Shown: positions 1-43,326 of the stretch, piece by piece
How positions within the stretch are numbered: position 1 is the first letter of the stretch
Layout of the letters: the number at the start of each line of letters is the position of its first letter
Source of the DNA: Caldilineaceae bacterium SB0664_bin_27
GTDB taxonomy: Bacteria; Chloroflexota; Anaerolineae; Caldilineales; Caldilineaceae
Length of the DNA: 43,326 nt
Assembly: GCA_009838625.1 (NCBI GenBank)
Contig: VXRG01000150.1
Location: 1-43,326 of the forward strand
Reading direction: 5' to 3'
Notes under the pieces: model-generated
The model's input: the letters and a program-made list of their open reading frames with translations, nothing else
What the model was told of the DNA's origin: nothing
Databases searched by the model: none
Program-made: the position numbers and the translations under genes

Positions 1-1
1 C

Positions 2-952
2 GTTCCAACTGCAACCCCGACCCGGCAGACGGTAATTGACGCCGTTCGAGTCACGGAGGGCGGAGATCCGCCGGTCATCGGACAGACCGTCCGGGTTGCC
101 CTGACCCTTGATGAGGAAAGCTACAGCGATCGCTCACGCTGGCAATGGGAACGCTCCGACGACGGCCTGACCAACTGGCGAAACGTAGCCGGCGCAAGGC
201 TGACCGACTCCTCACTCTACGCTCCCGTAGCCGCCGACGAAGGCAAGTACCTGCGCGCCTCCGTCAGTTTTGTCGACAGCGATGAAGTCGGCAAGACGGC
301 GCTGAGCCCCACCGTGGGCCCCGTAGTCGCGGCGGAAATCGAGACCGACGCGGTGGAATTCGCATTTGGCGATGACCCGGCCGTCGTGACCCGCGCCGTG
401 CGCGCACGCATCTCGCTTCCGAATTCGGATTACAGTAATCCCGGCCGCTGGCGCTGGGACCGCTCCGACAATGCCCTGAGAGGGTGGACAGACGTCACCG
501 ACTATGACGCCGAGGATTCCTCGGTCTTCGTCCCCTCCTCCCTCGAAAACGGCAAATACCTGCGCGCCTCCGTTGTCTACCTCGACAGCGAAGGGGAGTA
601 CAAGCGCGGTCTGAGCCAGACCATCGGTCCGGTTATCACAGTCGAAACGGTTGCCGACGTAGTCAGGTTTTCTGCGGGGGCCGATCCGCCAACTGTCGAC
701 ACCCGGATAACGGTCGAGATCACTCTTGCCGGCAGCGACTACAGTGACCTTGGATCCTGGAAGTGGGAGCGGTCCAACGACGGTCTCGGCAAATGGGAAG
801 ACATAACGGACTACGACGCGGCCAACTCGGCCAGATACACGCCCAATGCGGCTGATGAAGGGAAATATCTGCGTGCGTCCGCCCTCTACATCGACAGCGA
901 CGGCGAACGCAAAAGAGCCCTGAGTCAGACTATCGGCCCGGTCGTGGATTGA
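2..952 (+). CDS. Tandem beta-sandwich repeat protein (5' end cut by window)
   Basis: The reading frame is open from the first bases of the window, so the true start lies upstream. The visible 316 residues begin with a short Pro/Thr-rich linker (PTATPTRQT) and then three copies of a ~100-residue module. Each copy has a W-x-W-[ED]-R-S core, a Y-x-P-x-x-x-[DE]-x-G-K-Y-L-R-A-S block and an L-S-x-T-[VI]-G-P-V end. The pattern resembles bacterial Ig-like or fibronectin-like extracellular sandwiches. No catalytic motif, membrane segment or sorting signal is seen at the C-terminus, which stops right after the third module. The downstream gene at 1601 carries one copy of the same module behind an FN3-like domain and a Pro/Thr linker, so this protein probably has a similar secreted or anchored N-terminus outside the window. 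A role in surface structure or adhesion is inference. Confidence 0.75.
   Translation, partial: VPTATPTRQTVIDAVRVTEGGDPPVIGQTVRVALTLDEESYSDRSRWQWERSDDGLTNWRNVAGARLTDSSLYAPVAADEGKYLRASVSFVDSDEVGKTALSPTVGPVVAAEIETDAVEFAFGDDPAVVTRAVRARISLPNSDYSNPGRWRWDRSDNALRGWTDVTDYDAEDSSVFVPSSLENGKYLRASVVYLDSEGEYKRGLSQTIGPVITVETVADVVRFSAGADPPTVDTRITVEITLAGSDYSDLGSWKWERSNDGLGKWEDITDYDAANSARYTPNAADEGKYLRASALYIDSDGERKRALSQTIGPVVD
29..949 (+). repeat. Three in-frame ~100-codon repeats
   Basis: Diverged direct repeats of about 300 nt lie at roughly 29-328, 329-637 and 638-949. They encode successive modules that each end in GPVV, GPVI or GPVVD. They are similar at protein level, with clear drift at DNA level, so they are old duplications rather than a recent expansion. 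Confidence 0.7.
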
Positions 953-1275
953 GCGGCACAGTTTGCCAGCGGCAAAGAGGGTCACGTTGCCTTGCGGCCG
1001 GGCCTATGCCCAGTCCGACCGGGCGACTCCCTCAAGCACCCGCCAACCGCCCCGCCCACGGTAAACAGCGGCCCCAACCTCTCTGCCCGTTCGACTATAG
1101 TGGTTTCGTAGCAGGCCCCATCCTGCGGCTCTTCTTCGCGGCTGTCTGACTGTCAGAGAGCAGACGTCAAATTACGCAACCCCGCACCTGTCGCCCGTGA
1201 ATCGGCGTCAATCGCCCTCCCGTTTCATTTGCACGCCCCTGCCAAAACAGAGTCAGAGCAACTCTACGCCTCCCG

Positions 1276-1314
1276 TACGAACTGTCAATTCCTTTGAGAC
1301 GTTGGCAGTTCGTA
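1276..1314. promoter_or_regulatory. 13-bp inverted repeat (hairpin or operator)
   Basis: The arm at 1276-1288 (TACGAACTGTCAA) pairs with 1302-1314 at 12 of 13 positions across a 13-nt loop. No T-run follows on either strand, so it is not a standard terminator. It lies about 140 nt upstream of the -35 element of the next gene, so it could be an upstream operator or an RNA structure. The function is not known. Confidence 0.45.
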
Positions 1315-1452
1315 GCTAACCTGTCGATTTAGGCCACATGGGCGAGTTTCTCGTCCTCACTACCCAAAAAACCGCCCTCTACCAGAGTATTTTTCCAGGA
1401 AGAGGCCAGTTTTTGCCTGCCATTTCGGGAAAGAGTTTCTGCACTGGACGGA

Positions 1453-1481
1453 TTTACAATCCATTTCCCAACTACTATACT
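1453..1481 (+). promoter_or_regulatory. Sigma70-type promoter for the 1601 gene
   Basis: A -35 element TTTACA (1453-1458) and a -10 element TATACT (1476-1481) are separated by exactly 17 nt. Transcription would start near 1488 and leave a leader of about 110 nt before the ATG at 1601. Confidence 0.55.
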
Positions 1482-1600
1482 GAAAAATCAGTCGATACGA
1501 ATGAAGAGGGTACTTTCGATACTGACAATTCGAGCCACTGCATTCACAAGAGTCACTTCATTTTGGAGCCATGGAATCATCCAGCAGGGAGGTCAAAAGA

Positions 1601-2470
1601 ATGGCGAATTTGCCGATGAGAGAAGTTAGTCGCGTCCAGATGGTCTTTCGTGTTTTCATACATGTGATATTGCGCATGTGCGTTACCATGCTGCGTCTAC
1701 TGATAAACAAGCTCTCCCTGGCTATCTTTGGCGTGTTAATCGTGGTCGGCGCCATCGTGGCTGCGATTAGCATGGCGCCCCCTCAAAAGTCGGTCGAGGG
1801 CCAGGTGGAGCAGCATTCGATGGAGGAGCTTACGGTCCAGTTTTCTACCGCGCCTCTGCCGCTCTCGCTGCCCTTTCTCCACGTATCCTCTTATGACATC
1901 CAGTGGACGTCAGTAGGTACCGGAGAGTCCTGGACGACGCAGGGCGAGATAACGATTTCCGGCGTCACCGAGGGCACCGACGCGGTCTCCTATACGGTCA
2001 AAGGACTGGACCCCGAAAGAGTCTACCGTTTCCGAACAAGAGGGAAAAACCTGCTTGGGGCCGGCCCCTGGTCGGACTGGTTCCCGTCGAACGGACTCGT
2101 CCCCGGACCCGGACCAACCCCGACGCCTGAGCCGACCGCCACACCTACGCCAACACCTACTCCACAGACCGAGACGAACACCGTCTATTTCAACACGGAC
2201 GATCGTCCAACTGTCGGAGAGTCAATCACGGCCCAATTGACGCTGTCGGAGGACGCCTACACCAACCTCGGCGACTGGCAATGGCAGATCTCCGAAACTG
2301 CGCTCAGCGACTGGACGGATATCACCGGGCTCGATACCGAGGACACGGCATCGTACACGCCGGTAAGCACAGACGTCGGCAGTTTCCTCAGAGTCTACGT
2401 GACCTACACCGACGAATACGGTATTCTGAAGCGAGGACTGAGCCCGACCATCGGACCAGTACAGGAATGA
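1601..2470 (+). CDS. Membrane-anchored FN3-like / repeat-module surface protein
   Basis: The 289-residue protein has an N-terminal basic stretch and one hydrophobic segment at about residues 29-50 (LAIFGVLIVVGAIVAAIS), consistent with a signal anchor. An FN3-like sandwich follows at about 75-160 (SYTVKGLDPERVYRFRTRGKN is typical of such a strand pattern). Next come a Pro/Thr linker at about 167-190 (PTPTPEPTATPTPTPTP) and one module homologous to the repeats of the gene at 2-952 (WQWQ...SYTPV...LRVYVTYTD...GLSPTIGPV). An in-frame ATG exists at 1571, but the ATG at 1601 has a strong GGGAGGT site 7 nt upstream and is preferred. It is probably an extracytoplasmic surface protein; the ligand is unknown. 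Confidence 0.7.
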   Translation: MANLPMREVSRVQMVFRVFIHVILRMCVTMLRLLINKLSLAIFGVLIVVGAIVAAISMAPPQKSVEGQVEQHSMEELTVQFSTAPLPLSLPFLHVSSYDIQWTSVGTGESWTTQGEITISGVTEGTDAVSYTVKGLDPERVYRFRTRGKNLLGAGPWSDWFPSNGLVPGPGPTPTPEPTATPTPTPTPQTETNTVYFNTDDRPTVGESITAQLTLSEDAYTNLGDWQWQISETALSDWTDITGLDTEDTASYTPVSTDVGSFLRVYVTYTDEYGILKRGLSPTIGPVQE

Positions 2471-2816
2471 ACTGACTGAATCCCGGACTCTCGATAAATG
2501 CCGCAGCGCTGGCTTTTCCTGCGGCGCCGAACCAGACCCGGACGGCCCGGCGGTCCCAGTATCAGGGGACGCTGCGCCGTCCGGGTTTCTTCTTGTGCGG
2601 CCCGGCCCTGGCGCGAGAGCGGGCAGGCGCAGGACCTGTCCCTATGCCTTGGTGTTGCCGCTATCGAGGTGCAGGAAAGCTCACCTCAACATTGACCTTT
2701 GGACGCTTTATCCGAAACTGTTGCGCCCGACAAGACTATGACGTAAGATATGACCTGCCTGGCCGGACAGGGATATCCGGCAGACGGTCCAGACAGTCGC
2801 TTTCAGAGGGTCAGAC
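2471..2816. other. Intergenic region with terminator
   Basis: No supported gene. A first hairpin, GCCGCAG/CTGCGGC, lies at 2500-2525, and a second, larger terminator-like hairpin at 2536-2586 ends the upstream gene. The remainder up to the PhyH gene at 2817 should hold its promoter, but no convincing -35/-10 pair was found. Confidence 0.5.
2536..2594 (+). terminator. Rho-independent terminator candidate
   Basis: Arms ACCCGGACGGC (2536-2546) and GCCGTCCGGGT (2576-2586) are perfectly complementary over 11 bp. The loop contains a second small stem (GTCCC/GGGAC). The structure is followed directly by TTTCTTCTT (2586-2594). It lies about 65 nt after the stop of the 1601 gene. Confidence 0.6.
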
Positions 2817-3611
2817 ATGAACGAGCAACATTTACTTCAGTATCTGTTCGACGTGCAAGGTTACCTGGTAATCGAAGACGCTTTGAGCAGGTCAGAAGTC
2901 GATACACTGAACGACCTGCTGGATGTCCAGGAGTTGCCTGCGCCGGGCCAGACACAACGTTTCGGGAGCGCGCCTGACGGCCCCGGCTTCCTCGAATGGG
3001 GCCAACCCTTCGTCGATCTTCTGGACCACGAGCGGATAATGCCGATCCTGCGGTTCCGACTGGGTGACTGCTTTCGGCTGGACAGGATTTACGGCATGTA
3101 CATGGAACAGGGGATGCCGCGCGGACGGCTCCATGCCGACTACGGGGCAACCTCGCCGACCACAGGAGCGAACCACGGAGACTACGTCCCTTTTCGCGAT
3201 GATCAGATTTACAATGGTTTTGTCGTCGTAACCTGGTGCCTTACGGATACAGGGCCCGGTAAGGGAGGGTTCTGCTGCATTCCCGGCAGCCACAAGAGCA
3301 ATTACAAGCTGCCCCAACAGATCGACGAAGCCCCCGAGGCGTCGTCCAGCGTGATCATACCCGAAGCCCCGGCCGGTTCGGCGATCCTGTTCACCGAGGC
3401 CTTGACGCACGGCACCGCCGCCTGGCAGGCACAGCACAAACGAAGGGCGCTCCTCTACAAGTACTGCATTTCACACGTGGCGTGGACTGCGAGGCGCGTC
3501 CAGCCGCCGTCACACGCAGAATTGACGCCCCGCCAGCAGATCCTGTTTCGTGATCCGGGCGATCCCCACAGACACTTTCCTTCTCTGTTCGAAGAGGCAG
3601 TTGCAGTCTGA
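2817..3611 (+). CDS. Phytanoyl-CoA dioxygenase (PhyH) family protein, canonical HAD site
   Basis: This 264-residue protein fits the size and pattern of PhyH-type Fe(II)/2-oxoglutarate oxygenases. The facial triad is readable as H106-A-D108 (LHADYG) and the distal H198 (LTHGT), with R209/R210 as candidate 2-oxoglutarate-binding arginines. The signature GGFCCIPGSHKSN lies between them. The start ATG has an AGAGGG stretch a few bases upstream. It stands alone between a terminator-like hairpin upstream and a convergent PhyH gene downstream. It belongs to the same subfamily as the protein at 14531 (shared GSHK-N block and C-terminal layout), but that paralogue has lost the Asp. Oxidation of a small organic substrate is expected from the family; the substrate is not inferable. 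Confidence 0.85.
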   Translation: MNEQHLLQYLFDVQGYLVIEDALSRSEVDTLNDLLDVQELPAPGQTQRFGSAPDGPGFLEWGQPFVDLLDHERIMPILRFRLGDCFRLDRIYGMYMEQGMPRGRLHADYGATSPTTGANHGDYVPFRDDQIYNGFVVVTWCLTDTGPGKGGFCCIPGSHKSNYKLPQQIDEAPEASSSVIIPEAPAGSAILFTEALTHGTAAWQAQHKRRALLYKYCISHVAWTARRVQPPSHAELTPRQQILFRDPGDPHRHFPSLFEEAVAV

Positions 3612-3652
3612 TTCGGGTCAGAAAAACCTTCCCACCGGAGTTCAGACAATAG

Positions 3653-3693
3653 AAAACGGTGCAACATCCAAAGTTTTACAGGATGCCGCACCG
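3653..3693 (-). terminator. Terminator between convergent PhyH genes
   Basis: The stem CGGTGC-aa-CATCC (3657-3669) pairs with GGATG-cc-GCACCG (3681-3693) around an 11-nt loop. Read on the minus strand the hairpin is followed by TTTTC, so it should end the PhyH transcript coming from 4644. The + strand side has no T-run, although the hairpin may also slow the 2817 transcript. Confidence 0.6.
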
Positions 3694-3798
3694 CGCCGTT
3701 GCTCTTTCGGTTGAGTTGCTGCTTCTCTGCAGAGATGACGCCGACCAGACCGGCCCAGCTTCGCCCGGCCATTAGCCGTCTACATTAAGACCCTTTTC

Positions 3799-4644
3799 CT
3801 ACGACTCCTGTTCCTCAAGCAGATGGGGCGGGATGGTATCCCCCTCCGGCCGCGGCAAATGCTGCCAGTAGCCGTCCGGGTCAACGCCGCGCGCAATGAT
3901 CCCGTTGCCGCTTTCCGGCTCCGGTCCTCGCACGTCCGCCGGGAAATAGCGGATAGTCAGTCCGCAGCGCCTGCGGCTGGAGGGATTCGGCTGCGACCCG
4001 TGGAGAAGCATGTCGGTATGCAGCGAGATCTGACCGGCCTTCAACTCGACCGAAACCGGCTGCCCGTAGCGCCACGGATTGTGGACATGCTGGCTGAGCA
4101 CGCCCTCTTCCTCGTCGGTCACCCATTCAAACGGGATACGACCCAGCAGATGGGTGCCCGGGAAGAGCTTCATCGCGCCGTTCTCCACGTCCACGTCATC
4201 GATTGCCAGCCAGGCCGTAACGACCTTGCTTGGCGTCAGCGCCCAGAAAGAGGCGTCCTGGTGCCAGTATACCGACTTGACGTCACTGGGCATTTTGGAA
4301 AAGTAGTGCGTCATAGTGCAAACGATGTTCGGCCCCAGGATATCTTCAACATAGTCGAGAATCCGATCGTTCATGACCAGATCATAGATGCCCTCGCAAT
4401 GCGTATGCCAGGCATTGACCGAATAACTGTCAAGCCCGGCGTCCGACGCCATTTTCAACAGCTTATCAAAATACTGCCGATTGGCATCCGCCTCTTCCTC
4501 CGTGAAGAGATCTATGGGAAACACGTACCCATGCTCGTTGAAGTAGTCAATCTCCTCCCGAGTCAGCTTCTTCGGCTCCGCCGTCTCGGCGGGGAAGTAC
4601 CTCAGGTCCCGCTCCATGGTCGGATGTGCGTCATTGACTGCCAT
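3799..4644 (-). CDS. Phytanoyl-CoA dioxygenase (PhyH) family protein, canonical HQD site
   Basis: The 281-residue protein shows a complete Fe(II)/2-oxoglutarate oxygenase site: H128-Q-D130 (YWHQDASFW), distal H215 (LLHGSQPN) and an arginine cluster at 224-226 for the cosubstrate. FPGTH at 161-165 is the usual turn before the distal half. An AGGAG site lies 9 nt before the ATG. It follows the Gfo/Idh/MocA gene (ends 4787) on the same strand with a 142-nt gap, so the two may be co-transcribed, and a hairpin at 3653-3693 ends the unit. It is more like the protein at 34163 (HWHQDAPLW) than the HAD/HGS group. It is a cytoplasmic enzyme with unknown substrate. Confidence 0.85.
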   Translation of the reverse strand: MAVNDAHPTMERDLRYFPAETAEPKKLTREEIDYFNEHGYVFPIDLFTEEEADANRQYFDKLLKMASDAGLDSYSVNAWHTHCEGIYDLVMNDRILDYVEDILGPNIVCTMTHYFSKMPSDVKSVYWHQDASFWALTPSKVVTAWLAIDDVDVENGAMKLFPGTHLLGRIPFEWVTDEEEGVLSQHVHNPWRYGQPVSVELKAGQISLHTDMLLHGSQPNPSSRRRCGLTIRYFPADVRGPEPESGNGIIARGVDPDGYWQHLPRPEGDTIPPHLLEEQES

Positions 4645-4786
4645 GATTCATCTCTCCTATGGCCTTGTTGCGTCTTTCCAAACTTCCTCAGACCGGGTCG
4701 AAACTGCGAGGAGGGAGAATTTCTCTGTCTGAGACCAGACCAAATCCTATCGAACCGGCATTATTTTGTCAACTTTCCAGCCAATT

Positions 4787-5800
4787 TTACAGGCGGACAA
4801 CCTTTCCCGACTGCATCGACTCAGCGACGGCATCGAGGACGCGCATCTGCGCGACACTGCTTTCCGGTGGAATCCGATGGGCGTGACCGTGCTCCAGACA
4901 GTCGCACAGATGGTCCAACTGGTGCGTGAACTGATGCGTTGGCGCGAAAGGAATCGTCTCCACGCCGTTCGCAGAGTGGTACTCCAGCGCCACATCCTGG
5001 TTTTCGTTATTCCAGGCCTTGTCAAAGCGCACAAAGCCCGCGTCACCACTGATCTCCACGTACTGGGATGCCCAACTGTCAAACCCCACTGACAACTGTG
5101 CGGCCCGCCCGCCTGAGAATGCCAGGGTAATGTAGGCCGCATCGTCAACCTCGACGCCCCTGGTCTGCACCGCGTAGACGGTCTCCGGCTCTTCGTCAAA
5201 TATGAAGCGCGCCTGATGAACGTTGTAACAGGCCAGATCGTAAATCGCTCCCCCGCCTTTTGCCCGGTTCCAGCGCCAGTTGCTCTCGGGCGTTCGATTG
5301 CCACGTGGAACGTTGGTGCAGAAGGTACTGCGAATGTTGAGCACCTTGCCAATTCCGCCGCTGCGTACAATCTCCTCCGCTTTCAGGTGCATGGGATGAT
5401 GGCGAAACTTGAAAGCCTCCGCTACAAAGACACCGTGTTCGCGACAGGCCGCCACAAAGGCCCTGGCCTCCTCTGCACTCTGCGTGAACGGCTTTTCGCA
5501 CAGTACGGCCTTGACCTGGCCGGATGAAGCCAACTGAATACCGGCTTGCGCATGCAGTTGCCCCCAGAGACAGATCACAGCGATGTCATACTCCCCTGCC
5601 TCCAGCATTTCGTCCAAGGAGTCGTATACGTAGGGTACGTCAAACTGCTGTGTAAAGCGTTCAATCGCCTGAGACGAGACGTCACAGACGGCCGTGAGCT
5701 CGGCCCTCTCCAGGTTCTGGCAGGCAGTTGCATGGCCGCGGGAGATCCCGCCAGTCCCGACCAGAGCAACACGAAATTTCCTCGGCGATCCATTGTCCAT
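4787..5800 (-). CDS. Gfo/Idh/MocA oxidoreductase, GFOR/xylose-dehydrogenase-like
   Basis: The 337-residue protein has an N-terminal Rossmann fold with G15-T-G-G-I-S for NAD(P) binding and the family EKP motif at 102-104. In the C-terminal domain the active-site block reads GGGAIYDLACYNVHQ. The Asp is followed at +4 by Tyr192 instead of the common His, as in glucose-fructose oxidoreductase and the xylose/dihydrodiol dehydrogenases of this superfamily. The stretch KFRHHPMH at 131-138 also fits that branch. It therefore probably oxidises a sugar or polyol using NADP, by family inference. It precedes a PhyH gene on the same strand and is divergent from the M81 gene at 6016, with a 215-nt shared upstream region. 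Confidence 0.85.
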   Translation of the reverse strand: MDNGSPRKFRVALVGTGGISRGHATACQNLERAELTAVCDVSSQAIERFTQQFDVPYVYDSLDEMLEAGEYDIAVICLWGQLHAQAGIQLASSGQVKAVLCEKPFTQSAEEARAFVAACREHGVFVAEAFKFRHHPMHLKAEEIVRSGGIGKVLNIRSTFCTNVPRGNRTPESNWRWNRAKGGGAIYDLACYNVHQARFIFDEEPETVYAVQTRGVEVDDAAYITLAFSGGRAAQLSVGFDSWASQYVEISGDAGFVRFDKAWNNENQDVALEYHSANGVETIPFAPTHQFTHQLDHLCDCLEHGHAHRIPPESSVAQMRVLDAVAESMQSGKVVRL

Positions 5801-6015
5801 TCTCTGCTGTCCCTTTCATGTGGCGCGAAAGACAGATGCTTTTGGATGGTCAGGCGTCAAACGGCAAACGCTTCTGCGCGCGGGCGGAAAGTACGCCGTG
5901 ACGGCCGGATGTGCTAACATTGCCTTCAATCGGCGAGCCGGCAAACTCTTGCGCCGGGCTCGCAGATCATGCAGTCAGACTGTCCGTATTATCGCCCCAA
6001 AGAAAGGTTGACGCA

Positions 6016-7467
6016 ATGAAAGTATTCGCAGGTGGAGTCTCAACCGAAACGAACACCTTTTCCCCCATGCCGACAGGGATGCGCGACTACACCATCATCC
6101 GGCCCGGTGATGAGGTCGAGAAGGGCACAAAGGTCGCTTTCGACCGGTTCCAGGCCGAAACCGAGGCGCGCGGGTGGGAGTATATCTTTGGCATGTCGGC
6201 CAACGCGCAGCCGGCCGGCCTCACAACACGCAGCACGTACGAAAGCCTGCGCGATGAACTGCTGGAGAGACTGCAGGCCGCGATGCCCGTCGATATCGTA
6301 CTGCTGGGCCTGCATGGCGCCATGGTCGCAGAGGGTTATGACGACTGCGAAACGGACATGATCGACCGCGTTCGCAAGATCGTCGGGCCCGACGTAAAGA
6401 TCGGCGTAGAGCTGGACCTGCATTGCGACGTCACTCAAGCCATGATCGACACGGCCGACGCCATCGTGCTCTACAAGGAGTATCCGCATACCGACGTCGC
6501 GGCACGGGCGACGGACCTTTTCAACATTGTGGCCGATGCAGCCGAGGGCAAGACCAATCCCACAATGGCGCTCTTTGACTGCCGCATGATCGGTCTCTAT
6601 CTCACGCCCTATGAACCGCTGCGCAGCTTTGTGGACGAACTGCTGGCCATGGAGGGCAAGGACGGCATTCTCTCCATCTCGCTTGTCCACTGTTTCCCAT
6701 GGGGAGACGTTCCCACCTGCGGCGCCCAGGCGCTGGCAATAACGGACGGGGACCCGGAGCAGGCCGCGCGCGTGGCTGAAGAGATCGGCCGCAGGTTTCA
6801 CGGGATGCGACGGGAACTCGACCAGACTCCCTATTCAATAGATGAAGCACTGGAGCAGGCGCTGGCCGACCCGACCGGGCCGGTGGTTATCGCGGACCGG
6901 GCGGACAACGCCGGCGGCGGCGCGGCCAGCGATTCGACGTTCATGCTCAAGGCCATGCTGGATCGGGGAATCGACAACGCCGGGATCGCGACCATGTGGG
7001 ACCCGATCGCGGTCCAGGTTGCCATGTCTGGCGGCGTGGGAGCGAAGCTCGACATACGGCTGGGGGGCAAGATGGGCCCCGCGTCCGGCGACCCGCTCGA
7101 CCTGAACGTCGAAGTAACTGCCATCGTTGAGGACATGTACCAGGAATGGCCGCAACAGGGAGACCCCATGCGCATCCCCTGCGGAGATTCCGTCTGCCTG
7201 AACTGCAACGGCATCGACATCATCGTCAGCAGCAAGCGTGGACAGCCCATGAGCCCGGACGTCTTCACCAACCTCGGCGTCGACGTGACGAAAAAGCGGA
7301 TCCTGGTGGTGAAGTCCTCCCAACATTTCTATGCCGGATTCGCGCCGATCGCTTCAAAGATCATCTACATGGCCGCGCCCGGCGCGGTGGCGCCGCGGTA
7401 CACCGAGATTCCGTTCAAACGGGTTGACCTTCACAAGTATCCCTGGGTCGAAGAGCCGTTTGCCTGA
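6016..7467 (+). CDS. M81 family metallopeptidase (MlrC-like)
   Basis: The 483-residue protein begins MKVFAGGVSTETNTFSP, which matches the usual N-terminus of the MlrC (microcystinase C) family, so the ATG at 6016 is chosen over upstream in-frame codons; AAAGG precedes it. Conserved blocks are LHGAMVAEGYDD (99-110, H100), LDLHCDVT (133-140, D134 and H136) and YPHTD (156-160), which would supply the metal ligands. DRADNAGGGAASD marks the C-terminal MlrC domain. Family members hydrolyse small linear peptides or related amides in the cytoplasm; most homologues outside microcystin degraders have no known substrate. It is a lone gene between a divergent oxidoreductase and the nucleotidyltransferase pair. 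Confidence 0.88.
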   Translation: MKVFAGGVSTETNTFSPMPTGMRDYTIIRPGDEVEKGTKVAFDRFQAETEARGWEYIFGMSANAQPAGLTTRSTYESLRDELLERLQAAMPVDIVLLGLHGAMVAEGYDDCETDMIDRVRKIVGPDVKIGVELDLHCDVTQAMIDTADAIVLYKEYPHTDVAARATDLFNIVADAAEGKTNPTMALFDCRMIGLYLTPYEPLRSFVDELLAMEGKDGILSISLVHCFPWGDVPTCGAQALAITDGDPEQAARVAEEIGRRFHGMRRELDQTPYSIDEALEQALADPTGPVVIADRADNAGGGAASDSTFMLKAMLDRGIDNAGIATMWDPIAVQVAMSGGVGAKLDIRLGGKMGPASGDPLDLNVEVTAIVEDMYQEWPQQGDPMRIPCGDSVCLNCNGIDIIVSSKRGQPMSPDVFTNLGVDVTKKRILVVKSSQHFYAGFAPIASKIIYMAAPGAVAPRYTEIPFKRVDLHKYPWVEEPFA

Positions 7468-7503
7468 GGCCGCGTTCCTTTCGGAGCAGAGACAGGACGG
7501 GAT

Positions 7504-8061
7504 TTGGACGAACAAGGACGGACAGAAGTCAGATACCTGAGAGAATCCCTGGTCGCGGCGCTGCGCGACCGGGGTGTCTCCTATCTTGCTCCCAGCGACG
7601 CTGTCGCGCGCGAGGCGCCGGAATCAGACGAGAAACTCCTGTGCGCGCTGCTGCAGCAAGAGGATTCGAGGATGCGGCTTGCAGTTGTACCCCTCCTCCT
7701 CCGACATCCTGAAATCTCGGCGTTTGTACCCGATTTGGCTGTCCGGCTGGACGAAGCAGCCTTGCTGGAGTTGCAGACCCTGTATACGGCGGCAGTTTAC
7801 CTGCAGCGAAACTGGCGTTCCCGCCTGAGCATCTACCTGGACGAAGTGACCCTGTTGCCTGACCTTTTTTCTCAGCAGATGGGTCTGCCTCTGCCCGAAG
7901 ACCGGTTTGGCAAAACGGGGCTGGTTGAACTGGCTGATGCGTGGCAAGCGCGCTCGCAGTACCCTTTCGAACGGTTGGAAGCTCTAAACAATACGTTTGA
8001 ACTGTTCATTGGGCAGCTGAAACTGGAGAAGGCGAACCAATCGCATGCGCCAAAGGTGTGA
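7504..8061 (+). CDS. Unknown helical protein paired with nucleotidyltransferase
   Basis: The 185-residue protein has no recognised family. It looks wholly alpha-helical with no signal peptide and no membrane segment, and it is rich in Leu, Arg and acidic residues. No ATG is available near the start; the frame opens with TTG at 7504, with GGACGGG just upstream. Its 3' end overlaps the next gene by 17 nt, which implies translational coupling. That overlap with an MNT-fold protein is the arrangement of some two-gene toxin-antitoxin-like modules, where this would be the partner. The role is inference only. It follows the M81 gene by 36 nt but shares no functional link with it. Confidence 0.6.
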   Translation: MDEQGRTEVRYLRESLVAALRDRGVSYLAPSDAVAREAPESDEKLLCALLQQEDSRMRLAVVPLLLRHPEISAFVPDLAVRLDEAALLELQTLYTAAVYLQRNWRSRLSIYLDEVTLLPDLFSQQMGLPLPEDRFGKTGLVELADAWQARSQYPFERLEALNNTFELFIGQLKLEKANQSHAPKV

Positions 8062-8608
8062 TCGCCAGGGCATAGAACGTTTCCTTGAGAGCCTGGGGCG
8101 TCGATTCACAAGACCTGGAAGGCTCTACCTGGTAGGTGGTACGACGCTGGTCTATGAAGGACTCCGCCAGCAGACGCTTGACATCGACATCAGCTTCGAA
8201 GTTGACAACCGGGATCACAGCGCGTTTGTTGAAGCGGTGCGCGACCTAAAGGAACGACTGTCACTAATAATCAGAGAGGCTTCCCCTGCTGATTTCATCC
8301 CGCTCCCGTCGGGCTACCGAGAACGAAGCCCGTTTATAGGCCGTTACGGAATGCTGGAGGTATTCCACTTCGACCTCTACAGCACAGCTCTCAGTAAGAT
8401 TGAACGGGGCACGGAGAGCGACCTTGATGATGTGCTTTCGCTACTGCGAAGCGGGCGGATCGAACACGGGGTCCTGACAGGTTACTTCGAGGAGATAATG
8501 GACCGCTATGCTGTAGAAAGTATCAAACAGGACCCGGTAGAGTATCGAAGGAAGTTCGAGATTCTTACAGAACTGTGGCTGAACAGTTCTTTCCCCGAAC
8601 AGCTTTAG
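8045..8608 (+). CDS. MNT-fold nucleotidyltransferase (DUF6036/AbiEii-like)
   Basis: The 187-residue protein carries the nucleotidyltransferase signature: G31-G32-T-T followed by T44-L-D46-I-D48-I, with a later strand Asp at D110 (FHFDLYS) as probable third carboxylate. ALSKIERGTESDLDDV (115-130) matches the helical stretch typical of DUF6036-like and AbiEii-like minimal nucleotidyltransferases. Such proteins can transfer a nucleotide to RNA or protein, and several act as toxins or antitoxins. It overlaps the preceding gene by 17 nt. It ends one base from the convergent enolase-superfamily gene, with no room for a terminator. Function as a defence or addiction module is inferred, not shown. 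Confidence 0.75.
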   Translation: MRQRCDRQGIERFLESLGRRFTRPGRLYLVGGTTLVYEGLRQQTLDIDISFEVDNRDHSAFVEAVRDLKERLSLIIREASPADFIPLPSGYRERSPFIGRYGMLEVFHFDLYSTALSKIERGTESDLDDVLSLLRSGRIEHGVLTGYFEEIMDRYAVESIKQDPVEYRRKFEILTELWLNSSFPEQL

Positions 8609-8609
8609 A

Positions 8610-9767
8610 TCAATCTGTAGCGCTGCCTTTACCGGAGTCCAGCGGCAGGTCCCGAAGGGGCCGCGGCTGAAACGGCCGCGCCTGCAGCGCCTGTTCGTCC
8701 AGGTCGATCCCCAGGCCGGGCGTTTCGGGAAGCGTTATGTAACTGTCTTCTACTTCGAAAGGCCGGCGCGAAATCTCCCTTCCCACCTCCTCGAAGTTGA
8801 CGAAGTACTCCGTGATGAGGAAGTTCGGCATGCCCGCCGACGCGTGCAGCGTGGCGGCGAGGCCAACGGTCGTGCTGTTGTAGTTGTGCGGCGCCATGGC
8901 CACGTGGTAGGCCTCCGCCATCGCGCCGATCTCCCGAAGCTCCAGGATGCCGCCGCAGTTGCACACGTCCGGGTTGAGAATGTCAGCGGCCCGCCTCTCA
9001 AAGACCTCTCGAAACTCGTTCTTCGTATAGAGTTCCTCACCCGTTACGACCGGCAGATCGATGGCGTGACGAACCTCTGCAAGCGCGTCCAGGTCGCGGG
9101 CCGAGACCGGCTCCTCGAACCAGAACGGGGCGTAAGGCTCCATGGCATGGGCAGACCGTACCGCGTGCACCGGCGCCAGCCTGCGGTGGACCTCGACCAA
9201 TATGTCGACGTCCGGCCCGACCGCCTCGCGCACGGCACGGACCCTCTCGACTGCCTCATCCTCCTGGCTTCTGTCGATATAGGCCCGCCAGAGCCCGGGG
9301 AACGGGTCGAATTTCAGCGCAGTAAACCCCTGCGCAACGACCGCCCGGGCTTTTTCCGCCAGTTCTTCCGGATCCTCCGCACCGCCCCAACCATTGGCAT
9401 AGACCCGCAGCCGTCTGCGAGTCCGGCCGCCGAGCAGGTTGTAGACGGGCTGGCCTGCGGCCTTGCCGACAATGTCCCACAGCGCCTGTTCAAGTCCGCT
9501 GATGGCGCAGAAGAGCTCGAGGCTCCCTCGCTTGCCGGCAAAGTCGGAGTAGGCGGAAAAGAGAAACTGCTTGATATCGAAAGGGGACCGCCCGACCAGG
9601 TAGCGGGCGAGCTCTTCCATCTGCTGCCTGATGACACGGTCCCGGTCAAGCTGCGTGTAGGCTTCGCCCCAGCCGTGTACGCCTTCGTCGGTCTCAACTT
9701 TAACGAACAGCCAGTGCTTCGCCGACCCCGAGTCCACCAGGAAGGTCTTGATCGAATCGATTCTCAT
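8610..9767 (-). CDS. Mandelate racemase/muconate lactonizing enzyme family (sugar-acid dehydratase-like)
   Basis: The 385-residue enolase-superfamily protein has the usual N-terminal capping domain and a TIM barrel. Readable active-site residues are K152-F-D154 (LKFDPFPG), E192-V-H194 at the first metal/base position, E218 or E219 (WFEEP), E244/E245 (TGEEL) and H294 (APHNYNS). The KFD...xxH...H pattern is that of D-galactonate dehydratase-like members, which dehydrate sugar acids. Here the first metal ligand appears to be Glu where that group usually has Asp. An AGGG site lies 8 nt before the ATG. It is the last gene of a minus-strand operon starting with the PhyH gene at 12667, 25 nt after the hydrolase stop. 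The substrate is unknown. Confidence 0.85.
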   Translation of the reverse strand: MRIDSIKTFLVDSGSAKHWLFVKVETDEGVHGWGEAYTQLDRDRVIRQQMEELARYLVGRSPFDIKQFLFSAYSDFAGKRGSLELFCAISGLEQALWDIVGKAAGQPVYNLLGGRTRRRLRVYANGWGGAEDPEELAEKARAVVAQGFTALKFDPFPGLWRAYIDRSQEDEAVERVRAVREAVGPDVDILVEVHRRLAPVHAVRSAHAMEPYAPFWFEEPVSARDLDALAEVRHAIDLPVVTGEELYTKNEFREVFERRAADILNPDVCNCGGILELREIGAMAEAYHVAMAPHNYNSTTVGLAATLHASAGMPNFLITEYFVNFEEVGREISRRPFEVEDSYITLPETPGLGIDLDEQALQARPFQPRPLRDLPLDSGKGSATD

Positions 9768-9792
9768 CTCGAGTACCCTGGAATGGCGACTT

Positions 9793-10875
9793 CTAAACGT
9801 ATTTCAGTAGAAACTCTTCGAGGGCAACAGCAAATGGGCCGGTCAGGTTGTGCTCATGCACCTCGGCCCGAAAGTCTACCCGTCCTTCCGCCTCGTAGAG
9901 TCGATACACCTGCCTGGTCAACCTTTCCACCTCGTCAAACCCGCTCACAGGCCACCACTGGTCGCCCAGGTTGGCCCTGACCAACAGCGGGCGCGGCGCG
10001 ATAGCTGCGTGAAGATGCTGAATGTCGCACACGTTGAGGATGCCGAAAGGAAAGGGGGAAGGGTCGGCATTGGCGAAGTAGGATGCCATTTCGACCATGT
10101 GAATCTCGAAGGTAGTGGCGGCGCACAGGGGCGCAGCGGCGCAGAAGCGTTCGTCCAGCGCCGCGACCAGCCATGTATCCATGCCCCCCTGGCAGAGGCC
10201 GGAGATAGCCACTCTTTTCTCGTCGACGTCGTCCCGCGCCCGCAGGTACTCACCGGCCCGCATCGTCTCTGCCGCGCGCAGACCCAGCTGGCTGACCCCC
10301 AGGACTTCACCCATCCCCATCAGCAGCGACATACCCATGTCCGCCTTGTCCTTCATTGGCGATGTTTCACCAAAGGGGGCGTGGTCGAGGACCAAGACGA
10401 CAAAGCCCTGCTCCGCCATCCGAACTGCGAAAGCCTGGTAGGCCGGTTTCCATTTGTCCTCCGGCCATCCTGGATTCCATACAAGCCCCGGCATCCGCGC
10501 GCCGGTTGGTCGGGACGGCGAAAAGACGAAGGCAGGAATGGCGTAGTCCTCGTCGACATAGACGTCGACGCGCTCGCAGACTGCGTCCGGCCCGACCTGG
10601 ATGCGGGCTCGGACCAGACTGTCTCGCAGAGGTGGAAACTCAGGGATGCCTATCGTCGCAGGCAGAGCGGTTCTTAGATGGTCTCTAAACTGCACCCAGT
10701 GCGCCAGACTGCTGAAGTCGGTTGGCAGCTCGCGGGCTTTCCGCATTACCTTCTTCTGAAGCCAGCGGATCGAGTTTGTCATCTGACCAAGTGGTTCGCC
10801 GGCCGCCCTGCCGGGGTCGCGCGCGCCGTTTTCGGAGAGAGTCTGTTCCCGGACAGCCGAATCGATTGGAGTCAT
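9793..10875 (-). CDS. Alpha/beta hydrolase with Cys nucleophile (dienelactone hydrolase/acetyl xylan esterase-like)
   Basis: The 360-residue protein has an alpha/beta-hydrolase core from about residue 90. The nucleophile elbow is G226-L-C228-Q-G-G, with Cys in place of the usual Ser, as in dienelactone hydrolases (GxCxGG). Candidate triad partners are D305 (LGDQWW) and H340 or H342 (VHEHN). The oxyanion region reads NPGWPEDKW. A very good site, AAGGAG with 6-nt spacing, supports this ATG. No signal peptide is seen, so it is cytoplasmic. It lies 15 nt after the DUF1445 gene and 25 nt before the enolase-superfamily gene, so co-transcription is likely. Hydrolysis of an ester or lactone feeding or draining the dehydratase step is inference. 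Confidence 0.75.
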   Translation of the reverse strand: MTPIDSAVREQTLSENGARDPGRAAGEPLGQMTNSIRWLQKKVMRKARELPTDFSSLAHWVQFRDHLRTALPATIGIPEFPPLRDSLVRARIQVGPDAVCERVDVYVDEDYAIPAFVFSPSRPTGARMPGLVWNPGWPEDKWKPAYQAFAVRMAEQGFVVLVLDHAPFGETSPMKDKADMGMSLLMGMGEVLGVSQLGLRAAETMRAGEYLRARDDVDEKRVAISGLCQGGMDTWLVAALDERFCAAAPLCAATTFEIHMVEMASYFANADPSPFPFGILNVCDIQHLHAAIAPRPLLVRANLGDQWWPVSGFDEVERLTRQVYRLYEAEGRVDFRAEVHEHNLTGPFAVALEEFLLKYV

Positions 10876-10890
10876 TGGAATCTCCTTTTT

Positions 10891-11652
10891 CTAGGGAATG
10901 CAGAATTGATCAGCGTTTAGGTCGGTAACAAAACCATGTCCCGGCGCATGGGTTATCATCAGCTCCGGTTTGGCCAGCAACGCGGTTTGCTGCGGCGTCA
11001 CACCGCAGGCCCAAAAGACCGGCATGACGCCCTCTGGTATGTTTTCCACGGGGTCGCCGACAAGGGGTGATGCCAGATCCGCCCCTATGCCGGCCGGGTC
11101 GCCAACGTGAAGCGGTGCGCCATGATTGAAGGGATAGCGGCTGGTCAACTGTGTGGCGATGATGGCCTGGGCCGGCGTCATCCAGCGCATGGTTACGACC
11201 AGCGAGCCCATGTACCTGCCGGCGGGAACGGTGGGCAGAGTTGTGTTCAGTACCCACACTTCCTGCGATTTTGGGACGCCGGCCCTTTCCAAAGCGTCGT
11301 CAAATGTCAGGCTTGACCCGATCAGGAATCCTACACTGTCTTCCTGCCACAGTGGGCGGATCTCACAGACGTCCTCTGCGCGGACACCGTTACGGAAGAC
11401 GGCATAGCGCGGGAGGTCGCTACGCAGGTCAGCTCCCGGCGCGCAAAGACGCGGCTCGGGCACTCCGGTGTCGGTTACTTCAACAAGGGGGCACGCCTTG
11501 GGGTTTCTCTGGCAGTAGAGCAGAAAGTCGTATGCTTCCGACTCCGGCAGGACGACCAGGTTGCACTGCACATAGCCGGGCACTCTGAACACGGTCGGAC
11601 CGGTCCATTCCCCCCTGCGCATCGCCAGCCGGGCCTCTTGCGCCTTATTCAT
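10891..11652 (-). CDS. DUF1445 / D-glutamate cyclase-like putative hydro-lyase
   Basis: The 253-residue product matches the YcsI/DUF1445 family (putative hydro-lyase, related to D-glutamate cyclase) across its length. Matching blocks are RRGEWTGPT near the start, GYVQCNLVVLP, CQRNPKACPLVEV, DLRSDLPRYAVFRNG, HGAPLHVGDPAGIG and PVFWACGVTPQ, with THAPGHGFVTDLN at the end. The frame stays open upstream to 11871 but there overlaps the PhyH gene and has no homology. The family start fits ATG 11652 (AGGTG 7 nt upstream) or ATG 11658. The usual Cys in the family GCS block is Ser113 here (FLIGSSLTF). It is the second gene of the 12667-8610 operon. A lyase acting on a small acid is expected from the family. 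Confidence 0.85.
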   Translation of the reverse strand: MNKAQEARLAMRRGEWTGPTVFRVPGYVQCNLVVLPESEAYDFLLYCQRNPKACPLVEVTDTGVPEPRLCAPGADLRSDLPRYAVFRNGVRAEDVCEIRPLWQEDSVGFLIGSSLTFDDALERAGVPKSQEVWVLNTTLPTVPAGRYMGSLVVTMRWMTPAQAIIATQLTSRYPFNHGAPLHVGDPAGIGADLASPLVGDPVENIPEGVMPVFWACGVTPQQTALLAKPELMITHAPGHGFVTDLNADQFCIP

Positions 11653-11812
11653 TTTCATGCACCTGGAGACGCGTTCATGAGCTTCAGCGAGACCGATTGG
11701 CAGGAACTCATAGGTAATCAGGCTTGCAGTGAGGACGAATTCACCACTGCCAGGCACTGTACCGTCATAGGGCTGGAGACAGACAATCGCAGACGGTCGA
11801 TCAGGCCGAGCG

Positions 11813-12667
11813 TCACAAGCTGCGATTCTCAGGCGAGTAGGCGTGGTTTTCCCCGCCGATCTGCCAAACACCGCGGAACAACGATCGGCGCTTGGGGGGC
11901 ATGGCCTCTATGATGTCGTGTTCGAGATTGAGCCGGTGCCACTGGGCCCAAAGGGAGTTATAGCAGTTGAAAACCGCACAGCGGGGATTGTCCGGGTTGG
12001 TCCAGTCGTTGGCTGCGTGGAGCAGGCTTTCGGTGAAAATGACCGCCGATCCGGCCGGGCAGCTATAGTCCTCCATCATCTCTCGAATGCTGGTTTCCCA
12101 GGACGAGTCGCTGATGTTGGGCCGGTAGCGGTCAGGCCCGCCGTAGCTGAAATGGGCCTTGTGCGATCCGCTGAGGAAGGAGGTGCCGCCCTGCCCGGCC
12201 TTGACCTCCTCGAGTTCCCATACCACACGAGTCAGACCGGCGAATATTTTCCCACCGACGGCCTGGTAGCGCATCGCGTTTGCCTGTTGAGGCGGGCGCA
12301 CGACATGCGGCAACCCGCCGTCCCCGCGCGTCTGCTTGCTCCAACCCGGCGGCCGCACTGTGATAAATGAGTTCTCGCAGCGGAAGGCGTGGTAGTCGTC
12401 TGAAAGGAAGGGCTCTTCTGCCAGGATTTCGGCGAGAATGCCTGCGACGGCCGGGTGATCGAGCAGAGTCTGCAGCTTCCCCCGATACGACTGCCTGGGA
12501 TTTGTCGCCTGCTGATTTTTCGCTATATCAGCCGTATAGGCCTCCGCCTTCATCACCTCGATTTCGTCCTGGGTAAGCACGCCGGGGAGTAGTATCCAGC
12601 CGCGCAGATCAAAGAAGAATTTCTGTTCATCGGTCATTGGAACAGGTCTAGCATGTGAGGCGTTCAT
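11813..12667 (-). CDS. PhyH-family protein lacking the canonical iron-binding Asp (HVV)
   Basis: The 284-residue PhyH-like protein keeps the GxSFLSGSHKAHF block and the distal H217 with R229 (ESLLHAANDW...PRC). At the first metal position it reads H121-V-V123 rather than H-x-D. The region aligns with LHGS and LHAD of the paralogues at 14531 and 2817 by the shared distance to the following strand. GGAGAG before the ATG is a good start signal. It is the first gene of a minus-strand operon with DUF1445, hydrolase and enolase-superfamily genes (160, 15 and 25 nt gaps). It may be a diverged oxygenase with an open iron site, or a protein that no longer binds iron. Confidence 0.8.
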   Translation of the reverse strand: MNASHARPVPMTDEQKFFFDLRGWILLPGVLTQDEIEVMKAEAYTADIAKNQQATNPRQSYRGKLQTLLDHPAVAGILAEILAEEPFLSDDYHAFRCENSFITVRPPGWSKQTRGDGGLPHVVRPPQQANAMRYQAVGGKIFAGLTRVVWELEEVKAGQGGTSFLSGSHKAHFSYGGPDRYRPNISDSSWETSIREMMEDYSCPAGSAVIFTESLLHAANDWTNPDNPRCAVFNCYNSLWAQWHRLNLEHDIIEAMPPKRRSLFRGVWQIGGENHAYSPENRSL

Positions 12668-13316
12668 CTGGTCTCTCCGTGAAGGACCGGTCGGCCGGTT
12701 GCGGGGCCGAACTTCAGTTTGGCGATGTTCGGGGCCTGAAGAAAGTCCGCCAAATGATAGTTGCCCGGCCGGTCAGTGTCAAGTCAAGAAAGAGTGCAGG
12801 CGGCTCCAGAATACGCGGGAATCCGACAGGGTCTAACCCAACTTCCGGGCTTAACCCGGTTCCTTTCCGGCAGTCATCGCAGGTACGCAGATGGAAGAAA
12901 TGGGGCCACGAATTTGGGTCCGGTGAAGCCAAAAAGCAACTTGCCAGATGTAGTGGGATAGGTTACATTCTCAGTGCTGTTGCGGGACTTGATGGATTTT
13001 AAGGTGTCCACCCTCGAAGTATTCATTCACGAATTGCTGCCAGAAGCTCTCGAATCAGAATCGGTAATCTCCTCCAGAGTCAGAACGAAGGCAAACGAAA
13101 CGGGCATCCGTTCCGTACAGCAAAGTATAATCTCACTCCCGAAAGTATAATCTCACTCTCGGCGAAAGGCATGAGGGCAGACTTGGCCATCCCCGGCCCT
13201 TCAGCTTCTTTGACAGCCACGCATATTATTGACTCTGCAGGGCCGATTCTGACGTCTTGACTAGCAATACAAGAGAATACCAGCACTACGACAATGACTG
13301 TCGAAAGGAATCTCCA
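12668..13316. other. Divergent intergenic region between PhyH and SIMPL genes
   Basis: No supported gene in 649 nt. It contains a small CCGGG-CTTAA-CCCGG hairpin (12845-12859) and a tandem 20-bp duplication with TATAAT cores (13121-13160, listed separately). It must hold the promoters of the divergent genes at 12667 and 13317, but no clear -35/-10 pair was found. Confidence 0.5.
13121..13160 (+). repeat. Tandem 20-bp repeat containing TATAAT
   Basis: Two adjacent 20-mers (13121-13140 and 13141-13160) match at 18 of 20 positions; each contains AAAGTATAATCTCACT. Each copy offers a perfect -10-like hexamer (13126-13131 and 13146-13151), but neither has a matching -35 at 16-18 nt. It could be a duplicated promoter element or a regulator site upstream of the SIMPL-domain gene. 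Confidence 0.5.
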
Positions 13317-14075
13317 ATGAAACGCACTTTCCTCGCATTGCTGTTAATTGCATCTCTCCTCTTCGTCCCGGCAACGGGTCTCGGCGCTCCGCCAAACCAG
13401 GAAGCCTCTTCGAACCTGCCAATGAGCGTCACTGTCCTGGGGTACGGGACTGCCTCGGCCCCCCCTGACAGTGTCAGAGTAAATCTGTATGTCGGCGAGC
13501 AACCTTCTTATGGGCCCGGAGGCCCTGAGCTCTCCTTTGTTGAACCAGAAGACCTTGAAGAAGTTGGTGAATTTCTGAGTGAACAGGGAATCGATGTTGA
13601 GTCAATTGAGATAAACTACCTCAGCCGGAACTATTCTTACGGGCCTTCAAATTTCGCAGGTGAAGTTGCTTTTTCTTTCAACGAGTTGGACCGGCTGCTT
13701 GATCTGATGCAGGGTCTGCTGGACGAAATGGAAGGAAGACGCGGCCCCACGATTCAAGGCGCGAACATGGTATTCAGGGTCGAAGATTGCGCCGCACTGG
13801 AGTTGGAGGCGATGCGCGCCGCTCTCGACGACGCCAGACAGCGGGCGTCAAGGATGGCAGGGCTTCTGGATATGTCGCTCGGCCGCGTCATTTCCGTCTC
13901 GGAAGACGTTTCCCCGGTGGGCGCGATTCGACCCGCGGGCGGTTGCATTGCCCACGCGGGGCAGACATCTGTCGGAGGATACTATCTGATGGGAAGCTCC
14001 AGTTCGCTGGCCAACACGCCGTCGGAGGTGGAAGTGGCTATCATGCTGAAAGCGACCTTTTCTCTCGAGCCGTAA
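13317..14075 (+). CDS. Secreted SIMPL-domain (DUF541) protein
   Basis: The 252-residue protein begins with a clear signal peptide (MKRTFLALLLIASLLFVPATGLGA). SIMPL/DUF541 features follow: MSVTVLGYGTASAPPDSVRVNLYVG at the mature N-terminus, a central NYLSRNYSYGPSNF strand region, an ALDDARQRASRMAGLLDMSLGRVISVSED helix-strand unit, and a C-terminal EVEVAIMLKATFSL strand. AAAGGAA lies 6 nt upstream of the ATG at 13317, which is preferred over the TTG at 13257. SIMPL proteins are periplasmic or surface proteins of poorly known function, often linked to oxidative stress or signalling. It stands alone between a long upstream region and the pseudogene remnant at 14168. Confidence 0.85.
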   Translation: MKRTFLALLLIASLLFVPATGLGAPPNQEASSNLPMSVTVLGYGTASAPPDSVRVNLYVGEQPSYGPGGPELSFVEPEDLEEVGEFLSEQGIDVESIEINYLSRNYSYGPSNFAGEVAFSFNELDRLLDLMQGLLDEMEGRRGPTIQGANMVFRVEDCAALELEAMRAALDDARQRASRMAGLLDMSLGRVISVSEDVSPVGAIRPAGGCIAHAGQTSVGGYYLMGSSSSLANTPSEVEVAIMLKATFSLEP

Positions 14076-14167
14076 GACACGACTGGCTCCTCACCCGATA
14101 TCCAACAATACTCCAGTTGTCGGACTCTCGTACCACGGCATGATGGAGAGGGGCGGCGCAGAAGAAG

Positions 14168-14490
14168 CTACTCGAAGAGAAAGCAGGAGGCGGACTGATT
14201 TGGCCCTACAGCGTAGTCTGGCGGCGCGCCGGATGCGCAACGCTCCATGGCGTGGGTGCAACGGTGGTAAAACATGCAGCCTCCCAGGTTTATGGCGGCT
14301 GTTTCCTCAGAGACGGCAGACGCGCTGCGGCCCTCCCATCGAACCTCCGGATCCGGCAGTGTGATTGAACCCACCAGCAACTGCGTGTATGGGTGGCGAG
14401 GGTTCTGAATGACACCCTCAATGTCGCCGCTTTCCATCACGGAGCCGCCGTAAAGGATGTAGATGTCGTCGCTGATCTGATACGCGGTCG
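14168..14490 (-). pseudogene. Remnant of oligopeptide/dipeptide ABC transporter ATPase (C-terminus only)
   Basis: On the minus strand about 105 residues match only the C-terminal tail of DppD/OppD-type ATPases: ISDDIYILYGGSVMESG, then NPRHPYTQLLVGSI, and the cysteine-bearing oligopeptide-family tail GGCMFYHRCTHAMERC...ASCFLFE. The Walker A, Q-loop, signature and Walker B parts are absent. Upstream of about 14490 the frame runs into sequence antisense to the PhyH gene at 14531, with no ABC homology. The gene was therefore truncated, probably when the PhyH segment was joined here. No partner permease or binding-protein genes are nearby. It is not expected to be functional. Confidence 0.75.
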
Positions 14491-14530
14491 ATTTGGCACA
14501 GGTTGGACTTCCAAGTTCGGAGGAACCAAA

Positions 14531-15391
14531 ATGAACGAACGCGAGAAATTCATGTACGATCTTCAGGGCTTTCTCAAGGTGGAGAGCTTCCTTTCGCCCG
14601 AAGAGGTCCTTTCGCTCAACGATGCCTTCGACGCCAACTGGGAAAAGGCGATTCCTGACCCCAATTCTCACCCCGATGGGGACTTGGCGGGAGATCTCCC
14701 GCGTGACTTCTTCAGCGGCAAGCTGACATGGGACAAACCCTGGTGCCAGCCCTTCCGCGATCTGCTGGCCCATCCCAAACTGCTCCCCTACCTGAATACA
14801 ATGTTCGGGCGCGGCTGGAAGATGGACCACGCACCATTCATGCTGGCCGCAACGGCCGGGACGGAAGGACTTCGCCTGCACGGGTCAACCAGCCGTGTGT
14901 TCGACGGCACACAACACTACAGCTATGCCAATGGCCAAATGCGTTGCGGCATGATTGTCTGCCAGTTTCAGCTGGCTGACGTTAACGAAGGCGACGGCGG
15001 GCTTTGCGTGATTCCCGGAAGCCATAAGGCCAACTTCCCCATGCCGGAGGAAATCGCGCGGTACGAGAAAGACCGTGAACTGGTCTACAACGTACCCTGC
15101 AAAGCAGGCGACATGGTCATCTTCAATGAAGCCACGATTCACGGGACCCTGCCCTGGAGGGCCAAGCAGCAGCGTCGCTCGCTCCTCTATCGTTTCTCGC
15201 CCAACTACCTGCACTTTGCCGGCGGTGTCTACGAGACTTCGATGCCGGACTGGGTAGACGAGTTGACTCCCGCGCAGCAGGCAGTCCTGGAGCCTCCCTA
15301 TATCTACGACCGTCCCATTATCGAAGATGACAGCGTTTCGATAATTCGCCCAAAGCGCGTGCGTCCGGATGGGACCATCAGAGAAGAGTGA
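14531..15391 (+). CDS. PhyH-family protein with HGS in place of HxD
   Basis: The 286-residue protein is close in pattern to the gene at 2817 (GLCVIPGSHKANFPMP; DELTPAQQAVLEPPY near the end). The first metal position is H117-G-S119 (LRLHGSTSRV) instead of H-x-D. The distal H204 (TIHGTLPW) and R215/R216 are kept. The ATG at 14531 has GGAGG 7 nt upstream and fits the family start; the frame extends upstream but that part is antisense to the ABC remnant. Loss of the Asp to a small residue is also the hallmark of Fe(II)/2-oxoglutarate halogenases, although many environmental PhyH-like proteins carry an HG[GS] form with unknown chemistry. It is convergent with the oxidoreductase ending at 15411. 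Confidence 0.82.
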   Translation: MNEREKFMYDLQGFLKVESFLSPEEVLSLNDAFDANWEKAIPDPNSHPDGDLAGDLPRDFFSGKLTWDKPWCQPFRDLLAHPKLLPYLNTMFGRGWKMDHAPFMLAATAGTEGLRLHGSTSRVFDGTQHYSYANGQMRCGMIVCQFQLADVNEGDGGLCVIPGSHKANFPMPEEIARYEKDRELVYNVPCKAGDMVIFNEATIHGTLPWRAKQQRRSLLYRFSPNYLHFAGGVYETSMPDWVDELTPAQQAVLEPPYIYDRPIIEDDSVSIIRPKRVRPDGTIREE

Positions 15392-15410
15392 AGAGTCCGC
15401 GCCCGCCGCT

Positions 15411-16574
15411 CTACGTTTCGTGCCATGACATGCCTTCGCCGCGCACAAGCGTCGCCCGGCGTTCGTACCCGCCGGGCCATTCCACCGCCAGTTCGCCGTT
15501 ATCTACCATGAGCCTGAGAGGATTGACGCGAGTCTTCAGCGGAAGATAGATCCGCTGCCGTTTGCGTGCCGACTCGTAGAGCGCCATCATCACCTCCTGC
15601 ACGGCCCTCGCACGCTCCCCGCCGCTGACGGGGGTGTCGGTTCGCCCTTCGACCCAGTCGACTGCTTCCCGGCACTGCTGCGACCAGCAGTCATGCCACG
15701 GTGCCGACACGTCTTCCCAACCCCCCGTTTTCCCGTTCAGGTAACGGACCGCACCGATCTCAAAGTTATAGCGCGCGGAGAGCCCCTCGGGCATGTGCAT
15801 GGGCGCATCGGACGGGATCACTTCGTCAGGATGATAGGTTGTGCTTAGCTCCATGATCCCCTGCGTTCCGATCACGCGGCAACCCTGGCCCAAGCCTTCA
15901 ACCAGGTTTCCCATGATGAGGATCAGGGCTCCGTTGTCGCAGGCAGCCAGGCCGAGGCAGGCGTCCTCCGCCGGCAACCCTCGTTCCAGCAATTCTGTCG
16001 TGCGTTCGACTGCGCCCATCACCCACTCCACCCGCGGTTCATCCATGAGAAAGAGCGCCAGCCGGATATTGTGCGAATTGGTGTTGAGCAGGTTTCCGCC
16101 GGAGTCCAGTTGAATCTGCGCTACGCGTCCTATCGCGCCCTCCCGAATGAGGTCCCTGGCTTTTTTCCAAGTGGCGTGGTGGGGCCTCTGGTAGGCGATC
16201 ATCAGTTTGACCCCGTTCCGCTGGCACGCTGTCAACATCGCGTCGGCCTCTCCCAAATCCACGGCCATCGGCTTCTGGCAGATGATCGCTTTCGGCTGAC
16301 GCGCTGCTGCCGCGATGACCATTTCCGCGTGCAGCCGGTGCCAGGAACACACATCAACGAAGTCGAGGTGTTCACTGTCCAGCATCTGCCGGAAGTCGGC
16401 GTAGCGATGCGCCTCCGGGACCTCGAAAAAGTCGCCAAACTCCCGCAGGGCATCCGGGTTCGAGTCTGCAATCGCCCCAATTTCGGTTGGTCTGCCCTCG
16501 ACGCCCAGCCAGGCCCGGGCGTGGACGCGAGCGATGATGCCACAAGCAATGATTCCGGTTCGATAAGTTGCCAT
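15411..16574 (-). CDS. Gfo/Idh/MocA family oxidoreductase
   Basis: The 387-residue protein has an N-terminal Rossmann domain (TGIIACGIIARVHARAW) and a family cofactor/active-site block reading CQKP at 99-102, where Gln replaces the usual Glu of EKP. In the C-terminal domain the catalytic region reads LLNTNSHNIRLALF. H168 is kept, but the usual Asp four residues before it is Asn164, which may alter or lower activity. AGGAG lies 6 nt before the ATG. The gene ends 20 nt from the convergent PhyH gene and lies 119 nt downstream of the HExxH protein gene. An NAD(P)-dependent dehydrogenase of a sugar or inositol-like compound is the family expectation. Confidence 0.83.
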   Translation of the reverse strand: MATYRTGIIACGIIARVHARAWLGVEGRPTEIGAIADSNPDALREFGDFFEVPEAHRYADFRQMLDSEHLDFVDVCSWHRLHAEMVIAAAARQPKAIICQKPMAVDLGEADAMLTACQRNGVKLMIAYQRPHHATWKKARDLIREGAIGRVAQIQLDSGGNLLNTNSHNIRLALFLMDEPRVEWVMGAVERTTELLERGLPAEDACLGLAACDNGALILIMGNLVEGLGQGCRVIGTQGIMELSTTYHPDEVIPSDAPMHMPEGLSARYNFEIGAVRYLNGKTGGWEDVSAPWHDCWSQQCREAVDWVEGRTDTPVSGGERARAVQEVMMALYESARKRQRIYLPLKTRVNPLRLMVDNGELAVEWPGGYERRATLVRGEGMSWHET

Positions 16575-16693
16575 TGGATGCTCCTGAGTGAGGACAGTTT
16601 TCGCCTGGACCTGCGTCCAGGCGATCGGAGTTCCGTGTCCGGTCCGTGGTCACAAAGGGAAGCCTCTGCACAAGCCGGCCAGTTGCCGCTTCC

Positions 16694-18145
16694 CTAGTTC
16701 GTTTGTAAACTCTTCTCCAGGTCGGACAAGCTTGTAAACCAGCGCACGCGGCCCATAAAGTGCGCCAGATCGTCGCTCTCTGCGCGGAGCCGCTGTAACA
16801 TCGGACCTATTGGATCAGATGCAGCGCCTTCGGTCCCGTAGCTGCCGTGGAAAGCAAAGTATGCCTGATTCAACACGCGTAAGGGATACCCGTTCGCGAC
16901 CAAGAACTGCCTGCGGCCTTCCATGTACGTTTCGGCAGCCTCAACCAGCCCCGCTTCCAACAATGTATCCACGTGCAGCCTCGTCTCCCGCATTGCCCGC
17001 TGAAACTCGAACGGCAGCGGCCGGCCGTATCGCTCCCATCGACTTTGCTCCAGCTCGTATGTCTGCGACCAAATATCGGCTGGGCACCAGACGCAGAACC
17101 CGTCCTCAATCGACCGACTTGACACTTCCGCAGCCGGCCGAAACCTGTCATAGAGACGCCGAGTCAACCGGCCGGCGATTTCGGCGCCCACGATTTCTGC
17201 TACTGTTTCGTTGAGTGTCGTTGCATCGTCGCTGCTCGCGTAGCGCAGACCCAAAGGGAAAAGAAAGAGATAGTGGTGCACCCACTCATGGGCAATTGTC
17301 TCCAAAACCCAGTCGAGGGATCTGCTTTCCACGACCATTGCGGGAAAGACGGCCATACCTCCAATCCGTGAAATATGCGCGCTGAGATCGGTGCGATCTT
17401 CAATGGCGTGTTCGCTCGCTTCAAGCTTGCCCGGATTATACTCGGCCTGAAGAACGCGCGAGTGGACGGTAGAGATCCGGTCGCGCGGGCTTACCGTCAG
17501 TTTCAGCGGGGGTTCGATAAAGACGAACTGCACAGGGGGCCATACGAGGCCGGGCAGCCCCAGGCCTGCCCTCCGAATCTCCTCTTGAATCTGTCGTTGC
17601 AGGACCGACTCCACGATTGAACGATCTTCCGACTGTTGGCGACGCAATGCGGCCAACTCCCGACTCGTCTCTACTACCTCTGGAAAATGTATGGCAGCGC
17701 CTTTTGCGCCACCAGCAGGCTTCGTTCCCGGTTGCCCATGCCCTGAAGTAGGCACTGCAGTGCCTACTTCTGTGAGATCGGTTGCTACAGGAGCCTCTTC
17801 TTCGATCAGTCGCTTGAGCTTCCCCTCTTTATCTCCGATCCACTTCGCCCGTTCAAAGTATGCGAGCACCAGTCTCACCTGGGCTTCTTCGTCCAGACCG
17901 TCATGCAGCGACTTCTCCCCTCCGAAGACGATCCCGCTTAAGGCATTCAGTTCCCAGGCGAGAAAGTTGAAGTCGGGCAAAGCAACTGCCGACTTGATGA
18001 TTTGGTGGTGCGTGGGGACCAAGCGGGGAACGCTCCCGTCGACAAGCAGCAGGGCAAGCAGGAGCGCGATGGCCGTCCAGATACTCCTTCTCAGGAAGGC
18101 CAGGCTAAAGGACAGGTTCAATTCGGAAGACGTCAGGGTAAACAC
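16694..18145 (-). CDS. Membrane-anchored putative zinc metallopeptidase (HEWVH)
   Basis: The 483-residue protein belongs to no family I recognise by name. An N-terminal hydrophobic segment (about 21-37, SIWTAIALLLALLLVDG) suggests a signal anchor. A gluzincin-type site is visible: H286-E287-W-V-H290, followed by N312-E313-T-V-A-E316, where E313 or E316 could be the third zinc ligand. Between the two lies a low-complexity stretch (about 120-150) that includes residues encoded by a perfect 26-bp palindrome (17745-17770). The start is GTG at 18145 with a poor ribosome site, so the first residues are uncertain. It follows murJ by 94 nt on the same strand. A peptidase acting at or outside the membrane is inference from the motif. 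Confidence 0.65.
   Translation of the reverse strand: MFTLTSSELNLSFSLAFLRRSIWTAIALLLALLLVDGSVPRLVPTHHQIIKSAVALPDFNFLAWELNALSGIVFGGEKSLHDGLDEEAQVRLVLAYFERAKWIGDKEGKLKRLIEEEAPVATDLTEVGTAVPTSGHGQPGTKPAGGAKGAAIHFPEVVETSRELAALRRQQSEDRSIVESVLQRQIQEEIRRAGLGLPGLVWPPVQFVFIEPPLKLTVSPRDRISTVHSRVLQAEYNPGKLEASEHAIEDRTDLSAHISRIGGMAVFPAMVVESRSLDWVLETIAHEWVHHYLFLFPLGLRYASSDDATTLNETVAEIVGAEIAGRLTRRLYDRFRPAAEVSSRSIEDGFCVWCPADIWSQTYELEQSRWERYGRPLPFEFQRAMRETRLHVDTLLEAGLVEAAETYMEGRRQFLVANGYPLRVLNQAYFAFHGSYGTEGAASDPIGPMLQRLRAESDDLAHFMGRVRWFTSLSDLEKSLQTN
17745..17770. repeat. Perfect 26-bp palindrome inside a coding region
   Basis: The half-site GAAGTAGGCACTG (17745-17757) is followed directly by its exact reverse complement (17758-17770). 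On the minus strand it encodes part of TEVGTAVPTSG within a low-complexity linker of the HEWVH protein. A perfect inverted repeat of this length with no spacer is far beyond chance and looks like a REP- or MITE-derived sequence inserted in frame. Confidence 0.7.
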
Positions 18146-18239
18146 GGCGGAATAGAAGTAAACTCAGGAGTCCCTCCTCCAAAGGGACGATGCGCCATAC
18201 AGGGATGCCTCTGCAACAGAGGATCTTGAGAGCTTGGAG

Positions 18240-19961
18240 TCACCGCTCACTTTCTCTCTTCAGACCACCCAGCCGCAGTGCGGTCCGGTACAGTTGCCAC
18301 GCTTCGGGTTGGCGGGCAAGCAGCAACGCGCCAGCGTAGGCCAGGGCACCGCCCGCGCCGCCGACAACAATCCGCAAAATGTCATTCGACAACGTGGGCG
18401 AACCAACAGGTTCCAATAGCGACAACAACCAAGCCATCACCAGTCCCATAGCCGCGGCCGCCCCTGCGACAGCCGCGACCGTGCGGACGTTGGGCCCTAC
18501 GTCCCGCTCCGGCCCGGATTCCAAGCCGTCCTCCGCACCAGATGGAAGCCCGCGCCTCGGGACGGTCTTCAGCTTCCAAACCAGCAACCCAAGCATAACG
18601 ACCGCATGAGCGCCCTGCTTGGCAGTGTCCGCCCAAACAAGGCCCAGAAAGCCCAGCCCTTCCAAGAGGACAAACGCGATGGCCGCATAGACCAGGACAC
18701 TGAGTACGCCCACAAGGGCGGGAAGCAAGGTATCGTTGCGGGCATAGAATGCGTAGATCAGAGGGAAGTCGATCGCTGCAAAAAGCGCGCCCACAAGATA
18801 TATGTGCAGAGCCGACTGCACTTGCGCAGTGTCTACGGCCGTAAACTGCCCCCGCTCGAACATGACTCGCACGGCAGGCTCTGCCAGCAGACCCAGGCCA
18901 ACCAGGAGAGGCACGATCAGCACGATCACCATCCGCAGCCCTCGCGCCAGCGTCGCACGATAGGCGGCTTCGTCGCCGGCGGCGAACTGCTGGCTGAGCC
19001 GGGGCAACGCCGCCAGCGAAATGGCAACACTGATCATCCCAAGCGGCAGCTGCTGCAACGTGGTGGCCTTACTCATCCAGGCGATGCTCTGTACGCCTGT
19101 GCCGCTGGCCAGCCGCCGGTCCAGTCCGACCTGGAACTGTGCCACGATGAGCCCAGCGGCAATCGGCAGATAGAGACGCACGATTCGGGCGAGCGCCGGA
19201 TGGCTCCACTCCACCGTGAACCTGAGACCGGCCCGACGCACGTCCCACGCCATCAATCCGAACTGAAGGGTACTACCTGCCAGTACACCTATCGCCAGGC
19301 TGGCAATGCCGATATGCCCTGCCAAGAGCGGCGCCGCGACTACGATTCCAAGGTTGTAGAGGGCGGCGGCAAGGGCAGGCAGGCTGAATCGCTGGAGCGC
19401 AAACAAGACGGCCGTCAACAGTCCGGCCATCGAGAGAAGCCAGACGACAGGCGCCATCAGACGCAGAAGGCGCGACGTCAAAGGAAGCAGAGTCGGATCA
19501 AAGTCGTCGAGTCCCCCGGCAAGCAGCGCGGCAACCTGGGGAGCAAAGACGAAGGTCAGAAGGGCCAGCCCCGCCAGAGACACGACCGCAAGGCTGAGCA
19601 GCGCGCCCACAAGCCGAACGAGCTCGGGATTCGGTCCAGTCTCTGTGACTTTGGCGGGGGGTTCCCCTTTCTCAGGTCCGGGTTCCCGGTCACGGTCTTC
19701 CCGGGCATAGTCGCTCAAAACGGGGACGAGGGCCGCGCTCAGCATGCCGCCGACGAGAAAGTCATACAGCATCTTGGGCACGGTACCGGCTACGGTAAAG
19801 GCGCTGACTAGCCCGGTTGCCCCAAAATAGCTGGCGATCACCATTTCCCGGACGAGACCGAGAATACGGCTGGCAACCGCGCCGATCGACAAGAGAGAGG
19901 CGCTGCGAGCCAGTGCCGGGGAGGATTGATGTTGGGGCGTCGAACTGCGAGGTGGCGGCAC
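18240..19961 (-). CDS. murJ: Lipid II flippase MurJ (MviN family)
   Basis: The 573-residue polytopic protein carries the MurJ start pattern [27 protein letters not shown], with the Arg-bearing RILGLVRE loop, and many membrane segments, consistent with the 14-helix MOP-superfamily flippase. Family blocks such as [18 protein letters not shown] and [11 protein letters not shown] are present. MurJ moves lipid-linked peptidoglycan precursor across the cytoplasmic membrane. A hydrophilic insert (about 86-112, acidic and Pro-rich) and a second at about 480-500 are longer than usual. The start is GTG at 19961. The gene lies 105 nt downstream of trxB and 94 nt upstream of the HEWVH gene on the same strand. 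Confidence 0.92.
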
Positions 19962-20066
19962 TACGGGTTCAATCCTCTGCCCGTCATGAGGCCTTGGCTT
20001 TTGGCAGGAATCTGCCGCAGCACCGCTTTGGCTTGTTCATTTTCTGGGCGGCCGCCAAGGCGGAAC

Positions 20067-21158
20067 TCAGTCCGCAGCCACCAGCTCTGCCGGCTTGGGT
20101 ACGCCAGGCGTGGGCCAGGCCCGCGGATCCTCGTTCAGATCGGGCAGACCCTCGGCTTCCAACGAAGCCAGGAACTTCTCCGCCTGCATTGCCGCAGCGC
20201 ATCCCTGTCCAACACTGGTGGCGACCTGTTTGAAGACCTTGTCGGCGATCTCTCCAGCGGCAAAGACGCCAGGGATATTTGTGCGCGTGAACGGGTCGGC
20301 GATCAGATGCCCGTCCTCGTCCAGGTCCAGTTTGCCGTGATAGAGGTCGTTGTTGGGGATGTGGCCGATGTAAACGAAAACTCCGTCGGTGGCGATTTCG
20401 CCCTCGCCGCCATTCTGCGTGTCCTGTGTGGTGACACCGGAAACGACTCCATTCTCGTTCCCGTTGATCGACGTCACGACTGTATTCCACACAAAGTCGA
20501 TCTTGTCATGATCAAAGGCACGACTCTGCAGAATCTTACTTGCGCGCAGCTCATCCCGCCGGTGAATCACCTTCACATTGGTGGCGAACTTGGTCAGGAA
20601 GAGGCCCTCTTCCAGCGCGCTGTCGCCTCCGCCCACGACCACCAGCTCTTTGCCCCGGAAGAAGAACCCGTCACAGGTCGCGCAGTAACTGACTCCCTTG
20701 CCGGTATACTCCTGCTCGCCGGGAACCTCCAGGAAGCGCGGGCGGGCGCCGGTGCAGAGAATTAACGACTTGGCCCGGTACTCCTTGCTCTGGGCGGTTC
20801 GCACCGTAAAGGGATGCTCGTCTAAGACGATCTCCGTGACGTGATCGTATGCAACCACACAGCCGAAGCGCTCGGCCTGGGCTTTGAATTTTTCCACCAG
20901 ATCAGGTCCGCTCAGCCCTTCGGGAAAGCCGGGATAGTTTTCGACCTCGTAAGTAATGCTGACCTGGCCGCCGTAGTCGTCGCCGGTTATCAGAAGTGGT
21001 TCCAGGTTGGCCCGCGCTGCGTAAAGGCCAGCAGTCCACCCGGCCGGCCCGCTGCCGATCACGATCACTTCGTGCAGCGTGTCCTCTTCTCCCGCCTTGC
21101 CGGAAGCGGCACCAGTGCCGTTCGACATCGTTGCGCCGTTCTGATTCGATTCACCCAT
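20067..21158 (-). CDS. trxB: Thioredoxin-disulfide reductase
   Basis: The 363-residue flavoprotein has the FAD-binding G35-S-G-P-A-G40 motif, the redox pair C159-A-T-C162 and the NADPH-binding GGGDSA at 176-181. The second FAD motif near the C-terminus reads [10 protein letters not shown], where Glu302-Ile stands for the usual Asp-Val. It reduces thioredoxin with NADPH in the cytoplasm. An N-terminal extension of about 28 residues precedes the core; an AGGAG site 7 nt before the ATG at 21158 supports this start, with M11 as an alternative. It lies in a minus-strand housekeeping run with lysZ, lysJ/argD, VOC and murJ. Confidence 0.93.
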
Positions 21159-21378
21159 TCTCTGACTCCTGCGTAACTGTTAGGTTACCTGCCAACCTGG
21201 GGAAAGAGAGAAGAAGTGCTACTTCCTCTGAAACCAGGAACCCCCATTCGGCAACAGGCAACCATCTAAACTTCCGGATCTTGAATAAGGCAATCCATTG
21301 CACTCTTCTTTACAACATTATCGCTTTTCGTTCAGATCAATTCTGGGTTCCCGCACCCAATTGAAGTCTTCCGGGAGG

Positions 21379-21771
21379 CTAACCTGCCGCAACTTGCTGG
21401 ATCTGGATCACGTTTCCGCAAGTATCGTCGAAGGAAGCGATAGAATAGGTACCGTAGTCCGTCGGTTCGACTATGAACTCTACGCCCAGCTCTGTCAGTC
21501 TCTCATATTCCGCCTGGACGTCATCGACGCCAAGGGAGGTGGCGGGGATGCCCTGGTCGAAAATCGCCTTCTGATACTGTTTGGCGGCAGGGTTTTCGTT
21601 AGGTTCCAGCAGAAATTCCGTGCCGTCCGGGTCGTCTGGAGATACAACGGTCAACCACCTGAATTCACCTACGGGAACATCCTCCTTCTTCACAAAACCC
21701 AGGACGTCCGTATAGAAGGCCAACGCCTTTGCCTGATCATCTACAAATACGCCGCTATAAATGATTCTCAT
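21379..21771 (-). CDS. VOC (glyoxalase/bleomycin-resistance fold) family protein
   Basis: The 130-residue protein shows the paired beta-alpha-beta-beta-beta pattern of the VOC superfamily, with FYTDVLGF at 19-26 and DTCGNVIQIQ near the end. The first strand reads IYSGVFVDD, without the metal-binding His seen in true glyoxalases, so a metal-dependent lyase role is doubtful. GAGG 7 nt before the ATG at 21771 and family length both favour this start; the frame itself runs further upstream into the aminotransferase gene. It lies 37 nt after that gene and is likely co-transcribed with it. Confidence 0.8.
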   Translation of the reverse strand: MRIIYSGVFVDDQAKALAFYTDVLGFVKKEDVPVGEFRWLTVVSPDDPDGTEFLLEPNENPAAKQYQKAIFDQGIPATSLGVDDVQAEYERLTELGVEFIVEPTDYGTYSIASFDDTCGNVIQIQQVAAG

Positions 21772-21808
21772 GGTCAATCCTCTTTCGATAGGGGTACAGT
21801 TTCCAAGG

Positions 21809-23008
21809 TCAAGTTGCATCCGGCAAGGTGGCTGCGACAGCCTCAACAGCCTTCTCGATCTCCTCGTCACTGATAATCAGTGGCGGGAGCAGACGGAGAA
21901 CAGTTGAACCGGCGGGCAGCGCCAATACGCCGTGCTCCTCCATCAGTGTCTTCAGAAAGGGTACGGCCTTTGTGCGAAGATCAATGCCAATGAGAAGCCC
22001 CTTGCCGCGGATTTCGCGAACGACTCTGCGCGAGCCGACCGCCGCCTCCAGAGCTTCCCACAAGCGCCTGCCCGCCCTCTCCGCCTGTTCAATCAGTCCG
22101 TCCTGGTACACGCTCAGCGCGGCGATGCCGGCCGCGCAAGCCAGAGGATTGCCTCCAAAAGTGCTGCCGTGCGCCCCGGCGAAGAGACTCTCCTGAATCT
22201 GCTCCGTGTAGACGGTTGCGCCCATTGGGAATCCACCGCCCAACCCCTTGGCCAGGGCGATAATGTCCGGCTCGAGGTCGAAGTGCTGAAAGCTGAACCA
22301 GCGGCCAGTGCGTCCGAAGCCAGTCTGGACCTCGTCGATGACAAGCAGCGCGCCGCGCTCCCGGCAGAGCTCCTGGGCGGCTGCCAGGAATTCAGCAGTT
22401 CCTTCGTGCACGCCTCCCTCGGCCTGTATGATCTCCAGCACGACGGCGGCTGTATCTTCGTCTACGGCCTCTCTGAGCTGTTCGACGTTGTTGAAATGAA
22501 CGTGGCTTACGCCGGGCAACAGGGGTTCGAATTTGCGGCGGTATCTCGGGTTCCAGGTAAGGGCCAGCGCCCCCACAGTACGCCCATGGAAGCTGTTGCG
22601 TGTAGCCACGATTCCGCTTCGACCCGTTGCCAGCCGCGCAAACTTTATGGCGCCGTCGATCGCTTCGGCGCCGCTGTTGCCCAAAAAGGCGCGTGTCAGG
22701 TGGTCGGGCGTAACCGAAATCAACTTTTCCAGAAAACTTGCGCGCGTGTCGTTGTGGAAGAAGTTGGGACAGGCGTGCATGCGGCCGGCCTGCTCCTGAA
22801 GGGCGGCAGTCAGAACAGGGTGGCCGTAACCCAGCATGGCCACACCTTGAGAGGAGGTCATGTCGAGGAAGCGCCGGCCCTCGCTGTCTATCATCCAGCA
22901 GCCTTCGCCAGCCACCATGACGGTTTCCCCGCGACGGGGAACTACGCCCGACTCATAGGATTGCGTATTGCTTACCGCGAACTGCGTATCTGTGATTGTT
23001 GCCGTCAT
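21809..23008 (-). CDS. Acetylornithine/LysW-type aminotransferase (ArgD/LysJ family)
   Basis: The 399-residue class-III PLP aminotransferase matches ArgD/LysJ proteins in length and motifs: [18 protein letters not shown] for phosphate binding, D225 ([13 protein letters not shown]) for the pyridine nitrogen and K254 ([14 protein letters not shown]) for the Schiff base. It should transaminate the semialdehyde of acetylated or LysW-bound glutamate/aminoadipate, giving the ornithine or lysine precursor. The kinase gene just upstream (111 nt) is of the LysW-carrier type (LysZ), so the LysJ assignment is plausible, but lysW, lysX and lysY are not in the window. The arginine versus lysine role cannot be decided here. 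Confidence 0.88.
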
Positions 23009-23119
23009 ATCCGTTCACTAACTGTGCGAATCTATTTTTGGGCTTGTCTATTGGGCTCTCAATTGATGTCGGTTGTTTTGGTACTTCCGGCTGTCAGTGG
23101 GTTTCCAATCACTGCCTTC

Positions 23120-23923
23120 TCAAGCAATCTGGGTACCATGTCCATCCAGCGCTCTTCGGATCGGATTCTCGACCCTGCCATCGGCGAAGATCACTTTCTG
23201 GACGCCGGCTTCGACAGCCTCGGCCGCGCCCATCACTTTTTTCTTCATGCGGCCGGCAGCGAACTGCATGAAACTGCCGGCCTGCGCACGCGGAATCTCT
23301 CGAATCAAGGTCGATTCGTCGGGAAACTCCCGCAACAGTCCAGGTACGTCTGACAGAATCACGAGCGCATCAGCGCCGAAGGCTGCGGCAACCATCGCGG
23401 CGGCGCGATCGCCGTCCACGTTAATGGCTTCACCGATGTCGGAGGCGCCGGGCGGGGTCAGCACGGGCAGATAGCCAGCCCGCAGCAGCAAACGAAGGAG
23501 ATCGACATTTACCTGCTCAACCGTGCCCGTCCAGTCATCTCGCAGCACCAGCCGGCGGCCGTTGACCCGGACACGCAGCCTGTCTTTTCTTTTGCCTTCG
23601 AAGATGCGGCCGTCCAGCCCGCTGAGGCCTACGGCATTCACGCCGGCCCGCTGCAACTTTTCCACCCACATCTTGTTGAGCTGACCGCAGTAGACCATCT
23701 CGAAGATTTCCAAGGTGCGACGGTCTGTGCGCCGGCTCTCGAAGCCGCTCTCGCTGGTTACGAATTCCGGCGGATGGCCCAAAGCCTCGGCGACTTCGTT
23801 GGTCGTTTCGGCTCCGCCGTGCACGAGGACCAGCTCCCTGCCAGCCTTGTGCAAAGCCACGATATCTTCCACGGTCGCGTCTATATTGAGTTCTTTGCCG
23901 CCACCTACTTTAACAACCAGCAT
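23120..23923 (-). CDS. lysZ: [LysW]-aminoadipate/glutamate kinase
   Basis: The product is an amino-acid kinase fold protein of the LysZ branch rather than ordinary ArgB. Signs are VVKVGGG at the start, LVLVHGGAETTNEVAEALGH, LEIFEMVYCGQLNK, AVGLSGLDGRIF and GRMKKKVMGAAEAVEAG near the end. It phosphorylates the side-chain carboxylate of aminoadipate or glutamate carried on LysW. The family start fits the ATG at 23923 (267 residues). A TTG at 23950 with AGGG 5 nt upstream is a real alternative that adds nine residues. It lies 71 nt after the DUF4432 gene and 111 nt before the aminotransferase. Confidence 0.88.
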   Translation of the reverse strand: MLVVKVGGGKELNIDATVEDIVALHKAGRELVLVHGGAETTNEVAEALGHPPEFVTSESGFESRRTDRRTLEIFEMVYCGQLNKMWVEKLQRAGVNAVGLSGLDGRIFEGKRKDRLRVRVNGRRLVLRDDWTGTVEQVNVDLLRLLLRAGYLPVLTPPGASDIGEAINVDGDRAAAMVAAAFGADALVILSDVPGLLREFPDESTLIREIPRAQAGSFMQFAAGRMKKKVMGAAEAVEAGVQKVIFADGRVENPIRRALDGHGTQIA

Positions 23924-23994
23924 CCAGTGTGGCCTTACCAGTTCAAACAATCTTGCCCTGCTAGGCGTTCAGCGATGCAGACGCCGGACGCCCG

Positions 23995-25092
23995 CTAGCC
24001 AATTTCCGCGATCTTCTCTTTGACGGCGCCAACTTCGGCAGCGTCCAATGTCCCCAGTACATAGTCACAACGCCACTCGCCGCCGCCCTCCAACTCTTTC
24101 ACATTGCCTTTGGCCACCTCAGCACTCTTGCCTTCCGGCTCCGCGGTCGAGGGTAGAACCAACCCCAATGCGTCCTTGTCCGGTGTACGGCATATCCAAC
24201 GGACGCCAATCGGCAACTGGTCTGGTCGGTGACGTACGTAGTCTGCGCCACCGTCCGGGTGCACCTGCAGCGTGTGAGCCCAGCCCTGATCGTCCGCGTC
24301 ATAGTCGATACTGAACACCAGTTCCGGGATAAAGGTCATGCTTTCGTCGAAGACATGATGTTCTTCCGGCCTCTCCCCAAGCCGGTCGAGAAAGTCCAGG
24401 TATTCGGGGCCGGTGCTGACGTGGCCGGGAATGCTGCGGCGGACGCGTACTGTCTGTGGCGAAACTTTGGCACTGTAAACGATGCGGCCCCCGTCAACCG
24501 GCTTGAAATTCGCGTGAGCCAGATACATATAGTCCATCGGCGTCTTCTTGCAGTTGCGGCAGCAAAGTGAAACGTGCACCTCTTTTGCGCCCGCGTACAG
24601 TTTGACCAGCGGCGTCGCAGAATAGTTGTCGGCGAAGGCAACCGTGTGCTGGTAGCGCCCGCCCAAACCGATGTATGCGCCGCCTTCGTCTTCCCCTGAG
24701 ACGAGCCAGGCGTGCTGATATACGGCGTTGGGCAGCTCCCCGTGGAGGGGATGGTCGTCCTCTTCGGTGGGCACTCCCATCGCCGTGAATCCGCAGTGGA
24801 GCAGGAACCCACCGTACGTCTGCAGATAGTCGCTCGTTGGCCGCGGCTGGTCTAACATGGACTTCATGGTGACGTTTCTGCCGCCAAAGTTTGCCGACCA
24901 GATCTGCTGCCCCTGAAAGGGCAACATGACCAGCTCGCTGACACCGTTTTCGAGCTGGACGGCCGCGACACCGCTGTCATACTGAAAAAGCGTTGCCTTG
25001 AGCGGACCGCTCTCAAGAAACAGCCGCTTCTTCTCCGAGAAGAAGCGGGGATCCAGTGAAACTCTTGTTGACTTAAGAGAACTGTCAGACAT
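23995..25092 (-). CDS. DUF4432 aldose-1-epimerase-like protein
   Basis: The 365-residue protein resembles DUF4432 members of the galactose-mutarotase-like beta-sandwich superfamily. It has PFQGQQIWSANFGG near residue 60, LLHCGFTAMGVP and HPLHGELPNAVY at about 97-124, and a late VRWICRTPDKDALGLVLPST strand pair. Histidines at the HGELPN block would line a sugar pocket. It should bind or epimerise a sugar or sugar-like ligand; the ligand is unknown. It is the first gene of the minus-strand run that continues into lysZ, and it is divergent from the TrkA-like gene at 25282 (189 nt). Confidence 0.8.
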   Translation of the reverse strand: MSDSSLKSTRVSLDPRFFSEKKRLFLESGPLKATLFQYDSGVAAVQLENGVSELVMLPFQGQQIWSANFGGRNVTMKSMLDQPRPTSDYLQTYGGFLLHCGFTAMGVPTEEDDHPLHGELPNAVYQHAWLVSGEDEGGAYIGLGGRYQHTVAFADNYSATPLVKLYAGAKEVHVSLCCRNCKKTPMDYMYLAHANFKPVDGGRIVYSAKVSPQTVRVRRSIPGHVSTGPEYLDFLDRLGERPEEHHVFDESMTFIPELVFSIDYDADDQGWAHTLQVHPDGGADYVRHRPDQLPIGVRWICRTPDKDALGLVLPSTAEPEGKSAEVAKGNVKELEGGGEWRCDYVLGTLDAAEVGAVKEKIAEIG

Positions 25093-25204
25093 TCCCGGAC
25101 TCGTCTTTCCTCTGAAGAGGATTTTAACCCAAGCTCGCCGCGCTTGATTCTGGCGAATGGTATCACGAGATGCGCCGATTGAAAAGGTTTTGACCCCGGT
25201 GCTA

Positions 25205-25213
25205 TGCTATAAT
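25205..25213 (+). promoter_or_regulatory. Extended -10 promoter for the trkA-like/hisD/hisC unit
   Basis: TGC followed by a perfect TATAAT (25208-25213) forms an extended -10 element. No good -35 is present at 17 nt; TTGACC at 25190 is only 12 nt away. Transcription would start near 25220, about 60 nt before the GTG of the TrkA-like gene. Confidence 0.5.
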
Positions 25214-25255
25214 GCGGACATTATTTCACTGCCAAGAGGACGGGCGGAGTATTAT

Positions 25256-25303
25256 ATGCCCTGGACGAGGCGGACGACTAAGTGGCAGCGAGCATACAGA
25301 TAA
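25256..25303 (+). other. Possible 15-codon leader ORF overlapping the TrkA-like start
   Basis: An ATG at 25256 has GGCGGAG with 6-nt spacing, better than the site before the downstream GTG. It encodes MPWTRRTTKWQRAYR and stops at 25303, running across the GTG start at 25282 in another frame. It could be a regulatory leader, or chance. Confidence 0.3.
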
Positions 25304-26169
25304 AGCAGTCAACTGAAGATGAGGAGCCGGGCAGGTTATCTCCGCCAGAGGAACGCACTACCTCCTCTTGGGGGCGATTGTTGCGGATAGGTCGGATTCC
25401 GGGCAGGTTCATTCGCTCTCTATTGCCATTTGCCGCCCAGACATCATCACCTGCGCCGGCAGCGAGGGAGGAGCAAGCTTCCCAGGAAACTGCCAGCTAC
25501 TCACCCTTCAGGAGAAGGGGACGCGAATCGGAGTTTGTTGTTATCGGTCTGGGCCGCTTTGGCACTGCGGTCGCAAGCACGCTTGTCGAGAACGGCCGGA
25601 CCGTTCTGGCCATCGACTCGGACCATGAACGCGTGCAGGCTCTCAGCGGCGAACTTCCTCACGTTGTGCAGTTGGATGCGACCAACATTGACGCCCTTCG
25701 GCAGGCTGGCGTAGAAACATTCGATACCGGACTTGTCTGTATCGGCACTGATTTTGAGAACAACCTGCTGGCCACCGTTCTGCTGAGGCAACTGGGGGTT
25801 CAGCGCGTGATTGCAAAAGCCCTGACGATAACGCAAAGAGAGATCCTGTTGAAGGTAGGCGCCGACGAGGTGATCTTGCCGGAACATGAGGCCGGCCGCA
25901 GGTTGGGGCGAATGATGGCCGTCGATCATTTGGTTGACTACCTGGAAGTGAGCAACGACGTCGGCGTCGTGGAACTCCTTGCCCCGCCCAGTACGTGGGA
26001 GCACTCTCTATCCGAGCTGAGCTTGAGGCAAAGGTATGGGCTGACCGTAATCGCCGTGCGGCGAGGTGACGATCTGATTGTCAGTCCGAGCGCCAGTTTT
26101 CAGATCAAAGAGGAAGACATCGTGGTGGTCCTCGGCCGGATGGAAGACGCCGAGCGAATGCGGCAGTAA
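25282..26169 (+). CDS. TrkA-type NAD-binding protein (KTN/RCK plus TrkA-C)
   Basis: The 295-residue protein has an RCK/KTN Rossmann domain at about 84-205 with G89-L-G91-R-F-G94 and the acidic D112 after the second strand (LAIDSD). A TrkA-C domain follows at about 215-295 (VGVVELLAPPSTW...EDIVVVLGRMEDAER). Such proteins gate potassium channels or transporters by binding NAD(H) or nucleotides. An N-terminal extension of 80 residues is unusual; part of it (30-53, WGRLLRIGRIPGRFIRSLLPFAAQ) is a basic amphipathic segment that might touch the membrane. The start is GTG, with an in-frame stop directly upstream. No TrkH/KtrB pore gene is nearby. hisD follows at 66 nt. Confidence 0.82.
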   Translation: MAASIQIKQSTEDEEPGRLSPPEERTTSSWGRLLRIGRIPGRFIRSLLPFAAQTSSPAPAAREEQASQETASYSPFRRRGRESEFVVIGLGRFGTAVASTLVENGRTVLAIDSDHERVQALSGELPHVVQLDATNIDALRQAGVETFDTGLVCIGTDFENNLLATVLLRQLGVQRVIAKALTITQREILLKVGADEVILPEHEAGRRLGRMMAVDHLVDYLEVSNDVGVVELLAPPSTWEHSLSELSLRQRYGLTVIAVRRGDDLIVSPSASFQIKEEDIVVVLGRMEDAERMRQ

Positions 26170-26235
26170 GTAGGTTGAATTAGAACGGGCAATTTTTCGC
26201 CGCTCTCCATTAGCCATCAGTTTCCTATTCATTCG

Positions 26236-27600
26236 ATGACAAATCGACTTCCCATTCTTGATCCCGAGACTGCCCGAGAATCGGTCTTGCGCCGCCAGCC
26301 GTGGGACGCTTTCGAACTGCCTGAAGACATGCTTGCCGCCAACGAGCGCATCTTTGGTGAACGGATCGGCCCTGATGAGGCCGTTCGCCGCATTCTTGCC
26401 GACGTCCGTTCCGGCGGCGACGCGGCCGTGCGCAGATGGACACAGAGGCTGGACGGCGTCGAGCTGGATGCCTTGCAGGTCAGTTCACAGACCATCCTGC
26501 AGGAGACTGCGGATCTCGATCAGGAAGTCTGTGATGCCCTGGCGCTGGCCGCCGAGCGGATCGAAAGTTTCCATCGCCGCCAGCCCAACCAGAGCTGGAT
26601 CGAGAATGACGACGAAGGTACGGTAGGTCAGCTGGTGCGGCCCATCGGGAGGGTCGGGATCTACGTCCCCGGCGGGACCGCTCCCCTGCCCAGCACGCTG
26701 CTGATGACGGCGATTCCGGCGAAGGTTGCCAACGTGCGAGAGGTTATCGTCGTCACGCCACCCCAGAAGGAGACCGGCCTGCCGGATAAAGTAACGCTGG
26801 CCGCCGCCCAGGTCGCCCAGGTAGACGCTGTCTACATTGCCGGCGGCGCTCAGGCAATCGGCGCGATGGCCTTCGGCACCGAGACCATCCCTGCAGTTGA
26901 CAAGATCTGCGGGCCGGGCAACCTGTTTGTTACCCTGGCAAAGCGGCAGCTCTTTGGCCTGGTCGGAATCGACGGCCTACCCGGTCCAACCGAGACTGTA
27001 ATTGTGGCGGATGAGGGGGCCGACCCGCAGTTGGCTGCCGCCGACCTGCTGGCTCAGGCAGAGCACGACGTGCTTGCCAGCGCCGTGCTCCTGACACCCA
27101 GCCGGCAACTGGCGCAGGAGGTTCAGGCAGCAGTCCACACGCAGCTGGAGGAGCTGGAGCGAGATGAGATCGCAGCCGCCACTTTTGGACGCGGCGCAGG
27201 CATCGTCGTAACCGGTTCCGTGGACGAGGCCATCTCGCTCGCTAACGAATACGCGCCCGAGCACCTCTGTCTGCTCGTAGAAGATCCGTGGCGCTGGGTC
27301 GACCAGATCCAAAATGCCGGCGGGATTTTCCTCGGCGAACGCAGCTTTGAAGTGCTGGGAGACTACACCGCCGGGCCCAGCCACGTCATGCCGACAGGCG
27401 GCACGGCGCGCTTCGCCAGCCCGGTCAACGTGACCGATTTTGTCAAGCTGATCAGTCTGATTGGACTCAATGAGAAGGCCCTGCAGGCCATCGGCCCGGC
27501 TGCCGAAACACTAGCGCGTACCGAAGGTCTGGGCGGGCACGCCGCAGCCGTCAATCGCCGACTAAATCCGACAGTTTACAATGAGGACGAAACTTCGTGA
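26236..27600 (+). CDS. hisD: Histidinol dehydrogenase
   Basis: The 454-residue enzyme catalyses the last two NAD-dependent steps of histidine synthesis. Zinc ligands are readable as Q274 and H277 (LLAQAEHD), the Asp of [13 protein letters not shown] and the His of LGGHAAAV. The catalytic Glu-His pair lies in [23 protein letters not shown] and [14 protein letters not shown] are also diagnostic. No clear ribosome site precedes the ATG, which lies 66 nt after the TrkA-like gene. The stop overlaps the hisC start by one base, so the two are translationally coupled. Confidence 0.95.
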
Positions 27601-28802
27601 TGGAATCCACCACGTTTCAGTCGCTGCTCAACCCGCATCTCGCCGGCCTGGAAGAGTACACGCCGATTCAACCGTTTGAAGTCCTGAGCCAGCGGCTCGG
27701 CATTCCTGCCAACGAAATCGTTAAACTAGATGCAAACGAGAATCCGTACGGGCCGCATCCTGCCGTGTCAGAAGCGCTGGCCGAGTACGCCTACTACCAC
27801 ATCTACCCGGACCCGCAGCAGACTGAACTTCGTCAAGCACTGGCAGACTATTTGGAAAGCGAGCAGGGCCAGTCCGGCAGCGAATCAGAAGGCGATGAAT
27901 CCGCCAATCCAGCCGCCCCGGCAGTGCCTGTCGAACAGATCCTGCCCAGCCACGGCACCGACGAAATTCTCGACTATCTCTGCCGGCTGTTTCTCGGCCC
28001 TGGCGACGCCATCATAAACACACCTCCGACCTTCGGCATGTACAGCTTCGACGCCAAGTTGGTCGGCGCGGAAGTCCTGGAAGTCTGGCGGGACGACGGA
28101 TACCACGTCGACGTCAACGGGATCTTTGATCTGGTCAGTTCTTTGACGCAGCAGCAGGATCACGTGCGTCCCAAGCTGCTTTTTCTCACCTCGCCCAACA
28201 ATCCCACCGGTAACTGGCTGCCTGACAAAGACCTGCTGCGTCTGTTGGAACTACCCGTGATCGTGGTATTGGATGAGGCGTACGTCGAATTCGCAGTCGA
28301 GACGAGCCGCACTCCTTGGGTCCTGGAGCACGATAATCTCGTCATCATTCGTACGTTCTCCAAGTCCGCCGGAATCGCGGGCCTGAGGCTGGGCTACGGC
28401 GTCTTTTCTGACTGGATGATGCCGCTCCTCTGGAAGTTCAAGCAGCCCTATAACGTAAATGTTGCCGCGACTGTCGCCGGCCTGGCCAGTCTGCGCCATA
28501 CAGAGGAGATGCAGGCGATCGTGGACAAGATCAGGAGCGAACGAGACCGGCTCCTCCGCGCCCTGGAAGATGTCCCGTATTTGTCGCCTTTCCCTTCCGG
28601 CGCCAACTTCGTTCTCTGCCGCGTCGATAATTTCAAGGTTGAGGGAAGCGGAGACGCCGCCGCCCTGAAGTCGGCTCTGGAGCAGAAGGGCATCCTCGTG
28701 CGCTACTACCAGAAGCCCGGTCTCGACAACTGCATTCGCATCTCCGTCGGGCGCCCCGAACAGACGGACCGCCTCATGGCCGAGCTTCACCGGCTAGCTT
28801 GA
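27600..28802 (+). CDS. hisC: Histidinol-phosphate aminotransferase
   Basis: The 400-residue fold-type I PLP enzyme converts imidazole-acetol phosphate to histidinol phosphate. Diagnostic parts are [14 protein letters not shown] at the start, SPNNPTGN at 199-206, LDEAYVEF and the Schiff-base K255 in [18 protein letters not shown] low-complexity Ser/Glu/Ala/Pro insert (about 87-111) sits in a surface loop and makes the protein longer than usual. The ATG at 27600 overlaps the hisD stop (TGATG); a GTG at 27597 is an alternative start. No further his genes are visible downstream. Confidence 0.94.
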
Positions 28803-28988
28803 ACGAAAATGATCAGGCGGGCCTGGCGCGCAGCGCCGACGCGGAGCCGGCATGAACCGCCTGCGCCATTCTGGTCAAGGAACGACTGGGAACGACTGAG
28901 GCGAAGCGGGAGCGTTCCGCCAACTTGCGCGTTGCCAGAATGGTTGGGAGCACCATTTTCGATCTGTTGGGGTTTTTGCTCGTTGACG

Positions 28989-29579
28989 CTATTGGGAGTC
29001 GTCCACCAGCTTCAACAATGCGAACTCGCCGGAAGAGAGCGAAAGACAGTTTACCTGGTCACGCGACCGGAACTGGGCGTCCAGCTCGAAGCCGTCGACT
29101 TCCATTGCCTCCGGGAAATGCCTATCGGCCTCTGCCCGGTATAGAAGCTGAAGAAAGTCCGGGTAAGGGTAGCGGTGGCCGGCAGGCTTTGGCGAGTGGA
29201 TGTGGTAGTGAAACAGGCCGATGAGCGCGGGTTCTCCTCTAACTTTCCAGCCGGTTTCCTCCAACAGTTCCCGCCTCAAGGCTTCCAGCAGCCCTTCTCC
29301 ATCATCCAGGCGTCCGCCGGGCACGATGTGTTCGCCGTCCGGGTCCCGCATCACCATGACTTGCGGGCCTCGCGTAAGAACGGCCCTGACGGAAGTTACC
29401 AGGCTCAATGGTGGTGAATCCGATGGATTCAGCGCGTATGTAGCTCGAGTCTGTACGAACTCCTTACCGCCTCCCGACCAGTTCAAGCGTTCCTCAGCCA
29501 GCGGCGTCCTTCCTCGCAGGAAGGCCTTCAACTTGTGGCCGGCTGTCGTGCCTTTGGAAGGCGTAGATATCGAAGTCAT
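28989..29579 (-). CDS. Nudix hydrolase
   Basis: The 196-residue protein has a perfect Nudix box: G89-x5-E95-x7-R103-E104-x2-E107-E108-x-G110 (within GGRLDDGEGLLEALRRELLE and TGW), which binds Mg and cleaves nucleoside diphosphate-linked compounds. An N-terminal part of about 55 residues precedes the Nudix fold and has no known domain. Its ATG overlaps the stop of the upstream exonuclease gene by 4 nt (ATGA), so the pair is coupled. The substrate (oxidised nucleotide, NAD-like or sugar-nucleotide) cannot be told from sequence. Confidence 0.9.
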   Translation of the reverse strand: MTSISTPSKGTTAGHKLKAFLRGRTPLAEERLNWSGGGKEFVQTRATYALNPSDSPPLSLVTSVRAVLTRGPQVMVMRDPDGEHIVPGGRLDDGEGLLEALRRELLEETGWKVRGEPALIGLFHYHIHSPKPAGHRYPYPDFLQLLYRAEADRHFPEAMEVDGFELDAQFRSRDQVNCLSLSSGEFALLKLVDDSQ

Positions 29580-30139
29580 GGAGAGTCTTCAGGCCCCGCC
29601 ATGTGCCGGAAAACCGCGCTGGCAAGTCTGGCATCGTCCACTGCTCTGTGACTGTTGGGCAGGGCGATACCGCACTGCTGACCCGCCTTTTGCAGGCTCT
29701 GCCATTTGATGTCGCCGATACCCAGAAGTTCGGCATAATACCGGGCGTACATCTTCATAACACAGAAGGCTCTCCCTCCCATCTCCTCCCATGACAGATC
29801 ATGCCGCGCATGGGATTGCCGCATCATGCGCAGGTCAAAGTCAGCATTGAATATGCCAACCCGCCGGTCGGCAAAGAGATGCTTCACCTGCGGCCAGATC
29901 TCCGGCCAGGTTGGAGCGTCCGACACCATATCGTTGGTGATGCCATGCACGGAAGTCGCGTCGGCGGGGATGCGCCGCTTAGGGCGCACCAGACTGGAGA
30001 GCAGTGTCCGGCCGGCCGCATCAACGACGCCGATCTCGACGATCTCCGCGAATCTGTCGAGACCGGTTGTCTCGGTGTCGAAAAAGAGGGGATCAGTTTG
30101 CAGAATCCTGCGGGCGCGCAGCACTGTTTTCTGATTCAT
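29576..30139 (-). CDS. DnaQ-like 3'-5' exonuclease (DEDDh)
   Basis: The 187-residue protein contains all DEDDh residues: D21 and E23 (FFDTETTGLD), D102 (FNADFDLRMM), H164 and D169 (NSHRAVDDA). It is the size of a stand-alone exonuclease domain such as the epsilon proofreading subunit, RNase T-like or other DnaQ homologues, without extra domains. It may trim DNA or RNA 3' ends. It overlaps the Nudix gene by 4 nt, which suggests a joint nucleotide-hygiene role, but this is inference. It lies 98 nt after the Gfo gene ending at 30238. Confidence 0.9.
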   Translation of the reverse strand: MNQKTVLRARRILQTDPLFFDTETTGLDRFAEIVEIGVVDAAGRTLLSSLVRPKRRIPADATSVHGITNDMVSDAPTWPEIWPQVKHLFADRRVGIFNADFDLRMMRQSHARHDLSWEEMGGRAFCVMKMYARYYAELLGIGDIKWQSLQKAGQQCGIALPNSHRAVDDARLASAVFRHMAGPEDSP

Positions 30140-30237
30140 TTAGCGATCTTTGACTCACTACTTTTTGAGGAAGAATGTTGAAGGGAACTACCTGCCGCGC
30201 TTTGAGAAATCAGCGGCGAGTGTACTCGCCCTTCGGA

Positions 30238-31260
30238 TCACAGTTTTACAGGCTCGGCCCGCTCCGCCGACTCGTAGGCCGCAAGCGCGACCTCCAACGC
30301 ACGCAAGCCGTCTTCGCCGTCAACCGACGGCTCCCGGCCCTCCCGGATCATGGCGACGAAGTCGGCGACAAGGCCCTCGTCGCCGTTGCTTCCCCAATTG
30401 ACGTCGGAGGTCTTGCCGGCTTCGTCTGAACTGACGTGGAGATTCTGCTCGAAGGCGTCGATGCAGATCAGGCCGTTCTCGCCAAGTACATCGATCTTCA
30501 CGTCTCCCCAGGTAGGGTAGCTGGGGGGCCGCGACCAGCTGGTGTCAAGCGTGCCAAAGATACCGTTTGCCAGCTGGAAGCTCAACAGCCCGACATCGTC
30601 GATGCCAAGGCCGGGATGCAGGAGTTCGCGGCCGACCTCGGCGTAGACCTCCACCACTTCAGTGCCCCAGATCCAGCGAATCAGGTCTACGACATGCACT
30701 GTGTGATCGATGACGGCGCCGCCCCCGGCGAGTTTTGCGTCGACAAACCAGCGGCCCGGCATCGAGCCATGATTAGTGGTCTTGATGCTGTATATTTCGC
30801 CCAACACGCCGGACTCCACCTGAGACTTCAACTCCATGACCGGGGGCGAAAAGCGCATGGGAAACGCGATCTGGAGTTTCGTCCCGGACTCACGACAGCG
30901 GTCGATCATCGCCTGACCATCGCTGGCAGTTGTAGCAATCGGCTTTTCGCACAATATACCCCGGACCCTGCCCGCAGCCTGAATGACAAGCGGGGCATGT
31001 AGGGCGTTCTCAGAGCAGATGATCGCTCCGTCAAGCTCCTGGTCCAGCAGACCTTCGGACCGCCTGAAGTACGGCACGTTGAATTGGGCGGCAATACGAC
31101 CGCCGCGATCATAGTCATCGTCGTAGATTCCCGCCAGTGTCACGCCCTCCATCTGCGTAAGAAAGTGGACATAGCTGGCAGCATGCATGTGGGCAAAACT
31201 GAACATCCCGACACGAACTTCAGGTAAAGACTCGGGGCTCCGGGACTCTGCAATTTCCAT
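30238..31260 (-). CDS. Gfo/Idh/MocA oxidoreductase with altered nucleotide loop
   Basis: The product of about 340 residues has the family EKP (LCEKPIA) and a canonical C-terminal active site GGGAVIDHTVHVVDLIRW with Asp and His. The first strand-loop reads VGMFSFAHMHAASYVH, so the usual GxGxxG is replaced by a His/Ala-rich loop. This is seen in some members of the family and may change cofactor choice. The ATG at 31260 has AAGGA upstream; a GTG at 31278 adds six residues and is an alternative. It is one of three Gfo-type genes in the ten-gene minus-strand run. Confidence 0.83.
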   Translation of the reverse strand: MEIAESRSPESLPEVRVGMFSFAHMHAASYVHFLTQMEGVTLAGIYDDDYDRGGRIAAQFNVPYFRRSEGLLDQELDGAIICSENALHAPLVIQAAGRVRGILCEKPIATTASDGQAMIDRCRESGTKLQIAFPMRFSPPVMELKSQVESGVLGEIYSIKTTNHGSMPGRWFVDAKLAGGGAVIDHTVHVVDLIRWIWGTEVVEVYAEVGRELLHPGLGIDDVGLLSFQLANGIFGTLDTSWSRPPSYPTWGDVKIDVLGENGLICIDAFEQNLHVSSDEAGKTSDVNWGSNGDEGLVADFVAMIREGREPSVDGEDGLRALEVALAAYESAERAEPVKL

Positions 31261-31357
31261 TGTTTCGGTTTCCTTCACTTCGTTTCCGTTGCATCCAGCA
31301 GTTCGACTTGTCGCAACCCGTAGGAGTCCAAAAGGAGAAACGTCGTATCCCGCCGTC

Positions 31358-32371
31358 TCAACTGATGGTGACCGCTCTCCCCGTCTCCAGGCTTTCTATG
31401 GCGGCGCGTGAGACCTTCACGGCCATCAGCCCGTCGTACGGTGTCACCAGGAAGGGCTCCTCCGCCTCGACGCAGCTGACAAAGTGGGCGAGCTCGGCGT
31501 AGTATGGATCGTGCTGGGGGGCCGTGGGCGAGCTGCTGGACGACGCCAAACTTCCGTCATCCTGGGCAATGGCGATGTCCACGGGCTGCCGCGCCCGCGA
31601 ATCCCATTCGATGATGCCCCCGGTACCGGCGATTTCGATGCGAGTGGAGGAGCGGCCGCGGGGGTAGGCCCAGCTGCCTTCAATATGGCCCACGGCACCA
31701 TTGGCAAAGCGCATTGTCAGTAGGGCGTGGTCCTTCGGCTCCTTGCCCGCAAACATCATCCCGCGCGCAAAGACGCGCTCAATCTCGCCAAAGCACCAGC
31801 GCTGATAGTCGATGTCGTGAATGGAAAGGTCCAGCAGCACACCGCCGCTCTTGGCAAAGTCGGCATAGTAGCTGGTAATCGCCAGCCCCTTTCGCCAGGC
31901 GGAGCCGGCATCGGGGTAGCTGCCGCTGCGGACGGTGCGAATCACGCCCGGCGCGCCGATAGCGCCGCTGTCCAGCACCTGCTTGGCCTTGGCGAACTGA
32001 GGGAAGAAACGGACAACCTGCGCCACAAACAGGGGAGTACCTGTGCGTTCCGCGGCGTCCACGATCTGTTCGCAGTCGGCGACGGAATTGGCAAGGGGTT
32101 TCTCGCAAACTGTCGGCAGTCCGGCCTCCAGCGCCGCCACCACCGGGCCGATGTGGGCCGTGCCAGGCGTGCATACATCAACGTAGTCAACGGCATCGAA
32201 CAGCTCGTTCAAACTGCTGAACACTTTGCCCCCGGATCGCTGCACAGCCCCCAGGGCGGCGTCCTCAACGATGTCGTAGAAGCCGGCCAAATCAATACCC
32301 GGCATCCGGCTCCACCGGTCTGCGTGCGTTCTGGAGATTCCACCAGCTCCGACGATCCCGACGCGTTTCAT
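31358..32371 (-). CDS. Gfo/Idh/MocA family oxidoreductase
   Basis: The 337-residue protein is a canonical family member: GIVGAGGISRTHADRW at the N-terminus for NAD(P), CEKPLA for the cofactor/active-site Lys, and GGVLLDLSIHDIDYQRW in the C-terminal domain with catalytic Asp and His. The ATG at 32371 starts directly at the family core (MKRVGIVGAGG) and has an AGAGAG stretch upstream, so the longer frame to 32407 is not used. It lies 79 nt before the next Gfo gene and 88 nt after the HicB-like gene. It is probably a sugar or inositol dehydrogenase, by family. Confidence 0.88.
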   Translation of the reverse strand: MKRVGIVGAGGISRTHADRWSRMPGIDLAGFYDIVEDAALGAVQRSGGKVFSSLNELFDAVDYVDVCTPGTAHIGPVVAALEAGLPTVCEKPLANSVADCEQIVDAAERTGTPLFVAQVVRFFPQFAKAKQVLDSGAIGAPGVIRTVRSGSYPDAGSAWRKGLAITSYYADFAKSGGVLLDLSIHDIDYQRWCFGEIERVFARGMMFAGKEPKDHALLTMRFANGAVGHIEGSWAYPRGRSSTRIEIAGTGGIIEWDSRARQPVDIAIAQDDGSLASSSSSPTAPQHDPYYAELAHFVSCVEAEEPFLVTPYDGLMAVKVSRAAIESLETGRAVTIS

Positions 32372-32459
32372 AGATTTCTCTCTTCTTGAATTTCCTGGCA
32401 ATGGCACCGGATTCTCATTCCAGCATATCGGAGAAGGAAGTCAGCGCGGCCTCACTCTT

Positions 32460-32699
32460 TCAGGCAATTTCAAGCATTCTGTTTGCATAGTCCTTACCCG
32501 CTGTTGGAGACGGCAAAGGCTTGCCTTCCTCAGTATAGAGTTCAATAGTCTCCTCTACGATGCGGCAAAGTTCAGCGAAAACCGCCTCTTCGTCTTCTCC
32601 ATGGCATCCCCCATAGAAAAGTCCGGGACAACTGCCGACATAGCAGTTGTCTTCTTCTGACCATTCCACGATTTTCACGTAGAGGGCGCCTGTCTTCAC
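32460..32699 (-). CDS. Solitary HicB-like protein
   Basis: About 79 residues match the HicB partial RNase-H-like fold: YVKIVEWSEEDNCYVGSCPG, a Gly-rich turn (FYGGCHGEDEEAVFAEL) and the amphipathic helix RIVEETIELYTEEGKPLP. No C-terminal DNA-binding domain is present. The start is uncertain: GTG at 32699 fits the family, but its ribosome site is poor and the frame is open to 32831. HicB is normally the antitoxin of a HicA RNA-cleaving toxin, and no hicA lies on either side (next genes at 32371 and 32786). It is either an orphan antitoxin or a regulator. Confidence 0.7.
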   Translation of the reverse strand: MKTGALYVKIVEWSEEDNCYVGSCPGLFYGGCHGEDEEAVFAELCRIVEETIELYTEEGKPLPSPTAGKDYANRMLEIA

Positions 32700-32785
32700 T
32701 TTTTCGTCTATTCGATCGCCACAGTTCACGAAAAGTAGTGTCGAAAGTTTGCTTTCAAAAGGACGAGAAACCAAGCTTCTTCGCT

Positions 32786-34051
32786 CTAGCCAAGACCGAA
32801 GTGGTCGTCGATCTCCTTCTGGTAACCACACACTTCTCCTGCAAGCAACTCATCCATCGACACGGTCCGCCCAAGCAGGGAAGACTCGATCATGCCAAGC
32901 GCGGCGGCCAAATCCCGCAGACCCTCTTCTCCGTCGGTCTCCGGCTGGCCGCCTCGGGCAATGGCCTCCAGCCAGTCGTACTGTTGGATGGCGAAAGGAT
33001 CTGTAAGGCGCGTCTTGCTCGGCCCCACTTGCGGAAACTGAACGTCCAGAAGCGCCGGGTCCGCATCGGCCCAGAAGGCATCCTGGAGATTGCGGCGGCT
33101 GCCATTGTCAGGGATGATCTCGCCGCCCTTGATGCAGCCCTTGCTGCCGTAATAGACAGGAGCCCCGGGGATCGGGGTCTCTTCGCCATGGCCGCCCCAG
33201 GACCACATAAGCTGCGCCAGCGCGCCGCCCTCGCAAGTGACGGTCGCGAGATAGGTGTCGTCCACGTTGGCTTCGACGCTGGGGCCGGCGGCCGGGTCGC
33301 CGTGCAGGTAGCGCAGCGGCTCGAAAGTGCGGACCGTGCCACTGACCGCCGCGACTTCGCCACAGACGTACCGGACCATGTGCATAACGTGCACTCCGAT
33401 ATCGATGGCGCCTCCGCCTCCCCCTTCGAGCTTGCGATGGCGCCATGGCGTTTCAGCCACGATCTTGTCCGGAGACCAAAGCCCGCCTATTCCGCCGAAC
33501 AGGGCAAGCTGCAGGTCTCCTATCAGGCCCTCCCGGATCGCCCAAGCGGCCGCGCGCGTGCCTGCTGACTGGCGGACGTTTTCAAACAGGCCGAGCGTCA
33601 GTCCGTTCGCCCTAGCCTCGTCGACCATCTTTCGGGCCGCGGCAACTGAGATTGCAAGCGGTTTCTGGACGAGCAGATGCAAGCCCGCGTCAAAAGCAGC
33701 AGCGGCGATCTGGTGATGCATCGACAGTGTCGTAAAGTCGTTGACCGCATCGACCACGCCCGCGGCAATCATTTCCTCGTAGTCGGTGAAGACGTCGACT
33801 TCAGTGTCCGGTTGGAACTCATCGAGGTAGATGTGGGGCGCCGCCAGGGGATCACCCGTTTCCGGCGCCAGCACTGCGGCCCGCGGCGGCGGCCCTTCAC
33901 CGCGCTTGCGGAACATGAACGCATCTTCTTCTTTGCGGGCACACAGCGCCGTTATGCGGAAGTTGTCAATTCCCGCCTCCCGCAGCAGCCTGTAACCGTG
34001 GAGATGCGCGTTCAGAATGCGGCCGCAGCCGACAATGCCAATTCGAATCAT
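32786..34051 (-). CDS. Gfo/Idh/MocA family oxidoreductase (long form)
   Basis: The 421-residue protein has GIVGCGRILNAHLHGYRLL at the start for NAD(P), LVQKPLA where most members have EKP (Gln for Glu), and GGGGAIDIGVHVMHMVRY with catalytic Asp and His. It is longer than the other Gfo genes here, through an insert after the second strand (about 45-85, Pro-rich). GGAG lies 9 nt before the ATG. It sits between the PhyH gene (111 nt) and the HicB-like gene in the minus-strand run. The substrate is unknown. Confidence 0.86.
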   Translation of the reverse strand: MIRIGIVGCGRILNAHLHGYRLLREAGIDNFRITALCARKEEDAFMFRKRGEGPPPRAAVLAPETGDPLAAPHIYLDEFQPDTEVDVFTDYEEMIAAGVVDAVNDFTTLSMHHQIAAAAFDAGLHLLVQKPLAISVAAARKMVDEARANGLTLGLFENVRQSAGTRAAAWAIREGLIGDLQLALFGGIGGLWSPDKIVAETPWRHRKLEGGGGGAIDIGVHVMHMVRYVCGEVAAVSGTVRTFEPLRYLHGDPAAGPSVEANVDDTYLATVTCEGGALAQLMWSWGGHGEETPIPGAPVYYGSKGCIKGGEIIPDNGSRRNLQDAFWADADPALLDVQFPQVGPSKTRLTDPFAIQQYDWLEAIARGGQPETDGEEGLRDLAAALGMIESSLLGRTVSMDELLAGEVCGYQKEIDDHFGLG

Positions 34052-34162
34052 CTGGGGATTCTCCGCTCCAAACCAAGTGTCCCGGGCCTGACGCTCTGCC
34101 CGACTCTTCCCGTGTTAACAGTCGCGAAACCTTCTGCGTCCAACCAGCGTGCCGCCAGTGAC

Positions 34163-34951
34163 CTATCCGTTCGGATACACCTGCGGAAAGTGTTTGCCGC
34201 GCAACTGCTCGCCGTCTTGCACTTCGACAAACGCTTTCATCACATGCTCACCGCTGGCAACGTAGAAGGTCTCGTTCGTCATGTAATGCAGTGCAATTGC
34301 CCGGCGGGGACGGTCGCTGTCGTTGTCGTGGGAGCCGTGCCAGGTCAGCGCGTGGTGGAAGTGCACTTCGCCCTTCTTCACCGGGCAGCTCGCAACCCGC
34401 AGCGGCCGCCCTTCGTACTCGGTCGGCATCTCCTGAATGTCTTCCAGTTGCTTCAGATACTCAATTTTGTTGCCCCACATGTGCGATCCCCGCACCATCG
34501 ACATGCAACCGTTCGTTTCGTCGGCGTCATCCAGCGCAACCCAGGCCGTAACCTCGGTCATCGGCCTGATGATGGGCCAAAGCGGAGCGTCCTGATGCCA
34601 GTGCGTCGTGCCGCCTGTCTGCGGCGGCTTATATTGAATCTGGTCGTGCCAGATGCGCAGTTCGCTGGCGCCGGTGAGCTGGGCAATGCCCGTCGTAATG
34701 TCTTCCCGGCTTATCAGTTTCCTAAAGGGACCGCTGGCCTCCCAGATATTGACGATCTGCCAGACCGCCCTGCCATCGTCCCGACTCATATTGCGCACAT
34801 GAACAGGTTGGGGAATGTCGTCGCGCTCCCGCTCGTCGATGACACGCATCACTTCGGTGCGCAGCTTTTCCACTTCGTCGTTGTTGAGCACCTGCCCGCC
34901 ATTCAGAAAACCGTCGGCTTGGAATTGCTCAATCTGTGCTGCGGTGAGCAT
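34163..34951 (-). CDS. Phytanoyl-CoA dioxygenase (PhyH) family protein, canonical HQD site
   Basis: The 262-residue protein has a full Fe(II)/2-oxoglutarate site: H119-Q-D121 (THWHQDAPLW), distal H205 (LTWHGSHDN) and R216/R217 (DRPRRAIALHYM). MVRGSHMWG at 152-160 is the equivalent of the family GSH turn. AGGAG lies 6 nt before the ATG. It resembles the protein at 3799 more than the HAD/HGS/HVV group. Its neighbours are a TIM-barrel isomerase (85 nt upstream) and a Gfo oxidoreductase (111 nt downstream). Together they suggest oxidation and isomerisation of a small polar substrate, though the exact compound is unknown. Confidence 0.87.
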   Translation of the reverse strand: MLTAAQIEQFQADGFLNGGQVLNNDEVEKLRTEVMRVIDERERDDIPQPVHVRNMSRDDGRAVWQIVNIWEASGPFRKLISREDITTGIAQLTGASELRIWHDQIQYKPPQTGGTTHWHQDAPLWPIIRPMTEVTAWVALDDADETNGCMSMVRGSHMWGNKIEYLKQLEDIQEMPTEYEGRPLRVASCPVKKGEVHFHHALTWHGSHDNDSDRPRRAIALHYMTNETFYVASGEHVMKAFVEVQDGEQLRGKHFPQVYPNG

Positions 34952-35036
34952 TGGTTACTCCTCATTGGAAAGTGTGAGTTTGCGTAGTGATTCACTATCC
35001 CATTCAACGGGAGGCTTGAGAGTTTTTCAGGTCGAC

Positions 35037-35834
35037 TCAGCGGGCGCCGCACGCCTGTAGACAGGCCTGCATGTGGCCCCGGCTTTCGGCAGCGATAATG
35101 CAGCACTGCTCCAGACTGTACTCCCGCGCGCCGATCACCTCAAGGTTCAGCGGTCCGTCGTAGCCGTTTTCGTGCAGGACACGAACATAGCCTACCAGAT
35201 CGATGTCGCCGCGGCCGTTCGCCTGCAGCTCAGGCTTCCCCGGACCTTGCTGGCGTCCTTTGCAGTCGCGAATGTGGACGTGCTTGACACGGCTAATGAC
35301 GGCGGCGATCGCATCGACCGGGTTCTCGTCAGCGCGGTAAATATGCGACGGGTCCATGTCGATGCCGAAGTTGGGTGAATTGATCGCCAGCATCGCTCGC
35401 AGCGTCGTTGGCGTGTCAAATATACTTGCACCAACGTGCGCCTTTACGCACAGGGTTACTCCGTATTTTTCCGCCATCTGCGAGAGCTCGCCCAGCTCGT
35501 CGATGGTCTGCAGGAGGCTTTCCTCGTTGCCGCTTTCACCGCCCGGCCCGCAATTGACGATGGGAATGCCGCACTCGACGGCCGCCTGCATCGCCTTCTC
35601 CATCAGGTCCCGATCGCGGCTGGGCTGTTCCATGGCCAGCAGCTCCAGCTCGTAGGTCTGGGCGAGCTGCCTAATCTCCGGCGCCAGCTCTTGCCAACGG
35701 TCCAAGACGAGATGCTCGGCCATGCTGTCGATTGCGGCCACTTCGATTCCGTCATAGCCGGCCATGGCGATACTGCGGAAGGCGGTCTCCATGTCGTAGC
35801 CGCCGAACAGGACTGAATTTGCGCCAAGTTTCAT
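35037..35834 (-). CDS. Sugar phosphate isomerase/epimerase (xylose-isomerase-like TIM barrel)
   Basis: The 265-residue protein has the AP-endonuclease-2/xylose-isomerase-like TIM-barrel pattern: GYDGIEVAAID on strand 2, ELELLAMEQP, NFGIDMDPSHIYRA (metal-ligand Asp and His), VKHVHIRDCKG (His) and PLNLEVIG (Glu) at the last strands. These supply the usual divalent-metal site. GGAG lies 8 nt before the ATG. Members interconvert keto- and aldo-sugars or inositol derivatives. It lies between the sulfatase-like gene (78 nt) and the PhyH gene (85 nt) in the same run. Confidence 0.87.
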   Translation of the reverse strand: MKLGANSVLFGGYDMETAFRSIAMAGYDGIEVAAIDSMAEHLVLDRWQELAPEIRQLAQTYELELLAMEQPSRDRDLMEKAMQAAVECGIPIVNCGPGGESGNEESLLQTIDELGELSQMAEKYGVTLCVKAHVGASIFDTPTTLRAMLAINSPNFGIDMDPSHIYRADENPVDAIAAVISRVKHVHIRDCKGRQQGPGKPELQANGRGDIDLVGYVRVLHENGYDGPLNLEVIGAREYSLEQCCIIAAESRGHMQACLQACGAR

Positions 35835-35912
35835 GAGTGTTGCTCCAGTGTGAGGCGACCTTGCGGGCCGGCGCGTTCAAACGCAGCCGCTCCGGTCTCG
35901 AATCGCCTTGCT

Positions 35913-37328
35913 TTAAGACTCTCCTGATTTCGCGCTTTTCAGCGCCCGCTCTTGCTGCAACGCCTCCTGACTGGGTCGCCCGATGCGTAGATTGTCGTAC
36001 GCCTGTTGCGAACTGGTGAAGTAATCGATGCCCTCGATATCGTGCCAGCCGGGCTGGTGGTGGATGGGATTGGGCAGCCCGGACTCGGCCTCCCGCTTGC
36101 TCACCCAGGACTCCAGCCGCGCCGTTAAGGCGGATACAACTTCGGGCAGTTCGCCGGCCAGGTTGCAGGTTTCCTCCGGGTCCTCGACCAGGTTGTACAG
36201 CTCTACCGGGGGCATGAAGTGGAAATCCGGCTCGAGCGCGCGGATCAACTTCCACTGCGGCGTCCGCCATCCGTGTTTCCGCATCCAGGCACACTCGGTG
36301 ATGTAGATTTCGCTCTCATGTGACGCAACCTCGCCCTCAATCATCGGCAGCAGAGAGCGACCGTCGAAGTCGATGCCGGCGTCTATTTCAGCGAGTTCGA
36401 GAATCGTTGGGACCAGGTCTTTGTGCTGGTTGTAGCCGGCTACCCGCATACCGGACGGCACCTTGGGCGGATAGCGCAGCATCAGAGGCACATGTAGCAC
36501 ATTGTCGTAGAGGCCGTGGTGATCGTACCAGAAGCCGTGTTCGTCAAGCTCCTCGCCGTGGTCGCCGTTGACGGCAACGATTGTCTCGTCAAAGATGCCG
36601 AGCGCCTCGAGCGCGGTGAAGATTGACTGAATACACGCGTCCATATAGGCGATTGCCCCTTCATACTGGGCATTTACGTAGTTGCGGTCGCTGATCCCTG
36701 GCGGCAGCATGTCGATGAGCGTATGCTTGAACGGCTCGAAGGCGAAGACCGGTTCCATCGACCGGTTGTCGGGATCGCTTTCGTTTCCATGATAGAAGAT
36801 GCGCTCGAAAGGCTGCGGCGGAAGGTAGGGGGAATGCGGGTCCATGTGGCGCAGGAAGAGAAAGAACGGCTTGTCTGCGGCCGCAAGGCGGTCGAGTGCG
36901 GGCAGCGCCAGCTCATTCAACCGCTGCGCCTTGGGCACGCGGCCGTCAGACCAGCTTCCCATCTGCGGGAAGTTCAGATAGTCGTCGAAGCCCCTGGCGC
37001 TGGCCCTGCGCGACAAGCCCACCGAGACAGTGGAATAGCCTTGGGCGCGCAAGATTTCGGCCAGTGTCTTTACTTCCGGCCGCAGTGGGCCCTTGGGACG
37101 ATGCGCCACCAGCTGCGAGGTGAAGATATCCATGCCCGTCAGCATCATCCCGTAGGCGCTGGTCGTCGGGATATGGGGGCTGAATGTGTTCTCGAAGAGC
37201 ACGCCCTGGGAGGCAAAACGATCCAGACGGGGCGTGGTCAGCCGGTCGTATCCATAGCAACTGAGGTGGTCGGCCCGAAGAGAGTCGATGCCGAGTATGA
37301 CGATGTTCGGTTTCCCAGACGAAGCCAT
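35913..37328 (-). CDS. Sulfatase-fold hydrolase without formylglycine motif (copy 2)
   Basis: The 471-residue protein has the alkaline-phosphatase-superfamily sulfatase fold: PNIVILGIDSLRADHLSCYGY at the start (metal Asp15) and AVNGDHGEELDEHGFW with the second metal pair. The catalytic position is T55-T-S-A-Y59 (HIPTTSAYGMMLTG), so Cys/Ser and the C-x-P-S-R motif for formylglycine are absent; Thr may act as nucleophile or the activity is lost. No signal peptide is seen. The ATG at 37328 fits the family start and lies 16 nt after a close paralogue, from which it probably arose by tandem duplication. It could be a phosphodiesterase or phosphoesterase instead of a sulfatase. Confidence 0.82.
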   Translation of the reverse strand: MASSGKPNIVILGIDSLRADHLSCYGYDRLTTPRLDRFASQGVLFENTFSPHIPTTSAYGMMLTGMDIFTSQLVAHRPKGPLRPEVKTLAEILRAQGYSTVSVGLSRRASARGFDDYLNFPQMGSWSDGRVPKAQRLNELALPALDRLAAADKPFFLFLRHMDPHSPYLPPQPFERIFYHGNESDPDNRSMEPVFAFEPFKHTLIDMLPPGISDRNYVNAQYEGAIAYMDACIQSIFTALEALGIFDETIVAVNGDHGEELDEHGFWYDHHGLYDNVLHVPLMLRYPPKVPSGMRVAGYNQHKDLVPTILELAEIDAGIDFDGRSLLPMIEGEVASHESEIYITECAWMRKHGWRTPQWKLIRALEPDFHFMPPVELYNLVEDPEETCNLAGELPEVVSALTARLESWVSKREAESGLPNPIHHQPGWHDIEGIDYFTSSQQAYDNLRIGRPSQEALQQERALKSAKSGES

Positions 37329-37344
37329 TACGTCTTTCTTGCCC

Positions 37345-38754
37345 CTATTCCTCTTCCTCGACCTCTCGCGACTTGGCCTGGAGACGGCGGGCCGCGCTGG
37401 CATCGCCGATGTAGAGCGAGTCGTAGGCCTGTTGCGAACTGGTGAAAGGACCGACCCCTTTGAGGCCGTGCCAGTCGCCCTGGTGGTGGATCGGGTTCGG
37501 GAGCCCGGTCTCCGCTTCGCGTTTGGCCACCCAGGCGTCCAACCGCGCAGTCAAGGCCGCCACGACGCCGGGCAGTTCGTCGGCAAGATTGCAGTTTTCC
37601 AAGGGATCTTCGACCAGGTTGTAGAGCTCCACCGGCGGCTTGAAATGGAAGTCCGGCTCCAGTGCCAGCATCAGTTTCCATTGGGGCGTGCGCCATCCGT
37701 GTTTGCGCATCCATGTACATTCGGTGATGTAGATTTCGCTCTCGTGGGAAGCGACCTGTCCATCAACCATCGGCAGGAGGGAGCGCCCATCGAAGTCGAT
37801 GCCGGCGTCGATGCCGGCCAGTTCGAGCAGGGTGGGCACGAGGTCCTTGTGCTGGTTGAAGCCGGACACGCGGTGGTGGGCCGGCAGCTTGGGCGGGTAG
37901 CGCAATAACAACGGCACGTGCAGGACGTTGTCATAGATGCCGTGGTGATCGAACCAGCACTCGTGATCGTAGAGTGTCTCGCCGTGGTCGCCGTTGATCG
38001 CCACGATAGTTTCGTCGAAGATCCCGTGCTCCTCTAGCGCAGTGAAGATCGACTGGATCGCAGCATCCATGTATGCGATTGAGCCGTCATATTGGGCGAT
38101 GACATAGTCCTTGTCCGTGATGCCCGGCGGCAGCCACGAGGCGAGAAAGTCGCGGAAGGGCTTAAACGCGAGCACAGGCTCCATCGACTTGTTGCTCGGA
38201 TCGCACTCGTCACCGTGAAAGAACATGCGCTCGTAGGGCTCGGGCGGCAGGTAGGGCGCGTGGGGGTCCATGTGACGCAGAAAGAGGAAAAAGGGTTTGT
38301 CTTCCGCCACCATGCGATCGATCGCGGGAATCGCCTGTTCGTTCAGTCGCTGGGCTTTCGGCTGCCGACCCTCCTCCCAGGAACCCCAGGCCTGGTAGCT
38401 GAGATACTCGTCGAATCCTCTACTGCTGGGGTTGCCGTCGAAGCCGACGCAGATGGTGTGGTAGCCCTCGTCGCGCAAGATCTCTGCCAGCGTCTTCACT
38501 TCCGGGCGCAAGGGACCCTGGTGGCGGAGGGCCACGACCTGTGTCGAGAAGACGTCCATGCCGGTCAGCATGGAGGCGTAAGCGCTGGTTGTGGGAATAT
38601 GAGCGCTGAAAGTGTTCTCGAAGAGGACACCTTGAGCGGCGAATTGGTCCAGGTAGGGGCTGGTAAGCCGTTCGTATCCATAGCAACTCATGTGATCGGC
38701 ATGTAACGAGTCGATGCCGAACAGGACGATATTCGGTTTAGCGTTCGATGCCAT
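37345..38754 (-). CDS. Sulfatase-fold hydrolase without formylglycine motif (copy 1)
   Basis: The 469-residue paralogue of the next gene shares long blocks such as QGVLFENTFS, GPLRPEVKTLAEIL and SSQQAYD. Metal residues are in NIVLFGIDSLHADH (Asp15) and INGDHGETLYDHECW. The nucleophile region again reads HIPTTSAYASMLTG, with T55 at the usual Cys position and no C-x-P-S-R. AAGGA lies 7 nt before the ATG at 38754; the frame reads on upstream to 39138 but that part is antisense to the MFS upstream region. It is the first gene of the ten-gene minus-strand run and is divergent from the MFS transporter. Confidence 0.83.
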   Translation of the reverse strand: MASNAKPNIVLFGIDSLHADHMSCYGYERLTSPYLDQFAAQGVLFENTFSAHIPTTSAYASMLTGMDVFSTQVVALRHQGPLRPEVKTLAEILRDEGYHTICVGFDGNPSSRGFDEYLSYQAWGSWEEGRQPKAQRLNEQAIPAIDRMVAEDKPFFLFLRHMDPHAPYLPPEPYERMFFHGDECDPSNKSMEPVLAFKPFRDFLASWLPPGITDKDYVIAQYDGSIAYMDAAIQSIFTALEEHGIFDETIVAINGDHGETLYDHECWFDHHGIYDNVLHVPLLLRYPPKLPAHHRVSGFNQHKDLVPTLLELAGIDAGIDFDGRSLLPMVDGQVASHESEIYITECTWMRKHGWRTPQWKLMLALEPDFHFKPPVELYNLVEDPLENCNLADELPGVVAALTARLDAWVAKREAETGLPNPIHHQGDWHGLKGVGPFTSSQQAYDSLYIGDASAARRLQAKSREVEEEE

Positions 38755-39106
38755 CGCGCTTTCCTTCGCAATTGGTGAGCTGACGGATCTCAGTAGTGGA
38801 GCGCAGGAGCCGAACCGGTACGGCAGCTGGCTCAGGAGAGTCTTCTGTATCGAGGTGGAGGATTCAACTCTGACGGTCGAAAACAACTGTTCCCGGCTCA
38901 GACCGGTTGAACCGTACCACAACCCCCATTTCGCCGCAAGAATCTGCCTCAATATTCCTTTCAAGCCGCCGATGCGACGGAGAGGAAGAGAGTGGTCCGG
39001 TAGTGTCAGAACTGTCCGCAATTGCTCTTTGCCTGATGACTGTTTACAATGTACCCTACGCCATCCAAGTGCAGGACCTCCTGCCCCCGGACTGCGAAGA
39101 GTCCGG
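38755..39106. other. Divergent promoter region between sulfatase-like and MFS genes
   Basis: No supported gene in 352 nt. It holds the MFS promoter (39022-39050), an 11-nt inverted site CGGTT-G-AACCG (38904-38914) and two oppositely placed AACCGGT words (38813-38819 and 38902-38908), about 90 nt apart. A shared regulator of both genes is possible but not shown. Confidence 0.4.
39022..39050 (+). promoter_or_regulatory. Sigma70-type promoter for the MFS gene
   Basis: TTGCTC (39022-39027) and TACAAT (39045-39050) are separated by 17 nt. Transcription would begin near 39057, about 50 nt before the ATG at 39107. Confidence 0.5.
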
Positions 39107-40438
39107 ATGGTCGGACTTGTGAAAGACTCGTACCCCATGATACGGATGTCCCCCGTTCAGCGGCGGCTCATCATCACGCTTTTCGTGGTCAGCAGCCTGA
39201 ACAGTGCCGCCATGATCGCCAGCTTCGTGCTGACCCCCATCATCTCCTACTCTCTCAGCGGCAGAATACAACTGATTGGCCTGCCCAACGCCCTGTCCAT
39301 GGTTGGTCGGGCCGGAGCTGGCTATCCTCTCGGCTGGCTGTTGGACAAGGCGGGCCGGCGCATCGGGCTGGCGGTGGGCCTTTCCTTTGTGATCTTTGGA
39401 ATGCTCGTTTCGGCGTCTGCAATCAGCGCCGGATCGCTGGTATTCTTTCTCGGAGGCGCCATTTTGCTGGGCGTAGGCCGGGCCGCGCTGGAGCAGACAC
39501 GCTACGCCGCGGCTGAGATCTTTCCGTTGGCGCAGCAGGCCAAAGTGATCGGGCTCATCGTGTTCGCCGGCACGGTGGGCGCCATCGGCGGCCCGCTCCT
39601 GGTGGAACCGGCAGTAGGAGTGGCCAGAGAGCGGGGATTCCATGAGCATGTAGGACCATTCTGGATCGGCGCGGCGTTGATGGTTATCGCACTCATACTC
39701 TTGCTAGTGGCGCTGCGGCCTGACCCGAAAGAGCTGGCCGAGCAGATCGCCCGGGAGGAAAACAGTGCAAAGGCAGCAGGGGGCTCGGAGGATGACTCGC
39801 TCGCGAACCAGGTCGGAGGCGAGGAGGCTTCCAGGGGGCTGAGGCAGGTCAAGAACTTGCTTAAGTTGCCGGACGTACAACTGGCGATGGCGGCGATGGC
39901 GATCGGCCAAATGGTCATGACACTGCTGATGGTTGTTACGCCGCTTCACATGAACCGCGCCGACTACAAGGCGGATGCGATATCCTACGTGCTGATGGCG
40001 CACACCCTGGGCATGTTCGGTCTCTCGGGTCTCAGCGGCTGGCTGGCGGGGCGCGTAGGCAAGGTGCCGATGATCTTTGCCGGAGCGCTCGTGCAGGTGC
40101 TGGCAGCGATCATGATGCCGCTCTCGACGGAGCTTCCGGTCCTGTTCGTCTCACTCTTTCTGCTCGGTCTGGGATGGAATTTCAGTTATATCGCAGGCTC
40201 CTCGCTGCTGTCGGCCGCGCTGGAAGGTTCGCGGCAAAGGGGGCGCGTTCAGGGCATCAACGAAGCGATGGTTGCTATCGCGTCTGCCTGTGGAAGTCTT
40301 GGTACCGGCAGCATCTATTCGGTCAGCGGAGTTGTGGCCGTGGCGGTCAGCGGAGTATTCTTCTCGGCGGCCCTGGGCGCTCTCGCGCTCTGGTTGGGAC
40401 GGCAGCACCTCTTTGCCCTGGCTACGGAACGGGGCTAG
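39107..40438 (+). CDS. MFS transporter
   Basis: The 443-residue polytopic protein has two six-helix bundles separated by an acidic cytoplasmic loop (about 200-245, Glu/Asp/Ser-rich). GWLLDKAGRRIG after helix 2 is the MFS loop motif, and GWLAGRVGKVP is its counterpart in the second half. Start options are ATG 39107 (GAAGAG 5 nt upstream, chosen), 39137 and 39146; all keep the first helix. It is divergent from the sulfatase-like run and convergent with the CTPSR sulfatase (74 nt), so it may import or export a compound these enzymes handle. The substrate is unknown. Confidence 0.85.
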   Translation: MVGLVKDSYPMIRMSPVQRRLIITLFVVSSLNSAAMIASFVLTPIISYSLSGRIQLIGLPNALSMVGRAGAGYPLGWLLDKAGRRIGLAVGLSFVIFGMLVSASAISAGSLVFFLGGAILLGVGRAALEQTRYAAAEIFPLAQQAKVIGLIVFAGTVGAIGGPLLVEPAVGVARERGFHEHVGPFWIGAALMVIALILLLVALRPDPKELAEQIAREENSAKAAGGSEDDSLANQVGGEEASRGLRQVKNLLKLPDVQLAMAAMAIGQMVMTLLMVVTPLHMNRADYKADAISYVLMAHTLGMFGLSGLSGWLAGRVGKVPMIFAGALVQVLAAIMMPLSTELPVLFVSLFLLGLGWNFSYIAGSSLLSAALEGSRQRGRVQGINEAMVAIASACGSLGTGSIYSVSGVVAVAVSGVFFSAALGALALWLGRQHLFALATERG

Positions 40439-40512
40439 GCTGCCGAAGTCCTCAAATTGCATCTTCAACTCTCTGGCAAGAGCCACATTTTGCTTCAGTA
40501 AGGGCTATGGCC

Positions 40513-41940
40513 TCACTGCCGCCAGGTTCCGGCGGCGGTTGGGTGGTCGTACGGCTGGTCGGCCACGCGCGCCTGCAGGCGGTGCAGCTCTTCGGTTAGT
40601 TCCTCAACAACGTCGGCATAAGCGGGTTCATCGTATACGTTGTTCAGTTCATAGGGGTCGGCATCGAGGTCGAACAGCTCCCACTCCGGCTCCTTGGACT
40701 CATCGATGACGCCAGGCTGATCCAGACCGTCGGCATAGTAGTAGATCAGCTTGTAACGCATTGTGCGAACACCGTAATGGGCGTAGACGTGGTGGTGTGC
40801 CAGGTGCATCCAATAGCGGTAGTACATCGACGTCTGCCAGCCCTGCGGCGCTTCTCCCGCAAGTAGAGGACAGAAGCTGGTCCCCTGGAAATGGTCCGGG
40901 ATTTTCAGGCCGGCGTATTCGAGCAGGGTAGGCGTGAAGTCGACGTTGAGCACCATCTGGTCGTTGACCGCCCCCGCGGCCACGGCACGCGGATAGCGGA
41001 TGATGAGCGGCATCCGCAGCGACTCCTCGTACATGAACCGCTTGTCATACCAGCCGTGGTCGCCCAGGAAAAAGCCCTGGTCGGACGTGTAGACCACGAT
41101 GGTGTTCTCCGCCAGCCCTTCCTCTTCCAGGTAGTCGAGCAGCCTACCCACGTTGTCATCGATGGAAGCTACGCAGCTCAGGTAGTCCTTGATGTAGCGC
41201 TGGTACTTCCACTTCTTTTCCTCCTCCGGTGTCAGGCCTTCAGGTGTGGGCTGTTTGAGATCGGTCAGCGTCATGTCGCGGTCGATGCGCATCTCGGCGG
41301 CGGCAGCCGCGGCGGCGCGGTTGCTGTAGTCGTCGTTGAAGGTCTCCGGGTAGGGGATCTCTTCGTCTTCATACATCAGCGCATGCTTCTCGTCCGGCTC
41401 CCAGGCGCGATGCGGCGCTTTGTGGTGGCACATGAGCATGAACGGCCGCTCCGGATCGCGCGCCCGGAGCCAGTCCAGCGAGAAATCGGTGATCAGGTCG
41501 GTGACGTAGCCGGGAAAGACTTTCCGCTCGCCCATCTCGATCATTTCGGGGTCGTGGTAAAGGCCCTGGCCCGGGAGTACGTTCCAATAGTCAAATCCGG
41601 TCGGATCGTTAACACCGCCGTGGCCCAAGTGCCATTTTCCGACGATAGCGGTCTGGTATCCCGCTGCCTGCAGCAATTTCGGCATAGTAACCTGCCGGCC
41701 GTCTAGGGTCGAGGCAAGCGTTGTCACGCCATTGATGTGGTTGTAGGTGCCGGTAAGGATGACGGCGCGGCTTGGCGTGCAGATCGAGTTAGTGCAGAAG
41801 CAGTTGTTGAAGCGCATGCCCTCGTCGGCGATGCGGTCGAGATGGGGGGTTTGGTTGATCCGGCTGCCGTAACAGCTCATGGCGTGTGAGGCGTGGTCGT
41901 CCGACATGACAAAGAGAATATTTGGACGCGAGTCGGGCAT
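40513..41940 (-). CDS. Type I sulfatase with canonical CTPSR motif
   Basis: The 475-residue S1-family sulfatase carries C54-T-P-S-R58 (NSICTPSRAVILTG), whose Cys is matured to formylglycine. Metal residues are D14/D15 (FVMSDDH) and the later YTSDQGFFLGDHGWYDKR block; GKWHLGHGG gives the conserved Lys/His. No signal peptide is present at the ATG 41940, which has AAGGA 8 nt upstream and fits the family start; the frame extends to 42075 without homology. An intracellular location is therefore expected unless the protein is exported by another route. It needs a formylglycine-generating enzyme, not in this window. The natural sulfate ester cannot be assigned. Confidence 0.9.
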   Translation of the reverse strand: MPDSRPNILFVMSDDHASHAMSCYGSRINQTPHLDRIADEGMRFNNCFCTNSICTPSRAVILTGTYNHINGVTTLASTLDGRQVTMPKLLQAAGYQTAIVGKWHLGHGGVNDPTGFDYWNVLPGQGLYHDPEMIEMGERKVFPGYVTDLITDFSLDWLRARDPERPFMLMCHHKAPHRAWEPDEKHALMYEDEEIPYPETFNDDYSNRAAAAAAAEMRIDRDMTLTDLKQPTPEGLTPEEEKKWKYQRYIKDYLSCVASIDDNVGRLLDYLEEEGLAENTIVVYTSDQGFFLGDHGWYDKRFMYEESLRMPLIIRYPRAVAAGAVNDQMVLNVDFTPTLLEYAGLKIPDHFQGTSFCPLLAGEAPQGWQTSMYYRYWMHLAHHHVYAHYGVRTMRYKLIYYYADGLDQPGVIDESKEPEWELFDLDADPYELNNVYDEPAYADVVEELTEELHRLQARVADQPYDHPTAAGTWRQ

Positions 41941-42203
41941 ATCAAGTCCTTTTGGAATCTCGTTTATGTTTTGACGTGTGGTCTGAGGAGCTGCTGTTTC
42001 AATCCGTTCACTGAGTTTGACGGGATAAGGGGGGACAGGCCCGGCCATGCTATCAGACAACAAATAAGTGGTCAAGCAGTAAGTGGAAGAGTGCAGTCCA
42101 GATTTAGGGCGGGAACAAAGGCGAAGCGCGAGGAACGGGGACTGCTGGCGCCTCTGCAGGAGATCGGATTGCGGGCTGGCCGCGGTGTTTTCGTTGGTTG
42201 AAT

Positions 42204-42751
42204 CATATGAAAGTTCGTCACTATTGGGATGCGTTCATATGTTTATTTTGGCTTGCGGGGACGGGCGGGGATGCGCGGACTTTGCCGATTTTGTACAGCT
42301 TTTGCGGGGGACTCCGGCCCATCATTTCCGTGGCTGACGGACGGTCTCTCGGAGGTGCGGCGGAGAGCGCGAAAGGGACCGCGAAGTCGTTGCATTTTCC
42401 CAAAAAGTGATGCATTACTGGATATTGGGGTCCTGACCAGAGAGAAAAAGGGCGAAAAACGGTGCGAAAGCAGTGCATCACTAGTGATGCATCACTTTCG
42501 CAAAAAATTGGCCCAAAAGCGGCGGCGATAGAGGCGTCGCGGGAGCGTGTTTTCGGGCTGATTCTGGCCGCAAAATCGGCGCGGAAATGTGGCTGTTCGC
42601 GGTTGGTGGTCTGTCCAGGGCGTACAGGTTTTGTACAAGTTTGCAGCACGGAGCAGAAAGGGAACGCCCCAAGCCTGGTTGCCTGCCGATGTATATGAAA
42701 CTCGTCCAATTTCGGAGAGTGCATCCCAATGTTTGTGCGAACTTTCATATA
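42204..42751. mobile_element. Non-coding element with hairpin-forming terminal inverted repeats (MITE-like)
   Basis: The left end (42205-42232) and the right end (42721-42750, reverse strand) share ATATGAAAGTTCG, a variable 6-8 nt and TTGGGATGC, so 22 positions match exactly in the same order. Each end also folds on itself: CATATGAA (42204-42211) with TTCATATG (42234-42241), and TATATGAAA (42692-42700) with TTTCATATA (42743-42751). A 38-bp palindrome lies at the midpoint. No transposase is encoded and no clear target duplication is seen. The middle arms are not symmetrical. It may be a MITE, a recombination site or a large structured DNA/RNA element. Confidence 0.6.
42464..42501. repeat. 38-bp near-perfect palindrome
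   Basis: GCGAAAG at 42464 and CTTTCGC ending at 42501 bound an inverted repeat with 16 of 19 positions matching. The inner 18 bp (TGCATCACTAGTGATGCA, 42474-42491) is perfect. TGATGCA also occurs at 42409-42415. It sits at the exact centre of the 42204-42751 element. Confidence 0.7.
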
Positions 42752-42981
42752 TCTCCGGCAGCGCAGGCGCCGCCTCAAACCACTGCGGTTCCGCCCTTCT
42801 TCGACCCTCTTGCTAACTGCGGCAATGCTGGCAGACCGGATAAGCTGCCATTGCCCTGCGAAAACGGTTGCATCCCGAATTCTCTACGGTAATCACACAA
42901 GAAATGGTGGATCCAGCCCATGCAACAGTTCGGCCCCACATGATAGAAAAAAATAAAATATCGTACCTCCCCCCTTAAACG

Positions 42982-43007
42982 AGGACAAAACAGGACAAAA
43001 CAGGACA
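42982..43007. repeat. 10-bp tandem repeat next to AT-rich patch
   Basis: Two full copies of AGGACAAAAC followed by AGGACA. An A/T-only-like stretch (AAAAAAATAAAATAT) lies about 25 nt to the left. The pattern is iteron-like, but too short to call an origin. Confidence 0.5.
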
Positions 43008-43213
43008 TCACCTTCAATTCCTTCACCCTTGAGCCGTCGAACTGAACGGATCGTTGATCTCTGTCAGCAAAGCAGTTTGCTTCCGAATACGGCCTGTCCG
43101 CGCAACGCCCCGCTGTCTCGCCGCGCCTATCCTCATTCAAGTGCCGCAGTCACTAATCACTAGGCGCTGGCCCCCAACCCCTGCCGCGCCCAAATCCGGG
43201 AAGCACCCGGCTG

Positions 43214-43258
43214 GAACTGCAGTGGTCAGAACTGCAGTGGTCAGAACGGCAGAAGTCA
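43214..43258. repeat. 15-bp tandem repeat, three copies
   Basis: GAACTGCAGTGGTCA occurs twice in tandem, followed by a third copy with changes (GAACGGCAGAAGTCA). GGTCAG-type words continue in degenerate form to the window end. The function is unknown. Confidence 0.6.
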
Positions 43259-43326
43259 GAGGTTAGTGGAGGCAGGGCTGGAATGGCAGGCACAATGCGG
43301 AATGCCAGCGGTCAGTGGAACGGAGG

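Follow-up and report, generated by a model that had tools for sequence, protein, structure and literature searches.

Near the right end of the window (the whole 43,326-nt stretch of DNA that was analysed) lies a repeated element of 1,120 bp, at positions 42089-43208. To its left is a host sulfatase gene (40513-41940, minus strand; PF00884, 203 bits), which is outside the element. Between the two, a consensus scan found a promoter sequence, TTGACC-N17-TAGCAT, on the minus strand at 42047-42075; it points away from the element and toward the sulfatase gene, which lies downstream of it. A Pfam search of the open reading frames inside the element, including two large ones, gave no match, and copies of the element differ from one another by insertions or deletions of 1, 10 and 11 nt. 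Because of these two results we recognise no gene in the element, in agreement with a preliminary description made from the sequence of the window.

The limits of the element were determined from copies aligned together with their flanks. Homology among copies reaches left to about position 42089 and right to 43208, and conserved 12-bp termini are located at these limits; the A+B junction described below and an empty site in a related genome support the same extent. The left terminus, GAGTGCAGTCCA (42089-42100, plus strand), corresponds to the family consensus GGGTGCAGTCCA. The right terminus (43197-43208, minus strand) reads CGGGAAGCACCC on the plus strand and corresponds to the family consensus TGGGATGCACCC; copy L013 carries TGGGATGCACCC as its end at the place aligned with it. 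Across the family, the conserved termini are GGGTGCAGTCCA or GGGTGCATCCCA, plus inverted copies of each. Both termini of the window copy contain substitutions; they have decayed from the family termini, which are GGGTGCA(GT/TC)CCA together with the inverted copies. With substituted termini and a left target-site copy that appears to be short by 2 nt, the window copy is old.

The element is composite: module A spans 42089-42716, and module B spans 42717-43208. Module A of the window copy is without its usual right end, and module B comes next. An identical A+B junction is present in copies L013 and L004; therefore, the composite itself is a repeated unit.

The preliminary description had placed the element at 42204-42751, between two ends in inverted order, with a palindrome at the midpoint. 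The inverted match is real: when 42204-42234 and 42720-42751 are aligned with gaps, 26 of the 31 columns are identical, with a local score of 21, compared to a mean of 10.3 (sd 1.9) and a maximum of 22 in 500 shuffles. However, these are not the ends of the element, since homology runs beyond both of them to the true conserved termini at 42089 and 43208, and 42204-42751 was ruled out as the whole element. Both are instead ends of internal modules, which gives the apparent three-part symmetry a different meaning. The left one (42204-42241, plus strand) is a module-B-type end in reverse orientation within module A, while the right one (42717-42752, plus strand) is the left end of module B, and the same sequence opens other copies in genomes G001, G003, G005 and G006. 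The central palindrome was also confirmed, with 17 of 20 pairs at 42463-42502. It is imperfect in most copies, and its place at the midpoint is a coincidence of the boundaries that had been chosen.

A single copy with unconserved ends, the outcome that the preliminary description had set against its own proposal, is not what was found. At least 40 places in this genome are related to the window region with 71-93% identity, many of them at contig ends. The pattern GGGTGCANYCCA revealed 61 exact termini in this genome, versus none for a reversed control pattern. A search of 16 congeneric genomes found exact GGGTGCANYCCA termini in every one of them, with between 5 and 112 per genome, and the family is found in 17 of 17 genomes of the genus, this one and 16 others. 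Intact copies bounded by termini are 101 to 1,458 bp long. Among the 61 genomes compared, module A is confined to this genome and its closest relative; other family members have termini in common with the window element and a different interior. Intervals of 7.7-7.9 kb bounded by terminal inverted repeats in G013 (L172, L173) were considered as a large autonomous transposon and rejected, since they contain ordinary host genes.

Target duplications were sought at 58 termini-bounded stretches of 101-1,458 bp. Flanking 8-mers agree at 7 or more of 8 bases in 14 of these 58 intact copies (expectation 0.3; maximum 3 over 2,000 shuffles), and flanking 9-mers agree at 8 or more of 9 bases in five (0.1 expected). 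As read from these flanks, many copies have 8-bp target duplications and some have 9-bp ones. At the window element, the right copy of the duplication is GGCTGGAA (43209-43216) and the left copy is GTGGAA (42083-42088), which, by comparison with the empty site of G002, has probably lost 2 nt. The G002 locus (L215) is 90% identical to the window up to the junction over 584 bp of left flank, the element is absent from it, and its sequence is GTCAAGCAGTAAGGCTTGAACGCC. The window junctions read GTCAAGCAGTAAG(--)TGGAA, the element, and then GGCTGGAAC. The window duplication would thus be 8 bp long, GGCTGGAA, with two bases missing from the left copy. The right junction is less secure, because only 118 bp separate the element from the contig end and the G002 match stops after about 9 bp. 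The empty site in G002 is therefore shown by the left flank and by only about 9 bp of right flank; past GGCTTGAACGCC, the sequence to the right of the window element would be expected to join a G002-like flank.

Inverted repeats and a palindrome would also be consistent with a replication or recombination site (an origin, a resolution site or an attachment site) used by the chromosome, which the preliminary description had offered as one of three guesses. Copies dispersed over at least 40 places, target duplications and a nearest relative with an empty site are instead marks of a transposable element, and we consider the chance that the locus is such a chromosomal site to be negligible; this guess is not needed. 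Dispersed gene-less copies, conserved terminal inverted repeats and target duplications are those of a MITE family, and this guess, further supported by the empty site of the nearest relative, was the correct one.

A 1,450-bp copy from G014 (L192, positions 1432-2881) has the same 12-bp termini and surrounds a transposase. Against the NCBIfam ISKra4 model NF033572 this transposase scores 246 bits (cut-off 205), versus 98 bits against the ISLre2 model, below the cut-off of 200. ISLre2 was considered as the family and rejected: a Pfam UPF0236 search was borderline only, and NCBIfam assigns the transposase to ISKra4. Candidate catalytic residues, assigned by eye, are D140, D216 and E329, with a D-E spacing of 113 residues, and a DWWH sequence, also located by eye, lies 21 residues after the second aspartate (D2). 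In the ISKra4 family, the D2-E insert is 99-138 residues and the C/D(2)H motif is 11-19 residues after D2 (PMC3942029); the DWWH position falls slightly beyond the latter range. Two further full-length copies, L195 and L198, are 1,452 and 1,458 bp long, and transposase homologues are present in 15 of 17 genus genomes; the homologue of this genome is, as assembled, partial only (contig C3). The transposase frame of L192, the one full-length copy examined in detail, is split at a T6C5 run (2435-2580, G014), while a homologue from G007 has T5C5 and reads through there. The split-frame copy may be dead or may use (programmed) frameshifting. Two groups of identical ends in this genome sit 41-55 bp from contig ends, and the two ends of L192 match these two groups. 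Such groups at contig breaks are what collapsed recent copies would leave.

Outside the termini of family members, an outward -35-like box starts at a distance of 15-16 bp and is followed by a -10-like box. Outward promoters at 14-17 bp with a score of at least 8 of 12 were found at 75 of 156 distinct ends, compared to 1-7 at control distances; with a score of at least 9 of 12, there were 59 ends versus 0-2. With one promoter per element, to one side of it, about half of the ends would be expected to show one. The distances peak at 15-16 bp upstream of the -35 box and, as judged from these junctions, insertion is targeted to this position relative to an outward sigma70-type promoter. The window element is at present 13 bp from the -35 box of the sulfatase promoter; prior to the loss of 2 nt, the distance was presumably 15 bp. 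This promoter is kept upstream of the orthologous sulfatase gene in most of the genus. In G006 it bears a 102-bp family member with an exact TGCGAAAG duplication, and other family members are found at the sulfatase promoter in G001, G005 and G015.

Random insertion, with survival only upstream of promoters since insertions in genes or between a promoter and its gene are harmful, could produce a related pattern. Insertions in genes are selected against in compact bacterial genomes, and most copies of the family are indeed intergenic. However, survival would spread the distances broadly, while the observed peak at 15-16 bp is 2 bp wide. Moreover, the same spacing has been published for the ISKra4 transposase family (PMC3942029). 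We therefore regard random insertion as highly improbable. The TnGBS/ISLre2 elements insert 15-17 bp upstream of -35, and ISKra4 members have near-symmetric termini, promoters on either side and 8- or 9-bp repeats (Guerillot et al. 2014, PMC3942029).

With high confidence, 42089-43208 is assigned to the ISKra4 family of Mutator-superfamily DDE transposons as a non-autonomous, MITE-like element, presumably mobilised in trans and inserted upstream of promoters. The family assignment, termini, duplications, targeting, empty site and full-length copies are read from sequence; from them we infer that the present copies were mobilised by the transposase of the full-length relatives, and in what manner promoters are found. 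The transposase of the 1.45-kb relatives would act in trans on the common 12-bp termini, bind them, and excise or copy the element. The element would then be joined to DNA at a sigma70-type promoter, roughly 15 bp upstream of the -35 box, with an 8- or 9-bp target duplication. Insertion in either orientation would be possible because the termini are nearly symmetric. The promoter may be recognised as DNA sequence or as bound polymerase.

A conserved, strand-biased interior fold is left unexplained by the MITE reading. Folding, as the preliminary description had suggested, revealed that the plus strand folds better than shuffles (z -5.3). For the module A consensus (copies L002-L054), z was -6.5 on the plus strand versus -3.8 on the minus strand. 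Compensatory changes among subfamilies were found in an 11-bp stem with a 5′ arm at 42406-42416 and a 3′ arm at 42486-42496 (both plus strand): three pairs are changed on both sides, and those pairs are unbroken in 22 module A sequences. Between the arms lies an invariant CTGACCAGAGAG core. An Rfam search of the element returned nothing at the gathering threshold, and the sole sub-threshold match, to a human lncRNA model at E 0.39, was taken as chance.

The strand bias of the consensus fold, the unbroken stem and the invariant core are all consistent with a structured non-coding RNA (or a single-stranded DNA structure) as the functional content of the element, in which case the repeat family would exist because the structure is maintained. 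We consider this unlikely, although a structured RNA, the third guess of the preliminary description, may still be carried as passenger content. Module A is restricted to two of the 61 genomes, other family members combine the same termini with a different interior, and Rfam holds no match. The covariation of the stem is suggestive only, since copies from the same genome share ancestry and as few as two subfamily events may account for the changes; repeated protein-binding sites that change in concert would give the same picture. There is likewise only a slim chance that module A carries a conserved plus-strand RNA, or a multi-site protein-binding array, which acts on adjacent promoters, so that the family would disperse a regulatory RNA or operator to promoters.

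Being a non-autonomous ISKra4-type element, the window feature is a genuine, abundant mobile element; it belongs to a known kind and is not a new kind of system. The repeat family resembles the ISKra4 family (p-MULT 4 of the prokaryotic Mutator-like DDE transposons; PMC3942029) in transposase family, in 8- or 9-bp duplications, in near-symmetric termini and in inserting upstream of sigma70/sigmaA promoters, which lie on either side. Unlike the members of the ISKra4 family, the window element is without a transposase, composite and old, and is related to them via its termini and target rule. The target rule of 15-17 bp upstream of -35 is also that of TnGBS and ISLre2 (p-MULT 3; PMC3942029), but the transposase scores below the ISLre2 model (98 bits against a cut-off of 200), and TnGBS is conjugative and has one insertion orientation. 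In common with MITEs in general, the family is short, gene-less and high in copy number, with inverted termini and target duplications; it differs from them in being addressed to sites upstream of promoters, and also in the window copy, which at 1,120 bp is larger and has a composite structure. Literature searches with few subscription journals among their sources returned no account of such ISKra4 MITEs. Earlier descriptions of promoter-addressed insertion of the ISKra4 type drew on a restricted number of insertion sequences. Across the genus, each genome has between 5 and about 110 exact termini; the set also comprises non-autonomous copies and many junctions at base resolution, and the several insertions at one sulfatase promoter add to it. 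This is a natural data set useful for studying the way in which a transposase reads promoters and upstream regions are reshaped.

Several other arrangements were observed among the copies. Very short copies of about 101-105 bp with intact termini form a class that includes L224 (2084-2185, G006), L208, L019, L035, L050 and others; two of these (L224 and L208) have an exact 8-bp duplication, and several others adjoin module A right ends. Pairs of elements stand back to back, only 9-10 bp apart, in L089 (G000, contig C109, 44-76), L179 (G016), L191 (G010) and L173 (G013), as though one element had entered at its neighbour's target duplication or the pair had come from a circular form. One intergenic region, in which promoter-like sites face outward on either side, is represented by L107/L013 (G000, contigs C169/C128), L021 (G002, contig C30) and L119 (G012); the same composite occupies it in both G000 and G002, and another member of the family does so in G012. 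Just to the right of the window element, at 43214-43258, lie three tandem 15-bp units of the type GAACTGCAGTGGTCA, and short CTGACTACTAACTACTGAC-type repeats resembling these units are found inside or beside many copies in the genus.
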